From the IMG/VR virus record IMGVR_UViG_3300050821_001130, positions 1 through 46,104 of that record: DNA of 46,104 nucleotides. One strand, 5' to 3'. Below the pieces are notes generated by a model. The model was not told the origin of the DNA and ran no database searches. It saw nothing but the letters and a program-made list of their open reading frames with translations. The DNA is from a virus. The translations under genes were made by a program, and so were the position numbers. Positions 1 through 46,104 of this stretch are shown here, one piece after another (within the stretch, counting starts at the first letter, position 1; every line of letters starts with the position of its first letter).

Positions 1-16
1 CAAGCCCTGTAGGAAT
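1..16. repeat. Terminal 16-bp direct repeat (left copy)
   Basis: The first 16 bases are identical to the last 16 (46089-46104). They lie inside the 3' part of tRNA-Trp, so joining the ends restores a continuous tRNA array. This is most simply an assembly overlap of a circular or circularly permuted genome; a true short terminal repeat is less likely. Confidence 0.9.
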
Positions 17-70
17 CGAACCCACTTCACTCGGGTTGGAGCCGAGTATAATACCAATATACCAAGGACT
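1..70 (-). tRNA. tRNA-Trp (CCA)
   Basis: Minus-strand cloverleaf. The anticodon arm has stem CTCGG/CCGAG with loop CTCCAAC, giving anticodon CCA. The T arm is GTGGG/CCTAC with loop TTCGATT. The acceptor AGTCCTT/AGGGCTT has one T-C mismatch. CCA is not encoded. Across the circular junction it follows tRNA-Asn after only about 7 nt. Confidence 0.9.
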
Positions 71-72
71 AG

Positions 73-143
73 TACTCGGTGAGAGAATCGAACTCCCGTT
101 CGCTGCGTGTAAAGCAGCAGCCCTCCCATTGGACGAACCGAGC
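73..143 (-). tRNA. tRNA-Val (TAC)
   Basis: Acceptor GCTCGGT/ACCGAGT pairs over 7 bp. Anticodon arm GCTGC/GCAGC carries loop TTTACAC, anticodon TAC, and the T arm contains TTCGATT. It sits 2 nt from tRNA-Trp, so the two are presumably cut from one transcript. Confidence 0.93.
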
Positions 144-202
144 TGGCGGGGCTGGAATTTCACCGCACGTCCTGATACGTGCCTCAGTTGGTAGCCCCTA
201 CG

Positions 203-276
203 TCAGGATGGCAGGATTCGCACCTGCGTTCTCTCGCTTCCAAGGCGAGCGGATTACTAAGCTTTCCCACATCCTG
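203..276 (-). tRNA. tRNA-Pro (TGG)
   Basis: Acceptor CAGGATG/CATCCTG is perfect. Anticodon arm CTCGC/GCGAG has loop CTTGGAA (TGG). T arm GCAGG/CCTGC has loop TGCGAAT, with G in place of the usual T at the second loop position. Between it and tRNA-Val lies a 59-nt structured spacer without a usable tRNA. Confidence 0.9.
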
Positions 277-281
277 TTGCG

Positions 282-356
282 TACTCCCCGTCAGATTCGA
301 ACTGACACTGTCCAGTTTCTAAGACTGGTGCCTCCTACCAATTGGGCTAGAGGAGC
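282..356 (-). tRNA. tRNA-Leu (TAG), short variable arm
   Basis: Acceptor GCTCCTC/GGGGAGT, anticodon arm CCAGT/ACTGG with loop CTTAGAA (TAG), T arm GTCAG/CTGAC, discriminator A. The variable region is only about 5 nt, whereas bacterial leucine tRNAs normally carry a long one. Its 5' end overlaps the last bases of the 63-aa ORF upstream. Confidence 0.85.
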
Positions 357-538
357 ATATGACGCGCACCAAGCACAGCAGCAAGATCGGGGTCTTCACA
401 CAAATCTGCTAGTGCTTCTTGCACACTTTCAGGACTCATGTCCCTAACTACTAATACTCGAAGGATGCCTATAATGGCATCCACCAAACCAACAGTTATG
501 CCTTCTTCTGAACGACAACTTCCTGGCTGTTCACTCAT
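347..538 (-). CDS. Small protein embedded in the tRNA array
   Basis: A 63-aa ORF filling the gap between tRNA-Ser(AGA) and tRNA-Leu(TAG). The ATG is 2 nt after the tRNA-Ser discriminator base, and its stop and last codons overlap the 5' end of tRNA-Leu by 10 nt, so processing of that tRNA would cut the message. A hydrophobic stretch (residues 15-31) is followed by an acidic segment (SPESVQEALADL). No clear ribosome binding site precedes ATG 538; an internal ATG at 439 follows AGGGAC and would give a 30-aa product. Function unknown. Confidence 0.5.
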   Translation of the reverse strand: MSEQPGSCRSEEGITVGLVDAIIGILRVLVVRDMSPESVQEALADLCEDPDLAAVLGARHMLL

Positions 539-539
539 G

Positions 540-621
540 CGGAAACTGAAGGAATCGAACCCTCTACGGTGTTACCCGATGACTGTTTTCTAGACAGCTT
601 GTCACCATTGACCTAGCTTCC
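540..621 (-). tRNA. tRNA-Ser (AGA)
   Basis: Acceptor GGAAGCT/AGTTTCC, anticodon arm GCTGT/ACAGT with loop CTAGAAA (AGA), a long serine-type variable arm and T arm GAGGG/CCTTC. A at anticodon position 34 is unusual for bacterial Ser tRNA, which normally uses GGA; decoding of UCU may depend on A34 staying unmodified or becoming inosine. Confidence 0.88.
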
Positions 622-658
622 ATGCCGGACCAACCCTTGCGAGGCAAGACCGGACTTG

Positions 659-741
659 CGGAAAGAGAAGGATTCGAACCTTCGACACCCGAAGGTGCTA
701 CGGATTAGCAGTCCGCTGCATTACCACTCTGCCATCAATCC
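659..741 (-). tRNA. tRNA-Ser (GCT)
   Basis: Anticodon loop CTGCTAA (GCT), long variable arm capped around TTCG, T arm GAAGG/CCTTC with TTCGAAT. The acceptor GGATTGA/TCTTTCC contains two adjacent T-T mismatches, so it is somewhat degenerate, but all other arms are regular. Confidence 0.85.
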
Positions 742-835
742 ATTTGCTGGGCGTATCCCTCAAACCTCAGCCGCTGGGCATATACCCCTCACCATTTCGG
801 CTTTCGCCTACTCGCTGGTGTTCCCAGTCCGTTAG

Positions 836-907
836 TACCTCACCCCGGAATTGAACCGAGTTCTTCTGTTTGGAAGACAGACGTCATAGCCGTTAGACCA
901 GTAAGGC
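836..907 (-). tRNA. tRNA-Gly (TCC)
   Basis: Acceptor GCCTTAC/GTGAGGT, anticodon arm TCTGT/ACAGA with loop CTTCCAA (TCC), T arm CTCGG/CCGGG with loop TTCAATT. The 94-nt spacer to tRNA-Ser(GCT) can form a hairpin with a GAAA tetraloop and contains a degenerate direct repeat (near 747 and 772). Confidence 0.88.
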
Positions 908-977
908 ATTGCGACAACTCAGCATAACACAGTGTGTCGCCAACTGCGACGGGACCTTGATGAGGCTATCCCGCAGG

Positions 978-1049
978 TACTCCCACAGAGATTTGAACTC
1001 TGATTCCCGGATTAAGAGTCCGGTACACTCGCCGTTGTGTTATAGGAGC
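978..1049 (-). tRNA. tRNA-Lys (CTT)
   Basis: Acceptor GCTCCTA/TGGGAGT, anticodon arm CCGGA/TCCGG with loop CTCTTAA (CTT), T arm CAGAG/CTCTG with loop TTCAAAT. The spacer on its 3' side (908-977) folds into two stems: TTGCGACA with TGTCGC(C)AA, and CTGCG/CGCAG enclosing GGGA/TCCC. Confidence 0.92.
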
Positions 1050-1100
1050 AACGAACATCTACGATGTTCTGTCGTTCAGAATCAAGATTATGAACAAGGA

Positions 1101-1174
1101 AGCTGTGTGGGGGTCGAACCCATTGCTGGCCGTTTTGCAGACGGCTCCCGGACCACTCTAGGTTAGCTCACAGC
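1101..1174 (-). tRNA. tRNA-Cys (GCA)
   Basis: Anticodon arm GCCGT/ACGGC with loop CTGCAAA (GCA). Acceptor GCTGTGA/ACACAGC pairs except for a terminal A-A, followed by discriminator T, the expected U73 of cysteine tRNA. The T arm is irregular: only GGG/CCC around the TTCGA loop pairs cleanly. Confidence 0.8.
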
Positions 1175-1178
1175 AAGC

Positions 1179-1250
1179 CGCTGCATCCTGGACTCGAACC
1201 AGGGCCTCTCGGGCTTCAACCGAGCGCTCTACCAACTGAGCTAATGCGCG
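1179..1250 (-). tRNA. tRNA-Phe (GAA), irregular acceptor stem
   Basis: D arm GCTC/GAGC, anticodon arm CTCGG/CCGAG with loop TTGAAGC (GAA), and T arm CCTGG/CCAGG are clear. The acceptor pairs fully (CGCGCAT with ATGC-GCG) only if one A bulges from the 3' strand, otherwise only four pairs form. Either degenerating or a bulged functional tRNA. Confidence 0.75.
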
Positions 1251-1257
1251 TTAAATC

Positions 1258-1332
1258 GACAAGGTGACTCTACAGCGGCCGACAGAGTTCTTAGTGCTAG
1301 CAACCTATACCCACTGCGTGGGAACCTTGTCC
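1258..1332 (-). other. Cloverleaf-like non-coding spacer
   Basis: A 75-nt spacer between tRNA-Phe and tRNA-Arg(CCT) closes with an 8-bp stem (GACAAGGT 1258-1265 with ACCTTGTC 1325-1332). Inside are arms ACTCT/AGAGT and CCCAC/GTGGG (loop TGC), plus palindromic TGCTAGCA. Size and three-arm layout resemble a tRNA, but there is no TTCGA T loop and no assignable anticodon. Nature unknown. Confidence 0.45.
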
Positions 1333-1337
1333 ATCTG

Positions 1338-1410
1338 TGTTCGTGGCAGGATTCGAACCCACAACGCAGAGTTTAGGGGACTCTCGTTCTATCCATTGAA
1401 CTACACGAAC
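1338..1410 (-). tRNA. tRNA-Arg (CCT)
   Basis: Acceptor GTTCGTG/CACGAAC is perfect. D stem GTTC/GAAC, anticodon stem AGAGT/ACTCT, loop CCCCTAA giving CCT. Position 33 is C rather than the nearly universal U. T arm GTGGG/CCTGC with TTCGAAT. Confidence 0.85.
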
Positions 1411-1412
1411 AG

Positions 1413-1483
1413 TATTACTGAGCGGACTTGAACCGCCACCGCCAAATTGAGAGTCTGGCGTGCTGCCTTTACACCACAGTAAC
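1413..1483 (-). tRNA. tRNA-Glu (CTC)
   Basis: Acceptor GTTACTG/CAGTAAT, anticodon arm CCAGA/TTTGG with loop CTCTCAA (CTC), T arm GGCGG/CCGCT with loop TTCAAGT. It lies 2 nt from tRNA-Arg(CCT). Confidence 0.9.
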
Positions 1484-1485
1484 AT

Positions 1486-1529
1486 GAACTTGCTTGCAAG
1501 TTCTGACGTTCATAAGCATGCTTATGAAC
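1486..1529. repeat. Two adjacent perfect inverted repeats
   Basis: 1486-1503 is an 8-bp stem (GAACTTGC/GCAAGTTC) around 2 nt. 1508-1529 is a perfect 22-bp palindrome beginning GTTCATAAGC. They fill the spacer between tRNA-Glu and the tetraloop tRNA-like RNA and could be processing signals in the array transcript. Confidence 0.8.
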
Positions 1530-1532
1530 TAG

Positions 1533-1601
1533 CGTGACCGTTGGTCTCGAACCAACTCTACCGCCTTCCGGCGGGGTGCTATCCAGTTACACTAAGGCCA
1601 C
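1533..1601 (-). ncRNA. tRNA-shaped RNA with GNRA tetraloop instead of anticodon loop
   Basis: The body is tRNA-like: acceptor GTGGCC/GGTCAC, D arm GTGT/GCAC with AACTGGATA, and perfect T arm GTTGG/CCAAC with TTCGAGA. The anticodon stem CCGCC/GGCGG is perfect but closed by only four bases, GGAA, a GNRA tetraloop, so there is no seven-base loop and no normal anticodon. Related Arg-type loops would read CTCCGAA, so a deletion of about 3 nt is the simplest origin. It is 69 nt long. A forced 7-nt loop (GCCGGAA, anticodon CGG) breaks the stem. Either pseudo-tRNA or a purposeful decoy. Confidence 0.7.
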
Positions 1602-1654
1602 TAAATCAAGTTGCGATCTTAATCCCAGCTGCGGTTCCCGTCGGAACCTTAGCG

Positions 1655-1727
1655 TACCCCTGGAGGGAATCGAACCCCCATCTGACGGTTCGTAGCCGCC
1701 AGCTCTAATCCGTTAAGCTACAGAGGT
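1655..1727 (-). tRNA. tRNA-Arg (ACG)
   Basis: Acceptor ACCTCTG/CAGGGGT, anticodon arm GGCGG/CCGTC with loop CTACGAA (ACG; A34 is normally converted to inosine in bacterial tRNA-Arg), T arm GGGGG/CCCTC with TTCGATT, discriminator A. A hairpin GGTTCC/GGAACC (1633-1648) sits in the spacer on its 3' side. Confidence 0.9.
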
Positions 1728-1737
1728 AAGCGTTGGC

Positions 1738-1788
1738 CACCTACCATCACCCGGGTAGGTGCTTAGTCCCGGGACTCCCAACCCGGGA
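1738..1788. repeat. Two hairpins in the tRNA-Arg/tRNA-Met spacer
   Basis: 1738-1761 forms an 8-bp stem (CACCTACC/GGTAGGTG) and 1767-1788 a 7-bp stem (TCCCGGG/CCCGGGA). Neither is followed by a T run on the minus strand, so processing or stabilisation is likelier than termination. Confidence 0.75.
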
Positions 1789-1799
1789 AACCAACTCAG

Positions 1800-1875
1800 T
1801 GGCGAAGGTGGGATTCGAACCCACGTCGTGGGGCTTATGAGGCCCTGCTGGTACCGAGCTCCAGTCCACTCCGCA
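1800..1875 (-). tRNA. tRNA-Met (CAT), possibly initiator-like
   Basis: Anticodon loop CTCATAA (CAT) on a stem with three consecutive G-C pairs (GGG/CCC), T arm GTGGG/CCCAC with TTCGAAT. The first acceptor pair is mismatched (T1 against C72) while six further pairs form. Three G-C pairs plus an unpaired 1-72 position are hallmarks of bacterial initiator tRNA, so this may be tRNA-fMet; an elongator or Ile(CAU) identity is not excluded. It is the first tRNA of the array in transcription order. Confidence 0.8.
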
Positions 1876-1877
1876 TC

Positions 1878-1895
1878 GAGCTGGAGAACCAGCTC
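1878..1895. repeat. Hairpin upstream of the tRNA array
   Basis: Seven-bp stem GAGCTGG/CCAGCTC with loop AGAA, lying between the small minus-strand protein genes and tRNA-Met. On the plus strand it is followed by TTT; on the minus strand there is no T run. Could be a processing hairpin or a weak terminator. Confidence 0.5.
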
Positions 1896-1937
1896 TTTGT
1901 ACTACTATAGCACACGATCGTTAGCTTGTCAAGTCAG

Positions 1938-2060
1938 CTACTGAAGATCCTTACGAGCCGGGATCTTGTCCGGCAGAGCCTTCCGCTCGATGAGCGGAGC
2001 TGTAGCTTCCTTAGCAGCCTTCACAGCAGCCTCATAGGCTGCCTTCTCTTCAGGTGTCAT
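1938..2060 (-). CDS. Small charged protein, 40 aa
   Basis: ATG at 2060 follows GGAGGG by 4 nt, a strong site, and overlaps the preceding stop (TGATG), indicating translational coupling. The product is Ala/Lys/Glu rich (TPEEKAAYEAAVKAAKEA) and probably mostly helical. It is the last protein gene before the tRNA array. No family recognised. Confidence 0.75.
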   Translation of the reverse strand: MTPEEKAAYEAAVKAAKEATAPLIERKALPDKIPARKDLQ

Positions 2061-2242
2061 CAAACCCTCCGATTGCCCTTCTTGTCGGTGATGACAACAT
2101 CGCCCTTGGCGTTCTTCACCAAGTCACTGTCTGTACCACTGGCCAGCAACTGCTGGCCACTACGGTCTTCGGCAGCAGGCTTACCCTGCGGATAGTAGTC
2201 CTCGCCTGCGGTGGGGATGTAGTCGTAGCCTGTTCGATTCAA
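2060..2242 (-). CDS. Hypothetical protein, 60 aa
   Basis: Start chosen at TTG 2242, just after the upstream stop at 2244; a longer reading from ATG 2274 would overlap the Acb2-like gene. Hydrophilic product rich in Gly, Asp and Lys (C-terminal part GDVVITDKKGNRRV). Its stop overlaps the next start. Function unknown; it shares an operon with DNA polymerase and the Acb2-like gene. Confidence 0.65.
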   Translation of the reverse strand: MNRTGYDYIPTAGEDYYPQGKPAAEDRSGQQLLASGTDSDLVKNAKGDVVITDKKGNRRV

Positions 2243-2243
2243 C

Positions 2244-2459
2244 TTACTCGTGCCTCGCAATGCCAGCATTGGCCCAGTAGACGGCCTCTTCCAAGTGCGT
2301 GATAGCCAGGGACAGCTCACGGCTGTCCGGAACAACCTCATTCAGATACTGAGCGAAGTTGTGTGCTTCCTGCCTGATGTTCTCATACCGCTCAGCCTGC
2401 TTAAAAGCAGCTATCGGCGGATGGTATGTAAACCTATTAGCCAACTCCGAAGGAGTCAC
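2244..2459 (-). CDS. acb2: Acb2-like cyclic-nucleotide sponge (anti-CBASS)
   Basis: 71-aa protein from GTG 2459, preceded by GGAAGGA at 7 nt. The pattern FTYHPP, then AERYENIRQEAHN, then VPDSRELSLAITHLEEAV and YWANAGIARHE matches my recollection of the Acb2/Vs.4 family, small helical proteins that assemble as hexamers and bind the cyclic di- and trinucleotide messengers of CBASS, so the effector is not activated. Length is near family size (about 70-95 aa). It would act in the host cytoplasm early in infection. Family assignment is by motif recognition only; ligand specificity cannot be read here. Confidence 0.82.
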   Translation of the reverse strand: MTPSELANRFTYHPPIAAFKQAERYENIRQEAHNFAQYLNEVVPDSRELSLAITHLEEAVYWANAGIARHE

Positions 2460-2641
2460 TACTTATTCCTTCCAGTGCGTGTGCCAAAGAAACCGTGCGT
2501 GTCAGGCTTAACAGCCTTCATGCCTTCGACAATAGTCGAGTCCACATACTCGCTCGGTGGAACACTTGTTCGCTGCGTAAGCCGACCGGCAGGAAGGTGC
2601 TTGTTCCAACCAACCGGGTCCTTACCCCTAATCTCGCTCAT
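2459..2641 (-). CDS. Hypothetical protein, 60 aa
   Basis: Start at ATG 2641 after GGGGAAG; it overlaps the end of the polymerase gene by 14 nt, and its stop overlaps the acb2-like start. Basic C-terminus (FFGTRTGRNK). No family recognised. Overlap on both sides suggests translation coupled to polymerase. Confidence 0.7.
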   Translation of the reverse strand: MSEIRGKDPVGWNKHLPAGRLTQRTSVPPSEYVDSTIVEGMKAVKPDTHGFFGTRTGRNK

Positions 2642-4499
2642 ACAAACTTCCCCAACTCCTAGAACCAATCTTGGCCTCTGCTGGAATGTCCAGCGGACCG
2701 ATCCTGGTGCTCATGATACGTACAATGTCCTGCACGATCTCATCCTCGCACGGAAGCGAGAACAGAACTTCGTCGTGGATCGGCAGTCGCATGTACTCCA
2801 CGTACCCAGCATCGTACAACCTAATCATAGCATGAGCTGTCAAGTCTCGACAACCCGACTGGATGAAGTAGTTGAAGGCCGCGTACTCGTGGCCTTCGTC
2901 CACAGGCAGCCTACGGCCCGTCCAGGTCTCGATGTAGCCGTTCTCCTTGGCAAACTTCTGGAGCTTGTCAGAGAAGGCAGCCATGCCCTTGTAGGCACTC
3001 TTGATACCACTGCGGACGTCCACCGCAGACTCGTAGGGCATGCCTTGGCGGACAAGCCCACTCACCCCAGCGCCGTATCCTACGGCGAAGTTTCCCATCT
3101 TTGCCAGGTCGTAGTACTTTGTACCCTTAGATACATTAGCAATGCCAGGGAAGGCAGCTCGTGCGGTGATCTCATGCAAATTCTCACCGTTACGAAATGC
3201 TTGAATCATTCGGGCATCTGGAGACTTAATGGCCGCGAACCTGAGTTCCTGATTCGCGTAGTCTACACCCACAATCCGCTCGTTCATGTCTGCCACAAAG
3301 CAGGAACGCACCAGCGGGTCGCCAGACGGCAGGGTCTGTGCTGGAATCCCAGTAATAGAGAACCTTGCAGTCCTTGCACGGAGGGTATTCGTCGAAGGGT
3401 GAACCCGCCCAAGCGAGTCGGCTTCGTTCAGAAACTTCTCTACCCAAGTCTTCCTCCACTTGCCAGCCTTACGGCCTGCCTTGATAGCCTCAATCAGTGG
3501 GTGATCCGGCAACAGAGCGAACTCCTGCTTGGTCACCGAAGAGGCTCCCTTGGCTGTGAGGCCTAGAATCACTATACCATCACTGTCAAGGGTGGGCTGA
3601 GTGCCCTTCCCGCCGATCTCTTCACCACGTCGAGCATCGTGCTTAGCCAACCCCAGCGTCACCAGAGCTTCGGACACCCGGTCAGCGGAGTTGATGTTCT
3701 CCAGACCATAGTCCCATGCGATGTCCTTCTGGTTCTCCTCCTCTTCGAAGAGAGTATCCGCTAGGTTCTGCGTGTACTCGTGATCGAGTAGGAAGCCCTT
3801 GGCATCCATGAGGGTAGCGATCATCGCTACCTTGTGGTCATTCTTTGTCAACTCACTGTTGACGTCCACCTGACGAGACAGGATCTTGAAGAGCCGTGCT
3901 GCGCCGATGGCGTCAGTGCCAGCATAGATCAGAAACAGCTCGTTGTCAATAGGCATGAAGCGATACATGTCACCTTCAGACGTGCCAGCTCCCTTCGGGA
4001 GCATCTTCGCCTTGCGCAAGCGCATGTACTCAGCCTTCAGTTCCTTCTTGAGCTTGTAGCAGTCTGGAACATAGCGCTCCAGAAGATTCTCCAGGCTCTG
4101 TCCGGTACCACCTTCATCGACACCACGAGGATCCACCTGGTGTGCTAGAATCTTGGTGTCTCGTGTCCACATCCATAGGCCCTCTATGCTCAGGTACGGC
4201 TCATGCCGTACGAGCACCTGGATGTCATAGGACGCGTTGTGCATGATGAGACGCTTACCACTCAAGCGCTCACAGAGCGCTGGTGTCATGTTCCAGAACG
4301 TCTCAGCGGGGAATACGTACGCCTCTGTGGGCGTAGCCAAGGCGATCAGGCGAAGCCTGTGTCCATCGGAGTAGATGTCAAGACCTGTAGTCTCAGTGTC
4401 CAGCGCCAGCGTATGCTGACGCTCCATCCACTCCCACATAACGGTCAGGTCTTCGTACCTCTCAGGTACATAGATACTACCGTTTGCGAGTACTCGCAA
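2628..4499 (-). CDS. polA: DNA polymerase I (family A) with 3'-5' exonuclease
   Basis: 623 aa. N-terminal DnaQ-like proofreading domain: DTETTG (residues 34-39) and HNASYD (87-92). C-terminal polymerase: RTARFS (376-381), motif A DYANQELR (413-420), motif B around KMGNFAVGYGAG (467-478), motif C PIHDEV (573-578). No 5' nuclease domain, as in many phage enzymes. TTG start at 4499 with AGGAG 5 nt upstream. First gene of a minus-strand operon and transcribed divergently from whiB; the replicative polymerase of this phage. Confidence 0.95.
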   Translation of the reverse strand: MRVLANGSIYVPERYEDLTVMWEWMERQHTLALDTETTGLDIYSDGHRLRLIALATPTEAYVFPAETFWNMTPALCERLSGKRLIMHNASYDIQVLVRHEPYLSIEGLWMWTRDTKILAHQVDPRGVDEGGTGQSLENLLERYVPDCYKLKKELKAEYMRLRKAKMLPKGAGTSEGDMYRFMPIDNELFLIYAGTDAIGAARLFKILSRQVDVNSELTKNDHKVAMIATLMDAKGFLLDHEYTQNLADTLFEEEENQKDIAWDYGLENINSADRVSEALVTLGLAKHDARRGEEIGGKGTQPTLDSDGIVILGLTAKGASSVTKQEFALLPDHPLIEAIKAGRKAGKWRKTWVEKFLNEADSLGRVHPSTNTLRARTARFSITGIPAQTLPSGDPLVRSCFVADMNERIVGVDYANQELRFAAIKSPDARMIQAFRNGENLHEITARAAFPGIANVSKGTKYYDLAKMGNFAVGYGAGVSGLVRQGMPYESAVDVRSGIKSAYKGMAAFSDKLQKFAKENGYIETWTGRRLPVDEGHEYAAFNYFIQSGCRDLTAHAMIRLYDAGYVEYMRLPIHDEVLFSLPCEDEIVQDIVRIMSTRIGPLDIPAEAKIGSRSWGSLYERD

Positions 4500-4545
4500 G
4501 GTAACTCCTACCTAGCTAGTTCTTTCCTTAACTGCTGGTGTTCGT

Positions 4546-4575
4546 AGCATACACATGGATCTTGGTGTCTGTCAA
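4546..4575 (-). promoter_or_regulatory. Promoter for the polymerase operon
   Basis: On the minus strand TTGACA (4575-4570) and TATGCT (4551-4546) are separated by 18 bp, a close match to a primary-sigma promoter reading toward DNA polymerase, whose start is about 47 nt beyond the -10. Confidence 0.7.
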
Positions 4576-4587
4576 CTCGGCTCCATT

Positions 4588-4605
4588 GGGCCTGGTCACA
4601 GGCCC
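4588..4605. promoter_or_regulatory. Inverted repeat between divergent operons
   Basis: Perfect 7-bp inverted repeat GGGCCTG/CAGGCCC around GTCA in the polA-whiB gap. It sits next to the minus-strand -35 and before a plus-strand TTGACA (4607-4612), a good place for an operator. The plus-strand TTGACA is only 2 bp from TATGCT (4615-4620), too close to be a promoter with it. The whiB mRNA may be leaderless from TAGTCT (4620-4625). Confidence 0.45.
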
Positions 4606-4631
4606 TTGACAGTGTATGCTAGTCTTGCTGC

Positions 4632-5120
4632 ATGACTTACGGACGACAGGATGCCCAGTTCAGTTACGAGACGGAAGATCTTATAGACGGCAACTACCAC
4701 GACTGGTTCTGGCAGGGTCTCTCAGAGGATCAAGTCATCTACCTGCGACAACCAGCCCGAGTTGACAAGGCGGAGCAGGAACCGGTAGCCTATGATGGAT
4801 GGGAAGCAGAGCAGCCTCGCAAGTGGCAACACGATGCAGCGTGTGCTGGCGCTGATCCCGCGATCTTTTTCGACGACGGTAATCAGCCTAAGAAGGCTTA
4901 CCTTCGCGATGACGCCGAGTGGCGTGAGTACTGCCCGCAGTGCCCTGTGCGAGAACTCTGCCTAGAGGCAGCCAGGGATTCTGAGTCTGTGGGAATCTGG
5001 GGCGGCGTCTACCGTGGCGTTGACCGAAAGAGCAAGCAGATCGAGGAAGTGGATGATCGAATTCCTAATGCCGCAGCACGCAAGCCACTCAGCTATGAAC
5101 AACTACATTCGCTGCGGTAA
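4632..5120 (+). CDS. whiB: WhiB-family Fe-S transcription regulator
   Basis: 162 aa. Four conserved cysteines: C71 (AACAGADPAIFF), then C101, C104 and C110 (CPQCPVRELC), followed by the turn GIWGGV (121-126) and a basic segment. These ligate a [4Fe-4S] cluster in the family, which binds the principal sigma factor. WhiB proteins are confined to Actinobacteria and their phages, the best host clue here. The N-terminal ~65 residues are an extra extension. There is no ribosome binding site before ATG 4632, so the mRNA may be leaderless. First gene of the plus early operon; likely an early expression switch. Confidence 0.93.
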   Translation: MTYGRQDAQFSYETEDLIDGNYHDWFWQGLSEDQVIYLRQPARVDKAEQEPVAYDGWEAEQPRKWQHDAACAGADPAIFFDDGNQPKKAYLRDDAEWREYCPQCPVRELCLEAARDSESVGIWGGVYRGVDRKSKQIEEVDDRIPNAAARKPLSYEQLHSLR

Positions 5121-5877
5121 GGCTTACGAGCTTGGTAAGCTTGGTGTGACAGAAGCACCTGCTTGGTGGCTTCTCGGTGGAAGTGCAGTACACAAGGCAA
5201 CTGAATGGCTGGATAAGGGTGAATGGGACGATGCCCCTGAGATGGCTTTCTACACAGCATTCAACAATGAGATCTTTGACGCTGTCGATAGAGAGCCTGA
5301 TCAGGAGCTATGGCGTAAGGCTGGTTATGGTGCGCGAGCACAGGGCTATGACCACTGGATGAAGCAGGGCCCACTGTACGTTAAGCAGTGGGCTGACCGG
5401 GTGCAAACCTGGCAATGGATTGAGCTAGATGTTTCTACTACGCTGCCCTCTGGGATCAAGGTCAAGGCGTATATCGACCGCGTGAGCAGGATCGGAAACT
5501 TGTTTGAGATCGTAGATCTCAAGACTGGAAGTACTCGACCTGACTCCGACCAGCAGCTAGGCATCTATTCAGTCCTACTACGCAGTTATATCAGTCGTAG
5601 TGTAGCACGGAACGTGTTCGAGCCTATTACCATTCAGGCTTACAACTACATGTTCAAGGACGACGAGTTCTATGACATGGATGTGTCCAACTGGAACATC
5701 CATACACTTGACGCACTAGCTACGGAGTGGTACAATGGACTTGAGTCCGGAGTTTTCCTCCCAAACCGAGGAAAGCAATGTGCAAGCTGCGGACTCTCCG
5801 CAGCCTGCTACCTCAACAGTGGCGACACGCCGACGACGCGCAGATTCGACAAGCTCAACCCCAACTACGAAGGGTAG
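5053..5877 (+). CDS. Cas4/RecB-like PD-(D/E)XK exonuclease
   Basis: 274 aa from ATG 5053, behind GAGGAAG; it overlaps the end of whiB by 68 nt. Motifs: H47 in GGSAVHKATEW, D142, catalytic EIVDLKTG (152-159), and QQLGIY (167-172). Cysteines C21, C243, C246 and C252 match the split [4Fe-4S] site of Cas4/AddB-type nucleases. No helicase domain. Expected role: end processing in recombination-dependent replication. A longer reading from 5014 would only add whiB shadow. Confidence 0.88.
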   Translation: MIEFLMPQHASHSAMNNYIRCGKAYELGKLGVTEAPAWWLLGGSAVHKATEWLDKGEWDDAPEMAFYTAFNNEIFDAVDREPDQELWRKAGYGARAQGYDHWMKQGPLYVKQWADRVQTWQWIELDVSTTLPSGIKVKAYIDRVSRIGNLFEIVDLKTGSTRPDSDQQLGIYSVLLRSYISRSVARNVFEPITIQAYNYMFKDDEFYDMDVSNWNIHTLDALATEWYNGLESGVFLPNRGKQCASCGLSAACYLNSGDTPTTRRFDKLNPNYEG

Positions 5878-5878
5878 C

Positions 5879-6382
5879 ATGGTTACTAAGAAGGAGACTC
5901 CCGAGGTGGATCCTTGGGAGGACAAGGAGAATCCTGTGACAGTCATCAAGGGTTCTGGTGGTGAGTACGCCTCGATCACGTTCAAGGCTGGCTCTGGGTA
6001 CAACGCTCCCTGGCTCGTTCTGAAGCCCTCCAGCATGGATGAGGCCAAGGAGATGGTCCAGCACGATGACCTGGAAGAGCTTTTGGACCTGATCGCTCGC
6101 AAGAACAAGGTGTTCGAGAAGTCGTTCGGTGGCATTCCTACACCGGCTGGCCCGGCGCCTAAGGCGTCCGGAGGAGGCAACTGGGGCAACAAGTCCAAGG
6201 CTTCCAGCGGTTCGTCTGAGGTGCCTTCTGGCACCTGTTCCGTGCACAACTGCGACCTACAGTTCGCGGATGCCTTCACCAAGCGTGACGGTTCCAAGGT
6301 GAACGCTCGTGTCGGTTGCCCTGTACCGAAGTGCTACTCTGACACTGTGTGGCAGAACGATGATGGAACGTGGGGTAAGTAA
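5879..6382 (+). CDS. Hypothetical zinc-ribbon protein, possible ssDNA-binding partner
   Basis: 167 aa from ATG 5879 (GAAGGG 4 nt upstream). A compact N-terminal domain (YASITFKAGSGYNAPW), a Gly/Ser/Lys linker around residue 95-120, and a C-terminal CSVHNC ... CPVPKC zinc site. Position between the exonuclease and the ATPase suggests a nucleic-acid-binding recombination or replication accessory. That role is inferred from context only. Confidence 0.7.
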   Translation: MVTKKETPEVDPWEDKENPVTVIKGSGGEYASITFKAGSGYNAPWLVLKPSSMDEAKEMVQHDDLEELLDLIARKNKVFEKSFGGIPTPAGPAPKASGGGNWGNKSKASSGSSEVPSGTCSVHNCDLQFADAFTKRDGSKVNARVGCPVPKCYSDTVWQNDDGTWGK

Positions 6383-6385
6383 CTG

Positions 6386-6862
6386 ATGGCTACGCAACAG
6401 GACATTGAAGATATCAGTGTCGCGAAGTTTGTGATCAAGGTGGCCATTGGGGTCATCGTTGGCCTTATGGTCGTGGTCTTCGGCATCTCCGTAGGCCTTG
6501 GAGCCTACGGACGTTGGAGCAAGGTTCAGGAGGCCAAGACCCAGGCTCAGACGGCGCGTATTGACGCGGCCAACCAGGCTCAGGTCAACCAGTTGCTGAT
6601 CAACTCTGCTGATCAGCAGATTCAGATTCACCAGAAGCAGGCTCAGATCCGTCTGGCCGATGCTGTCGGTATTCGTGAGGCACAGGACGAAGTCAGCAAG
6701 ACCCTGACTCCGCTGTACGTTCAGTTCGAGATGGTTGATGCTCTGAAGACCATCGCCGATTCGGGAAAGAACAACACGGTGGTCTACATTCCTACCGGTG
6801 CCAACGGCATTCCGCTGATCAGCAACACCGACAGCACGCAGGTTGGTACCCCGAAGGGCTAA
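6386..6862 (+). CDS. Membrane-anchored coiled-coil protein
   Basis: 158 aa, ATG 6386, 3 nt after the previous stop. One strong transmembrane segment (about 14-38, VAIGVIVGLMVVVFGISVGL), then an Ala/Gln-rich coiled coil (48-95), then a C-terminal part with LKTIADSGKNNTVVYIP that resembles the end of SPFH/prohibitin-like proteins, though the SPFH core is absent. Probably a cytoplasmic-membrane protein with a cytosolic tail; function unknown. Confidence 0.75.
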   Translation: MATQQDIEDISVAKFVIKVAIGVIVGLMVVVFGISVGLGAYGRWSKVQEAKTQAQTARIDAANQAQVNQLLINSADQQIQIHQKQAQIRLADAVGIREAQDEVSKTLTPLYVQFEMVDALKTIADSGKNNTVVYIPTGANGIPLISNTDSTQVGTPKG

Positions 6863-6865
6863 CCC

Positions 6866-7093
6866 TTGAATATGAAGATCTGGTTGTTCATAGAACCTGA
6901 TAAGGTCACTGACAGTTGGCACAGTGGTGGTTCCGTCATGGTTATCGCTGAGACGGAGGGGCAGGTTAAGAACCTGCTTGCTCACACCGAAGTGGAACTG
7001 TCTGAAGACGACTGGGAGAACGTGCGAACGTTCCCTACGCACTCTTACGTGCCTGCTGAAGTATTCATCTTTCCAGATTCGGGATGTTGCTAA
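6866..7093 (+). CDS. Hypothetical protein, 75 aa
   Basis: TTG 6866 lies 7 nt after GAAGGG; ATG 6872 is the alternative. Mixed alpha/beta composition starting MKIWLFIEPDKV and ending PDSGCC. One base before the next start. No family recognised. Confidence 0.65.
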   Translation: MNMKIWLFIEPDKVTDSWHSGGSVMVIAETEGQVKNLLAHTEVELSEDDWENVRTFPTHSYVPAEVFIFPDSGCC

Positions 7094-7094
7094 C

Positions 7095-7268
7095 ATGAAG
7101 CGAGTGACCTTCTACACCAGCATTGGTTTTCCCTCCGCTGAGCGTGTTGAGGTGGAGCGGTACACCGATGAAGAGTTCGAAGACCTGACCGAAGCCGATC
7201 TCTATGAGATGGCTGACGAGTATGCCCAGCAGTGGCTTGAGGCCTGGTTTGAAGTCGAGGACGTGTGA
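7095..7268 (+). CDS. Hypothetical acidic protein, 57 aa
   Basis: ATG 7095, MKRVTFYTSIGFPSAERVEV then an acidic helix (TDEEFEDLTEADLYEMADEY). Its TGA overlaps the GTG of the ATPase gene, which suggests coupled expression. Unknown function. Confidence 0.7.
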   Translation: MKRVTFYTSIGFPSAERVEVERYTDEEFEDLTEADLYEMADEYAQQWLEAWFEVEDV

Positions 7269-8038
7269 GTTTTAAGCTCGCACGCGCTGTAAGGCGGGGG
7301 CTCACTAATGGTGAGCCTCTGCCCGATGTGTTCCGGTCACTGAAGGATCGAGGGATTCGGTTCTATCGAGGTGGAACCGTCTTGGTGGGTGGCGTTCCTG
7401 GCTCCATGAAGACCATGTTCATCGGTCACATGGTGGACACCATGAAGGTCCCCACCCTCTATATCAGCAATGACACCAACGAGCTAGACATCATCTCGCG
7501 ATACCTCGCGAGGCGTACCAAGCAGGACTCGAACATCATGCGTATGAAGGCTCTGAAGGACCCTGAATGGGCCGCTGAGAAGCTGAGCGACATGGACTGG
7601 GTCCGCTGGAACTTCAACGCCTCTCCGTCTCTTGAGGAGATCGAGGAGGAGATGATGGCATTCGAGGAGTTGTGGGGTGAGCACGCTCACCTGGTGGTCG
7701 TTGACATCCTCATGAAGGTGGACTATTATGAAGACGGAGGTGGAAGTCTTGAGGGCATCGTCCGTTACTTGGACAAGCTCGCTCGGGACACCGGCTCTTG
7801 CATCATCATAGCATGCCACACCAGTGAGAACGAAGACGGACACCCAACACAGCCGCTCAAGGCGATCCTGAACAAGGTGTCCAAGCTCAGCACACTGGTG
7901 CTGACCACAGCATACGATGGGAACACCTTCTATCTGGCACCTGTGAAGAACCGTAACGGCTTCGCAGATTCTACTGGTTACTCCAGTATTCAGTTCTTGG
8001 TGGATCCCTCTACAGCGATCCTAGAGGAGCTAGAATGA
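7265..8038 (+). CDS. RecA/DnaB-fold ATPase
   Basis: 257 aa from GTG 7265 (GTGA overlap). Walker A GGVPGSMKT (42-50), Walker B LVVVDIL (143-149), then an IIIACHTSENE segment like the sensor region of DnaB/RecA-like proteins. It is a single-domain ATPase, much shorter than full DnaB (about 450 aa). Near primase and nuclease genes it is the best candidate for the replicative helicase motor or a recombinase; the two cannot be separated by eye. Confidence 0.82.
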   Translation: MSFKLARAVRRGLTNGEPLPDVFRSLKDRGIRFYRGGTVLVGGVPGSMKTMFIGHMVDTMKVPTLYISNDTNELDIISRYLARRTKQDSNIMRMKALKDPEWAAEKLSDMDWVRWNFNASPSLEEIEEEMMAFEELWGEHAHLVVVDILMKVDYYEDGGGSLEGIVRYLDKLARDTGSCIIIACHTSENEDGHPTQPLKAILNKVSKLSTLVLTTAYDGNTFYLAPVKNRNGFADSTGYSSIQFLVDPSTAILEELE

Positions 8039-8256
8039 GCCGGTGGCTCAAGCATCACGAGGGCCCGTTGTACCGGGTGGCGATCCTTAACCGCATGAGC
8101 GGCCACATCACCTACTACGGCCCCTACAGCCAGCCCTCGACCGCCAAGGGCGTTCGAACCAGCTGGATCAACAGCTATTGGAACAAGCGCCGTGAGGTTC
8201 CGAACATCGGTTGGATCGAAGAGACTCAGACACAGTGGTATAGGCTCGATGACTAA
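8035..8256 (+). CDS. Hypothetical protein, 73 aa
   Basis: ATG 8035 overlaps the previous stop (ATGA). Rich in Trp, Tyr and Arg (SRWLKHHEGPLYRVAI; ITYYGPYSQPSTAKGV). Possibly a small beta-rich nucleic-acid-associated protein; no family recognised. Confidence 0.7.
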   Translation: MSRWLKHHEGPLYRVAILNRMSGHITYYGPYSQPSTAKGVRTSWINSYWNKRREVPNIGWIEETQTQWYRLDD

Positions 8257-8614
8257 TGCAAACAAGCGACACGGAACAGGCTTTGAGACAGACGTTGTTG
8301 ATTATCTCAGAGGCCGAAACCAGATTGCGTCTCGCATTGCACGAACTGTCCCTGATGAAGGAGACGTTGTTCTTGGCGATGCGGAGTTCATCCTCCAGCT
8401 CAAGGCCAACCGAGACGCCAACACCTCAGCTTCACTGGGATCTCGACTCGAAGCAGCGCGCAGACAACGAGATCAATATGTTCTTGCAAGGAGTCTCCAA
8501 GGAGACCCACCCGTACCTGTACTGGTGATCAAGCAGCCGCGTAAGCCAATCGGCAAGTCATTCGTGGTCATGTATCTGGAGGATTTCGTAGATGACCGAG
8601 AAGAAGACGTTTAA
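8249..8614 (+). CDS. Probable PD-(D/E)XK nuclease or Holliday-junction resolvase
   Basis: 121 aa from ATG 8249. N-terminal GTGFETDVVDYLRG (Glu motif), then PDEGDVVLGDAEFILQLKA, matching the D-x(n)-(E/Q)-x-K catalytic core of Hjc/VRR-type nucleases with Gln in place of the second acidic residue, then an arginine-rich helix. Expected to resolve branched replication intermediates. The earlier ATG (8192) falls inside the preceding gene. Confidence 0.72.
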   Translation: MTNANKRHGTGFETDVVDYLRGRNQIASRIARTVPDEGDVVLGDAEFILQLKANRDANTSASLGSRLEAARRQRDQYVLARSLQGDPPVPVLVIKQPRKPIGKSFVVMYLEDFVDDREEDV

Positions 8615-8894
8615 GAACGTTAGCTCTGTGATCAACTCCTTTGAGCCGGAACACACTTGGCTTGTGGAGGGATTCCGTCTGGAATCCAACGTGTTTACCC
8701 ATCGTGAGTGGGACATGGAAGTCACCTTCACCAGGAAGTTGAAGCCTATCACGGTCGGTAGTGCCGTTCGATACTCGCGCTGGGGTCAGGAAGATTACAC
8801 GGTCACTGTTCTGGCTTTCCATGATGGCGCTTATTGGGTTCAGCACGAAGACGGCGCGTACACTACAGTGGCAGCTGATGACCTCATCCGCTAG
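8592..8894 (+). CDS. Hypothetical protein, 100 aa
   Basis: ATG 8592 with GGAGG about 9 nt upstream, overlapping the nuclease gene by 23 nt. C-terminal half AVRYSRWGQEDYTVTVLAF and YWVQHEDGAYTTV suggests a small beta-barrel (KOW/SH3-like) fold. Function unknown. Confidence 0.7.
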   Translation: MTEKKTFKNVSSVINSFEPEHTWLVEGFRLESNVFTHREWDMEVTFTRKLKPITVGSAVRYSRWGQEDYTVTVLAFHDGAYWVQHEDGAYTTVAADDLIR

Positions 8895-9237
8895 GTTCAA
8901 CATCGAGCCCATTCTGGAATGGTTCGGGGCGGAATGTCCGCCCCGCTCCTCCAAACTCAAGTGCCCGTTCCATGACGACAACAATGCCAGCGGGTATATC
9001 CCGGAGTCCAGGCAGTACTTCAAGTGCCTTGCCTGCGGCGTCCAGGGAGACGCTGTGAGGCTCCTACATGACCAAGGAGAGATGAGCTGGCGTGACGCTT
9101 ACGCGCGAGCAGAGGAGCTTGCTGGAAAGCCAGACGAGTCGGTACCAGGAACACCTGTACCTCGCAGCCGAGTATCTGGACGGCAGAGGGATTACCGAGG
9201 ACACAGCCGTTTCGGCTCGACTGGGAGTAGTGGATGA
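8878..9237 (+). CDS. DNA primase, CHC2-type zinc-finger part
   Basis: ATG 8878 starts MTSSARFNIEPILEWFGAEC. Zinc finger CPFHDDNNAS ... FKCLACGVQGD (about residues 24-51) is the CHC2 domain of DnaG-type primases that recognises the template. The conserved reading ends near SWRDAYARAEELAG; after that this frame reads low-complexity sequence to 9237 while the TOPRIM ORF continues in the +1 frame from 9092. So the primase is split or joined by frameshifting. Confidence 0.85.
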   Translation: MTSSARFNIEPILEWFGAECPPRSSKLKCPFHDDNNASGYIPESRQYFKCLACGVQGDAVRLLHDQGEMSWRDAYARAEELAGKPDESVPGTPVPRSRVSGRQRDYRGHSRFGSTGSSG

Positions 9238-9727
9238 ACCCATACATGGAGACACCGAAGCCGCTTATAACCGTCTTGCCATCCCATACATCACCAGATC
9301 GGGTGTTGTCGATCTGCGTTATCGATGCATTCGGGGGCACGCATGTGGAGAAGTGGGCTGTCCCAAGTACCTTGGGAGGCCCGGACAGACTCTACGAATC
9401 TTTGGCGTGGAGGCTATCGTATCTGCTGGAGACACAATCTCAGTCACCGAAGGCGAACTGGACACTGTCATTCTACGGCAGCTTGGATACGCTAGTGTTG
9501 GACTTCCAGGGGCCGAATCGTGGAAGCGACACTGGCATCGACTCTTTGAAGACTTCAGCCGAATCGTAGTGTTCGGTGATGGAGACAGCGCCGGTAGGCG
9601 CTTCATCAAGAAGATGATGGACGAGTTTCCACAGAGTGTCGAGGGTATCCAGCTCCCTGATGAGGAAGACGTAAACAGCATGTATCTGCTGGAAGGCAGG
9701 GAGTACTTTGACCGCTACCTACGGTGA
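9092..9727 (+). CDS. DNA primase, TOPRIM catalytic part
   Basis: 211 aa from GTG 9092. N-terminal helical part (TREQRSLLESQTSRY, YLDGRGI), cysteine pair CGEVGCPKYLG, then TOPRIM motifs VTEGELDTVIL (Glu) and VVFGDGDSAGRR (DxD). With the zinc-finger ORF it makes a primase of the usual domain order. Whether it is made as a separate subunit or as a frameshift fusion is open; the overlap is 146 nt. Confidence 0.88.
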   Translation: MTLTREQRSLLESQTSRYQEHLYLAAEYLDGRGITEDTAVSARLGVVDEPIHGDTEAAYNRLAIPYITRSGVVDLRYRCIRGHACGEVGCPKYLGRPGQTLRIFGVEAIVSAGDTISVTEGELDTVILRQLGYASVGLPGAESWKRHWHRLFEDFSRIVVFGDGDSAGRRFIKKMMDEFPQSVEGIQLPDEEDVNSMYLLEGREYFDRYLR

Positions 9728-9965
9728 CTATCCGTTCTGGCCTATCATCCCGTTCACACCAAACCGGATGGACATACTGGAGACGGATAAGCTAGAATAT
9801 TGGGAGAACATAGCGGTCCAGGCCGTTGAGTTCTTCTCAAGCAAGGAAGACTTCATGGAGTGGGTTTGTACCCACTACTTCGCAGATGACAACCGACGCA
9901 CCGCTGACGGTGCGTGGGACCTGGTGAAGTATATGCAGGACAACCCGGAGATGGACGTTGACTAA
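9708..9965 (+). CDS. Hypothetical acidic protein, 85 aa
   Basis: TTG 9708 with AGGGAG 4-5 nt upstream, overlapping primase by 20 nt; ATG 9768 is the alternative. Aromatic N-terminus (YPFWPIIPFTPN) and acidic helical remainder (VEFFSSKEDFMEWV). No family recognised. Confidence 0.65.
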   Translation: MTATYGDYPFWPIIPFTPNRMDILETDKLEYWENIAVQAVEFFSSKEDFMEWVCTHYFADDNRRTADGAWDLVKYMQDNPEMDVD

Positions 9966-10371
9966 GAAGCTGACTTGGGAGGTCGATAAGGCCTCCCTGG
10001 TCCTCAAGGTAACAGACGGAGCCAAGGAAACCACTTGGAAGATCCGTAAGAGCACGAAGACCGAAGACCTCCGCACGATTTTGGAGGAGATGCAGCTGGC
10101 TCTGTGGGAGCCGGGTGGGCCGAATAGCTGGGGTCCGATCGAGCCGACTGTACCGATGCTTGAGGCAGTCCGTACGGTGGACGCTGAGGAGCTAGCAGAG
10201 CTTCAGAGGTACAAGGCTGTACAGGCTTCCTCGGAAGAGGCTTCACGGGCCGCTCAGGCGGCCTACGTAGACAAGCTGAACATCGGAGCCAAGTGGTTCG
10301 AGGCCGATGAGGATGAAACCTATGGCATTCCGATCCCAGACTATGACACAGGAGAGGTGAGGCCTCGATGA
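9958..10371 (+). CDS. Hypothetical protein, 137 aa
   Basis: TTG 9958 with GGAG 10 nt upstream, overlapping the preceding stop. Short beta-strands at the N-terminus (LTWEVDKASLVLKV), helical middle rich in Ala and Glu, acidic tail. No recognised domain; replication operon context. Confidence 0.65.
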   Translation: MTKKLTWEVDKASLVLKVTDGAKETTWKIRKSTKTEDLRTILEEMQLALWEPGGPNSWGPIEPTVPMLEAVRTVDAEELAELQRYKAVQASSEEASRAAQAAYVDKLNIGAKWFEADEDETYGIPIPDYDTGEVRPR

Positions 10372-10547
10372 GTGAAGACGTTTACACCACGCTAGTGGGT
10401 CTAAGCGGCGGTTGGGTTGTCCACAAGAACGGTGAGTACGTGCACGGTTCGTGGTGCTTCACTCGGTGGGGAGCTGAGCAGTTTGCCAGGAGGCTGGCTC
10501 GCGAAGACAGCAGCGGTGACCGTCGAGAGAAGCTGGTGAAGATCTGA
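10368..10547 (+). CDS. Hypothetical protein, 59 aa
   Basis: ATG 10368 overlaps the previous stop (ATGA). Reads MSEDVYTTLVGLSGGWVVHK, with GSWCFTRWGAEQFARRLARE, a Trp-rich small fold. Its stop overlaps the next ATG (TGATG). Unknown function. Confidence 0.7.
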   Translation: MSEDVYTTLVGLSGGWVVHKNGEYVHGSWCFTRWGAEQFARRLAREDSSGDRREKLVKI

Positions 10548-10627
10548 TGAAGGTTTCTGAGAAGGTCTACTGGACAGTCTTCATCCCGGCGTTTCTGATC
10601 ATCTGCCTTGTGATGGTGCTCGGATGA
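10547..10627 (+). CDS. Single-pass membrane microprotein, 26 aa
   Basis: ATG 10547 in a TGATG overlap; sequence is a short Lys/Glu head followed by one hydrophobic segment (VFIPAFLIICLVMVLG). Stop overlaps the next ATG. The coupling on both sides supports it as a real gene despite its size. Confidence 0.6.
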   Translation: MKVSEKVYWTVFIPAFLIICLVMVLG

Positions 10628-10797
10628 AGATTCTCAAGAACAAGCGCTACCAGGAGTTGTTGATCGCTGAACAGCGAGTCAAGGACTTCCTCCTCCTGCT
10701 GGAAGCCATGGAGCTTGCCGAGATTACGGGCGAGAAGCTTCAGCGCGAGTGGGACCGTACGCTGGGTAGGGCAATCAGATTGGACTACAATCTGTGA
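10624..10797 (+). CDS. Hypothetical helical protein, 57 aa
   Basis: ATG 10624 (ATGA overlap). Predicted long amphipathic helices (KRYQELLIAEQRVKDFLLLL), charged; could be a small coiled-coil binding protein. The GTG of the exonuclease gene overlaps its stop. Confidence 0.65.
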   Translation: MKILKNKRYQELLIAEQRVKDFLLLLEAMELAEITGEKLQREWDRTLGRAIRLDYNL

Positions 10798-11543
10798 AGA
10801 TCCTGACCCTTGACATCGAGATGGCGCCCAACATCGTCCACAGGTGGCAGCTGTACGGCAACGACACAACTGGTCTCAACCAGTTGATGCAGCCACAAGA
10901 GATGATGTGCGCAGCCTACAAGTGGTATGACGAAGATGAAATCCACTTTATGGTAACGCGGAAGTACATCAACGACCCTGTGTCTGCTGAGTCCGAAGCA
11001 CACTTGTGGGAAGCCCTAGATAGGGCTGATGCGGTGATCACGTACAACGGTAAGAAGTTCGACATTCCGCGAATCAACACAGAGTTGATCGAAAGCGGCT
11101 GGGGACCATACTCACCGTTCGCACATATCGACCTCTATCAAACCACTCGTAAGGTGTTCGGATTCCCCAGCAACAAGCTGGACTATGTGGCAGGTAGGCT
11201 GCTTGACAGCCACAAGGTGACACATTCAGGACATGACCTATGGGTTGCCTGCATGATGAAGGATCCCGAAGCTTGGGCGCTCATGGAAGAGTACAACAAG
11301 CAAGACGTTGTGCTTACGGAGCAGCTGTATACTAAGCTACGTCCCTGGATTCCGGGCCACCCGAACGTCCTGTTGTACGATGAGAATCCCGGACAGCTCT
11401 CTTGCCCCGTCTGTGGTGGGCGCATTCATCGGCGCGGAGAGCGCCAGCTGGCAACTGGCATTTATGAACGTTACCAGTGCACAGAATGCTTTGCCTGGTC
11501 CAAGAAGGTAAAGAGGCTTGATGGAGCTACAGTTCGACAATGA
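10794..11543 (+). CDS. DnaQ-like 3'-5' exonuclease with zinc ribbon
   Basis: 249 aa from GTG 10794. RNase H-fold motifs: LTLDIEM (D7, E9), YNGKKFDIPR (D90), and YNKQD (Tyr167, Asp171). A C-terminal zinc ribbon follows (C204, C207, C229, C232). The polymerase already has a proofreading domain, so this is more likely a separate nuclease for host DNA degradation or repair. Confidence 0.85.
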   Translation: MKILTLDIEMAPNIVHRWQLYGNDTTGLNQLMQPQEMMCAAYKWYDEDEIHFMVTRKYINDPVSAESEAHLWEALDRADAVITYNGKKFDIPRINTELIESGWGPYSPFAHIDLYQTTRKVFGFPSNKLDYVAGRLLDSHKVTHSGHDLWVACMMKDPEAWALMEEYNKQDVVLTEQLYTKLRPWIPGHPNVLLYDENPGQLSCPVCGGRIHRRGERQLATGIYERYQCTECFAWSKKVKRLDGATVRQ

Positions 11544-12222
11544 TGAGTGGACCACGGCAACAACCGTGGTCGCTCCCGACTCCGTTCACGGAGTCCAGGA
11601 GCCTGCTCCGCTTACGAGTGAGGACATCTCCAAGGCTAAGCAGAGCGCGGTGCGCTCAACCCGGAACAAGTTCTGGGGCTATGTTGAGTGGGATGACCTT
11701 ATGCAAGTGGTGGAGCTTGCGCTCCTAGAAACCCCGCAGAAGTTCGCCCGCCTTGTAGAGCAAGGCAACTACACAGGTGTGTGGCAAGAGTTCAATCGGA
11801 AGTGCACGCAATACGCGCACAAGCAGAAGGCTGCTGCTCTGGGCTACCGCCCCGAGGATCTGTTCTTCTACAGCAAGAAGGTTCTCCGTGAGATCATTCC
11901 CGTCATCCTAGAATCATGGGAGAGCGGAGACCTGTACGAATTTGAGTACACAGACCGTGCCCTGTGGGTGGACGTTGACCGGGCACTCAGGCAGATGAGT
12001 GCGGCTGATCTTCAGATCATCCGGTGGGCTTTCACAGATGATGAAGATACGGTCGCCGCTAAGCTAGGGCTTAGCCCTGGTGCTGCCTCTATGCGGGTCA
12101 GCAGGCTCCTGGACAAGATCCGAGAGGGTCTGGGTGGGGAGAACCCCGCACCGCGACGTAGGAGCCTCAGCAACGCTGCTAGCCAGGCTATGACTAGAAA
12201 CCAGTGGGATGGTGAAGGATGA
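11521..12222 (+). CDS. Sigma-70-family-like transcription factor
   Basis: 233 aa from ATG 11521 (AGAGG 4 nt upstream; TTG 11518 also possible). A region-2-like helix set (FWGYVEWDDLMQVVELALLE) and a C-terminal helix-turn-helix like region 4 (EDTVAAKLGLSPGAASMRVS, then LLDKIREGL). With WhiB it could give the phage its own promoter recognition, perhaps for late genes. Similarity to a canonical sigma is moderate, so an anti-terminator or activator is possible. Confidence 0.75.
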   Translation: MELQFDNDEWTTATTVVAPDSVHGVQEPAPLTSEDISKAKQSAVRSTRNKFWGYVEWDDLMQVVELALLETPQKFARLVEQGNYTGVWQEFNRKCTQYAHKQKAAALGYRPEDLFFYSKKVLREIIPVILESWESGDLYEFEYTDRALWVDVDRALRQMSAADLQIIRWAFTDDEDTVAAKLGLSPGAASMRVSRLLDKIREGLGGENPAPRRRSLSNAASQAMTRNQWDGEG

Positions 12223-12380
12223 CACACGACCACAACAAGCTGAACAGGAATTTTCTGGTTGAGCTAATCAGGCTGCGTTACAAGATCGATGGCGAGGCGC
12301 TGACGGAGCAGGAAGCTGAGAGCCTGCTTGACAGGCTCGACCAAGAAGCAGACTACCTAGGGGCATACGTAGATGAGTGA
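12219..12380 (+). CDS. Hypothetical helical protein, 53 aa
   Basis: ATG 12219 (ATGA overlap with the sigma-like gene). Charged and helical (NRNFLVELIRLRYKIDGEAL, then TEQEAESLLDRL). Co-translated with its neighbours; unknown function. Confidence 0.65.
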   Translation: MTHDHNKLNRNFLVELIRLRYKIDGEALTEQEAESLLDRLDQEADYLGAYVDE

Positions 12381-12636
12381 GTTGAAGGATTGGCGTGGAA
12401 CGCCGATCGTGGAAGGCGCCAAGGTCATTTGGCACGGTGAAAGTTCCTATCGTGTCGGCATCGGCACGATCACCAAGATTGAGGCACGTTCGAATGGCTT
12501 TTACACCACCGGTCGTGTGTGGGTTGACTGGCATGAGCACAAGGCTCATGACAACAAGAAGTCCCAGCCGTTGGACATCGCCCGCGTGACTGTTCTCACA
12601 AAGGACCTGCTTGATGACGTACTTCACGATCACTAA
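12373..12636 (+). CDS. Hypothetical small beta-barrel-like protein, 87 aa
   Basis: ATG 12373 overlapping the previous gene by 8 nt. The pattern GAKVIWHGESSYRVGIGTIT and GRVWVDWHEHKAH resembles small KOW/SH3-like folds with repeated strand-turn units. No family name can be assigned. Confidence 0.7.
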   Translation: MSELKDWRGTPIVEGAKVIWHGESSYRVGIGTITKIEARSNGFYTTGRVWVDWHEHKAHDNKKSQPLDIARVTVLTKDLLDDVLHDH

Positions 12637-12781
12637 GTCACAGGTTCAGGAACTGATTGACGCCTATGAGGCGTACTGTGATGAAATTGGGCAGACGTAC
12701 TACAACCAGGAACAGGCTGACATTGATCGAACCTGGGAAGAGGTTCGACGGATTCGGGAAGAGCTGGGGTTTCCAACTTGA
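12614..12781 (+). CDS. Hypothetical helical protein, 55 aa
   Basis: ATG 12614 inside the end of the previous gene. Acidic helical protein (TKSQVQELIDAYEAYCDEIG, then TWEEVRRIREELGF). Stop overlaps the TTG of the next gene. Confidence 0.65.
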   Translation: MTYFTITKSQVQELIDAYEAYCDEIGQTYYNQEQADIDRTWEEVRRIREELGFPT

Positions 12782-13053
12782 CTGAGCTTGAGTTTGTCAA
12801 TGACTGGTCAGAGCTTGAGGCAGCCGTAGCTGCTCTCAAGGAGAACGCAGACGATCACGGATCGTACTACCAGGATCCCTGGCTTCAGTCTTCTGAAGCC
12901 GAGCATGTGTTCTGGGTGATCACTGAGTTCGTCCCTCGCCTCTTGACACAGTATGCTAGTCTACTAGAGCTGTCGTACGTTCTCACAGACCTAGTGGAGA
13001 AGCAGAATGCACTCACACCGCCGTCAGGGCTTTACCTGCCCGATCACCGATAA
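12778..13053 (+). CDS. Hypothetical helical protein, 91 aa
   Basis: TTG 12778 (TTGA overlap). Acidic helical N-terminal half, then a hydrophobic region (VFWVITEFVPRLLTQY) and LELSYVLTDLVEKQN. The last 47 nt overlap the next gene in another frame. No family recognised. Confidence 0.65.
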   Translation: MTELEFVNDWSELEAAVAALKENADDHGSYYQDPWLQSSEAEHVFWVITEFVPRLLTQYASLLELSYVLTDLVEKQNALTPPSGLYLPDHR

Positions 13054-13219
13054 GCCTGGCTACCCGAGCTACGAAGCGGCCGAGAGGGCTCGCAGATGGC
13101 TCAAGGGACACAACAAGCTACGCAGTGCTCACGAACTAGAAACATACGGCCCGTGTGGTTGTGGTCAGTATCACCACACAAGCAGTAAGCCGCTAGGCCT
13201 TGTGACGCTGGTTACATAG
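13007..13219 (+). CDS. Small zinc-finger-like protein, 70 aa
   Basis: ATG 13007. FTCPITDKPGYPSYEAAERA, then CGCGQYHHTSS: a C ... CxC ... HH arrangement resembling the small zinc proteins common in actinophage early operons. Last gene before the operon terminator. Confidence 0.72.
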   Translation: MHSHRRQGFTCPITDKPGYPSYEAAERARRWLKGHNKLRSAHELETYGPCGCGQYHHTSSKPLGLVTLVT

Positions 13220-13225
13220 ACATTG

Positions 13226-13245
13226 GCCCCGCCTTTCGGCGGGGC
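13226..13245. terminator. Intrinsic terminator between convergent operons
   Basis: Perfect 8-bp stem GCCCCGCC/GGCGGGGC with loop TTTC, followed by TTCTGTCATT on the plus strand. It ends the plus-strand replication operon 7 nt after its last gene and faces the minus-strand cluster from the other side, so it may work both ways. Confidence 0.85.
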
Positions 13246-13260
13246 TTCTGTCATTCTCCC

Positions 13261-13473
13261 TTACTTCTTCTTACGCTTGCGCTCCTTCACCTCGCCGACT
13301 GGCTCACCTATGTCGGCATGGCCTTCGTTGGTATCACCATCCATCGCTTCCTTATGCGCCAGACCGGTCTGATAGGCCAGCGTAGCTGTTCCGTAGGCGT
13401 TGCCAGTGGTTCCACAGGAACAGTGGAATCTGAATTGATATTGCTTCTCCGGTTCAACTCGGATGATGTGCAT
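13261..13473 (-). CDS. Hypothetical protein with CxC site, 70 aa
   Basis: ATG 13473 overlaps the upstream stop (TGATG). FRFHCSCGTTGNAYGTATL looks like half a zinc ribbon; Lys/Arg-rich tail (KERKRKKK). Last gene of the minus-strand small-gene cluster. Confidence 0.7.
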   Translation of the reverse strand: MHIIRVEPEKQYQFRFHCSCGTTGNAYGTATLAYQTGLAHKEAMDGDTNEGHADIGEPVGEVKERKRKKK

Positions 13474-13622
13474 CAGAAATTCGCCGTCTCTACCCAGCCG
13501 CATTCACTACACTCGCGCCTCTGGATGTCGATCTCGTAGCCCTTGCCAGAACGACCGTAGGTGATCACCGTGACTATAGCCCACTTGGTGAACGTGTGCT
13601 TATGCTTCTTCCTCTTGAACAT
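13473..13622 (-). CDS. Small CxxC protein, 49 aa
   Basis: ATG 13622 preceded by AAGGAGGAAT. Basic N-terminus (FKRKKHKHTFTKW), beta strands, then ECSECGWVE. With the next gene's CSC site this may be a zinc-binding pair. Longer readings toward 13715 lie in a neighbouring gene. Confidence 0.72.
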   Translation of the reverse strand: MFKRKKHKHTFTKWAIVTVITYGRSGKGYEIDIQRRECSECGWVETANF

Positions 13623-13839
13623 ATTCCTCCTTGGGCCAGCAGAGCGGGCACGTGGCGTACCGAAACCCGAACTGCTTGTCGTGTTCGAGATCGTGCTTGG
13701 TCCACCTGTTCTCATCGCGCTGGTCAGCCCTGGACCATTGCAGTGTGTACTTGTGCTGACTGCGTAGGTTCCGCTCAGCAGCGAGCTGAGCGACTTCTGG
13801 AGGCAAGGAACGAGGAGCCTCCGGAACTTCGGTGACCAT
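13600..13839 (-). CDS. Hypothetical protein, 79 aa
   Basis: ATG 13839 overlaps the preceding stop (TAATG). Pro/Glu/Arg-rich N-terminus, then KQFGFRYATCPLCWPKEEY with a single CxxC. C-terminus overlaps the next gene by 23 nt. Unknown. Confidence 0.68.
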   Translation of the reverse strand: MVTEVPEAPRSLPPEVAQLAAERNLRSQHKYTLQWSRADQRDENRWTKHDLEHDKQFGFRYATCPLCWPKEEYVQEEEA

Positions 13840-14015
13840 TAGTCGCAGTCCTGATCCACGTAGTAGTCAGAGTCATACTCAGGCCAGTCGGACTCAGGGT
13901 CCAACACACTCACAGGAATGCGTGGATCTTCAACCGTTGGCGGGTACCACTCCTCCTCTTCGCCTAGCAGGTCTTCGACTTCGGAGACGGACAAGAAGTA
14001 GCGTTCGTCTGTCAT
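13839..14015 (-). CDS. Acidic protein, 58 aa
   Basis: ATG 14015 directly after GAGGAGAGAA. Very acidic: EVEDLLGEEEEWYPP and ESDWPEYDSDYYVDQDCD. Such strongly negative small phage proteins can act as DNA mimics, but nothing specific identifies this one. Confidence 0.7.
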   Translation of the reverse strand: MTDERYFLSVSEVEDLLGEEEEWYPPTVEDPRIPVSVLDPESDWPEYDSDYYVDQDCD

Positions 14016-14086
14016 TTCTCTCCTCACTTGCCTGCAATCTACAGGCAAGGAAGCCATGGGCCCCGTGTCCCATGACAACCCAACCA

Positions 14087-14317
14087 CTAGATTACACTGA
14101 TGTCCCAGATCCGATGAGCTTCAGTCAACAGCAGGCGCACGGTCACGCCGCGAAACACGGCGTTATCGATCTCGTACACCACGCTGCTGTCAGAACTAGT
14201 CCTGTACGTGTTGCCGTTGTCCAGGGTCACGCGGTAATTGGGATTGCCGTTGACACTCATGTTGATCCGCTCAATGTGGGCTATGACACCCTCATCGGTG
14301 TGCGGTGCCTTAGGCAT
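14087..14317 (-). CDS. Hypothetical protein, 76 aa
   Basis: ATG 14317 overlaps the previous stop (TGATG). Beta-rich: INMSVNGNPNYRVTLDNGNT, VVYEIDNAVFRGVTVRLLL. Unknown function. Coupled with the 86-aa gene upstream. Confidence 0.68.
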   Translation of the reverse strand: MPKAPHTDEGVIAHIERINMSVNGNPNYRVTLDNGNTYRTSSDSSVVYEIDNAVFRGVTVRLLLTEAHRIWDISVI

Positions 14318-14577
14318 CACACAACCAGCTCAACGTCTACCACGAGGTGGTCCTGGATGTTGTGCATGGAGACTTCGTCTCCAGCACCCTCGATCAGGAG
14401 TTGAGTGATCAGCTCCATGCCCACCATCAGCGCAGCGTGCGCCTTGGAACCGGCGGGCAAGGTCTTGTCCATCACCGTTGTGCCCAGGGTGTGGGTGATG
14501 CGCACACGGTAGTCGTGCTTGTACACGGTCGCATCGTTGCACACCTGCGCAGAAGTGTTGCTCTCGAACATGGTCAT
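14317..14577 (-). CDS. Hypothetical protein, 86 aa
   Basis: ATG 14577 follows AAGGAGAGA. Pattern DYRVRITHTLGTTVMDKTLP, then AALMVGMELITQLLI and HLVVDVELVV. Three hairpins lie between it and the gene upstream. No family recognised. Confidence 0.7.
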   Translation of the reverse strand: MTMFESNTSAQVCNDATVYKHDYRVRITHTLGTTVMDKTLPAGSKAHAALMVGMELITQLLIEGAGDEVSMHNIQDHLVVDVELVV

Positions 14578-14606
14578 TCTCTCCTTACTGATCGCTCACT
14601 CTGATA

Positions 14607-14687
14607 GGACACAGATCTGTGTCCGACCGCATTTGATTCTCAAATGCTGAGCCATCTAGGCCATGCAGGGGCCGAAGACCCTGCATG
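14607..14687. repeat. Three hairpins in the leader of the 86-aa gene
   Basis: 14607-14624 is a perfect 18-bp palindrome beginning GGACACAG. 14629-14647 is an 8-bp stem (GCATTTGA/TCAAATGC). 14662-14687 is a 9-bp stem (CATGCAGGG/CCCTGCATG). No gene lies in this 120-bp gap. Confidence 0.8.
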
Positions 14688-14698
14688 ACGAACTAGGT

Positions 14699-15199
14699 TC
14701 AGCTAGTGAAGCTTGCGAAACGCAGGGTCCTGTCCGCGAAGGCGATCGCCTCGCCCCACGGCTTGCCGCCATCCTGCTGAGCCTGCACGATGCGGAGCCA
14801 GTCAACCAGGTAGCGGGTCAACGGGTCGTCCACTAGGATGACCTCACCCCAGCTGTCCCTCTCGCCGGTCGTGGCGTTGAGCGCCACACGCCACTTGTCG
14901 TTGTTGACGGCCCCGGGCAGGGCGTCCTGGTCCACCGGCAAGCCGGTCAGGTCGAAGATCCCCTGACCCACGATGCAGCCGGGGTGGTACTCACCCGTCT
15001 CGGGGTCCGTGTGCGTGTACATGCAGCCCGTGTAGGGCCGCCGGTCGTAGACCTTGTCCGGGTTGGCCAGGGCGGCACGGCGGACAGCGTCCGCCAGTTG
15101 GACCACGGAGACCTTGCGGGTCTCCGGGTTCCAGAACAGCTCCGTGGGGAGGTTCTTGTCGGTCCGCACCTGCTCAGCCTGCTCACAAACGTAGCACAT
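14699..15199 (-). CDS. Hypothetical protein, 166 aa
   Basis: ATG 15199 behind GGAGAG. Starts MCYVCEQAEQVRTDKN (CxxC), with TGCMYTHTDPETGEYHPGC (possible second metal site) and a Trp-rich C-terminal half. The Cys/His pattern hints at a zinc protein. Preceded by the 15219-15262 hairpin pair. Confidence 0.72.
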   Translation of the reverse strand: MCYVCEQAEQVRTDKNLPTELFWNPETRKVSVVQLADAVRRAALANPDKVYDRRPYTGCMYTHTDPETGEYHPGCIVGQGIFDLTGLPVDQDALPGAVNNDKWRVALNATTGERDSWGEVILVDDPLTRYLVDWLRIVQAQQDGGKPWGEAIAFADRTLRFASFTS

Positions 15200-15218
15200 G
15201 ATCGTTCTCTCCTATCTC

Positions 15219-15262
15219 GTCAGCACCATGCTGACATGAAGGTACACGTTAGCACGTGTACC
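15219..15262. repeat. Hairpin pair in leader (module)
   Basis: 15219-15235 GTCAGCA/TGCTGAC (loop CCA) and 15241-15262 GGTACACG/CGTGTACC. One of several similar two-hairpin leaders in this cluster, followed on the minus strand by TAGGAGAGAAC and a start codon. Confidence 0.8.
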
Positions 15263-15283
15263 AACACGAGAGCAAGCTACTCC

Positions 15284-15556
15284 TTACTGCTTGAGCTGGT
15301 TAGCCCTCAGGATCTCTGCGTCCCGCTGGATACGAGCACGTATGCTCACCTCATCGATATTGCACGCGGCCATGAATCGATCACGGTCAAAGCGTGGACT
15401 GTCGATCTCGAACACCGTGGCCAGGCCACTTGCGATGTTGTAAGTCGCCACCGCGTCATCGAACGTTGACAGGTCGTGGCCACTCAGTGGAGTTTCCCCC
15501 ACTTCAGCGCGGATGACCTCGGCGATATCGCGATACTGTTTCCGTGACATGGACAT
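15284..15556 (-). CDS. Hypothetical protein, 90 aa
   Basis: ATG 15556 (a second ATG two codons later) after AGGTAGG. Helical, SMSRKQYRDIAEVIRAEVGE, then FDRDRFMAACNIDE. Tyr, Asp and Arg rich. It resembles small actinophage proteins of unknown role. Confidence 0.7.
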   Translation of the reverse strand: MSMSRKQYRDIAEVIRAEVGETPLSGHDLSTFDDAVATYNIASGLATVFEIDSPRFDRDRFMAACNIDEVSIRARIQRDAEILRANQLKQ

Positions 15557-15561
15557 GTTGC

Positions 15562-15684
15562 CTACCTTCCGTCGAAGAACCAGATGCAGAAGGCCAGGAA
15601 GTGCATCAGCAGCATGTACGCCACCACAGCACCCACCACGCCCATGCCAATGGCTGTGAAGCCATCGATCACGTAGTTCATCAT
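15562..15684 (-). CDS. Membrane microprotein, 40 aa
   Basis: Tandem ATGs at 15684 and 15681 right after AAAGGAGAGA. One long hydrophobic stretch (AIGMGVVGAVVAYMLLMHFL, then AFCIWFF) with short termini. Likely inserted in the cytoplasmic membrane. Its strong ribosome site argues it is real. Confidence 0.75.
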   Translation of the reverse strand: MMNYVIDGFTAIGMGVVGAVVAYMLLMHFLAFCIWFFDGR

Positions 15685-15696
15685 TCTCTCCTTTCC

Positions 15697-15740
15697 AGAC
15701 GACTAGCATCGTCTCCAAGACACACGGCATAAGCCGTGTG
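15697..15740. repeat. Hairpin pair in leader (module)
   Basis: 15697-15714 AGACGA/TCGTCT and 15721-15740 CACACGGC/GCCGTGTG (loop ATAA). On the minus strand the distal hairpin comes first, then the proximal one, then AAAGGAGAGA and the start codon of the membrane microprotein. Confidence 0.82.
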
Positions 15741-15755
15741 CCAAGGGCTCACTAG

Positions 15756-16445
15756 CTAGTCTTCGTAGTTGTCGTTGTCGTCCTCGTACTCGTCGTAGAA
15801 CGGGTCCAGCACGTCGTTCTTGTGCTCCTCGTTGTACGCCGCCTCATCCTGGATGAAGAGTTCGGCGAAGGCCGTGATCCGCGCGTCGGACCGAATCTTC
15901 TCAGCGATCAGGTGTGCCGCCGACTGCGCGGCCTGGGGGATCGTGGTGACTCCCTCGCTGGCCTTGTCCATGTACTCGAACCGCGCGCCGTAGGACAGGC
16001 CCTTGGCAGAAGCCTCCCGAGAAGCCGCATCCCGCACGTCGTAGTACTTGTCCCATGCGGCGTTGACCAGGTCCCAGTAGGGCTTCATGGAGACGTCGTA
16101 GGCCTTGTCAGCCTCGCGGCTGCGCTTGGAGAACTCCGCCTTCGCCTTGCGGCTCAGCAGGACCGCCCCGGCCCACTCCCAGTCCCAGTCGCTGGACTCG
16201 CTGAGAGCCTTCTCGACCGTGACCTCGACACCCTCCTCACCGTAGCGGTTCGTGAACCGGTTCCGGTACTCGTCGCAGGGTGAACCCTCAAGCACCATGT
16301 CCAGGGTCAGCAGACGGGAGGTGGGCTTAGAAGCCTCCTCGGCCGCAGCGGCTTCCGCTCGGGCCTTGTCCGCCCTCTCCAGGACCATTTCGGCCTGGCA
16401 CGCACCGCACGGGCAGTTTTCGAGGTAGTTGTACATGTTGATCAT
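15756..16445 (-). CDS. Hypothetical Ala/Glu/Asp-rich protein, 229 aa
   Basis: ATG 16445, or ATG 16436 with better spacing from AAGGAGAG. N-terminal CPCGACQAEM (CxCxxC), then helical regions rich in Ala and Glu, and a very acidic C-terminus (DPFYDEYEDDNDNYED). Largest protein of this cluster; no family recognised. Confidence 0.7.
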   Translation of the reverse strand: MINMYNYLENCPCGACQAEMVLERADKARAEAAAAEEASKPTSRLLTLDMVLEGSPCDEYRNRFTNRYGEEGVEVTVEKALSESSDWDWEWAGAVLLSRKAKAEFSKRSREADKAYDVSMKPYWDLVNAAWDKYYDVRDAASREASAKGLSYGARFEYMDKASEGVTTIPQAAQSAAHLIAEKIRSDARITAFAELFIQDEAAYNEEHKNDVLDPFYDEYEDDNDNYED

Positions 16446-16467
16446 CTCTCCTTGAGATTGGTTTAGC

Positions 16468-16513
16468 CTGCCGACTAGCAGACATCAAGCTACACGAGTA
16501 TTGCTCGTGTAGC
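16468..16513. repeat. Hairpin pair in leader (module)
   Basis: 16468-16481 CTGC/GCAG and 16489-16513 GCTACACGAG/CTCGTGTAGC (10 bp, loop TATTG). Same order and distance to the GGAGAG start region as in the neighbouring leaders. Confidence 0.8.
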
Positions 16514-16523
16514 AAGACGAACA

Positions 16524-16676
16524 CTAGTAGGTCAGAGTACCGTTGCCGATACCCTCCTTGATCTGCTCCTTGGCCTCATCGGGCAACGCCTTCCACTCCT
16601 CGGTCCAGTCCTTGAGGGTCTGACCCTGCTTGCGACCGAAGAAGTCCATGACAACCTTGATGGTTGCAGCGGCCAT
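16524..16676 (-). CDS. Hypothetical protein, 50 aa
   Basis: ATG 16676 after GGAGAGAATCATC. Helical: KVVMDFFGRKQGQTLKDWTE and KALPDEAKEQIKEGIGNGT. Unknown function; it resembles other short actinophage proteins of helical-hairpin type. Confidence 0.72.
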   Translation of the reverse strand: MAAATIKVVMDFFGRKQGQTLKDWTEEWKALPDEAKEQIKEGIGNGTLTY

Positions 16677-16692
16677 GATGATTCTCTCCTCT

Positions 16693-16740
16693 CTGTGTAC
16701 CCGACTGGCACACAGGAAACCACACGGCAGGGCCGTGTGG
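16693..16740. repeat. Hairpin pair in leader (module)
   Basis: 16693-16715 CTGTGT/ACACAG and 16720-16740 CCACACGGC/GCCGTGTGG (9 bp, loop AGG). The distal hairpin shares the CACACGGC core with the one at 15721. Confidence 0.82.
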
Positions 16741-16762
16741 CAACCCGAACAACAGTCGCGTT

Positions 16763-17215
16763 CTAGAACACGAAGTCGAAGTGGTACTCCGCGTAGGTCT
16801 TGGCGGCCTCCTCGGCCGTCACCGGCTCCGGGGGCGCACCTTCGGTACTGCGGACCAGCTCGCCGTCGTAGTAGCCGTCCAAGACCCACCACTGCGAACC
16901 GTGGACCCGGTCCTCCTCCTTGATCTGGTCGAGGGGGATCTCGGCGACCTTGACCTCCCACGTCTTGCCGTACAGCTCGCCAGCCAGGGTGAACTCGGGC
17001 GTCAGCCCGCGCTCCTCCATGTAGGACGACATCGGCTCCTGCTCCTCCGGCTCGTTACCGAGGAGGCTGGCCAGCATGGCGAACAAGTCGCCGTCGAGGT
17101 CACCGACGCTGTCGGTGTTGTTGTCCTCCTCGACCAGCCGGGCCAGGAAGTTGTTCAGGATGTCCTGGTCCTCCAGCTCGTTGGTCTCGTGGTTGATCCC
17201 ACAGTTCTCGCACAT
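16763..17215 (-). CDS. Hypothetical protein, 150 aa
   Basis: ATG 17215 with AAGGAGAG upstream. Starts MCENCGINHETNELEDQD (CxxC plus His), then an acidic, disordered-looking stretch and a folded C-terminal region (WWVLDGYYDGELVRSTEGAP). Unknown. Confidence 0.7.
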   Translation of the reverse strand: MCENCGINHETNELEDQDILNNFLARLVEEDNNTDSVGDLDGDLFAMLASLLGNEPEEQEPMSSYMEERGLTPEFTLAGELYGKTWEVKVAEIPLDQIKEEDRVHGSQWWVLDGYYDGELVRSTEGAPPEPVTAEEAAKTYAEYHFDFVF

Positions 17216-17236
17216 GTCATTCTCTCCTTGGGTAGT

Positions 17237-17259
17237 CCAATCAGACCGATTCCGATTGG
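17237..17259. repeat. Hairpin in leader (module)
   Basis: CCAATC/GATTGG stem in the leader of the 150-aa gene, directly upstream of its GGAGAG; a distal hairpin is weaker here than in neighbouring leaders. Confidence 0.6.
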
Positions 17260-17297
17260 CCATTAGCAGGCACCTTTCGATGCCCACTCAAAGCCCT

Positions 17298-17468
17298 TCA
17301 GCTTTCGACTTCTTGTACGAAATACCCGTGAGGCGACAGCACGCCGCATGACTCCTCACCACAAGGGCAGGAGTTGTTCAGTTCCTCGACCATGTCCTCA
17401 GCTTCAGCTGAGCTGTCAAGGACTTCCACCAGGTCACCGTTCTCACACCAGACGCGGTATTCCATCAT
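17298..17468 (-). CDS. Small Cys-rich protein, 56 aa
   Basis: Tandem ATGs at 17468/17465 after AGGAGGGA. MEYRVWCENGDLVEVLD, then SCPCGEESCGVLSPHGYF, a CxC ... C ... H cluster that could bind zinc. Unknown family. Confidence 0.72.
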   Translation of the reverse strand: MMEYRVWCENGDLVEVLDSSAEAEDMVEELNNSCPCGEESCGVLSPHGYFVQEVES

Positions 17469-17480
17469 TCCCTCCTGTCT

Positions 17481-17525
17481 AGACAGTTTGAGCTGTCTCC
17501 AAGGTGTATGTGCGAGACATACACC
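17481..17525. repeat. Hairpin pair in leader (module)
   Basis: 17481-17498 AGACAG/CTGTCT and 17503-17525 GGTGTATGT/ACATACACC (9 bp). Between the two on the minus strand is CTTGGAGAC, also present at the same place in the 15697-15740 leader. Confidence 0.82.
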
Positions 17526-17536
17526 AAAGGCTTGAC

Positions 17537-17719
17537 TCAATCCATCATCATTGCTTCGCACCACTCGTATGGGTCCATTCCGTCGATGGTCCACAGACCA
17601 TCGATGATCACCAGGTCATCCGTTTGCAGCTCCAGTTCCGGGTATGCAGCATTCAAGCTGCATGTCAGCTCCGCGACGTTGAGATAGTCGCCGCGAACGT
17701 ATGCTTTGCGGATGGCCAT
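17537..17719 (-). CDS. Hypothetical protein, 60 aa
   Basis: ATG 17719, 1 nt after the preceding stop. YVRGDYLNVAELTCSLNAAY, then TDDLVIIDGLWTIDGMDPY. Unknown function. No hairpin leader of its own; translated with the 73-aa gene. Confidence 0.7.
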   Translation of the reverse strand: MAIRKAYVRGDYLNVAELTCSLNAAYPELELQTDDLVIIDGLWTIDGMDPYEWCEAMMMD

Positions 17720-17720
17720 G

Positions 17721-17942
17721 TCAGCTGGTCTCGATGACACTGTAGACGCTCTGGATTGCGCCGATGCGCAACCAACCACCGATCAGGTCCGCGTCTTCGT
17801 TGCCGGTCCCGACCATGGCGAGCATCGTCGCCTCAGCGACTGCGTGGTGTTCGTTGTTCGCATCCACCCACATGGTTCGGGTGTCCGTGCTGCCGTTGGG
17901 CAGGACGTAGATGGAATAGAACGTCACTCGGTAACAGTTCAT
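17721..17942 (-). CDS. Hypothetical protein, 73 aa
   Basis: ATG 17942 with GAGAGGAGAGAAC upstream. Beta strands then a helix: YRVTFYSIYVLPNGSTDTRT and EHHAVAEATMLAMVG. Likely first gene of the minus-strand cluster. Two hairpins (17953-17970, 17966-17981) precede it. Confidence 0.72.
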   Translation of the reverse strand: MNCYRVTFYSIYVLPNGSTDTRTMWVDANNEHHAVAEATMLAMVGTGNEDADLIGGWLRIGAIQSVYSVIETS

Positions 17943-18036
17943 GTTCTCTCCTCTCAGTGAGGCCACTGAGCTTATGCTCAGGGACCTAGAACAGCCGACA
18001 GACTTACGCCTGCCGACCATTCTTCAAGGAGAGAGA

Positions 18037-18210
18037 ATGATCATTCGCACTCACGCTATCTCTAGCGCTGCCTTGGACCGTGCGTCCGCCCACAGGACCC
18101 ATTACTCTCAGGCTGTACCGGTCGCCACTACGCGTTACCGTATTCGAGAGCGGGGATTCCCGCCTTCACACCTGGCGCTTACGCGCTGGAGTTGTCTCTC
18201 TCCACGGTGA
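18037..18210 (+). CDS. Possible small basic protein, 57 aa
   Basis: ATG 18037 directly behind AAGGAGAGAGA, the same kind of site as the minus-strand cluster but on the plus strand. Basic, low-complexity product (IIRTHAISSAALDRASAHR; YRIRERGFP). After its TGA the same frame stays open from 18214 to 18441 and encodes a CEPCP motif, so this may be one gene broken by a stop, or two genes. No family recognised. Confidence 0.45.
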   Translation: MIIRTHAISSAALDRASAHRTHYSQAVPVATTRYRIRERGFPPSHLALTRWSCLSPR

Positions 18211-18441
18211 TCGTTGGTACACTCACAGCCGTTGCGTCTGAGGCGGACAAGTCTCGGCGCGCTCATCAGGCCATGGGACAAATCCCTTGGCTTGCATGTA
18301 ACCAGAGGTCACACGGTCATCGCGCACTCACACCTCAGAGCTTGGTACTGCGAGCCCTGCCCGGCCCTCCCGAACCTTCCGGGCTGGCCTGACACCGAGA
18401 ACACTCCTCCTCAGAGCGTTGCGCGTCAAGTCTCGGAATGA

Positions 18442-18694
18442 TAACGATTGTTTACGCAGGTCAGAGCCTGCGTCGTTACATGAATGTGATGTGATCAGTA
18501 CATGGGTTGATACGTCAACCAAGCTACTGCTTGGTAACACGTCCGGCTGGCCAAACGATAACGTTTGGATAACGTCGCAGGTCACAGCTTCTCAAGCACT
18601 TGAGTGCGTTATTCATCCGTGATGAGAGCGTTGCACGCTCGTTATAAAGCTGCTCCCAGCCCCCATTGGATCATGGTTTTTGGGCATGAAAATA
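18442..18694. ncRNA. Tandem-hairpin region, candidate structured RNA
   Basis: No convincing gene. Perfect stems follow one another: 18454-18473 (ACGCAGG/CCTGCGT), 18505-18520 (GGTTGA/TCAACC, loop TACG), 18519-18534 (CCAAGC/GCTTGG), 18551-18568 (CCAAACG/CGTTTGG, loop ATAA), 18591-18604 (CTCAAG/CTTGAG), 18626-18640 (GAGCG/CGCTC). GATAACG recurs three times. Strand of transcription unknown. Confidence 0.55.
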
Positions 18695-18714
18695 GCCCTC
18701 CCCGAAGGGAGGGC
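18695..18714 (-). terminator. Intrinsic terminator after the 44-aa zinc-ribbon gene
   Basis: Perfect 8-bp stem GCCCTCCC/GGGAGGGC with a TTCG loop on the minus strand (CGAA on plus), followed on minus by TATTTTC. It sits 17 nt beyond the stop of the zinc-ribbon gene. Confidence 0.8.
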
Positions 18715-18731
18715 CTTAGCTGGTCAGCGGG

Positions 18732-18866
18732 CTAGTTGATCTTGTTCTTCAGCGTGCGCTCACAGCTCACGCACACCAGCACATCCCATGCCTGGCCACT
18801 GCGCAGCAGCACGGCCACGTACTTGCGTCCCCACCCGAACAGCTGGCACACAGAGCAACGCTTCAT
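18732..18866 (-). CDS. Small zinc-ribbon protein, 44 aa
   Basis: ATG 18866 preceded by GAGAGGATAG. MKRCSVCQLFGWGRKYVAV, then VCVSCERTLKNK: two CxxC knuckles 25-30 residues apart, the layout of a minimal zinc ribbon. Own terminator downstream, so it is a monocistronic unit. May bind nucleic acid or a host protein. Confidence 0.75.
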   Translation of the reverse strand: MKRCSVCQLFGWGRKYVAVLLRSGQAWDVLVCVSCERTLKNKIN

Positions 18867-18952
18867 GATCTATCCTCTCGGCTTGGTTGGTCTTGCGTGG
18901 CCAAGCCTAACGCCTCTGTCAAGCCCACAGACGGCCTGGCAGACAGCCAGGC

Positions 18953-19060
18953 ATGTACTCACACCAGGAGCGCGCTCAGCGTGCGTCTACAGGCCTCGCA
19001 GTGGCAGTGCAGGCACACACCTATGTGCGAGCCGACCTACAGGGAGGCGAGCACTACTAA
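18953..19060 (+). CDS. Possible microprotein, 35 aa
   Basis: ATG 18953 with a weak AGG just before it; reads MYSHQERAQRASTGLAVAVQ and ends GGEHY. It would account for an otherwise empty stretch, but codon bias and start site are not persuasive. Confidence 0.3.
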   Translation: MYSHQERAQRASTGLAVAVQAHTYVRADLQGGEHY

Positions 19061-19546
19061 GGCGCGCGGAAGTGGCGAGGAATGAAGCCTGCGGAATGAC
19101 AATGATTAGCAAGACTAAGTGTGTGGTTCGTAGTGCGAACAGTTCACTAGGTATAGCAACCTTCACAAACACTTGACAATGACTGTCAAGTAGCTCAACA
19201 CAGCGTCATACACGTGTCAACGCCTGCACATCACACAATCAAGCTCGTGTTAACCGCTTGATACACACACGATCACTAGTGGATGTCATCACATGTATCA
19301 ATGAGTGCACACTCATGGTGTGTCAACAGTGTGTCAGCCACTTGATGTGGCTGTAAGGGATGCAGGTGCGATGCGACTGTTACCGGATCCAGCAGTTGAC
19401 AACCCGAGGATGTTAAACTACTGCCGTGCTGTGCTGTGCAGCAACCTTCAAACTTTTTGCTAAAACTAAGGGTACCCTTATGTAACGGTGAGGTCACCAG
19501 ATAACTATACGTTAGTTGGACACTCTAGGACACGATGAAGCTACTT
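19061..19546. other. Non-coding control region
   Basis: No supportable gene. Holds several TTGACA/TGTCAA boxes (near 19173, 19184, 19217, 19322, 19396), an inverted repeat ACTTGACA/TGTCAAGT (about 19171-19191), hairpins ATGAGTG/CACTCAT and AGCCAC/GTGGCT near 19300-19350, and the palindrome TAAGGGTACCCTTA at about 19468. A minus-strand promoter TTGTCA-18-TATACC fits 19179-19150. It may include a replication origin or a regulatory switch; neither is shown. Confidence 0.5.
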
Positions 19547-19566
19547 AGGTAACAGTTTGGTAACGG
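19547..19566 (+). promoter_or_regulatory. Tandem GGTAAC repeats, possible operator
   Basis: GGTAACAG (19548-19555) and GGTAACGG (19559-19566) are in direct repeat exactly 11 bp apart, one helical turn. Related copies are TGTAACGG at 19481 and an inverted CTGTTACC at 19377. Position upstream of the late promoter suggests a regulator-binding site. Confidence 0.5.
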
Positions 19567-19610
19567 TTTAGGATACGACCGTGATGGACCCCTGTTATCA
19601 GGTACTTATA

Positions 19611-19616
19611 TATAAT
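19611..19616 (+). promoter_or_regulatory. Probable late promoter -10 (TATAAT)
   Basis: A consensus TATAAT at 19611-19616 in a TA-rich run, about 225 bp before the terminase gene. No good TTGACA lies 17 bp upstream, so activation by a phage factor (WhiB or the sigma-like protein) would fit; that part is inferred. Confidence 0.5.
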
Positions 19617-19630
19617 GAGGGGTTCTTATA

Positions 19631-19780
19631 GGAGTCGAGCGGGCTAGCGAGACTCCTCCCGGAGAGAGCCCACCGGCTCGACTCCAACTAAGATAGCGGG
19701 TCCTGAAGACCCGCTGACTAAGAGACTCACACCTGACCGGTGTTCGTCTAGGGGGATCTGAAGGGGGATGTGCCCCCTTC
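19631..19780 (+). promoter_or_regulatory. Highly structured 5' leader of late mRNA
   Basis: Three strong structures in order: a long rod closed by GGAGTCGAGC (19631-19640) and GCTCGACTCC (19676-19685) with nested GGGCT/AGCCC; hairpin AGCGGGTC/GACCCGCT (19695-19715); hairpin GAAGGGGG/CCCCCTTC (19760-19780). None has a U run typical of a terminator. Could protect mRNA or act in antitermination. Confidence 0.65.
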
Positions 19781-19840
19781 CTTAAATGGTTTCCCCCACA
19801 GACCCCTAAACGACCACTCAGAGTCCCATAGGAAATATAC

Positions 19841-21784
19841 ATGCCTCCAAAGATTGAATGGACCACTGCGGACAAGCAGAGGCTTCTGCTTGAAAAGCTC
19901 GCAGCTGGCTGGTCTGTGGAGCGTGCTTGTGACTTTGTTGGTGTTTCCGTAAAGACATATGAGTATTGGCGCAGTGGCTCCAAGGGCCACGGCGGGGCGA
20001 TGAACGCCCAGGAGTTCCGCGATGCAGCGGAGCGTATCCGCTCCAAGCAGTCTGGGGATCACTTCAGTGAGGTGCCTGACTTCGAGACCTTCTCGAAGGT
20101 GTACATGGGTAACCGGCTGTTCGATCATCACCTACAGTGGCTAGACCTTCTGGAGGGTCGTGACCCTCGGTCTCTCCACCCGAACCAGCTTTACATCCCC
20201 GGACACAAGAACCTACTACTAATTAACACGCCGCCTCACCACGCCAAGAGTGAGATGTTTTGCCAGAACTACGTGACATGGCGAATCGTCCAGGATCCGA
20301 ACATCCGTGTCCTGTTGGTGTCCGCTAGTGCGGACAGGGCCAAGAAGAACCTGGACGGTATTAAGAACCGGCTGGACAAGGACATGCTGGTCTACAGACA
20401 GCTGAAGGATGACTTCGCACCTGCTGAGGGCTACAACAACTCGGCTGCCAAGTGGCAGTCAGACATGATCCTCGTGAACCCAGATATCCGTCCACGCAAC
20501 GTGTCCGGTCACCCTACGGTACAGGCGCTTGGTATCCGTAAGAAGATCTACGGTGCTCGTGCCGACCTCATTATTCTTGACGACTGTGCAGACCTCGACA
20601 ACGCTCATGAGTTCCCGAAGCAGATCGAGTGGATCCAGTCTATCATCGGTTCCCGCCTTGAGCCGGGAACAGGTAAGCTTATCATCATTGGCACCCGACT
20701 CGCCGCCCAGGATCTGTACTCCGAGATCCGAAAGCCAGAGTGGTATGTCACAGGGGAATCCCCATACACCTACCTGTCCCAGCCTGCTGTGCTGGAGATG
20801 CACGATGATCCTCGTGACTGGGTGACCTTGTGGCCTAAGACCAATGTCGAGCCCATGGGGCTCGATAAGGTAGAGCCAGATGAGACTGGACTGTATCCGA
20901 TGTGGAACGGCCCAGCCCTCGCTGAGAAGCGCAACCAGATGAGCGCGGAAACTTGGTCTCGCGTTTACATGCAGGCCCAGATCAGTCAGTCCACCACCTT
21001 CACACAGCAAGAGATTGATGGGTGCACCAATGGCGGACGACTTCCCGGTGTTATTGTCCCTGGTTTCCCTGGTGTCCGTCCAGAAGGAATGGCGGGGCTT
21101 TATGTGGTTGCAGGGCTTGACCCGGCAGCCACCAACTACACAGCTATGGTTGTCGTGGGAGCAGATCTCTCTACCGGTCGTAGATATGTTCTAGACGTAT
21201 GGAACCAACACGGAGCCCTTCCCGCACAGATCAGTGCGGTCATGAAGGAATGGACACGACGTTACGGAGTAAATGAATGGCGAATCGAGTCCAACGCCTA
21301 CCAGGCTAGTATCCTCCAAGATGACGACCTGAGTACCTGGATGGCATCCCGTGGTGTTCGTATGAGCGCCCATACGACAGGAAAGAACAAGTGGGATACT
21401 CAGTGGGGCGTCGCCACTATGGCGAATTTGTTCAAGGGATTCGAGCAAGGCTACAACGCCATCGAGCTCCCAAGCCGAAGGAACCACGCTGGTCTCCAAG
21501 CCCTTGTCGAACAGTTGGTTGCTTGGTACCCTACGCCGAACATGACGAAGGCTCCTGTCCAAGACTGCGTGATGGCGCTGTGGTTCTGCGAGATCAGGTG
21601 CCGTGAGCTCCTGGACTTCCAGGATGGCTCTGCTCATTGGGACAACGGTTGGCTCTCTGAGCGAGAGCGCGAAGAGCAAGTAGTAATCAACATCGATTGG
21701 TATCAGGCCTCCCAGGGCTTCAGCAACAACGCTGAACTCCCCGAGCCGACAATCAGCAACCCGGCCCGATGGTGGGAGACTTAA
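19841..21784 (+). CDS. terL: Terminase large subunit with N-terminal HTH
   Basis: 647 aa, ATG 19841 with AGGA 9 nt upstream. N-terminal helix-turn-helix (about 15-45: EKLAAGWSVERACDFVGVSV). ATPase: TPPHHAKSE (130-138) as Walker A-like loop and LIILDDCAD (243-251) as Walker B. C-terminal nuclease with GLDPAAT and a late Asp in APVQDCVMALWF. Packages DNA through the portal. No separate small subunit was found nearby; the HTH may substitute for it. Stop overlaps the portal start (TAATG). Confidence 0.92.
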   Translation: MPPKIEWTTADKQRLLLEKLAAGWSVERACDFVGVSVKTYEYWRSGSKGHGGAMNAQEFRDAAERIRSKQSGDHFSEVPDFETFSKVYMGNRLFDHHLQWLDLLEGRDPRSLHPNQLYIPGHKNLLLINTPPHHAKSEMFCQNYVTWRIVQDPNIRVLLVSASADRAKKNLDGIKNRLDKDMLVYRQLKDDFAPAEGYNNSAAKWQSDMILVNPDIRPRNVSGHPTVQALGIRKKIYGARADLIILDDCADLDNAHEFPKQIEWIQSIIGSRLEPGTGKLIIIGTRLAAQDLYSEIRKPEWYVTGESPYTYLSQPAVLEMHDDPRDWVTLWPKTNVEPMGLDKVEPDETGLYPMWNGPALAEKRNQMSAETWSRVYMQAQISQSTTFTQQEIDGCTNGGRLPGVIVPGFPGVRPEGMAGLYVVAGLDPAATNYTAMVVVGADLSTGRRYVLDVWNQHGALPAQISAVMKEWTRRYGVNEWRIESNAYQASILQDDDLSTWMASRGVRMSAHTTGKNKWDTQWGVATMANLFKGFEQGYNAIELPSRRNHAGLQALVEQLVAWYPTPNMTKAPVQDCVMALWFCEIRCRELLDFQDGSAHWDNGWLSEREREEQVVINIDWYQASQGFSNNAELPEPTISNPARWWET

Positions 21785-23601
21785 TGGCAACTACACACGA
21801 TATCGCGAAGAAGGTAGCTGCAACTCGTATGCGCTACTACCTCCGTGATCTTCGTATGAACGAGGTACGCGCAGTGCGCGCCTCTGAGCTTGACCGTGTA
21901 GCTCCCGGCCTACTGGCCGATGACTTCCCCAAGCCCATCGTATCCAACGTGATCAATGTGGCGGCGCAGTACTCATCTGAGCAGATTGGTGTCTTCCCGA
22001 CCATCTCATGCACCACTGGTGTAATGGTTAGTGATCGTCAGAAGAAGTATGCTCAGCGCCGCACGCTGATCGCCCACAACTATCTAGAGAACAGTCGTGT
22101 CAAGGTCAACCTTGTGGAGGCCTCCGACTGGCTCAACACCTACAGCTTCCTGCCTATCGTACTAGAGCCTCACTTCGGTGATGCCTACGCTGAGGCGGGT
22201 CCGCGACTACGCTTTGAGAATCCGCTGGGCTGCTACTATGAACTAGACGTATACGCCCGTACGCGTTATTTCTTCAAGGTGTACGACTCCGACGTGGACT
22301 CGCTGTGTGCGAAGTTTCCACATCTTGCCAATGCGCTACGCACGGGTACGCACGCCGAGAGTAACCAGAAGCTCGAACTAGTGAACTACATGGATGATGA
22401 TATCATTCTGTGGTTTGTCCCTTCCAGGGACAACCTGGAGCTGATGCGTCTGGAGAACAAGTTCGGACGTTGTCCAGTGTTCGTGGCTGAGTCGCCAAAG
22501 TTCGATGATGAGAATCGCGGCGCCTATGACGATGTGATCTGGATCCAGGTAGCTCGCGCTGTGTTCGCCCAGATGGGTATGCGCGCCGCGAAGAAGGCAG
22601 TCAACTCGCCGCTGGTTGTTCCCAGCGACGTGGTCAACATTCCCTTCGGTCCCGACCGCGTGATCCGCACGAACAACGGGCGGGACATTCACTACCCGGC
22701 GATGGACATGTCTCCCGCTGCTTGGCAGCAGGGCGAGATCCTAAACCAGGATATCACCGTTGGTGCTCGTTTTCCCGAAGGGGCAACTGGTAAGTCTCCT
22801 GGCTCGATCGTAACTGGTCGTGGCATGGAAGAGCTTATGGGCACTATCGACTCCAAGGTTCGCACCTATCAACTGATTCTTGGTGATGCTCTCCGCCGCG
22901 CTGTCGCTGCTGCGTTTGAGATGGATGAGAAGTTCTGGCCGAACAAGAGAAGGTTCATTCGTGTCCAAGTTAACGGACAGCAGTTCGAAGAGACCTACGT
23001 GCCCTCACGGGACATTGCTGGTGTATACCAAGTGGATGTCACCTACGGGATGGCCGCAGGAATGGACCCTAACCGCGCACTCGTGTTTCTTTTGCAGGCA
23101 CGAGGTGACAAGCTCATCAGTCGCGATTTCGCTCTTCGACAGCTCCCATTCGATGTAAATGTTGATCAGGTCATGGAGCAGATCGATACTGAGGAAATGA
23201 CCGACTCTCTGAAGCAGATGCTTGCTCAGACAGCTATGGCAATCCCCGCCATGGCCGCACAGGGTGCTGATCCTACAGACACTATCACCAAGCTCGCTAA
23301 GGTCATGACGGAGCGAGAGCGTGGTGTCCCACTGCATGAGGCAATCCTCAAGGCTTGGACACCGCCTGCGCAGCCCGCACAGGGCGACCAGACAGCCCAA
23401 CAGGGCCCTCCTGGTATGGGTGGACCTCCTGGCCCTCCGGGAGGCCTACAGGGGCCTCCAGGCGCTTCGCCAATGGGAGCTCAGCCAGGACAGCCACCAC
23501 AGCAGCAGGACATTATGCAGATGCTCTCTGGTCTCTCCGGTGGCAGTGGGGCACCAAACCTACAAGCAAACGTGAAGAGGACAATGCCTAATGCAGGCTG
23601 A
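21784..23601 (+). CDS. Portal protein
   Basis: 605 aa from ATG 21784 (GGGAG upstream). Next to terminase, with a size and pattern typical of portals (PKPIVSNVINVAAQYSSEQ; VVPSDVVNIPFGPDRVIRT). The C-terminal ~80 residues are Pro/Gly/Gln rich (GPPGMGGPPGPPGG), probably flexible and inside the capsid. Dodecameric ring at the packaging vertex by family analogy. Confidence 0.88.
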   Translation: MATTHDIAKKVAATRMRYYLRDLRMNEVRAVRASELDRVAPGLLADDFPKPIVSNVINVAAQYSSEQIGVFPTISCTTGVMVSDRQKKYAQRRTLIAHNYLENSRVKVNLVEASDWLNTYSFLPIVLEPHFGDAYAEAGPRLRFENPLGCYYELDVYARTRYFFKVYDSDVDSLCAKFPHLANALRTGTHAESNQKLELVNYMDDDIILWFVPSRDNLELMRLENKFGRCPVFVAESPKFDDENRGAYDDVIWIQVARAVFAQMGMRAAKKAVNSPLVVPSDVVNIPFGPDRVIRTNNGRDIHYPAMDMSPAAWQQGEILNQDITVGARFPEGATGKSPGSIVTGRGMEELMGTIDSKVRTYQLILGDALRRAVAAAFEMDEKFWPNKRRFIRVQVNGQQFEETYVPSRDIAGVYQVDVTYGMAAGMDPNRALVFLLQARGDKLISRDFALRQLPFDVNVDQVMEQIDTEEMTDSLKQMLAQTAMAIPAMAAQGADPTDTITKLAKVMTERERGVPLHEAILKAWTPPAQPAQGDQTAQQGPPGMGGPPGPPGGLQGPPGASPMGAQPGQPPQQQDIMQMLSGLSGGSGAPNLQANVKRTMPNAG

Positions 23602-23803
23602 TCTAGAACGACTAAAGAAGATCATGGTGTCTCAGGACATCAATGTAGATGACGAGCGTTTTGTACGTGCGTTCCGTCTTTTCGAAAACCCCGCTGGCTG
23701 TGAGCACTGCGGTGCTCGTACCAAGGTCGGCGTTGTAGTGCCCGCCAAGGGCAAGACTCCAGAATATGTCAAGCTCGCTTGCTGCGGGAAGAAGGTTTCT
23801 TAA
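23591..23803 (+). CDS. Small zinc-site protein, 70 aa
   Basis: ATG 23591 overlapping the portal end by 11 nt. Helical N-terminus, then CEHCGARTKVGVVVPA and LACCGKKVS: CxxC ... CC, a possible zinc ribbon. Virion or assembly role inferred from position only. Confidence 0.7.
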   Translation: MQADLERLKKIMVSQDINVDDERFVRAFRLFENPAGCEHCGARTKVGVVVPAKGKTPEYVKLACCGKKVS

Positions 23804-24177
23804 TGGCTAACGCAGGTGGACGCCAGTGGTCGCGTCCTGATTTCTCTGACGCGGTTCCTCCCACTCCTCCGAAGCAGGGAGATATGGGCCCGGATGGCAT
23901 GGGCTCCAACCGTGTAGATGAGCACACTTTCGAGTCTGGTATGGCACCCGCGAACACAGGTGCTATTGAGTCCAACTACACTGGACTGATTGACGACGAC
24001 GGCCTTGATGGACACAGCATGGACTTCACAGCTATGGCTGGTGGAACAGGCGTAGCTAACAAGTGGCCTGGTGAGGGAATTCGTGGTTTTCGATCTACGC
24101 CGGTTGGTGGATCTTACAACCCAGGACAGGGATCTTCTCCGTCTTCTCCGGGAACCGAGCGAAGCGCGGCTAGCTAA
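23803..24177 (+). CDS. Hypothetical disordered protein, 124 aa
   Basis: ATG 23803 (TAATG overlap). Gly/Pro/Ser/Asp-rich throughout (PPTPPKQGDMGPDGMG; NPGQGSSPSSPG), little predicted structure. Lies between portal and the internal protein genes; possibly a minor virion protein. Confidence 0.68.
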   Translation: MANAGGRQWSRPDFSDAVPPTPPKQGDMGPDGMGSNRVDEHTFESGMAPANTGAIESNYTGLIDDDGLDGHSMDFTAMAGGTGVANKWPGEGIRGFRSTPVGGSYNPGQGSSPSSPGTERSAAS

Positions 24178-24500
24178 TGGATAGAGACCCGATCTATGAC
24201 GATGATGACGATGACTCGATGAAGCTTCCTGAGAGCCCGCTAGCATTTGGGTCTCCCAAGCACGGTACTAAGTGGCTGGTTTTGGGAGCATTCTTCGAAT
24301 TGATCGGGGATCTCTTCAAGGCTTTCCACAACTTTTTTGACTCCCTTACAGAAGAGTCTCTAGCTAAGTACAGGGCTGCGCGTTACCGCCAGGCCTTTGC
24401 CGAACAGGCATCTCGTGAAATCGAGATGCTAACTTCAGGAGCATATGATGCCACCACCACAGAATCCGGCAGGGGTGTCGGGACCGGGAGCGCTGAGTAA
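24177..24500 (+). CDS. Hypothetical protein with amphipathic helix, 107 aa
   Basis: ATG 24177 (TAATG overlap). Asp run near the N-terminus (YDDDDDDSM), then WLVLGAFFELIGDLFKAFHN (hydrophobic or amphipathic, about 33-52) and a helical segment. Might contact membrane during ejection. Last 56 nt overlap the next gene. Confidence 0.68.
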   Translation: MDRDPIYDDDDDDSMKLPESPLAFGSPKHGTKWLVLGAFFELIGDLFKAFHNFFDSLTEESLAKYRAARYRQAFAEQASREIEMLTSGAYDATTTESGRGVGTGSAE

Positions 24501-24915
24501 GCGCACTGATGGTGGTCCAGCCCAAGCACTAAGGGATCTACCCGATGCCAAGTACGGCGAGAATTCTCAATTTCAGGCCCTTCAGCAAGGCGCTTCTCTA
24601 TCCGCTTCGCCTGGTCCGCAGGGACAGGCACAATCCTTCGATGCGAACTCTCTCCCGCCGAATCCGGCTGCTGGTCAGGTAACGCCTTTCTCTGCACCTA
24701 CAGCTCGTCCCAACGAGCCTGTGACATCTGGTGCGGCTTTGGGGCCGGGTCCAGATACTTCTGCTATCGGACCAACACCTATGCAGACAGAAGCACAGAC
24801 GGTGAGTAAGGTATCTCAGTCGCTACCTTACTTTCAGATGCTGGCCAACATGAACAACGCTGACCCATCTACACGGCTATTCGTGAACCTTCTCGGGGCC
24901 GGGGGTCAGAAGTGA
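24445..24915 (+). CDS. Pro/Gln-rich minor virion candidate, 156 aa
   Basis: Tandem ATGs 24445/24448 after AGGAG. Low-complexity Pro/Gly/Gln/Ala sequence (MPPPQNPAGVSGPGALSK) and a short ordered C-terminus (SQSLPYFQMLANMNNADPST). Unknown. Confidence 0.68.
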   Translation: MMPPPQNPAGVSGPGALSKRTDGGPAQALRDLPDAKYGENSQFQALQQGASLSASPGPQGQAQSFDANSLPPNPAAGQVTPFSAPTARPNEPVTSGAALGPGPDTSAIGPTPMQTEAQTVSKVSQSLPYFQMLANMNNADPSTRLFVNLLGAGGQK

Positions 24916-25121
24916 CAGCTTGGTCCACTCCGCTAGATATGACGGCGGCAGTTATGGAGAACATCCAGCAGGATCCCCAAGCTAGTAAGATCATGATTGG
25001 TGTTGGTCCCGCGATGGACGTTGTAAAGAACGCTCCGATCAACCTGTTCTCCAACATCCCGCACTACGAATTTGAGGCAAACGACAGTGTCCGTTCCAAC
25101 CTTCCAGGGACCGCCAACTAG
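24912..25121 (+). CDS. Hypothetical protein, 69 aa
   Basis: GTG 24912 in a GTGA overlap. Helical N-terminus (PLDMTAAVMENIQQDPQASK), then KNAPINLFSNIPHYEF. Overlaps the next long gene by 50 nt. Unknown function. Confidence 0.65.
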   Translation: MTAWSTPLDMTAAVMENIQQDPQASKIMIGVGPAMDVVKNAPINLFSNIPHYEFEANDSVRSNLPGTAN

Positions 25122-28100
25122 CCCAGCGGTCGGACCGCAAACAGGTGCTACAGGCCCCCAGACGGGTGCTTTGGATACTACAAGCCAGATCGGAACCGAT
25201 CAGCTTAACCAGCTTATTACGCAGCAGGCAGCTGCGGAACAGCAGAAGGAACAGCAGCCAGACAAGTCTGGCACTGGTTGGTCCTGGAATCTCTTCCAGG
25301 ATGTTGGTCAGGTTTGGCATGATGCCGAGTCACACACTGTTGCTCCAGCACTTCATGCTATCAACTGGCTAACTACTAACCTAGTTGAGCGCCCTATTAC
25401 TACAGCAGAGCTGTACGCAGGACACATGCTCTACCAGTCTGGAACCAACAACCCGAACTATTCGATCCTTCAGGGATCGAATTGGGCCAAGGCTTGGAAT
25501 GATTCCGGTACGGTAACGCCTACAGAGGGATTGGTTCTAGCCGCTGATGCTAATCGCGGAACGGGAACAGCTCTTCAGTCTTTGGTGAACGGCTACGAGT
25601 CGCCAATCCTAAAGACTGGCGATCCTCTGGATAAGGCAACTCAGGATGCTTTTGGTACAGCTGCTGATCCCTACGCTTCTAACAACCGTGCGTTCCGCAT
25701 GGGTGGAGATTTTGCCCTGGATTGGTTTGCCAACCCAGCTGCTAAGGTTGGGAAGGTCGCAGACCTAGCCAAGATGGCTACTGATGCCCGTATTCTCAAG
25801 ACGGATACACAGGCACAAGCACTAGCTAAGCTTAACTCCCCAGAGTCCACAGCATTTAATGAGTGGGCACTCGGCAAGGGCATCGGTCAGATTGCTGAAC
25901 ACCCAGTTATTAAGGGAACAGGAACTGTTCTCAACGCCAACCGCTACAAGATGGCGGGACTTATTGCCGGTGCCAAGTCTCCGGAGGAGATTGGCCTGAT
26001 CCGTCAGGTAGCGGCTGGTATTGTTGGCCCATCTGAGGCTGCCTCTACTATGGCAGGTATCACAGCTGCTACGGCAGCCACTTCATCCTCAGCACTGGAT
26101 CGCCTAAGTCAGCTCAGCAAGAACACAGCTTTTCAGGTGTCTAATGCGCTGTTGCCACCAGATTTGGGTATGAAGTTTGCTCTGATGTCTGGTAGCGAGG
26201 CTGACCGTGGAAGCTTCCTTGAGAAGGCTCTTCAGGTCAATGCCAAGATGGCACAGGAAGATGTCAATGCCAACGCCGACAAGTGGAAGCAGATCAGTGA
26301 TCTACGCGCCTCCTTCCAGGGAGCCACTAAGTCTACACAGTTGGCTAATCGCGTGGCTGAGATCCGTGGAACGCTGAAGTATGCAAACACCCGCGATACT
26401 GATGGTGTTCTTCACATTCGTAATGCGTACTACAATTTGCCGGTACGTATCTATCAGGGACTAACAGACCGTGTCCCTGGTCTGATCAATCATCGTGATG
26501 ACCACGCAGTGGAACAGGTTCGTGGTTGGCTGAACAAGTCTTCCAGTCTCACACCTGATGAGAAGCTTGCTCATGTTCAGGCTTATGCAGCGGCTACACC
26601 CGCTGATCGTGCTCATGTGTGGAACAGCATCGAAAACTCTGTGTACAAGCAGGTTGGTGACAAGTATGGTCTAGAGCCTGCTGCCATGAAGAACCTGTTG
26701 GGAACTACACGTACTCGTTCTGGCTACTACACTCATGCAGCTGTCTCTCGCGCCTATGGTGAAGTAAAGCTTCCCAACGGTGAGAGCCATGCAGTGGTTC
26801 CAAGTCCAGAGTCTGCTGTGATTCTTCACCCTCAGCTGATTACTCAGCTTGAGGCCGGTGCTCAGCCTATGGCTAACCTCAAGAACCTTGAGAATGCCCT
26901 GGATCGTATGGACCAGACAGGTCTTCTTTCCACCATCCGCAACGCTGGACAGCGTGGAAACGATCTGCTCTACACGATGCTGGATAAGGTCTACGGTATC
27001 TGGAAGCCTTTGGCGCTGATGACCGGCCACCGTGTCTACAATCACGTCGGTGATGACTATCTTCGTGGTGCTGCCCTGTTGGGTGGTGCTGCAACGGTGG
27101 ATAACCTGACTGGTGGAGTAGCCAACTTCCTGTACAACAGGTATGCTCAGCTGAACAACAATCAGGTTGTACGCAACCTGATGGCTTCTCGTGATAGGGC
27201 TGTATCCGATGCCAAGGTGGCCTATGATGGCCTAGCAGCTCGCTATAAGGGTCAGCAGGTGTGGAGTGCGGGAGATATCCCGGACGAGCTTATGGTGACT
27301 CCTGAGAAGGTCTCCGCTGCCAAGCAGGCTTGGCAGGATGCTAAGAACGCCAAGCTTCCAGAGATTCTGGACAAGCACCGTCTTGGTGAGGGAACCTTCA
27401 AGATCCCAGGATCCAACCTTACCTACAATGAGGCTTTCGCTGATAGCGACTACATGCGTTATGCAACCTCTTCCCATCCAGCTTTCATGGCCACAATGGA
27501 TGAGGCGGCACACCTTCATCAGGCAGCAAGCACAGTGGTTCGTGGTCGTAACTTCGCACCCATCCGCGCGGTAGATGATCCAGCTCGTCACACAGCTGCT
27601 TACGTTCACTACATTCGAAATCAGCTTCTTCCCGACCCTGTTGCAAAGCAGATCGTTGCTGGCAAGGATCTGAACGATGTGGCTCAGTGGCTGTCCAACT
27701 CTGCTGCTGGTCAGGCGCACATGCGTGCGCTGCACATCGGTGATACCAACGATTGGGTTGACACAATCGCTGAAATGGTGAAGTCTTACCTACCCTTTCC
27801 TAGCATGCGTGATGATGCTCTTGCTGGAAAGTTCAACGCCAAGACCATCGAGAACTACATGCCGTCCGCTAACCAGCGTCCGGACATCGTGGCAGATATC
27901 GCAGCTACGCTGCATGGCGGTGACCAGGTAACCAACGTCTTCAAGAAGACAATGGACACCATGATGAAGTGGACTGGTACTCTTCCAGATGATATCATGG
28001 TTCGTCATCCAGTGTTCAACAGTCTGTACAAGGCACGTCTTACAGACCGTGTCCAGTCGGTGATCGCCCAGACCGGGCGAGATGTGATGACTGGTGATGA

Positions 28101-29688
28101 GCTGAACACGCTGTCTCAGGCTGCCATGAAGGCTGCACGAAATGATATGCGCAACACGCTGTATGATGTGTCTCGTTTCAACGATATGGGACACACACTG
28201 CGCTACGTCAGCCCGTTCTTCAACGCCTGGTGGAATGCTATGTCCTCCTGGTCCAAGTTGATTACAGAGAACCCAGGGCTTCTGTCCCGTGGATACGCTG
28301 CCAAGCGTGCTTTGTGGGAAGCTCCTTTCACAGTGGACACGTCCACCGGTCAGCCAGCCAACAACGACACTCCATTGGAGAACGTCGGCTTCGTTATGCA
28401 CATGCCGTTTGGTTTGGGTAAGAAGCTAGGTGGCCTCGGAGATATTCCTATCTCTGCCAAGTCTTTCGTGTCGCCCACATACGTGGACTCTATCGGAAAC
28501 CCTGGCTTTGGTCCGCTGGTGACTGTTCCGCTGAACCAGTATGTTCTCAGCCATCCTGAGCTGATGCGGTCTTCCGTTGTCCAGGGTATGCTCAACAACA
28601 TGGTGGACAAGGATTCTCTTCAGCAGATCCTACCTTCGGCAGTCTCTGACACCGGTCAGTTGCTGGACATGTTCTCTGGGAGTCCAACAGACTCCTCCAA
28701 CATGGCCAAGAACATGTATTCCATCTGGCAGGAACAGATGTATGACTACATGAACGGTAAGCGTGCATCTAAGCCTCAGTGGTCTGACATTGAAAACCAG
28801 GCTCGTCTTCTGACGGTCATGGATCTGTTCGTGAACCGCATGATGCCCTTGGGCTTCAAGCCAGCTCCTAGTCACGAGTATCTTGTGCAGGAGTACAGGA
28901 ACATGCAGTCTCAGGATCCAGCGAATGCTCAGCAGAACTTCTATGACAAGCATGGAGCTGCTGCGATGGTATTTACACAGGGTCTGACTACAGACCCTTC
29001 TGGCATTGCTGCTACAGTGGGCGCTTCTGCTGCTGCGAAGAAGTATGCCGGATTGCTCTCCAAGTTTCCTGAACTTGGTGCCGTAGTTGTTGGCCCTGAG
29101 GGCAATGGAAACTTTGACCAGATGGCCTATGATTGGCAGACAGCTAAGGGTCTTCGACAGCCGTTGTCTCCACAGGATGCTGCTTCACATGCGATGATCA
29201 ATATGGGTTGGGCGGCATACGGCAAGGCCGTAGCTGCTATTCAAGCACAGGCTCAGGCACAGGGATTCACATCCTACAAGGATCCTGGTGCTCAGCAGTT
29301 GAAGGCTGAACTGACCTCTTGGGTCAGCCAGATGGGCGATGAAAACAGCCCTGCCTACAACCCAGACTGGTATGCGAACTATTCTTCGTTCAACCAGAAT
29401 GCTTACCAGAACCGCATCACTGCGCTGTTGACGATTGCACAGGACAAGTCTTTGCTTGCCAACCCACTACGCAGTGACATCCGGTCACTTCAGGCCTACT
29501 CGCAGCTGCGAGACTGGACATACGCCCAGCTTCAGGCCAATGGTGGTGGAGATCTGAAGACTGCTAAGAATTCTAGTGTGGCTCAGCAGTTTGACACACA
29601 GGTATCTCAGCTGGTAAGTAATGACACCAAGTTTGCACAGCTCTACGAGCGCTATCTATCTAAGGATGATTGGAAGGAACCCGCGTGA
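25072..29688 (+). CDS. Large internal virion/ejection-type protein, 1538 aa
   Basis: TTG 25072. Largest protein of the phage. Gln/Thr-rich N-terminus, long Ala-rich helical regions, aromatic-rich C-terminus. No enzyme motif recognised. It is upstream of scaffold and capsid and followed by two cell-wall hydrolases, so a DNA-ejection core role (as for large podovirus internal proteins) fits better than a tape measure, which normally follows the major tail gene. This is inference from size and position. Confidence 0.7.
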   Translation: MRQTTVSVPTFQGPPTSPAVGPQTGATGPQTGALDTTSQIGTDQLNQLITQQAAAEQQKEQQPDKSGTGWSWNLFQDVGQVWHDAESHTVAPALHAINWLTTNLVERPITTAELYAGHMLYQSGTNNPNYSILQGSNWAKAWNDSGTVTPTEGLVLAADANRGTGTALQSLVNGYESPILKTGDPLDKATQDAFGTAADPYASNNRAFRMGGDFALDWFANPAAKVGKVADLAKMATDARILKTDTQAQALAKLNSPESTAFNEWALGKGIGQIAEHPVIKGTGTVLNANRYKMAGLIAGAKSPEEIGLIRQVAAGIVGPSEAASTMAGITAATAATSSSALDRLSQLSKNTAFQVSNALLPPDLGMKFALMSGSEADRGSFLEKALQVNAKMAQEDVNANADKWKQISDLRASFQGATKSTQLANRVAEIRGTLKYANTRDTDGVLHIRNAYYNLPVRIYQGLTDRVPGLINHRDDHAVEQVRGWLNKSSSLTPDEKLAHVQAYAAATPADRAHVWNSIENSVYKQVGDKYGLEPAAMKNLLGTTRTRSGYYTHAAVSRAYGEVKLPNGESHAVVPSPESAVILHPQLITQLEAGAQPMANLKNLENALDRMDQTGLLSTIRNAGQRGNDLLYTMLDKVYGIWKPLALMTGHRVYNHVGDDYLRGAALLGGAATVDNLTGGVANFLYNRYAQLNNNQVVRNLMASRDRAVSDAKVAYDGLAARYKGQQVWSAGDIPDELMVTPEKVSAAKQAWQDAKNAKLPEILDKHRLGEGTFKIPGSNLTYNEAFADSDYMRYATSSHPAFMATMDEAAHLHQAASTVVRGRNFAPIRAVDDPARHTAAYVHYIRNQLLPDPVAKQIVAGKDLNDVAQWLSNSAAGQAHMRALHIGDTNDWVDTIAEMVKSYLPFPSMRDDALAGKFNAKTIENYMPSANQRPDIVADIAATLHGGDQVTNVFKKTMDTMMKWTGTLPDDIMVRHPVFNSLYKARLTDRVQSVIAQTGRDVMTGDELNTLSQAAMKAARNDMRNTLYDVSRFNDMGHTLRYVSPFFNAWWNAMSSWSKLITENPGLLSRGYAAKRALWEAPFTVDTSTGQPANNDTPLENVGFVMHMPFGLGKKLGGLGDIPISAKSFVSPTYVDSIGNPGFGPLVTVPLNQYVLSHPELMRSSVVQGMLNNMVDKDSLQQILPSAVSDTGQLLDMFSGSPTDSSNMAKNMYSIWQEQMYDYMNGKRASKPQWSDIENQARLLTVMDLFVNRMMPLGFKPAPSHEYLVQEYRNMQSQDPANAQQNFYDKHGAAAMVFTQGLTTDPSGIAATVGASAAAKKYAGLLSKFPELGAVVVGPEGNGNFDQMAYDWQTAKGLRQPLSPQDAASHAMINMGWAAYGKAVAAIQAQAQAQGFTSYKDPGAQQLKAELTSWVSQMGDENSPAYNPDWYANYSSFNQNAYQNRITALLTIAQDKSLLANPLRSDIRSLQAYSQLRDWTYAQLQANGGGDLKTAKNSSVAQQFDTQVSQLVSNDTKFAQLYERYLSKDDWKEPA

Positions 29689-30749
29689 GCACACCTACAC
29701 TACCGCCAGCTCCTTCTCCTGGTGACCCGGGCAATCCTCAGGCCCCGGCAGCATCTCCGTCTACTCCGCTTCCTGCTGGTCTCCAGCAGGATACGGGGGC
29801 TGGAACCACAAACTCTGGATCCTACTTCTTCCAGGTGGTAGTAAACGGCAAGCCTGTTAACATTGTCTTGAACCAACAGGTTCAGGCTACCGACCAGGTC
29901 AATCCGAATATCACTGCCTCTGGTGAGGCACAACGCCAGTTCTTGCATCCGAATGATGTCACGACAGCCAACACTGTCATGGATCAGATTAAGACCATCC
30001 AGGACTGGTATGGTCAGGCGAACGTTCGTCAAAAGTACATCAATGAGATGTATCAGGCTGGTCTGATTTCCTCCAAGAAGTCGCCCTCAGCTAATGAAGT
30101 CGCTGCCGCTTGGGCCATGGTGGTTCAGGAAGCAGCCATCCAGAACAAGACACTGGGTTCTTCCGCAGTGTCCGCAGATGACCTTCTAGCGAAGGCTGCA
30201 CAGCAGGGTTGGTCTTCGATCAACCCGACACTCAGTACACAAGATGGTGGCGTAAACGGCACCGGCAATCTCAACAATGCTGTGGATTCTACTTCACAGA
30301 CTGAGACTGTCTATAAGTCATATGTTGACCCAGCTACTGCTATGGGTACACTCGCAGACTCCTACTTCCGTCTGATGGGACGTAACCCAACACCCAGCGA
30401 ATACAACGCTTTCATGACTTCGTTGTATGGCTATCAGAATGAAGTAAACACCGGCTCGGACAAGACAACCTCCAAGGGTCCGAACACTGGGGCAGCATTC
30501 GATCCTAGCACAGGTTTGCCGGTGGATCAGTCCGGAAGCTCTAGTGGTACAGACACACAGACCAACGTTGTTTCTCAGCGCGGCATTGCTCAGCGTGGTA
30601 TTCAGTTCCTTGCCGGGCAGCAGGCTCTCCAGTCCCCCGAAGAGGGAGCCTACCAGGCAGCCACAACCTATTTCAATGCTTTCATCAAGGCACTGGGTGC
30701 CCCCGCTGCCGGAATGGAAGCCTCCGGCCCAACCACAACCGTCCCGTAA
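29685..30749 (+). CDS. Hypothetical virion protein, 354 aa
   Basis: GTG 29685 in a GTGA overlap. Pro-rich N-terminus, then YFFQVVVNGKPVNIVLNQQV, helical middle (VMDQIKTIQDWYGQANVRQK) and YFRLMGRNPTPSEYNAFMTS, which resembles a repeated helical unit found in the following proteins. Ser/Thr/Gln-rich C-terminus. Likely part of the same internal complex. Confidence 0.72.
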   Translation: MSTPTLPPAPSPGDPGNPQAPAASPSTPLPAGLQQDTGAGTTNSGSYFFQVVVNGKPVNIVLNQQVQATDQVNPNITASGEAQRQFLHPNDVTTANTVMDQIKTIQDWYGQANVRQKYINEMYQAGLISSKKSPSANEVAAAWAMVVQEAAIQNKTLGSSAVSADDLLAKAAQQGWSSINPTLSTQDGGVNGTGNLNNAVDSTSQTETVYKSYVDPATAMGTLADSYFRLMGRNPTPSEYNAFMTSLYGYQNEVNTGSDKTTSKGPNTGAAFDPSTGLPVDQSGSSSGTDTQTNVVSQRGIAQRGIQFLAGQQALQSPEEGAYQAATTYFNAFIKALGAPAAGMEASGPTTTVP

Positions 30750-32427
30750 GGCTGAGGCCGCAAAGATTGTCCGGGTGCCGGTTCCCGTGGTGCACACTAC
30801 CATCAAGCCACCACCGGTACCCGTTCACAAGCCCGCCACCCATAAGGAGTCCAAGACAGTGGCTGTACTTTCTGGTCAGGAGATCCTGGACTTCCTTATG
30901 CAGGAAATTGGCAAGAACTATGTTTGGGGTGGACAGGATCCTAGTGTTGGCTTCGACTGTTCTGGACTGATGTGGTATGGTGCTCAGCACTTCGGCATCA
31001 ACATTCCTCGTACATCCAATGCGCAGATCGCTGCGCTCCGTAACATCCCACTAGCACAGGCACAGGTCGGAGACCTTGTGTTCTTCGACAGCGACAACAA
31101 CGGTCAGAGCGACCATGTTGGTATGTATGCTGGTAATGGACAGGTTCTAGTTGCCGACCATACAGGAACGACTATCCATGTAGCCCCTGTGTCTACAGAG
31201 GCTCGCATTACTGGTGTTGGCCGAATGCCGGGTGTTGTCAATACTAACGTGTTTGATGGTGGACTAACGAACGCCAGCTCTGCTGGCATCACTGGTGTAA
31301 ATGGCGCTGACTTCAGCGCTCTTCTTCCTAGCGCAAGGCCTACTTATGATCTCTTCGGATCTTTGGGACTCCAGTCCCCAAACTCTAGTCAGCTAAACGA
31401 GAACTACGGTTTGGCAGCTTCCTTCATGGAATCTGACCCTGAACTGGCCAACGTCTATAGTGAGGCTGTAGCGAACACGTGGAGTACAGATCAGTTCCAG
31501 GCTGCTCTACAGAATACCGACTGGTGGAAGGCCAACAGCGATAGTGCTCGTAAGATGCTTCAGGAGAAGTATGCAGATCCAGCACAGTATCAGCAGGACA
31601 TTCAGAACAAGACTACTGAACTCAGTGATTTGGCATCTAAGCTTGGCGTGCACCTATCTGCCACAGGTATGGCCTCTCTAGCCGACCTGTCACTAGTCAC
31701 CAACATGAACGATTCCCAGATCAATGGCTACCTGTCCAAGTATCTGGAGCTGTCCCAGCAGGGACACTTCAGCGGCTATGCCGGTCAGGTGGAGCTTGGA
31801 GTACGTGAGTATGCTCGTGAGATGGGCGTCCCTCTTACGGATGATTACGTGGAACGTGCAGTCTCTGGTATTGTGGCTGGAACGGACAGTCTACAGGCCC
31901 GTCGAGCGAATATCCAGACCATTGCACAGCAGACGTTTCCGGCGTATGCCAAGGAGATCAACGACGGTATGACCGTTGGTCAGATCGCTGCTCCTTATCT
32001 CGCAGCGCAGGCTAAGTTGTGGGAGACAGATCCCAACAAGATCGATCTATTCGATCCTACTCTACGCGGTGCTCTACAGAGCACTACTCCGCAGGGCTCT
32101 GATGCTATCCCATCACAGCTTCCACTATATGATTTCGAGAAGCAGTTGCGAAGCAACGCTAAGTGGCTTGGTACGAACAACGCTCGTGAGGCCGTTACTA
32201 GCACAGCTAGCCAGGTTCTCTCCGACATGGGGCTCACATCCCAGTCGCTTGGGGCGGCACCTCAGACAACCCCTAGCAGCGTCACAGACAACACGCGAGC
32301 TGACTTCGGTGGTCTCAGCGGCAGTACCAACTTCCCAACGCTTCAGGGACAGGCTCAGGCGCTTCCTACACAGGCTCCTACAGCCAGCTCGCTGGCACCT
32401 AACACCAGCTTTCAGGCAGGCGGCTAA
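30697..32427 (+). CDS. NlpC/P60 peptidase virion protein
   Basis: 576 aa from GTG 30697 with AAGG upstream; ATG 30676 is possible. Pro/Lys-rich N-terminus, then NlpC/P60: catalytic Cys88 in VGFDCSGLMWYG and His140 in DHVGMYAG. The rest (about 190-576) is a helical domain also present in the next gene (WSTDQFQAALQNTDWW; YDFEKQLRSNAKWL). Expected to cut peptide cross-links in the cell wall during entry. Confidence 0.85.
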   Translation: MPPLPEWKPPAQPQPSRKAEAAKIVRVPVPVVHTTIKPPPVPVHKPATHKESKTVAVLSGQEILDFLMQEIGKNYVWGGQDPSVGFDCSGLMWYGAQHFGINIPRTSNAQIAALRNIPLAQAQVGDLVFFDSDNNGQSDHVGMYAGNGQVLVADHTGTTIHVAPVSTEARITGVGRMPGVVNTNVFDGGLTNASSAGITGVNGADFSALLPSARPTYDLFGSLGLQSPNSSQLNENYGLAASFMESDPELANVYSEAVANTWSTDQFQAALQNTDWWKANSDSARKMLQEKYADPAQYQQDIQNKTTELSDLASKLGVHLSATGMASLADLSLVTNMNDSQINGYLSKYLELSQQGHFSGYAGQVELGVREYAREMGVPLTDDYVERAVSGIVAGTDSLQARRANIQTIAQQTFPAYAKEINDGMTVGQIAAPYLAAQAKLWETDPNKIDLFDPTLRGALQSTTPQGSDAIPSQLPLYDFEKQLRSNAKWLGTNNAREAVTSTASQVLSDMGLTSQSLGAAPQTTPSSVTDNTRADFGGLSGSTNFPTLQGQAQALPTQAPTASSLAPNTSFQAGG

Positions 32428-33737
32428 TGGTTAACGTTCCTCCGCAGTACATGCAGTGGGTTCAGTCTGCTGCTTCACAACTTAACCTACCAGTTGCCGT
32501 GGTGGCTGCTCAGATCGACCATGAGTCTGGCTTCGACAACACAGTTGTCGGTCAGTATGGCGAGAAGGGTATCGTTCAGTTTCTTCCTTCCACCTGGAAT
32601 GATGTCGCCAAGGGCGACCCAACCAACCTGGACAACGAGCTATCGGCCTATGTCACCTACATGAAGTCACTGCTCAACCAGGAAAATGGCAACATTCAGA
32701 TGGCCCTGGCTGCGTATAACGCAGGTCCGGGAAACACTCAGGCTGGTATGACCTATGCTGATACCATCTTGCAGAATGCGAACCTGCCGAACCTTGAGAC
32801 ACAGACTACTGACAATTCCGGTGTTGGCTTGGCTAACAGTAACGTGTCTCAGTATATCAGTCCCAACACGCCAGTGCTGTCTATCGACCAGCTTCGCTCC
32901 GAGTATCCCACAGTAGCAGCACTGATTACATCAGTACCCGAACTACAAAATGTCTACAACCAGGCAGTGTCCGGGACTTGGTCCACGGACAAGTTCATTG
33001 CAGCTGTTCAGAACTCTAAGTGGTGGGCGAGCACAAGCGCTACAGCGCGTCAGGCTTTCGCTACCATGAAGGCCGATCCAGCAACTTGGAATCAGAACAT
33101 CGACAACCTCCAGGCACAGATGACAGCTACGGCTGCTCAGCTTGGTGTTACGTTGACTCCTCAGCAGGCCCAGCAGATTGCGGTGGACGCAATCACCAAC
33201 GGGTATGACCAGAACACTGCGGTTCTTGACCAGAAGATGGCAGCTTACCTGAAGCCTGCTTCAGGTAATCACTTTGGTGGTCAGGCAGGATCCTATGAGG
33301 ACCAGATTCGTCAGTCGATGATGGACCTTGGTGTATTCATGCCTGAATCTCAGTTGGACAACCAGCTTCAGCAGATCGTTGCAGGGAAGCAGTCTGTGCA
33401 GGGCGTAACCGCCCAGCTTCGTACGCAGGCAGCTTCTATGTATCCAGCCTACTCTAATCAGATCAACAGTGGTATGAACCTGTCTGACATTGCTTCGCCT
33501 TATATGCAGCGTGCACAGCAGCTGCTTGAGCAGGGACCAGGCTCTGTCAATATCCAGACCCCTCTGATCAAGTCTGCTCTACAGTACACACAGGATGGGC
33601 AGCCTACGGCTATGCCCATGTACGACTTCGAGAAGCAGGTTCGTCAGGATCCTCGGTGGCTGTCTACAGACAACGCACAGGACGCATTCATGGCCAACGC
33701 TCACCAGGTGTTGACTAACTTCGGCTTTGCCTACTAG
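32427..33737 (+). CDS. Lytic transglycosylase virion protein (SLT)
   Basis: 436 aa, ATG 32427 in a TAATG overlap. Lysozyme-like SLT domain: catalytic Glu33 in IDHESGFD, GIVQFLPSTW (48-57), ALAAYNAGPG (93-102). C-terminal ~270 residues match the NlpC/P60 protein's helical domain (GTWSTDKFIAAVQNSKWW; YDFEKQVRQDPRWL). Cleaves the glycan chain of peptidoglycan, probably as the tail penetrates. Confidence 0.88.
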   Translation: MVNVPPQYMQWVQSAASQLNLPVAVVAAQIDHESGFDNTVVGQYGEKGIVQFLPSTWNDVAKGDPTNLDNELSAYVTYMKSLLNQENGNIQMALAAYNAGPGNTQAGMTYADTILQNANLPNLETQTTDNSGVGLANSNVSQYISPNTPVLSIDQLRSEYPTVAALITSVPELQNVYNQAVSGTWSTDKFIAAVQNSKWWASTSATARQAFATMKADPATWNQNIDNLQAQMTATAAQLGVTLTPQQAQQIAVDAITNGYDQNTAVLDQKMAAYLKPASGNHFGGQAGSYEDQIRQSMMDLGVFMPESQLDNQLQQIVAGKQSVQGVTAQLRTQAASMYPAYSNQINSGMNLSDIASPYMQRAQQLLEQGPGSVNIQTPLIKSALQYTQDGQPTAMPMYDFEKQVRQDPRWLSTDNAQDAFMANAHQVLTNFGFAY

Positions 33738-33745
33738 GAGGGTGA

Positions 33746-34723
33746 ATGGTCGCTAAGAATCCCGGTGGCACACCCAACACACCTCCGGTTACCAATCCGA
33801 AGCTTCAACTGCCAGTGAATCAGCTGACCTATAACGGCCAGCCAGTGGGAAATGTAAGCCCTGATCAGCAGTTGTTGAATGAGCTTCAGGGAATCCCTGG
33901 ACAGGAACGAGACGCTTATGCGGCTCTGACCACACTGTTCAACTCATATGGTCTTGGGACACTAGCACCTAAGATTCTGAGCTATCTTCAGAATGGTTAC
34001 GGTTCCGACACCATCACGGTGTTGCTTCAGCAGACACCGGAGTACAAGCAGCGTTTTGCTGGCAACGATGTCCGAATCAAGAACGGACTTCAAGTACTGA
34101 CACCAGCTGAGTATCTGTCTACGGAAGCATCCTACAAGCAGCTCCTTCGTCAGAATGGATTGTCTGATCACTTCGACAACCAGCAGAATTTCACTGACTG
34201 GATCGGCAAGGATGTCTCTCCTACAGAGCTTCAGGATCGCGTCACCATGGCCGTGCAGGCAACTACACAGGCCCCTCCAACCGTCACCCAGTATTTCAAC
34301 CAATTGGGTATTGGTACTGGTGATCTTGCAGCGTACTTCCTGAACGACCAGACTCCGACACCTGCTCTTCAGCTCAAGCTGAATCAGGCACAGATCGGTG
34401 GATCTGCACTCCAGAACAACCTCCAGATCTCCGCAGCGGACTCGCTTAAGTATGCTCAGATGGGTGTCACCTATCAGCAGGCACAGAGTGCCTATCAGCG
34501 TATTGCTGATATCCTTCCGACAGCCAGCCAGCTGTCTTCGATTTACCAGTCTCAAACACCAGTAAACCAGCAAACTCTGGAAGCTCAGTACTTGGGCTCT
34601 AGTGGTACTGCCCAGCTTGCTACTGAGCAGCTTGGTCGTCAGGAAATTGCGGCCTTCTCTGGTCAGTCTGGTGTTCAGAAGACTTCGTTCCAGCAGCAGA
34701 CAACTGGTGCTCCTGGATTTTAA
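33746..34723 (+). CDS. Virion protein of the ejection cluster, 325 aa
   Basis: ATG 33746 with AGGAGGGTGA directly upstream. Gln/Leu-rich and helical (LNELQGIPGQERDAYAALTT; ISAADSLKYAQMGVTYQQAQ). Features resemble the helical domains of the hydrolase proteins. Likely structural; no domain name. Confidence 0.7.
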   Translation: MVAKNPGGTPNTPPVTNPKLQLPVNQLTYNGQPVGNVSPDQQLLNELQGIPGQERDAYAALTTLFNSYGLGTLAPKILSYLQNGYGSDTITVLLQQTPEYKQRFAGNDVRIKNGLQVLTPAEYLSTEASYKQLLRQNGLSDHFDNQQNFTDWIGKDVSPTELQDRVTMAVQATTQAPPTVTQYFNQLGIGTGDLAAYFLNDQTPTPALQLKLNQAQIGGSALQNNLQISAADSLKYAQMGVTYQQAQSAYQRIADILPTASQLSSIYQSQTPVNQQTLEAQYLGSSGTAQLATEQLGRQEIAAFSGQSGVQKTSFQQQTTGAPGF

Positions 34724-34762
34724 GCAGAGGGTTTCCGGTATTCCTTATCCAAAACCGGACTT

Positions 34763-34834
34763 GGGCCTTTAGTGATAACGGAAGCACATCCGGCTTGCAC
34801 CCGGAGGGTCGGGGTTCGATTCCCCGTTGGTCCA
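34763..34834 (+). tRNA. tRNA-Ala (TGC)
   Basis: The only plus-strand tRNA. Acceptor GGGCCTT/TTGGTCC contains the G3-U70 wobble that identifies alanine tRNA (inner pairs 6 and 7 are T-T). Anticodon arm TCCGG/CCGGA with loop CTTGCAC (TGC), T arm CGGGG/CCCCG with TTCGATT. It supplies the one amino acid missing from the minus-strand array and sits in the late operon, so processing of the late mRNA could release it. Confidence 0.9.
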
Positions 34835-34945
34835 CTCCGCCACGTACAACTCAGCAGCGTGGTTGTGTATACAGTCTGAGACACTAATCAAAGTATCCGG
34901 CAAGCAACCCCGGCTTGACGCGGCTTAAAATGGGAGTAGCAAGGA

Positions 34946-35434
34946 ATGACTAACGAGTGGGATGACTCTACCGAGTCTGAGGGCATGAAGAACATGCGCA
35001 AGCAGCTCAAGGAACAGGCGAAGCTGATCAAGCAGTATCAGGACCAGCAGACCGAGTATCAGGAGAAGATGCGCGGAAGTGTTATTGCTCAGGCCCTAAC
35101 CAGTCGTGGCCTAGACGCTAAGGTAGCCAAGTTCTACCCGGCAGATCTAGGAACGGACGATGAGTCCGTGGACAAGTGGGTGAATGAGAACAAGGATATC
35201 TTCGGGCCTGCGCAGCCTGTAAGTACTCCTCAGACTCCAGAGACTACTCTGTCCGAACTAGAGCGCCGAGGTTATGAGGCCATGCAGGGCATGGAAGCTT
35301 ATGACGCTCGTGTTGTTCAGGACTTTAAGTCCCAAATGGACCAGATCAAGATGGATGGACCCTATGATGGCGAGAGGGCTACAGCTGAGCTGATGACTCT
35401 TCTCAAGGCCAACGGGGTGAACATCGCCTACTAA
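34946..35434 (+). CDS. Capsid scaffold protein
   Basis: 162 aa, ATG 34946. Acidic N-terminus, strong coiled coil (MRKQLKEQAKLIKQYQDQQT, residues 17-40), short linker and basic or mixed C-terminus. Directly before the capsid gene, the standard position. Assigned on composition and position. Confidence 0.78.
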   Translation: MTNEWDDSTESEGMKNMRKQLKEQAKLIKQYQDQQTEYQEKMRGSVIAQALTSRGLDAKVAKFYPADLGTDDESVDKWVNENKDIFGPAQPVSTPQTPETTLSELERRGYEAMQGMEAYDARVVQDFKSQMDQIKMDGPYDGERATAELMTLLKANGVNIAY

Positions 35435-35449
35435 AAAGGACAAGCCTAA

Positions 35450-36400
35450 ATGGCTAATGCGTATACTTCCACCAGTGCGGTGGCAGCGCTTGTCCAGACT
35501 GCGTATGATCGACTGGTCGAATTCCAGCTACGTGCCCAGCCTCTCCACCGTGAGATTGCTGACAAGCGCCCTGCACAGCAGGACAAGCCGGGTTCTTCCG
35601 TTGTCTTCAGTCTGTACAACGACCTAGCGACTGCTACCAGCACTCTGACTGAGACTGTTGACCCTGATGCGGTTGCCATTGGTAACCCAACTACGGTCAG
35701 CGTGACTCTGGCTGAGTACGGTAACGCCGTGCTTCGCACTCGTTTGCTGAACCTGTTCAGCTTCTCTGACATCGATCCGGCTATCGCCAACATCGTAGCG
35801 TTCAACATGGTTGACTCCATTGACGCTGTGGTGCTGAACGTGCTGATCGGTGGAACTAACGTCATTCGTGAGCAGGGTGGATCTATGGTCCTCTCTGGTG
35901 GAGCCAACGGCTCTATCACTTCGACTGACATCATGCAGTCCCGCGACGTCCGCGCCGCTGTGACTAAGCTTCGTACCGGTAAGGCTCTGCCTCGCAAGGG
36001 CGCGCTGTACTGGGCTGCGATTCACCCCGAGGTCTCCTATGACCTACGCTCCGAGTCCGGAACTATCGCGGGTTGGCGTGCACCGCACGTCTACTCTGCG
36101 CCTGGCTCTGTCTGGGCTGGTGAGATCGGAGAGTACGAGGGTGCCTACTTCGTAGAGACTCCACGTGCCTTCAACGACACCACTGGTTCGGCATCGACTC
36201 GTGTCTTCTACACCCTGTTCGCAGGACAGCAGGCACTGGCTGAGGCGTGCTCTGAGGACTTCCACGTGGTGATCGGTCCCGTGGTTGACAAGCTGATGCG
36301 TGCACGTCCGATCGGCTGGTATGGTGTGGCCGGTTGGAGCATCTACCGTCAGGCGGCCCTGTACCAGGTCCGTACGACTTCGAGCATCCACACAACGTAA
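35450..36400 (+). CDS. Major capsid protein (N4-gp56-like)
   Basis: 316 aa, ATG 35450. The motif set SVVFSLYNDLATATSTLTE, VTLAEYGNAVLRTRLLNLFS and AIANIVAFNMVDSIDAVVL resembles the N4-gp56 capsid family (HK97 fold). Forms the icosahedral shell. Family call is from memory of the pattern. Confidence 0.85.
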   Translation: MANAYTSTSAVAALVQTAYDRLVEFQLRAQPLHREIADKRPAQQDKPGSSVVFSLYNDLATATSTLTETVDPDAVAIGNPTTVSVTLAEYGNAVLRTRLLNLFSFSDIDPAIANIVAFNMVDSIDAVVLNVLIGGTNVIREQGGSMVLSGGANGSITSTDIMQSRDVRAAVTKLRTGKALPRKGALYWAAIHPEVSYDLRSESGTIAGWRAPHVYSAPGSVWAGEIGEYEGAYFVETPRAFNDTTGSASTRVFYTLFAGQQALAEACSEDFHVVIGPVVDKLMRARPIGWYGVAGWSIYRQAALYQVRTTSSIHTT

Positions 36401-36408
36401 GGTATGAG

Positions 36409-37338
36409 ATGACAAGCATCAAGTTCTCTGGGCAGGCCAGCGTTTCAGCGGCAACCTCTATTACAGTCCCGTTCGGCGGAACACCTGTTTCGGGGGACTT
36501 GGTGCTTGTCTTCATCCTTGTTGACAACGAGATCGTTACACACCAGCCAGGATGGGCAAGTGAATTCACTGCGACACCAAACCCCTGGTTCAAGCTCGAA
36601 TCCCTTCGAGCACCCGACTCTTCAACCCTTGGTGGCTGGTACCACACATGGAACGCCAGTGACAGCGGAAACTCCGCAACATTCACCTTCGTCCCAGCAC
36701 CAACCCTTGGTATCGGAGATAAGGATCTCCCCACAGCAAATGCTGTGGCTGCTGCTGTTGTCCTCAACGGAGCCAACTCCACTGCGGTACTGGAGCGCAA
36801 CATCTATGGGGTCTGGACAGACCTCTCTGTAAATATTACGGCTTCTCCTTTGAAGAAGCCGGGTTACGTGTTCCATGCCGTAGCAACCAACGGTTCTCAG
36901 ATGCCCATCACAGACAGTGATGGAAGTAGTGCTCTTATTCAGGGTGTCAGTGGGCCTGGTGGATCCGGACAGACTCTTGGTTTGTATCAGCGAACCAATC
37001 CTCCAGTGCCCTATGCACCAACCTTTACACTGGCCGATACGCCGCATAGCCTCATGGTATCCGCAGTAAGCGTGAGTGATAATCAGCCTCAACTATACAA
37101 CGGGCCATACATTGAAGAAGCACCTATGGGAATGAACGCGCTGATGGCGCGTTACAAGCTCAATCGTTACTTTACAGTGCTCAACAACGGTGGAGTTTTC
37201 AGCGCACAGCGCTACCAGTCCACTGATCAGATCGCGGCTGCCACTCAGGTGTTCGTGAACAACCAACCGATCAGTTCAACTGATCGAACCAATATTCTAG
37301 CCTCCGGTGTCGGGGGAGACTTTCAGGCGGTAACATAG
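36409..37338 (+). CDS. Beta-rich virion protein, possible decoration protein
   Basis: 309 aa from ATG 36409 (AAGGTATGAG before it). N-terminal beta-sandwich pattern (SVSAATSITVPFGGTPVSGD; WYHTWNASDSGNSATFTFVP), C-terminal part without clear family. Just after the capsid gene, so a capsid-decorating or carbohydrate-binding role is plausible. Confidence 0.68.
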   Translation: MTSIKFSGQASVSAATSITVPFGGTPVSGDLVLVFILVDNEIVTHQPGWASEFTATPNPWFKLESLRAPDSSTLGGWYHTWNASDSGNSATFTFVPAPTLGIGDKDLPTANAVAAAVVLNGANSTAVLERNIYGVWTDLSVNITASPLKKPGYVFHAVATNGSQMPITDSDGSSALIQGVSGPGGSGQTLGLYQRTNPPVPYAPTFTLADTPHSLMVSAVSVSDNQPQLYNGPYIEEAPMGMNALMARYKLNRYFTVLNNGGVFSAQRYQSTDQIAAATQVFVNNQPISSTDRTNILASGVGGDFQAVT

Positions 37339-37586
37339 TGGCTGCTCCAAAGAAGAAGGCAGTCAAGTCTGCCAAGCAGATCACACAGGTCAAGAAGGCT
37401 GTGCCTGCTGTAAAGAAGGCCGCCGCCAAGAAGGGCGGCCCTAAGCCCTCTATTCGTCCACCGATCAAGGGCAAGAAGCCAGCCACTGCTGGTAAGGACA
37501 TGACCCGAATGGGTCCCGGACCAAACCCAGGTAGCCAGTCGATTCCTTATCAGGGACCTGGCCCACAGGGATCAGGAGTATTCTAA
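37338..37586 (+). CDS. Lys/Ala-rich histone H1-like protein, 82 aa
   Basis: GTG 37338 in a TAGTG overlap. The first 55 residues are Lys/Ala/Pro repeats (PKKKAVKSAKQITQVKKAV; VKKAAAKKGGPKPS), like the C-terminal tail of histone H1; the end is Gly/Pro rich. Would bind DNA non-specifically. Its place among capsid genes suggests packaging with the genome. Confidence 0.75.
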   Translation: MAAPKKKAVKSAKQITQVKKAVPAVKKAAAKKGGPKPSIRPPIKGKKPATAGKDMTRMGPGPNPGSQSIPYQGPGPQGSGVF

Positions 37587-37587
37587 G

Positions 37588-37986
37588 ATGGCTGGAACAC
37601 CAGGAACCCCTCGCTTTGGGATCAACCCGGACCAGACTCCGGACCACACCGATGGTGTTGGTATTTCCCACATGAAGCTTCAGAAGGATGGCGGTACTTT
37701 CACAGAGTATCACTTCTCCTACAACCCGGCACAGAAGTCCCGTGCTATGGGCACCACTCGTGGTGCTGATCCAGGCCATGACTATACAGACGTTGAGCAC
37801 CAGGCCAACTACATGTGCAACCATGACGCCTACATGGGTGGATCTACAGTTGTCATGAATATGGACGAGCGCAAGGTTCTGACCAACACCATTTACAGCA
37901 TTCACTGCGAGTGGGCAGATCCGGGCACTGATGAGACTTCTGACAATGGTTGGGCTCCAGCCATGACCCGTGGAGCCTTTGACTAA
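37588..37986 (+). CDS. Hypothetical virion-cluster protein, 132 aa
   Basis: ATG 37588, 1 nt after the previous stop. Contains FTEYHFSYNPAQKSRAMGTT and YMCNHDAYMGGSTVVMNMDE. Asp/Gly/Thr rich. No family recognised; structural by position. Confidence 0.68.
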   Translation: MAGTPGTPRFGINPDQTPDHTDGVGISHMKLQKDGGTFTEYHFSYNPAQKSRAMGTTRGADPGHDYTDVEHQANYMCNHDAYMGGSTVVMNMDERKVLTNTIYSIHCEWADPGTDETSDNGWAPAMTRGAFD

Positions 37987-38375
37987 TGACTTGCTCTAGT
38001 GGCTGCCCTAAGCCGGGCAGCCATTCCTCATACGGGGAATGCATGCGCTCCAAGCGCCAGATGGTAGGCTTCGCACGCAGTGCCTATGGTGCAGACAAGA
38101 CCAAGGATAACCTACACGAGCGGGAGCTGAACCTCTACCGTGACCTCCGAGCCCAGGGTATCCAGCCTGATGGTACAGGAATGGCTAAGCTTGAGTTCGC
38201 CAAGCGCATGTCCGAGGAAACTGGAAGGGCCTACGGTCGTGACTTCCAGGCTGCGCCGAACGGCAAGGGCGGCTATGACGCCGTTTCGCACGAGACTGTC
38301 AAGCAGGTAACTGACATGGTTGATAAGTCTTCCGATATGCAGGTAATTCGCGACACCGCGAAGGGAATTCTATAA
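37986..38375 (+). CDS. Hypothetical protein, 129 aa
   Basis: ATG 37986 (TAATG overlap). MTCSSGCPKPGSHSSYGECM, a C ... C ... C start, then a charged helical region (NLHERELNLYRDLRAQGIQP). Possibly an assembly or virion component; a pattern known from actinophage genomes without function. Confidence 0.68.
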   Translation: MTCSSGCPKPGSHSSYGECMRSKRQMVGFARSAYGADKTKDNLHERELNLYRDLRAQGIQPDGTGMAKLEFAKRMSEETGRAYGRDFQAAPNGKGGYDAVSHETVKQVTDMVDKSSDMQVIRDTAKGIL

Positions 38376-38737
38376 TGTCTACTGCTGCGTATGCCACACT
38401 GGTTGGCAAGAGCCTAACTACAGACGTCCCCAACATCATTGACTTCAATACGATGGTGGAGAATGTAACCTTTCAGATTCTAGCCACTGGAACGGTTACA
38501 GCCGGAACCGTTACTCTACAGGTGTCTGTTGACGGAAAGACCTGGTTCAGTCCGCCGACTGCGGCCTTCACTAACCAGAGTGCTGCCACACTGGCTAACC
38601 CCTATGTACTTGTTACCAACACCAGCGCCCTATTCAGCCTTACCAGCCTAGCTGTGCGATACGCACAGGTTATCATTTCGGCTAACGTTACAGGTGGAGC
38701 TACTGTCTCTGCATACGTCTCTGCCTCTGGAGCCTAA
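38375..38737 (+). CDS. Beta-rich virion protein, 120 aa
   Basis: ATG 38375 (TAATG overlap). Mostly short beta-strands with Thr/Ser/Val (TVTAGTVTLQVSVDGKTWFS), like a small jelly-roll or Ig-like fold. A head-completion, decoration or tail subunit is possible. Confidence 0.68.
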   Translation: MSTAAYATLVGKSLTTDVPNIIDFNTMVENVTFQILATGTVTAGTVTLQVSVDGKTWFSPPTAAFTNQSAATLANPYVLVTNTSALFSLTSLAVRYAQVIISANVTGGATVSAYVSASGA

Positions 38738-39643
38738 ATGCCCACTCTTCAGAACCTGGTTGACCGTGTTCGTCAAGAGCTCGCGGGTTTCTCCCAGAAC
38801 CAGCAGCAATTCACCTCTCTTGCTGCCAACATCAGTAACTCGCAGACTTCTTTCACCGTGGCTGATGCCACGCAGGTTTCGCGTGGAACCATTGAGGTGG
38901 ACAACCAGGAACTGATGCTAGTTCAGTCGGTTAACCAACAAACGAATACTGTGACGATCAACCCCTTCGGCCGTGGTTATGCATCAACCACGGCCAACTC
39001 CCACCTGTCCGGAGTCAAGATTGAGAACTCTCCAATCTGGCCCACTGTTCGTTTGACAGAGGCGATCAACGATGCTATTCGCGGAGTGTACCCACAGATC
39101 TGGGCAACCAACAATACTTCTATTCCCAAGATTTCCGTGGTGTACGAATACGGTTTGCCTGCCGATGCAGAAGAGATCATTTCGGTTCAGTATCAGCTTA
39201 TTGGTCCATCACATGTATGGCGCTTTGCACAGAACTGGCGTTTCGTAGGGCAGGCCAATACACCAACCGGTGAGCTTGGCTCCACAGGTAAGGCCATCTA
39301 TATCGGGGATGACATCGTCCCTGGTCGCCAGATCTGGGTAACCTACCGCAAGGAACCAACTGAGTTGGTGAACCTTACAGATGACTTCACTACTGTGACT
39401 GGCCTCCCGGCCACCTCGCACGATGTTATCGTGTATGGCGCGTGTATGAAGTTGTCTCCTCAGCTTGAGGGTCCACGTCTCTCTATCAGCTCTGTAGAGG
39501 CTTCTGAGCGTGCTCAGTACGTCCAGCCTGGCTCTGCCAGCAAGGTGTCTCAGTACTTCGGTCAGCTCTACGCACAGCGTCTAGAGCAGGAAGCTGCAAA
39601 GCAGCGAGACAAGTTCCAGATTCCTACACACTACGACTTCTAG
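38738..39643 (+). CDS. Head-to-tail adaptor protein
   Basis: 301 aa, ATG 38738. Pattern of adaptor or tail-tube-A-type proteins: MPTLQNLVDRVRQEL start, TVRLTEAINDAIRGVYPQIW helix, late beta region with VTYRKEP and DVIVYGACMKLSPQLEGP. Expected to dock under the portal. The order adaptor, fibre, large tail protein supports a short tail. Confidence 0.65.
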   Translation: MPTLQNLVDRVRQELAGFSQNQQQFTSLAANISNSQTSFTVADATQVSRGTIEVDNQELMLVQSVNQQTNTVTINPFGRGYASTTANSHLSGVKIENSPIWPTVRLTEAINDAIRGVYPQIWATNNTSIPKISVVYEYGLPADAEEIISVQYQLIGPSHVWRFAQNWRFVGQANTPTGELGSTGKAIYIGDDIVPGRQIWVTYRKEPTELVNLTDDFTTVTGLPATSHDVIVYGACMKLSPQLEGPRLSISSVEASERAQYVQPGSASKVSQYFGQLYAQRLEQEAAKQRDKFQIPTHYDF

Positions 39644-39651
39644 GATACAGC

Positions 39652-40839
39652 ATGCCTACAGGGCAGAACTATGCAACCAATGTCCCGCAGACTACGCTTA
39701 CTGGACTCATCAACCCAACCGCTCCGGTGTGTTCGGTCTTCTCTTCCTCGGGGTGGCCAGCCACACCTTTCACAGCTATCTTCGATATTGGTACCTCTTC
39801 ACAGGAACCAGTTGATGTAACCAACATCACAGGAACCACCTGGACGATTACCCGTGCCATTGATGGCACGGTTGGTATGACTCATGGTGTTGGTGCTACG
39901 ATCACCCACGGCGATATTGGCCGCGACTTCCACGAGATGCGCGCTCACATCGATGCTTCAACGTCGAATGACGGAACTGGTCACTCGGTACACGGCCTCA
40001 CTGCTAGTTCGTCTGTGGTGGGAACCACAGACATCCAGACTCTGACAAACAAGACCATTTCCGCTGCTACATTCACTGGTAATCAGACCCTTGGGTCTGG
40101 GACTTGGACTGGAACAGGTGGACTGGCTGAGCAGACCTTGACCTTCACTGGTCAGACTGGTGCCAATGCATCTCTCACACAGTTCGCAGGAACTGTTGCT
40201 GCTGGTCCTCCCACATCTGGAACTTTTATCACGGGTGCTGTTGTCTACGACACCGCCTATCTTGGTCAGTGGCTATGTACGTCGGGTGGAACACCGGGTA
40301 CGTGGATTCCTATCACTCGTATGCTTTTGGCAACTAATACACCCACAACAAACACCACAGCGTTTGGTAGTATCCCCCAGGGATTCACTCATCTTGTCAT
40401 TGAGTACAACGCCAGGACCAGCAATGCTGGTGCCAACATTGACTACATCACCATGCAGCTAAATGGAGACTCTACTAGTTCGTATTCTTGGCGTGCCTTC
40501 GGGGCTAGGCAGACTTCTCTAGCAGCGCCGGTGTCCTTCCTTGATGGCTCTACTGGACTCAATACATCGATGAACTGTGGTATGGTATGGACTAGTAAGT
40601 TGGCTAATGCCGCCAGTGGCAGGGGTATCATTGAACTGCCTTACTACACGGACACTTCCTTCTGGAAGGAAATGCTCTTCCGTAGCTCTGCTGGTGATGG
40701 CACCAATGATGCATTGACTGTTTCTGGTGGAGGTATGCGAAATTCTACACCAGCAGCCGCTATCACTTCGATCACAATCCTTACAGCAGCGGGTAACTTC
40801 CTCACGGGCTCTACGTTCAAGCTGTATGGGCTGCCGTAG
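39652..40839 (+). CDS. Tail fibre / receptor-binding protein
   Basis: 395 aa, ATG 39652. Repetitive Thr/Gly/Ala beta sequence, the trimer-associated motif TLTNKTI (about 130), and a lectin-like C-terminal part ending SITILTAAGNFLTGSTFKLY. This C-terminal LYG signature is frequent in actinophage receptor-binding proteins. Likely adsorbs to the host surface. Confidence 0.75.
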   Translation: MPTGQNYATNVPQTTLTGLINPTAPVCSVFSSSGWPATPFTAIFDIGTSSQEPVDVTNITGTTWTITRAIDGTVGMTHGVGATITHGDIGRDFHEMRAHIDASTSNDGTGHSVHGLTASSSVVGTTDIQTLTNKTISAATFTGNQTLGSGTWTGTGGLAEQTLTFTGQTGANASLTQFAGTVAAGPPTSGTFITGAVVYDTAYLGQWLCTSGGTPGTWIPITRMLLATNTPTTNTTAFGSIPQGFTHLVIEYNARTSNAGANIDYITMQLNGDSTSSYSWRAFGARQTSLAAPVSFLDGSTGLNTSMNCGMVWTSKLANAASGRGIIELPYYTDTSFWKEMLFRSSAGDGTNDALTVSGGGMRNSTPAAAITSITILTAAGNFLTGSTFKLYGLP

Positions 40840-40847
40840 GAGCAACC

Positions 40848-42929
40848 ATGTCTCTCACTATCTTCCAGCAGAACACTAACGGAATCGCCCAGCCATCTCC
40901 GGCTGGGCTGTCCCCGATCCCTGGACCATACACCAGTCAGTACTCTCGTACTGACATTGCCTATGATTATGCCATCGGCGGCATTCCTTTCATTGGTGGA
41001 GAGTCCCTTCGCGGGAGCTACTTCCGCAGGATCTATCAGCGTAGCTTTTCCCCAATCCGTAAGGATCAGTTCGACAACCAGCAGGTTCCCGGTGAGCAGT
41101 CCATTTGGGGTTGGTGGCTCCACAGCCAGAGCAACTTCACGCAGGGAGCAGGAACACAGTTCCTGGACACTACAACGGACCAGACTCTTTCTCAGCGTTA
41201 CTTCTACTCTGAAGGCTTGGACATGTTGGGAACTCCAGGACAGGCAACTCTGTTGCCATCCACAATTGACTGGACCAACTTGTTTGCCCCTGTCACAGGT
41301 CCTGTGAAGCTGCGCAGCGCCAACTCCTCTGGAGTTGACATGGTTCTGATTCTAGATGTTGGTGGATCTAAGCTAGCCAACCTGACAGTGACTGGCTCTG
41401 CTCACTTCTACACGTTGCCAGGAGGCCTTACAGGCCTCGCCAACACACTGACTGACGACGGAACCAACTATTATTTCGCCGACAAGACAGGTATTTACAA
41501 GGGCGCTATCGCCACCCCTCTGGTGGCAGCAACAAAGATCTGGAATGTTCCATCCACGTCTGGTAACTACGTCCTTGGCTGGATCAAGGGACGTCTTGTA
41601 GCTGGCTTGGACAACAACATCTATGAGCTAGTCGGTGCTGGTGGACCAACCCTTCCCACACCAAAGTTCACCCACCAGAACGCATCATATGTGTTCACAG
41701 ACATCAGTGAGATTGGCCCTGCCATTCTGACCTCTGGTTACGGTGGCGGACTATCTCAGGTTCACAGGTTCACGCTGGATTCCGGTGGAGCACTTCCTAC
41801 TCTTACCTCCGGTGCTGTAGCCATTCAGATGCCGTATGGCGAGAAGATCCTATCGATGTATGCATACATCGGCTATTTCGTGGGTCTTGGAACCAACCGT
41901 GGCTTTCGTGTATCTACAGCAGACGTCAATGGTAACTTGGCCTATGGTCCATTGATTGTTCAGGATCCAACTGGCGTTGGTGTGCAGGCCATTACCGGCT
42001 ATGATCGATTCATGCTCATCGGCAACCAGGCGAACAAGCTCATCCCACAGGCTGGCTGGGTAAACCCACCAGAGGCCACAACCACAGACACACTCATTCG
42101 AGTGGATCTGTCTCAGCTGACTTCCACCAACGGGCAGCCTTTCGCCAGTGATCGTATCTCTCCTCTGGCTGTGAACGGCAATGCCGTGAACAGTATCGCC
42201 CCTATCGGCCAGACAGGGCTTCTGGTGTGGGCTGTGGGAGCAAAGATCTTCTCTGATATCCAGGTGGCTACGCCTGCGGTGACCTATCAGAGTGCTCCAC
42301 GAGTTTCCAGTGGTTACTTGTATACGCCGAAGATCCGGTACAACACACTAGAGCCTAAGCACTTCAAGTATGTTTTTATGCGACACCAGAACATCACAGA
42401 TGGCAGCATTGACATCCTTGGTCAGAACCCGAACATGCTTTTGTCTACCATCGCTCCGGGCGTTACCGGTTCAAGTGCCGTAGCAGCGCTGTCTCCCTAC
42501 TTCATCAGTGACTTGGGCAACGCCCAAGAGTGGTTCCAGTTCAAGTTTGTTCTACATGCAGGAACGAACAACACCAGCTATAGTCCAATCTTCAATGGTT
42601 ATCAGGTGCGAGCCCTTCCAGGTGTGAGCCGACAGGTTCTCATTGAACTTCCGCTGTTGTGCATGGACCATGAGACAGATCGAGAGGGCGTTCTTCACGG
42701 CTATGATGGCTTCGCCTTCCAGCGTTTCGAGGCACTGGAAGCATTGACTGCTTCCGGTAACATCGTCCTGTTCCAGGACTTGAACTACAACACCAGCAAC
42801 CTGGTCATCGTAGATGACTACACATTCGAGCAGCAGTCACCAGAACTGGCTAAGACATCCAGTGCTGGCAATCAGGATTCCAACGCGCATGGTGGCTACA
42901 TCATCCTACAGTGTCGCGTTATCGTTTAG
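40848..42929 (+). CDS. Large tail (nozzle/tube-type) protein, 693 aa
   Basis: ATG 40848 with GGAG upstream. Beta-rich sequence with many short blades (NSSGVDMVLILDVGGSKLAN; GYFVGLGTNRGFRVSTADV) that could form a beta-propeller as in tail-tube-B/nozzle proteins of short-tailed phages. No enzyme motif. Call is structural inference. Confidence 0.6.
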   Translation: MSLTIFQQNTNGIAQPSPAGLSPIPGPYTSQYSRTDIAYDYAIGGIPFIGGESLRGSYFRRIYQRSFSPIRKDQFDNQQVPGEQSIWGWWLHSQSNFTQGAGTQFLDTTTDQTLSQRYFYSEGLDMLGTPGQATLLPSTIDWTNLFAPVTGPVKLRSANSSGVDMVLILDVGGSKLANLTVTGSAHFYTLPGGLTGLANTLTDDGTNYYFADKTGIYKGAIATPLVAATKIWNVPSTSGNYVLGWIKGRLVAGLDNNIYELVGAGGPTLPTPKFTHQNASYVFTDISEIGPAILTSGYGGGLSQVHRFTLDSGGALPTLTSGAVAIQMPYGEKILSMYAYIGYFVGLGTNRGFRVSTADVNGNLAYGPLIVQDPTGVGVQAITGYDRFMLIGNQANKLIPQAGWVNPPEATTTDTLIRVDLSQLTSTNGQPFASDRISPLAVNGNAVNSIAPIGQTGLLVWAVGAKIFSDIQVATPAVTYQSAPRVSSGYLYTPKIRYNTLEPKHFKYVFMRHQNITDGSIDILGQNPNMLLSTIAPGVTGSSAVAALSPYFISDLGNAQEWFQFKFVLHAGTNNTSYSPIFNGYQVRALPGVSRQVLIELPLLCMDHETDREGVLHGYDGFAFQRFEALEALTASGNIVLFQDLNYNTSNLVIVDDYTFEQQSPELAKTSSAGNQDSNAHGGYIILQCRVIV

Positions 42930-42937
42930 GAGACCAC

Positions 42938-43231
42938 GTGGGTGTACGAGACTACCTAGAAATTTTGATGTTCATCGTATCTATCACAGCGGTGGTAACC
43001 GTAGGTAGAAACAACATCAAGAAGCAGATCATTACTGACCTCCAGGCCCTCGTGCTATCCCACCAGCTCACTATTGAAAAGCTGAAGAAGGACAACGAAG
43101 AGAAGGATGTTCGTATCTGCGAACTAGAGGAGACTGTGGATGGATACGCCGAGCTGGTTCGTCAGGGACATCTCGCTGGGCTCGGTGGGCCACGAAGTCG
43201 AAACCGTCCAGCTTCTCCTAAGAATCCCTAA
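42938..43231 (+). CDS. Membrane protein of lysis cassette (holin-like), 97 aa
   Basis: GTG 42938 with AGGAG 6 nt upstream. One transmembrane segment near the N-terminus (YLEILMFIVSITAVVTVG), then a coiled coil (TIEKLKKDNEEKDVRICELE) and a basic Pro-rich tail. Could be a holin, antiholin or a spanin-like protein. The last 92 nt overlap the peptidoglycan-binding gene. Confidence 0.65.
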   Translation: MGVRDYLEILMFIVSITAVVTVGRNNIKKQIITDLQALVLSHQLTIEKLKKDNEEKDVRICELEETVDGYAELVRQGHLAGLGGPRSRNRPASPKNP

Positions 43232-43484
43232 GACAGGACAGCTAGATGAGGACACACTACGGGCCATCAGGGGATGGCAGCGACTCCACAGACTCCCGGC
43301 CACGGGTGTGGTTGACGCAGACACAGCTCGAACACTCGGAGAACTTCATTGGGTCCCCGATCCAACACAGAATGGCCGAAGGTATTCGGGCAGCGGAACG
43401 AATTGGGTCCGATGGGATGGTTCGAGCGCTTCCAGGACTTTCACTCAGCTACCAGGAGTCTTTGACTATGCTGGGGATGGATAA
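43140..43484 (+). CDS. Peptidoglycan-binding domain protein
   Basis: 114 aa, ATG 43140 after GAGGAG. PG_binding_1-type repeat: VETVQLLLRIPKTGQLDEDT, LRAIRGWQRLHRLPATGVV, DADTARTLGEL. No catalytic domain, so it may tether the lysin or a tail part to the wall. The C-terminal ~45 residues look less constrained, and another frame is open there. Confidence 0.8.
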   Translation: MDTPSWFVRDISLGSVGHEVETVQLLLRIPKTGQLDEDTLRAIRGWQRLHRLPATGVVDADTARTLGELHWVPDPTQNGRRYSGSGTNWVRWDGSSASRTFTQLPGVFDYAGDG

Positions 43485-43488
43485 CTAG
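43246..43488 (+). CDS. Possible overlapping-frame gene, 80 aa
   Basis: ATG 43246 in the +1 frame relative to the peptidoglycan-binding gene. C-terminal half is protein-like (RMAEGIRAAERIGSDGMVRA; LSYQESLTMLGMDN) and its TAG overlaps the next GTG (TAGTG), the coupling used throughout this genome. Either a nested gene or the true continuation after a frameshift. Confidence 0.35.
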   Translation: MRTHYGPSGDGSDSTDSRPRVWLTQTQLEHSENFIGSPIQHRMAEGIRAAERIGSDGMVRALPGLSLSYQESLTMLGMDN

Positions 43489-43619
43489 TGAAGCTGCTGT
43501 GGGAGTGGTGGATTCAAATGTGGCCAAACTTGGCCTCTTCCGCAGTCGTTGGAGCTATTGCATTTCCCATCCACCACAAGAAGATTAAGAAGCACATTGA
43601 GAAGCTGAGGGACAAGTGA
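43488..43619 (+). CDS. Small membrane protein, 43 aa
   Basis: GTG 43488. Trp-rich N-terminus (MKLLWEWWIQMWPN), one hydrophobic stretch (LASSAVVGAIAFPI) and a Lys/His-rich C-terminus. Stop overlaps the lysin GTG. Holin-like or antiholin-like by context. Confidence 0.7.
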   Translation: MKLLWEWWIQMWPNLASSAVVGAIAFPIHHKKIKKHIEKLRDK

Positions 43620-44410
43620 CCATCTTCTATCCCGACTACAGTTCGTATGAGGGACAGGCAACTGTCCCTACTGGTACACCAGCCATTGTGGCCAAGGCTA
43701 CTGAGGGAACCTATTACATCGATGCGGACTACGGCTACTACAAGACTACCGCACAACACATGGGTGTTCCGTTCTCTGGTTATCACTTCCTGAAGTCCGA
43801 CATCGATCCTGTTGCGCAGGCTCTCTACTACTGGAACTTCGCTGGCAGCACTCCGTGCATGCTGGATGTTGAAACAGAGGGAGCAAGCAAGCCGACGGTG
43901 GACCAGGTGGTTGCCTTCATGACAGCTCTTAAGGGCCACGGAGGGCGTGTCTGGGGCGTTTACTTCCCTCAGTGGTACTGGGGACAGGTGGGAGGGGATC
44001 TGGGCCGTGTAACGGCCTCCGGAGCCGTTCTGGTGGCGTCTGACTATCGAGCCTACAGTGACTCTGCTTGGCCTGGTTCCTACGGCGGAGCAACCCCTAC
44101 CGTGTGGCAGTACACCAGCACACCAATCGACATGAACGCTTTCAAGGGAACGGCAGCGGAGCTTGCCGATCTGATCAATGGAGACATCGTGACCCCAGCA
44201 GACATCCAGGCTATTGCAGCCGCTGTCTATCAGTACGGCCAGGAGAACGTTACGCTGTCTGACGGCAGCACACTGAAGAACGTTCCTCTCGGTAACCTAG
44301 CCCACGGTTCTTGGGTTGCACTGAATGACCCGAGCACCGGCGTGCTGAAGCGACTAGCCGATATTGAAGCAGCTTTGGCTGCTTCCGGACAAACACTGGG
44401 GAAGCTGTAA
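43616..44410 (+). CDS. Endolysin, GH25 muramidase
   Basis: 264 aa from GTG 43616 (GTGA overlap). GH25 motifs: YPDYSSYEG (catalytic-side Asp7), AKATEGTYYID (26-36), DVETEG (84-89, catalytic Asp/Glu pair), VWQYTSTP near 175. C-terminal ~70 residues form a helical region that may bind wall. Hydrolyses the glycan backbone at lysis; no signal peptide, so holin-dependent. Confidence 0.9.
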   Translation: MTIFYPDYSSYEGQATVPTGTPAIVAKATEGTYYIDADYGYYKTTAQHMGVPFSGYHFLKSDIDPVAQALYYWNFAGSTPCMLDVETEGASKPTVDQVVAFMTALKGHGGRVWGVYFPQWYWGQVGGDLGRVTASGAVLVASDYRAYSDSAWPGSYGGATPTVWQYTSTPIDMNAFKGTAAELADLINGDIVTPADIQAIAAAVYQYGQENVTLSDGSTLKNVPLGNLAHGSWVALNDPSTGVLKRLADIEAALAASGQTLGKL

Positions 44411-44586
44411 TGCGATTTCTTCCTAAGTTCACCAAGCACGATGTGCTAACGGCTGCCGTACTGTTCGCGGCAACCTTCGTGTCGGCTGTTGCAAAGGGTG
44501 GCAGCCTGACTACTTCTGTTCTAGTGTCTGCTGCACTCGCAGCGGTCGGTGCCGTTGTGCACACCTACCTTGGAAAGGGAGCCTAA
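44410..44586 (+). CDS. Holin candidate, 58 aa
   Basis: ATG 44410 (TAATG overlap with lysin). Two hydrophobic segments (VLTAAVLFAATFVSAVA and SVLVSAALAAVGAVVHTYL) separated by a Gly/Lys turn, charged N-terminus: the class II holin layout. Directly after the lysin. Confidence 0.8.
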   Translation: MRFLPKFTKHDVLTAAVLFAATFVSAVAKGGSLTTSVLVSAALAAVGAVVHTYLGKGA

Positions 44587-44930
44587 TGAGTGGCTTCGAT
44601 GACGTCAATGAGACTATCAAGATCGTTGCGGGTAACTACACAGTCACTGACAACGATTACAACGTGTTCGTAGAAGCGCAGGCGGCTAACGCCACTGTCA
44701 CTCTTCCCAATGCAGCGGCTAGCGCCGGTGCAACAACCAACCAGGGACTGAAGTACTCTGGTCGCCAGTATACGATCACCAAGGATGCTGCGGCTTTCAC
44801 GGTGACTGTAGCTGCTGCTGGCGGTTCGCTGGTTGGTCCGGCTGGTGCCGTGACCCTGGCAGCCTCTGCTGCCCACTCCAGCTCGTGGATGTCTGACGGT
44901 ACCAACTGGTATGCTGTTGGTGCTGTGTAA
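44586..44930 (+). CDS. Small beta-rich virion protein, 114 aa
   Basis: ATG 44586 (TAATG overlap with the holin). IKIVAGNYTVTDNDYNVFVE, then TVTLPNAAASAGATTNQGL and a final SSSWMSDGTNWYAVG typical of tail-fibre tips. Probably a minor fibre component; last gene of the late operon. Confidence 0.68.
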   Translation: MSGFDDVNETIKIVAGNYTVTDNDYNVFVEAQAANATVTLPNAAASAGATTNQGLKYSGRQYTITKDAAAFTVTVAAAGGSLVGPAGAVTLAASAAHSSSWMSDGTNWYAVGAV

Positions 44931-44942
44931 GCAATAGAAAGA

Positions 44943-44968
44943 GCCCCTGACTCGAAAGAGTCAGGGGC
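44943..44968. terminator. Late-operon terminator (bidirectional)
   Basis: Perfect 11-bp stem GCCCCTGACTC/GAGTCAGGGGC with a GAAA tetraloop, 12 nt after the last late gene, followed by ATTCTTCATTT. It also lies downstream of the minus-strand tRNA and microprotein transcript, with TTTC on that side, so it may end both. Confidence 0.92.
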
Positions 44969-44977
44969 ATTCTTCAT

Positions 44978-45118
44978 TTAGCAGGAGAGGTGACATCTGC
45001 TATTGTGGTCGTAACAATGTGTAGTTGTTGTGGGAGGGTTGTGTCCGCTTGCGCATCCTGAGCACCAACAGTGCAACCCTAGGGGACAACTAGCAGCCCA
45101 TATGGCATCCGTTGGCAT
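44978..45118 (-). CDS. Cys/His-rich microprotein gamma, 46 aa
   Basis: ATG 45118 (GAAG 5 nt upstream), overlapping the end of the beta ORF in the +1 frame. Contains CPLGLHCWCSGC, then HCYDHNSRCHLSC, which has the same C-x2-H-x3-C-H-x2-C spacing as the end of beta. Could be a separate gene or, by frameshift, the C-terminal part of beta. Ends 10 nt before the shared terminator. Confidence 0.55.
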   Translation of the reverse strand: MPTDAIWAASCPLGLHCWCSGCASGHNPPTTTTHCYDHNSRCHLSC

Positions 45119-45281
45119 GATCTTCACAGTGACCACCGGGGGTGCCAATGTTTCCATCACCACAGGCACCGACCATACACCCATGGTGGAAGCACGAGCG
45201 GTGCTGATCACAGAATATGTACCCTTCGGGTGGAGTTTCCTGGGCTGGCTGGCCGCGATGGCGGCCTCCACGTTGCCTCAT
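45090..45281 (-). CDS. Cys/His-rich microprotein beta, 63 aa
   Basis: ATG 45281, 7 nt after AAGAAGG and overlapping the stop of alpha (TAATG), so the pair is translationally coupled. Basic N-terminus (RQRGGRHRGQPAQ), then CDQHRSCFHHGC (24-35) and HCEDHANGCHMGC (51-63): two related 12-residue Cys/His units likely to bind metal. No family recognised. Antisense frames here look random. Confidence 0.65.
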   Translation of the reverse strand: MRQRGGRHRGQPAQETPPEGYIFCDQHRSCFHHGCMVGACGDGNIGTPGGHCEDHANGCHMGC

Positions 45282-45382
45282 TATGCAGCCTTCTTACATG
45301 CAGAATTTCCACAGCAGCTGGTTGTCAACAGACACCAGCCACAGAGGCAGTTGCATCCTTGTGCCTTACATATCTTCATCAT
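45281..45382 (-). CDS. Cys-rich microprotein alpha, 33 aa
   Basis: Tandem ATGs at 45382/45379, just past the last tRNA. Its ribosome site AGGGGA is the 3' acceptor strand of tRNA-Thr. Eight cysteines in 33 residues (MKICKAQGCNCLCGWC, then CC and C) with Lys-rich ends. Metallothionein-like or disulfide-rich; function unknown. Confidence 0.6.
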   Translation of the reverse strand: MMKICKAQGCNCLCGWCLLTTSCCGNSACKKAA

Positions 45383-45384
45383 AG

Positions 45385-45455
45385 ATCCCCTACGAAGAAT
45401 CGAACTCCGGTCAACTGTTTACAAGACAGTAGCTCTACCACTGAGCTATAAGGGC
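45385..45455 (-). tRNA. tRNA-Thr (TGT)
   Basis: Anticodon arm ACTGT/ACAGT with loop CTTGTAA (TGT), D arm GCTC/GAGC, T arm CGGAG/CTTCG. Acceptor GCCCTTA/TAGGGGA has a G1-A72 mismatch. Last tRNA of the array in transcription order. Its 3' strand is also the Shine-Dalgarno of microprotein alpha. Confidence 0.88.
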
Positions 45456-45488
45456 AATGCGCGGACGGTAGTCCGGCGCGGTACAGAG

Positions 45489-45562
45489 TTGGTACGGTAG
45501 GACTTGAACCTACGATCTTTCGGTTATCAGCCGAATGCTCTAACCTGCTGAGCTACGCACCA
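45489..45562 (-). tRNA. tRNA-Ile (GAT)
   Basis: Acceptor TGGTGCG/CGTACCA, anticodon arm TTCGG/CCGAA with loop CTGATAA (GAT), T arm GTAGG/CCTAC with TTCAAGT. All arms regular. Confidence 0.94.
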
Positions 45563-45566
45563 TTGG

Positions 45567-45637
45567 GGTGGATACCCGGAGTTGAACCGGGACCTCTTGA
45601 GTCACAGTCAAGAGCTCTGCCATTGAGCTATACCCAC
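45567..45637 (-). tRNA. tRNA-His (GTG)
   Basis: Acceptor GTGGGTA/TATCCAC, anticodon arm CTTGA/TCAAG with loop CTGTGAC (GTG), T arm CCCGG/CCGGG with TTCAACT. Discriminator C73, as expected for histidine. Position -1 is T on the gene strand rather than an encoded G. Confidence 0.92.
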
Positions 45638-45643
45638 AGTGTT

Positions 45644-45687
45644 AACCGCATATATGCGGTAGCACGTCGGACATCGAAGATGTCCAC
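45644..45687. repeat. Hairpins in the tRNA-His/tRNA-Leu spacer
   Basis: A perfect 16-bp palindrome ACCGCATATATGCGGT (about 45645-45660) and a 7-bp stem GGACATC/GATGTCC with loop GAA (about 45669-45685). Another example of paired inverted repeats between tRNAs. Confidence 0.8.
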
Positions 45688-45688
45688 G

Positions 45689-45761
45689 TCACTAGGGTGA
45701 GATTCGAACTCACATCTCTCAGGGTTTGAACCTGAAGCCTCTACCATTGGGCTACCTAGCG
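45689..45761 (-). tRNA. tRNA-Leu (CAA), short variable arm
   Basis: Acceptor CGCTAGG/CCTAGTG, anticodon arm TCAGG/CCTGA with loop TTCAAAC (CAA), T arm GTGAG/CTCAC, discriminator A. The variable region is about 5 nt. Its D arm (GCCCAATGGTAGAGGC) is nearly the same as in tRNA-Leu(TAG), so both seem to share a class I ancestor. Confidence 0.86.
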
Positions 45762-45765
45762 TAAG

Positions 45766-45844
45766 TCACGGATCAAGGAATCGAACCTTGCTAGCCAACC
45801 GGCACCGGTTTTACAGACCGGCTTGTTTCCCAGAACCATCCGCG
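45766..45844 (-). tRNA. tRNA-Tyr (GTA)
   Basis: Acceptor CGCGGAT/ATCCGTG, anticodon arm CCGGT/ACCGG with loop CTGTAAA (GTA), extended variable arm as in bacterial tyrosine tRNA, T arm CAAGG/CCTTG. Confidence 0.93.
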
Positions 45845-45849
45845 TTGTG

Positions 45850-45920
45850 CTCTCCACCAAGGATTCGAACCCCGACCGATTGGTTCAGAGCCAATCGTGC
45901 TGCCATTACACCAGCGGAGA
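45850..45920 (-). tRNA. tRNA-Gln (CTG)
   Basis: Acceptor TCTCCGC/GTGGAGA, anticodon arm ATTGG/CCAAT with loop CTCTGAA (CTG), T arm CGGGG/CCTTG with TTCGAAT, D arm GTGT/GCAC. Confidence 0.92.
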
Positions 45921-45924
45921 TCAG

Positions 45925-45997
45925 TCAGACGTACGGGATTCGAACCCGCGCCTACTACCTTGACAGGGTAGCGCTCTAGCCTCTAAGCTAACGCCCG
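45925..45997 (-). tRNA. tRNA-Asp (GTC)
   Basis: Acceptor CGGGCGT/ACGTCTG, anticodon arm CTACC/GGTAG with loop CTGTCAA (GTC), T arm GCGGG/CCCGT. The discriminator is A, where bacterial Asp tRNA usually has G. Confidence 0.9.
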
Positions 45998-46007
45998 TTG
46001 TAACACG

Positions 46008-46081
46008 CTGACATAGCAGGACTCGAACCTGCATCTTTGAGATTAACAATCTCACGCTTTACCTGATTAAGCTATACGCCA
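46008..46081 (-). tRNA. tRNA-Asn (GTT)
   Basis: Acceptor TGGCGTA/TATGTCA, anticodon arm TGAGA/TCTCA with loop TTGTTAA (GTT), T arm GCAGG/CCTGC with TTCGAGT. Adjacent to tRNA-Trp across the junction. Confidence 0.92.
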
Positions 46082-46088
46082 TTGAAAG

Positions 46089-46104
46089 CAAGCCCTGTAG
46101 GAAT
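46089..46104. repeat. Terminal 16-bp direct repeat (right copy)
   Basis: Identical to bases 1-16. It begins a second copy of the tRNA-Trp 3' end. Confidence 0.9.

Follow-up and report, generated by a model that had tools for sequence, protein, structure and literature searches.

A tRNA-like element in the tRNA array

The window, meaning the whole 46,104-nt stretch of viral DNA analysed here, carries recognisable terminase, portal and major head proteins; compared with the Mycobacterium phages of the phage database, its DNA polymerase reaches no more than about 44% identity. A 69-nt element with four arms, referred to here as X, sits on the minus strand among 12 ordinary same-strand tRNA genes (72–1875), with tRNA-Arg(ACG) as its upstream and tRNA-Glu(CTC) as its downstream neighbour (Table 1). 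A site matching the promoter-like site before the operon precedes the arrays of relatives too. A scan with the promoter pattern was too loose, matching unrelated phages. The phage tRNAs cover all 20 amino acids without X, with Trp (1–71) and Cys (1098–1171) assigned from the sequence, and X is therefore not needed to fill the set. The two ends of the record appear to join, since tRNA-Trp continues into tRNA-Asn at 46081, in the order found in relatives. As the array is split over the contig ends (1–71; 45384–46081) and whole in relatives, the contig probably represents a near-complete genome that is circularly permuted.

Table 1. Coordinates of X, its parts, its surroundings and related array elements. 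Positions are those of the window unless another record is named.
Feature	Coordinates	Strand	Basis
X, non-decoding tRNA-like RNA, whole element	1533–1601	-	RF00005 27.6 bits, cloverleaf fold, L160 homologue
X acceptor 5' strand GTGGCC (6 bp with 1534–1539)	1596–1601	-	fold; compensatory changes relative to L160
X D-arm, stem GTGT/GCAC	1576–1592	-	Rfam match, fold, alignment
X anticodon-position hairpin CCGCC-GGAA-GGCGG	1561–1574	-	Rfam match, fold; L160 counterpart CCGCC-GCGAA-GGCGG
X T-arm GTTGG-TTCGAGA-CCAAC	1540–1556	-	Rfam match, fold
X acceptor 3' strand GGTCAC	1534–1539	-	fold; four-way alignment
tRNA-Arg(ACG), upstream neighbour	1654–1727	-	ARAGORN
tRNA-Glu(CTC), downstream neighbour	1412–1483	-	ARAGORN
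Two hairpins just upstream of X, GGTTCC-GACG-GGAACC (1633–1648) and ATTAAG-ATCGCAA-CTTGAT (1605–1623)	1605–1648	-	sequence
Two palindromic hairpins downstream of X (1508–1529, 1486–1503)	1486–1529	-	sequence; self-match 1508–1529
Promoter-like site TTGACA-17-TATAGT before tRNA operon	1904–1932	-	one found, 1.1 expected by chance
Family Y	L010 8194–8266; L027 10548–10620; L030 834–908 (-); L154 3737–3809; L156 5493–5565		conserved D-arm and T-arm
Element B, seven sequences	L012 8890–9005; L020 722–836; L031 2030–2133; L153 11874–11987; L030 1578–1681 (-); L154 3078–3172; L157 5480–5575
Element C	L012 9925–10009; L014 13429–13514; L031 about 2133–2195

Read on the minus strand, X is GTGGCC-TTA-GTGT-AACTGGATA-GCAC-C-CCGCC-GGAA-GGCGG-TAGA-GTTGG-TTCGAGA-CCAAC-GGTCAC-G. 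Its minimum-energy structure is a cloverleaf (-28.2 kcal/mol, z = -2.2), and it matches the Rfam tRNA model RF00005 at 27.6 bits, with a cut-off of 29 bits, the anticodon loop being cut to 4 nt. ARAGORN run on the window did not call it. The match and the fold bear out the description in an earlier note on this DNA of a tRNA body with a CCGCC/GGCGG anticodon stem closed by GGAA. That note had also held the arms to be well preserved, which is true of the D- and T-arms, where the D-loop consensus bases A14, G18G19 and A21 and the T-loop consensus TTCGA are present, but not of the acceptor, which has 6 standard pairs where a decoding tRNA has 7 and lacks the position-66 base. Because this base is missing and the acceptor is 6 bp long, the acceptor/T stack is 11 bp rather than 12.

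X has the four-arm cloverleaf and canonical D- and T-loop bases expected of a decoding tRNA. It has no 7-nt loop with U33 and an anticodon, no alternative 7-nt loop on a 5-bp stem can be drawn in its sequence, and its acceptor falls short of 7 bp, as does that of the homologue in L160 described below. By these two features, the loop and the acceptor, X is not a decoding tRNA; with a 4-nt loop lacking U33 it is unable to decode in the normal way, as had been claimed. X was also considered as an alanine supplier, and this was rejected: there is no G3:U70 pair and a separate tRNA-Ala(TGC) lies at 34763.

A few other features of the window were seen in passing. tRNA-Cys(GCA) at 1098–1171 (minus strand) was missed by ARAGORN and at the Rfam tRNA cut-off, and is conserved in the related records L011, L012 and L030. 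The tRNA-Ala(TGC) (34763–34835, plus strand) stands isolated among virion genes on the strand opposite to the array, and isolated tRNAs beyond the array also occur in L014, L151 and L012. Similar double palindromic hairpins (GTTCA..TGAAC, then GAAC..GTTC) follow both X (1486–1529) and tRNA-Cys (gap 1050–1097), and double-hairpin spacers recur across the arrays of relatives. Three gaps in the array (1336–1250, 974–908 and 834–742, minus strand) hold tRNA-sized stretches with long closing helices, such as GACAAGGT...ACCTTGTC (8 bp), that lack a tRNA signature; L154, L156 and L157 contain a near copy of the first stretch.

Homologues and likely members in related phages

Relatives were collected by polymerase and by array patterns. 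One of them, L160, with a DNA polymerase 58% identical to that of the window, carries a homologue of X between its Glu and Ile tRNAs (GTGGTATAGTGTAGTGAGTAGCACCCCGCCGCGAAGGCGGTAGAGTCAGTGCAAATCTGGCTGCCACG). The CCGCC/GGCGG stem, a short loop (GCGAA, 5 nt, in L160) and the 6-bp acceptor are common to the two. Their global alignment scored 66; none of 500 shuffles went above 19, and the best ordinary tRNA reached 45. With local search alone the match was modest (blastn E = 3e-4 in 1.9 Mb; nhmmer E = 0.02). Both sequences keep all 20 pairs. Six of the pairs differ, three in both bases and three in one, without any being broken; these pairing-preserving changes fall in the acceptor and T stems, and random change at the same sites would keep all six pairs with p about 0.003. 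The two sequences are 73% identical and the median for the decoding tRNAs of both phages is 70%, which means that X has diverged no faster than functional tRNAs. Neither the broken stems nor the faster divergence of a decaying pseudo-tRNA was found, and no parent tRNA is recognisable nearby. The best array tRNA scores 47.5, within the range of unrelated isotypes, and X as a recent copy of an array tRNA was rejected. Since the pairs are intact and identity is at the tRNA level, it is very unlikely that X is a freshly broken gene or the product of an assembly slip. This comparison favours the view of the earlier note that X is more than a small recent loop deletion.

Two further sequences, L027 10750–10819 and L014 12923–12993, are likely members. 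Both have the array position seen in L160, a 5' GTG, a 6-bp acceptor and a D stem GTGT paired with GCAC or ACAC. Double hairpins stand ahead of the L160, L027 and L014 sequences as they do ahead of X, and such spacers are common in these arrays. The L027 loop is CTGCC (5 nt, or 7 by another pairing), while that of L014 is GTTGAAA (7 nt, with U33 and a nominal TGA anticodon; or TGAA by another pairing), and the long variable arm of a tRNA-Ser is missing from L014. A model built on X gave 29.4 bits for L014 and 34.4 bits for L027, and 35.1 bits for an ordinary tRNA-Trp. Because neither outscores ordinary tRNAs on this model, the membership of L027 and L014 rests on position and common features.

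The four sequences were aligned by hand, as MAFFT misaligned the two distant members. All 80 of 80 cells were paired and 11 of the 20 pairs were doubly changed, a number reached by 2 of 20,000 shuffles in a control that ignores relatedness. Pairing as such is to be expected in any group of tRNAs; the informative features of the alignment are the replaced stem, the variable loop length and the discordant anticodons. The anticodon-position stems of X, L160, L027 and L014 are CCGCC, CCGCC, GGACC and GGGGG, with loops of 4, 5, 5 (or 7) and 7 nt, and the nominal anticodons of the members disagree (Ser in L014, Ala in L027, none in X and L160). The loop is surely short in only two members, and the hairpin is common to only two sequences. 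As the loops differ among members, the GNRA tetraloop is a detail of X alone. Its conservation, which the earlier note had proposed, does not hold, and the prediction of a covarying CCGCC stem around a constant GNRA loop is reversed: the two sure members keep the stem unchanged and differ in the loop.

The nearest relatives are entirely without X. The gap between Arg(ACG) and Glu(CTC) is 0 nt in L003 and L008 and 7 nt in L010, and in L012 and L030 it is filled by another conserved element (B) with a T-arm and acceptor at its end. X was considered as a possible worn form of element B; the alignment of the two was only marginal, scoring 42 for L012, where shuffles reach 47, and 30 for L030, below the 95% shuffle level. 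A normal tRNA with a 7-nt loop at the exact locus of X, which the earlier note had named as one of two results that would refute it, was found in none of the relatives. The phage database yielded only short chance or T-arm matches to X and no match to the L160 and L014 forms, and the exact X hairpin was found in none of the viral contigs. A search of genome contigs by polymerase gave none, and the one genome contig matching the hairpin pattern (L191) showed no tRNA genes around the match, which is apparently a chance one in GC-rich DNA.

Other array elements and known RNAs

Elements of several other kinds were found in related arrays (Table 1). Those of family Y have a tRNA-like D-arm (TAGTTAGAAGTGGTAGAAC or close) and an acceptor broken by a bulge or internal loop. 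Their anticodon-position hairpins (CCGGG-CCA-CCCGG, CCCGG-GGAAAA-CCGGG, CCTGT-TGCA-ACAGG and CGGA-AGGCC-TCCG) have unrelated but paired stems and loops of 3, 6, 4 and 5 nt. Element B is about 95–115 nt long, with a near-invariant 5' part (TGACAAGTTCGGAACTAGG), a variable middle and a canonical T-arm; its terminal helix and T stem covary among the seven sequences, and neither the phage database nor Rfam contained a match to it. X is thus one of several non-decoding elements in these arrays. Element C has the conserved pattern CAAAACTTCA..CTGTTGAAAAG..TCAAAAATAAGGAACAG.. and may hold a pseudoknot, its pairing being ACTCTGTT/AACAGAGT versus ACCCTGTT/AACAGGGT. In the arrays searched, Rfam at its cut-offs recognised nothing except tRNAs.

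An element A of about 115 nt (L011 12714–12848, L014 13587–13719) is 79% identical between two divergent phages and lies inside their tRNA arrays. In L012, between tRNA-Cys and tRNA-Lys (9360–9675), a reading stretch is inserted behind a repeated 5' portion of a tRNA-Lys, and possibly represents a candidate HNH-type endonuclease.

We know of no function for the species 1 and species 2 RNAs of phage T4. These RNAs (rnaC, 139 nt, and rnaD, 119 nt; NC_000866) lie, like X, inside a phage tRNA cluster. X is likewise on the strand of its array, and by analogy its setting may best be read as akin to theirs. The T4 RNAs are stable non-tRNA RNAs with long inner structures, whereas X is a 69-nt four-arm cloverleaf. 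rnaC ends in a canonical T-arm (CCGGGTTCGAATCCCGG), and its plan is closer to that of element B than to that of X; the X model run on T4 matched T4 tRNAs only, and neither rnaC nor rnaD.

For tRNAs of actinophage arrays with anticodon loops unlike those of the host, a role in evading anticodon nucleases has been suggested (van den Berg et al. 2023, PMC10264068). Those are decoding tRNAs with 7-nt loops and point changes, whereas X gave up decoding. GOLLD and ROOL are structured phage RNAs of unknown function that are often near tRNA islands (PMC12286853). In contrast to the tRNA-sized cloverleaf of X, they are hundreds of nucleotides long, form cages and have no tRNA body, and Rfam gave no match to either in the window or the relatives. 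Beyond phages, the viral tRNA-like RNAs of murine gammaherpesvirus 68 (cited in PMC6409571) and mascRNA are tRNA-shaped and matured like tRNAs, and are not used for decoding. They are eukaryotic and of separate origin, and have other known or proposed roles. From the T4, GOLLD and ROOL RNAs X differs as a full tRNA-sized cloverleaf, and by model it matches none of them. Short-loop tRNA-like genes in phage arrays were not found reported in the open-access literature.

Readings of the element

On the sequence comparisons, we consider it fairly probable that the phage maintains X in its tRNA operon as a gene for a tRNA-like RNA that does not decode. The cloverleaf with its 4-nt loop, the short-loop homologue, the pairing-preserving changes, the presence in divergent phages, the likely members in L027 and L014, the second short-loop family, Y, and the coverage of all 20 amino acids by other tRNA genes all favour this. 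Weighing against it are the small number of members with a surely short loop, the degenerate T-loop of L160, the failure of the X model to separate L014 and L027 from ordinary tRNAs, and the lack of X in the nearest relatives. The main rival, which we regard as possible but distinctly the lesser, is that X is a horizontally moved relic in slow decay: a surplus L014-type tRNA whose loop disappeared in a common ancestor, which recombination then spread and which has not yet been lost. A 7-nt loop with U33 in the likely L014 member would suit such a history, as would the degenerate T-loop of the L160 homologue (TGCAAAT), in which part of the elbow consensus is lost, and the absence of X from most relatives' arrays. 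Array tRNAs clearly move between phages, the Gln and Asp tRNAs being 93–97% identical between the window and L160 where the remaining tRNAs average 70%, and X itself stands at different array positions in the two. However, a decaying relic sits poorly with six stem pairs changed and none broken, with a derived 6-bp acceptor common to X and L160, and with an identity not below that of working tRNAs.

It is unlikely that X serves as a processing or spacing element, that is, a cutting site or folding spacer for maturation of the tRNA precursor, with its own product as waste. The operon is tightly packed, hairpins flank X on both sides, and tRNA-like shapes are known targets of RNase P and of the enzymes that process 3' ends, all of which would fit. 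Against this, the adjacent tRNAs have their own processing signals, L003, L008 and L010 manage with no element between Arg and Glu, and a pure spacer does not need an invariant CCGCC/GGCGG hairpin. Two further explanations are highly improbable. That X is an odd tRNA which still decodes through a compact loop would be in keeping with its well-kept body and the nominal TGA anticodon of L014, but founders on the lack of U33 and of any 7-nt loop with a 5-bp stem, the discordant anticodons of the likely members and the other tRNA genes serving all 20 amino acids. Loss of three bases from a normal anticodon loop through faulty sequencing or assembly is conceivable in a single metagenomic contig, but L160, an independent contig, shows this hairpin stem too, again with a short loop, and lost loop bases would leave the 6-bp acceptor, common to both, unexplained.

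A maintained X would have descended from a tRNA. It would probably share the transcript of the array, started at the promoter-like site 1932–1904, and would probably be cut out of it by the tRNA-maturing enzymes. Because the acceptor, D and T arms are kept, it could resemble a tRNA for proteins that grip the outer L, and these may still take it for one. Lacking U33, with 4–5 nt in the loop and 11 bp in the acceptor/T stack, it would fall outside normal decoding. It might then occupy tRNA-directed host factors, for example tRNA-cleaving or tRNA-surveillance proteins, while being itself neither usable nor cuttable. As the tRNA body is kept and the loop discarded, a decoy or competitor is the best-fitting job, and by analogy we put this role forward tentatively; the earlier note had listed a decoy too, beside a sponge and a processing scaffold. 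More speculative still is the wider suggestion that phage arrays carry families of maintained non-decoding mimics, among them X, Y and B, that act on tRNA-directed host proteins, decoys that tRNA-cleaving defences cannot cut being one example.

The reason for phage tRNA arrays is debated, and tRNA cleavage is recurrent in anti-phage defence. A conserved array gene with a tRNA body and no decoding is not explained by codon supply, and X thus separates the tRNA as decoder from the tRNA as decoy or mimic. It also means that standard tRNA finders miss or misname one class of array genes: ARAGORN passed over both X and its L160 homologue, and named the likely members in L027 and L014 tRNA-Ala and tRNA-Ser, respectively.

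Follow-up and report, generated by a model that had tools for sequence, protein, structure and literature searches.

Beta, gamma and probably alpha belong to an unrecorded, phage-only family of Cys/His-rich microproteins encoded beside tRNA genes

Beta, gamma and probably alpha, three small minus-strand ORFs between a tRNA array and a terminator, are members of an unrecorded family of Cys/His-rich microproteins that was found only in phages. Related viruses carry up to ten distinct copies in tandem. We tentatively favour, at a probability of about 0.45, the reading that the family consists of phage-specific, metal-stabilised mini-domains, paralogues with separate host or phage partners that would serve takeover or counter-defence.

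Results

Gene layout and tRNA setting

The stretch of DNA analysed here (the window) is an entire IMG/VR virus record of 46,104 bases. Its genome size and layout resemble those of the Beephvirinae Streptomyces phages, and its terminase shares 45% identity with the best terminase of that group. The Beephvirinae RosePharie, Treat, FlowerPower and Stella have tRNA arrays as the window phage does but lack the microproteins (Stella was examined in part), and their array precedes the capsid gene, whereas that of the window phage follows the lysis genes. In the window, a single plus-strand tRNA-Ala (34763-34835), just ahead of the capsid gene, occupies the site at which Beephvirinae phages have their entire array. 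The minus-strand array overruns both record ends (1-1875 and 45384-46104), and the contig therefore probably represents a circular or permuted genome that was opened within the array.

The three ORFs described by a sequence-only reading of this DNA are indeed present on the minus strand: alpha (45281-45382, 33 aa), beta (45090-45281, 63 aa) and gamma (44978-45118, 46 aa). The start of gamma is uncertain, as a GTG at 45127 is possible besides the ATG at 45118. We also found the eight Cys reported for alpha, which shows the group xCxCxCxxCLLTTxCCGNxxCK, the TAATG junction between alpha and beta, and the ribosome site of beta (AAGG, seven bases ahead of its ATG). The unit C-x2-H-x3-C-H-x2-C closes both beta (CEDHANGCHMGC) and gamma (CYDHNSRCHLSC) in different frames, as had been noted. 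The supposed variant in an earlier part of beta does not duplicate the tail; alignment with relatives identified it as a divergent version of the four-Cys first half of a family member, while gamma is a canonical member. The gamma frame stays open well upstream of the ATG at 45118, across beta, which is trivial because TGY, CAY, AAY and GAY codons (Cys, His, Asn and Asp) give no stops in the +1 frame. Downstream of the block, a terminator-like hairpin (44943-44968; 11 pairs, T-rich tail on both strands) stands at the end of both the microprotein genes and a convergent gene for a 114-aa protein, and separates the two.

Directly upstream of alpha lie minus-strand tRNA genes (45384-46081; the array resumes at 1-1875), the nearest of which is tRNA-Thr (45384-45455). 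The ATG of alpha follows it after about 2 bases, and a possible ribosome site for alpha, AGGGG (45387-45391, minus strand), falls within its 3′ acceptor strand. The same arrangement was seen in three other contigs: 2-6 bases separate tRNA-Thr from the start of the first microprotein (window 45380-45455, L005 5015-5097, L037 330-398, L007 1470-1556), whose ribosome site GGGGAT lies inside the acceptor strand. The sequence GGGGATCTATG at the alpha ribosome site is identical in L007 and L037. The tRNA-Thr of L007 has decayed, and ARAGORN gives no call for it; its 3′ half, with the ribosome site, is retained. Given a ribosome site inside the acceptor strand, translation may compete with tRNA cutting, or the cut may leave a near-leaderless mRNA.

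Relatives found by neighbouring genes and evidence for coding

The lysin and the 114-aa protein, both encoded nearby, served as queries in a search for relatives that left the motif out. The contigs L005, L007, L008, L009, L011, L013, L014 and L015 all have Cys/His microproteins at the same site and on the same strand, between the 114-aa gene and the tRNAs; L011 alone encodes six, abutting or overlapping one another. Because these relatives were found independently of the motif, they answer the question, raised with the original description, whether close relatives keep the Cys/His pattern: they do.

Nei-Gojobori comparisons of homologues revealed purifying selection, with pN/pS about 0.04-0.6 overall at pS values that mostly lie between 0.5 and near saturation, the closest pair having 0.18. 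The ratio was 0.16-0.59 for alpha (against L007, L013 and L018) and 0.04-0.60 for beta, with 0.26 against L009 and L015 and 0.04 between these two contigs. Gamma and its variants gave 0.17-0.38, gamma itself 0.25-0.36 against L007, L008 and L013, and tandem copies 0.10-0.35. Changes in most of the invariant Cys and His codons are synonymous. Alpha, beta and gamma thus all evolve as protein-coding genes.

Anatomy of a family member

Canonical members contain two clusters, C-x4-6-C-x-C-x-C-x2-C and HC-x2-H-x3-CH-x2-C, with a variable loop between them. The consensus reads C-x3-4-G-x-C-x-C-x-C-x2-C, a loop of 2 to about 25 residues, HC-x2-H-x2-G-CH-x2-C and then the stop. A member averages 7.9 Cys and 3.7 His over 43 residues, and C-x-C is almost invariant. 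Conservation is concentrated in the eleven Cys/His columns, which hold 57 bits against 24 bits in the other 34 columns. Hydrophobic residues make up 16%, the mean charge is +0.6, and metal-free AlphaFold runs produced no confident model (pLDDT 53 and 61); the few hydrophobics and the lack of a confident model would both be expected if a metal holds the fold, and a fold search on these models was dropped, as they were too uncertain. From this pattern we infer that family members bind metal, most likely zinc, through ligands arranged in two clusters. Each of the 74 members examined has an in-frame start (74/74), in many cases with a Shine-Dalgarno motif. Shorter relatives, C-x-C-x-C-x2-C-x4-HC-x6-C, occur near or between tRNAs. 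A short inter-tRNA Cys/His peptide that resembles the family, in L037 (about 240-330), has a TGA in place of an Arg codon of L009 and L015 and is probably a broken copy.

Membership of the window ORFs and extent of the family

Membership of the window ORFs was assessed with a profile of 34 members from other phage contigs, with the relatives of the window left out. Gamma (E 2.3e-6) and beta (E 1.5e-3) ranked first and second among 1311 window segments, and the best of 40 Markov shuffles reached 0.009, which bears out the earlier view that the repeated unit exceeds chance. Alpha was not recognised (E 4.9); its case is made by a conserved group of its own, for which a profile built from five alpha-like peptides found matches confined to this phage group, beside family members.

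Searches with single proteins were too weak, the queries being short and Cys-rich: beta matched nothing in viral_contigs or the named phages, and tblastn with three other members gave chance-level matches or none. We therefore used neighbour and pattern searches. In IMG/VR, 31 stretches matched the DNA pattern HC-x2-H-x-N-x-CH-x2-C and 47 a second, related one; both searches fixed the tail spacing, so that its constancy is partly built in and the neighbour-found set provides the free test. In many of the matched stretches the first half is also rich in Cys and a stop follows 0-6 residues past the tail, features outside the pattern. Together with the neighbour-found relatives, the scans place the family on some 35 contigs of about 4-166 kb. 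Four viral loci (L100, L102, L107 and L123), in which a single ORF recurs with TTG as its sole start, were left out as probable shadow ORFs.

The same pattern matched 47 loci in 84,980 species genomes. We regard these bacterial loci as chance matches, as their taxa are scattered and the Cys-rich first half is absent. With the full profile, about 30 viral loci fall below 1e-8, and the best bacterial locus has 4.5e-6, at the noise floor of about 5e-6 that tail-selected loci reach by construction. The full profile found nothing in 296 Actinomycetota genomes (positive control: 26/27 virus records). None of 59 members had a match of credible score in Pfam, PHROGs or solved structures (PDB), nor did any of eight members tested against NCBIfam, and we found no report of such a microprotein family in the open-licence literature. 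The family is absent from the seven named Streptomyces phages examined, Faust, Alone3 and Stella (each in part), RosePharie, Treat, FlowerPower and BRock; a cultured phage that carries it may exist beyond these seven.

Tandem copies and their surroundings

In the 45-kb group the microprotein genes come after the tRNA array and share its strand. Among the 80-166 kb contigs, some members lie near tRNAs and several far from any, and in L026 three members adjoin replication genes. A helicase-like ORF near these three genes (L026 223-2655) seems to bear an intein, with LAGLIDADG-like blocks and an ...NYIVTHN/T... junction. In L114, a contig of 12.9 kb, eight members are scattered among and after seven tRNA genes (1809-6867).

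We compared three array contigs with 5, 10 and 8 detected members. Outside the Cys/His residues, identity was 33-93% at matching array positions versus 4-34% between non-matching copies, with the first copy of L147 unmatched. Array positions are thus orthologous between phages, and their retention by position speaks against the copies being interchangeable. Non-ligand codons are under real but moderate constraint (pN/pS mostly 0.3-0.8).

Discussion

Between a plain metal buffer and zinc-stabilised mini-domains that each have their own partners, we prefer the latter, because conservation is position-specific even though the constraint is moderate. The microproteins would be co-transcribed with the tRNAs, in the 3′ portion of the array transcript, and translated through overlapping, coupled starts. 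In each paralogue the metal sites would form the only core, and its own loop surface might, as a guess, be shown to one particular protein or RNA of the host (or of the phage). Their purpose, again a guess, might be that of small accessory takeover or counter-defence proteins. The inhibition of a host factor, suggested by the sequence-only reading, is possible and close to this preferred reading. A bolder version gives every tandem copy a host factor of its own to neutralise or redirect, so that the phage would carry a kit of up to ten specific zinc mini-effectors; it strikes us as rather speculative. Several points weigh against this reading: the moderate constraint outside the ligands would fit a metal buffer too, the near-zero net charge does not favour nucleic-acid binding, the constancy of the tail spacing is partly built into the pattern searches, and some members of the large contigs lie far from tRNAs.

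A buffer is what phage metallothioneins would be: in the infected cell they would do no more than hold or remove soft metals such as zinc and copper, and additional copies would increase the dose. Such peptides fit the C-x-C-x-C motifs, a content of about 8 Cys and 4 His per 43 residues, ligand columns that are by far the best conserved, a neutral charge, the lack of a hydrophobic core and as many as ten copies per contig, yet the copies are old, different and kept by position, and their orthologues conserve non-ligand residues, which weakens the metal sponge proposed earlier in its simple version. The bacterial metallothioneins SmtA/BmtA (PDB 1jjd, 6gv6, 6gv7, 6grv) are likewise small and Cys-rich, with some His, C-x-C-x2-C and little hydrophobic core, but their ligand order differs, and the family described here has tandem paralogues with position-specific non-ligand residues and was found only in phages. 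Neither SmtA nor any metallothionein family matches by profile: hhalign of A1 against SmtA gave a probability of 0.7% over one column, Pfam and NCBIfam contain no metallothionein match, and the family profile has no match in the PDB. The sequences thus indicate that the family is not metallothionein by homology, although it may still work like one; on balance we consider a purely metal-storing role less likely than the mini-domains. We discarded a further idea, namely that zinc is sequestered by the peptides in order to silence the tRNase RloC: RloC is inhibited by zinc (PMC2610378), and removing the metal would therefore not help the phage.

The neighbouring tRNAs suggest zinc-knuckle-like helpers that bind, protect or process the co-encoded phage tRNAs. 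The genes lie directly after or between same-strand tRNAs in the 45-kb group, L036, L044 and L114, and phage tRNAs have been proposed to evade tRNA-cutting defences (PMC10264068), which also counts for such helpers. The tRNA-distant members of the 80-166 kb contigs, the absence of the family from the tRNA-rich Streptomyces phages Treat, FlowerPower and BRock, and the net charge near zero speak against them, and we judge this account improbable; a tRNA-specific role is possible but not required. The CCHC zinc knuckle resembles the family in being a short peptide whose likely zinc ligands are Cys and His, but it is spaced C-x2-C-x4-H-x4-C, whereas the family has C-x-C-x-C-x2-C ... HC-x2-H-x2-G-CH-x2-C, about ten ligands in two clusters and no Pfam match. 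By spacing the family is not a CCHC knuckle, though it may still work like one. High Cys content and a stop directly after the Cys-rich tail could instead point to secreted disulfide-rich peptides or precursors of modified peptides. We consider this very improbable, and the disulfide peptide of the sequence-only reading unlikely, given the invariant His beside Cys, the lack of any signal peptide apparent when the microproteins were read by eye, and the lack of a family match. Equally improbable is that beta and gamma form one protein through a programmed +1 frameshift. Gamma does lie in the +1 frame after beta in several relatives, and L008 and L014 have 23-36 codons between the nearest gamma start and the first Cys that follows it, but all 74 members have their own in-frame start, many stand alone in other places, L009 and L015 have beta without gamma, and no slippery site is shared at the beta stop where gamma would be joined. 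What stands of the original proposal of metal-binding-like peptides is that they are real, Cys/His-patterned and placed to be read with the tRNAs; the joining by frameshift does not.

Current annotation is not suited to genes as small and odd as those of the microproteins, yet the genes are coding, conserved and multiplied in tRNA-bearing, soil-type phages. Unexplained gaps in or after phage tRNA arrays can therefore hold real genes, and the family profile is a search tool for further members. For phage biology, the family provides a defined set of small proteins that are probably folded by metal.
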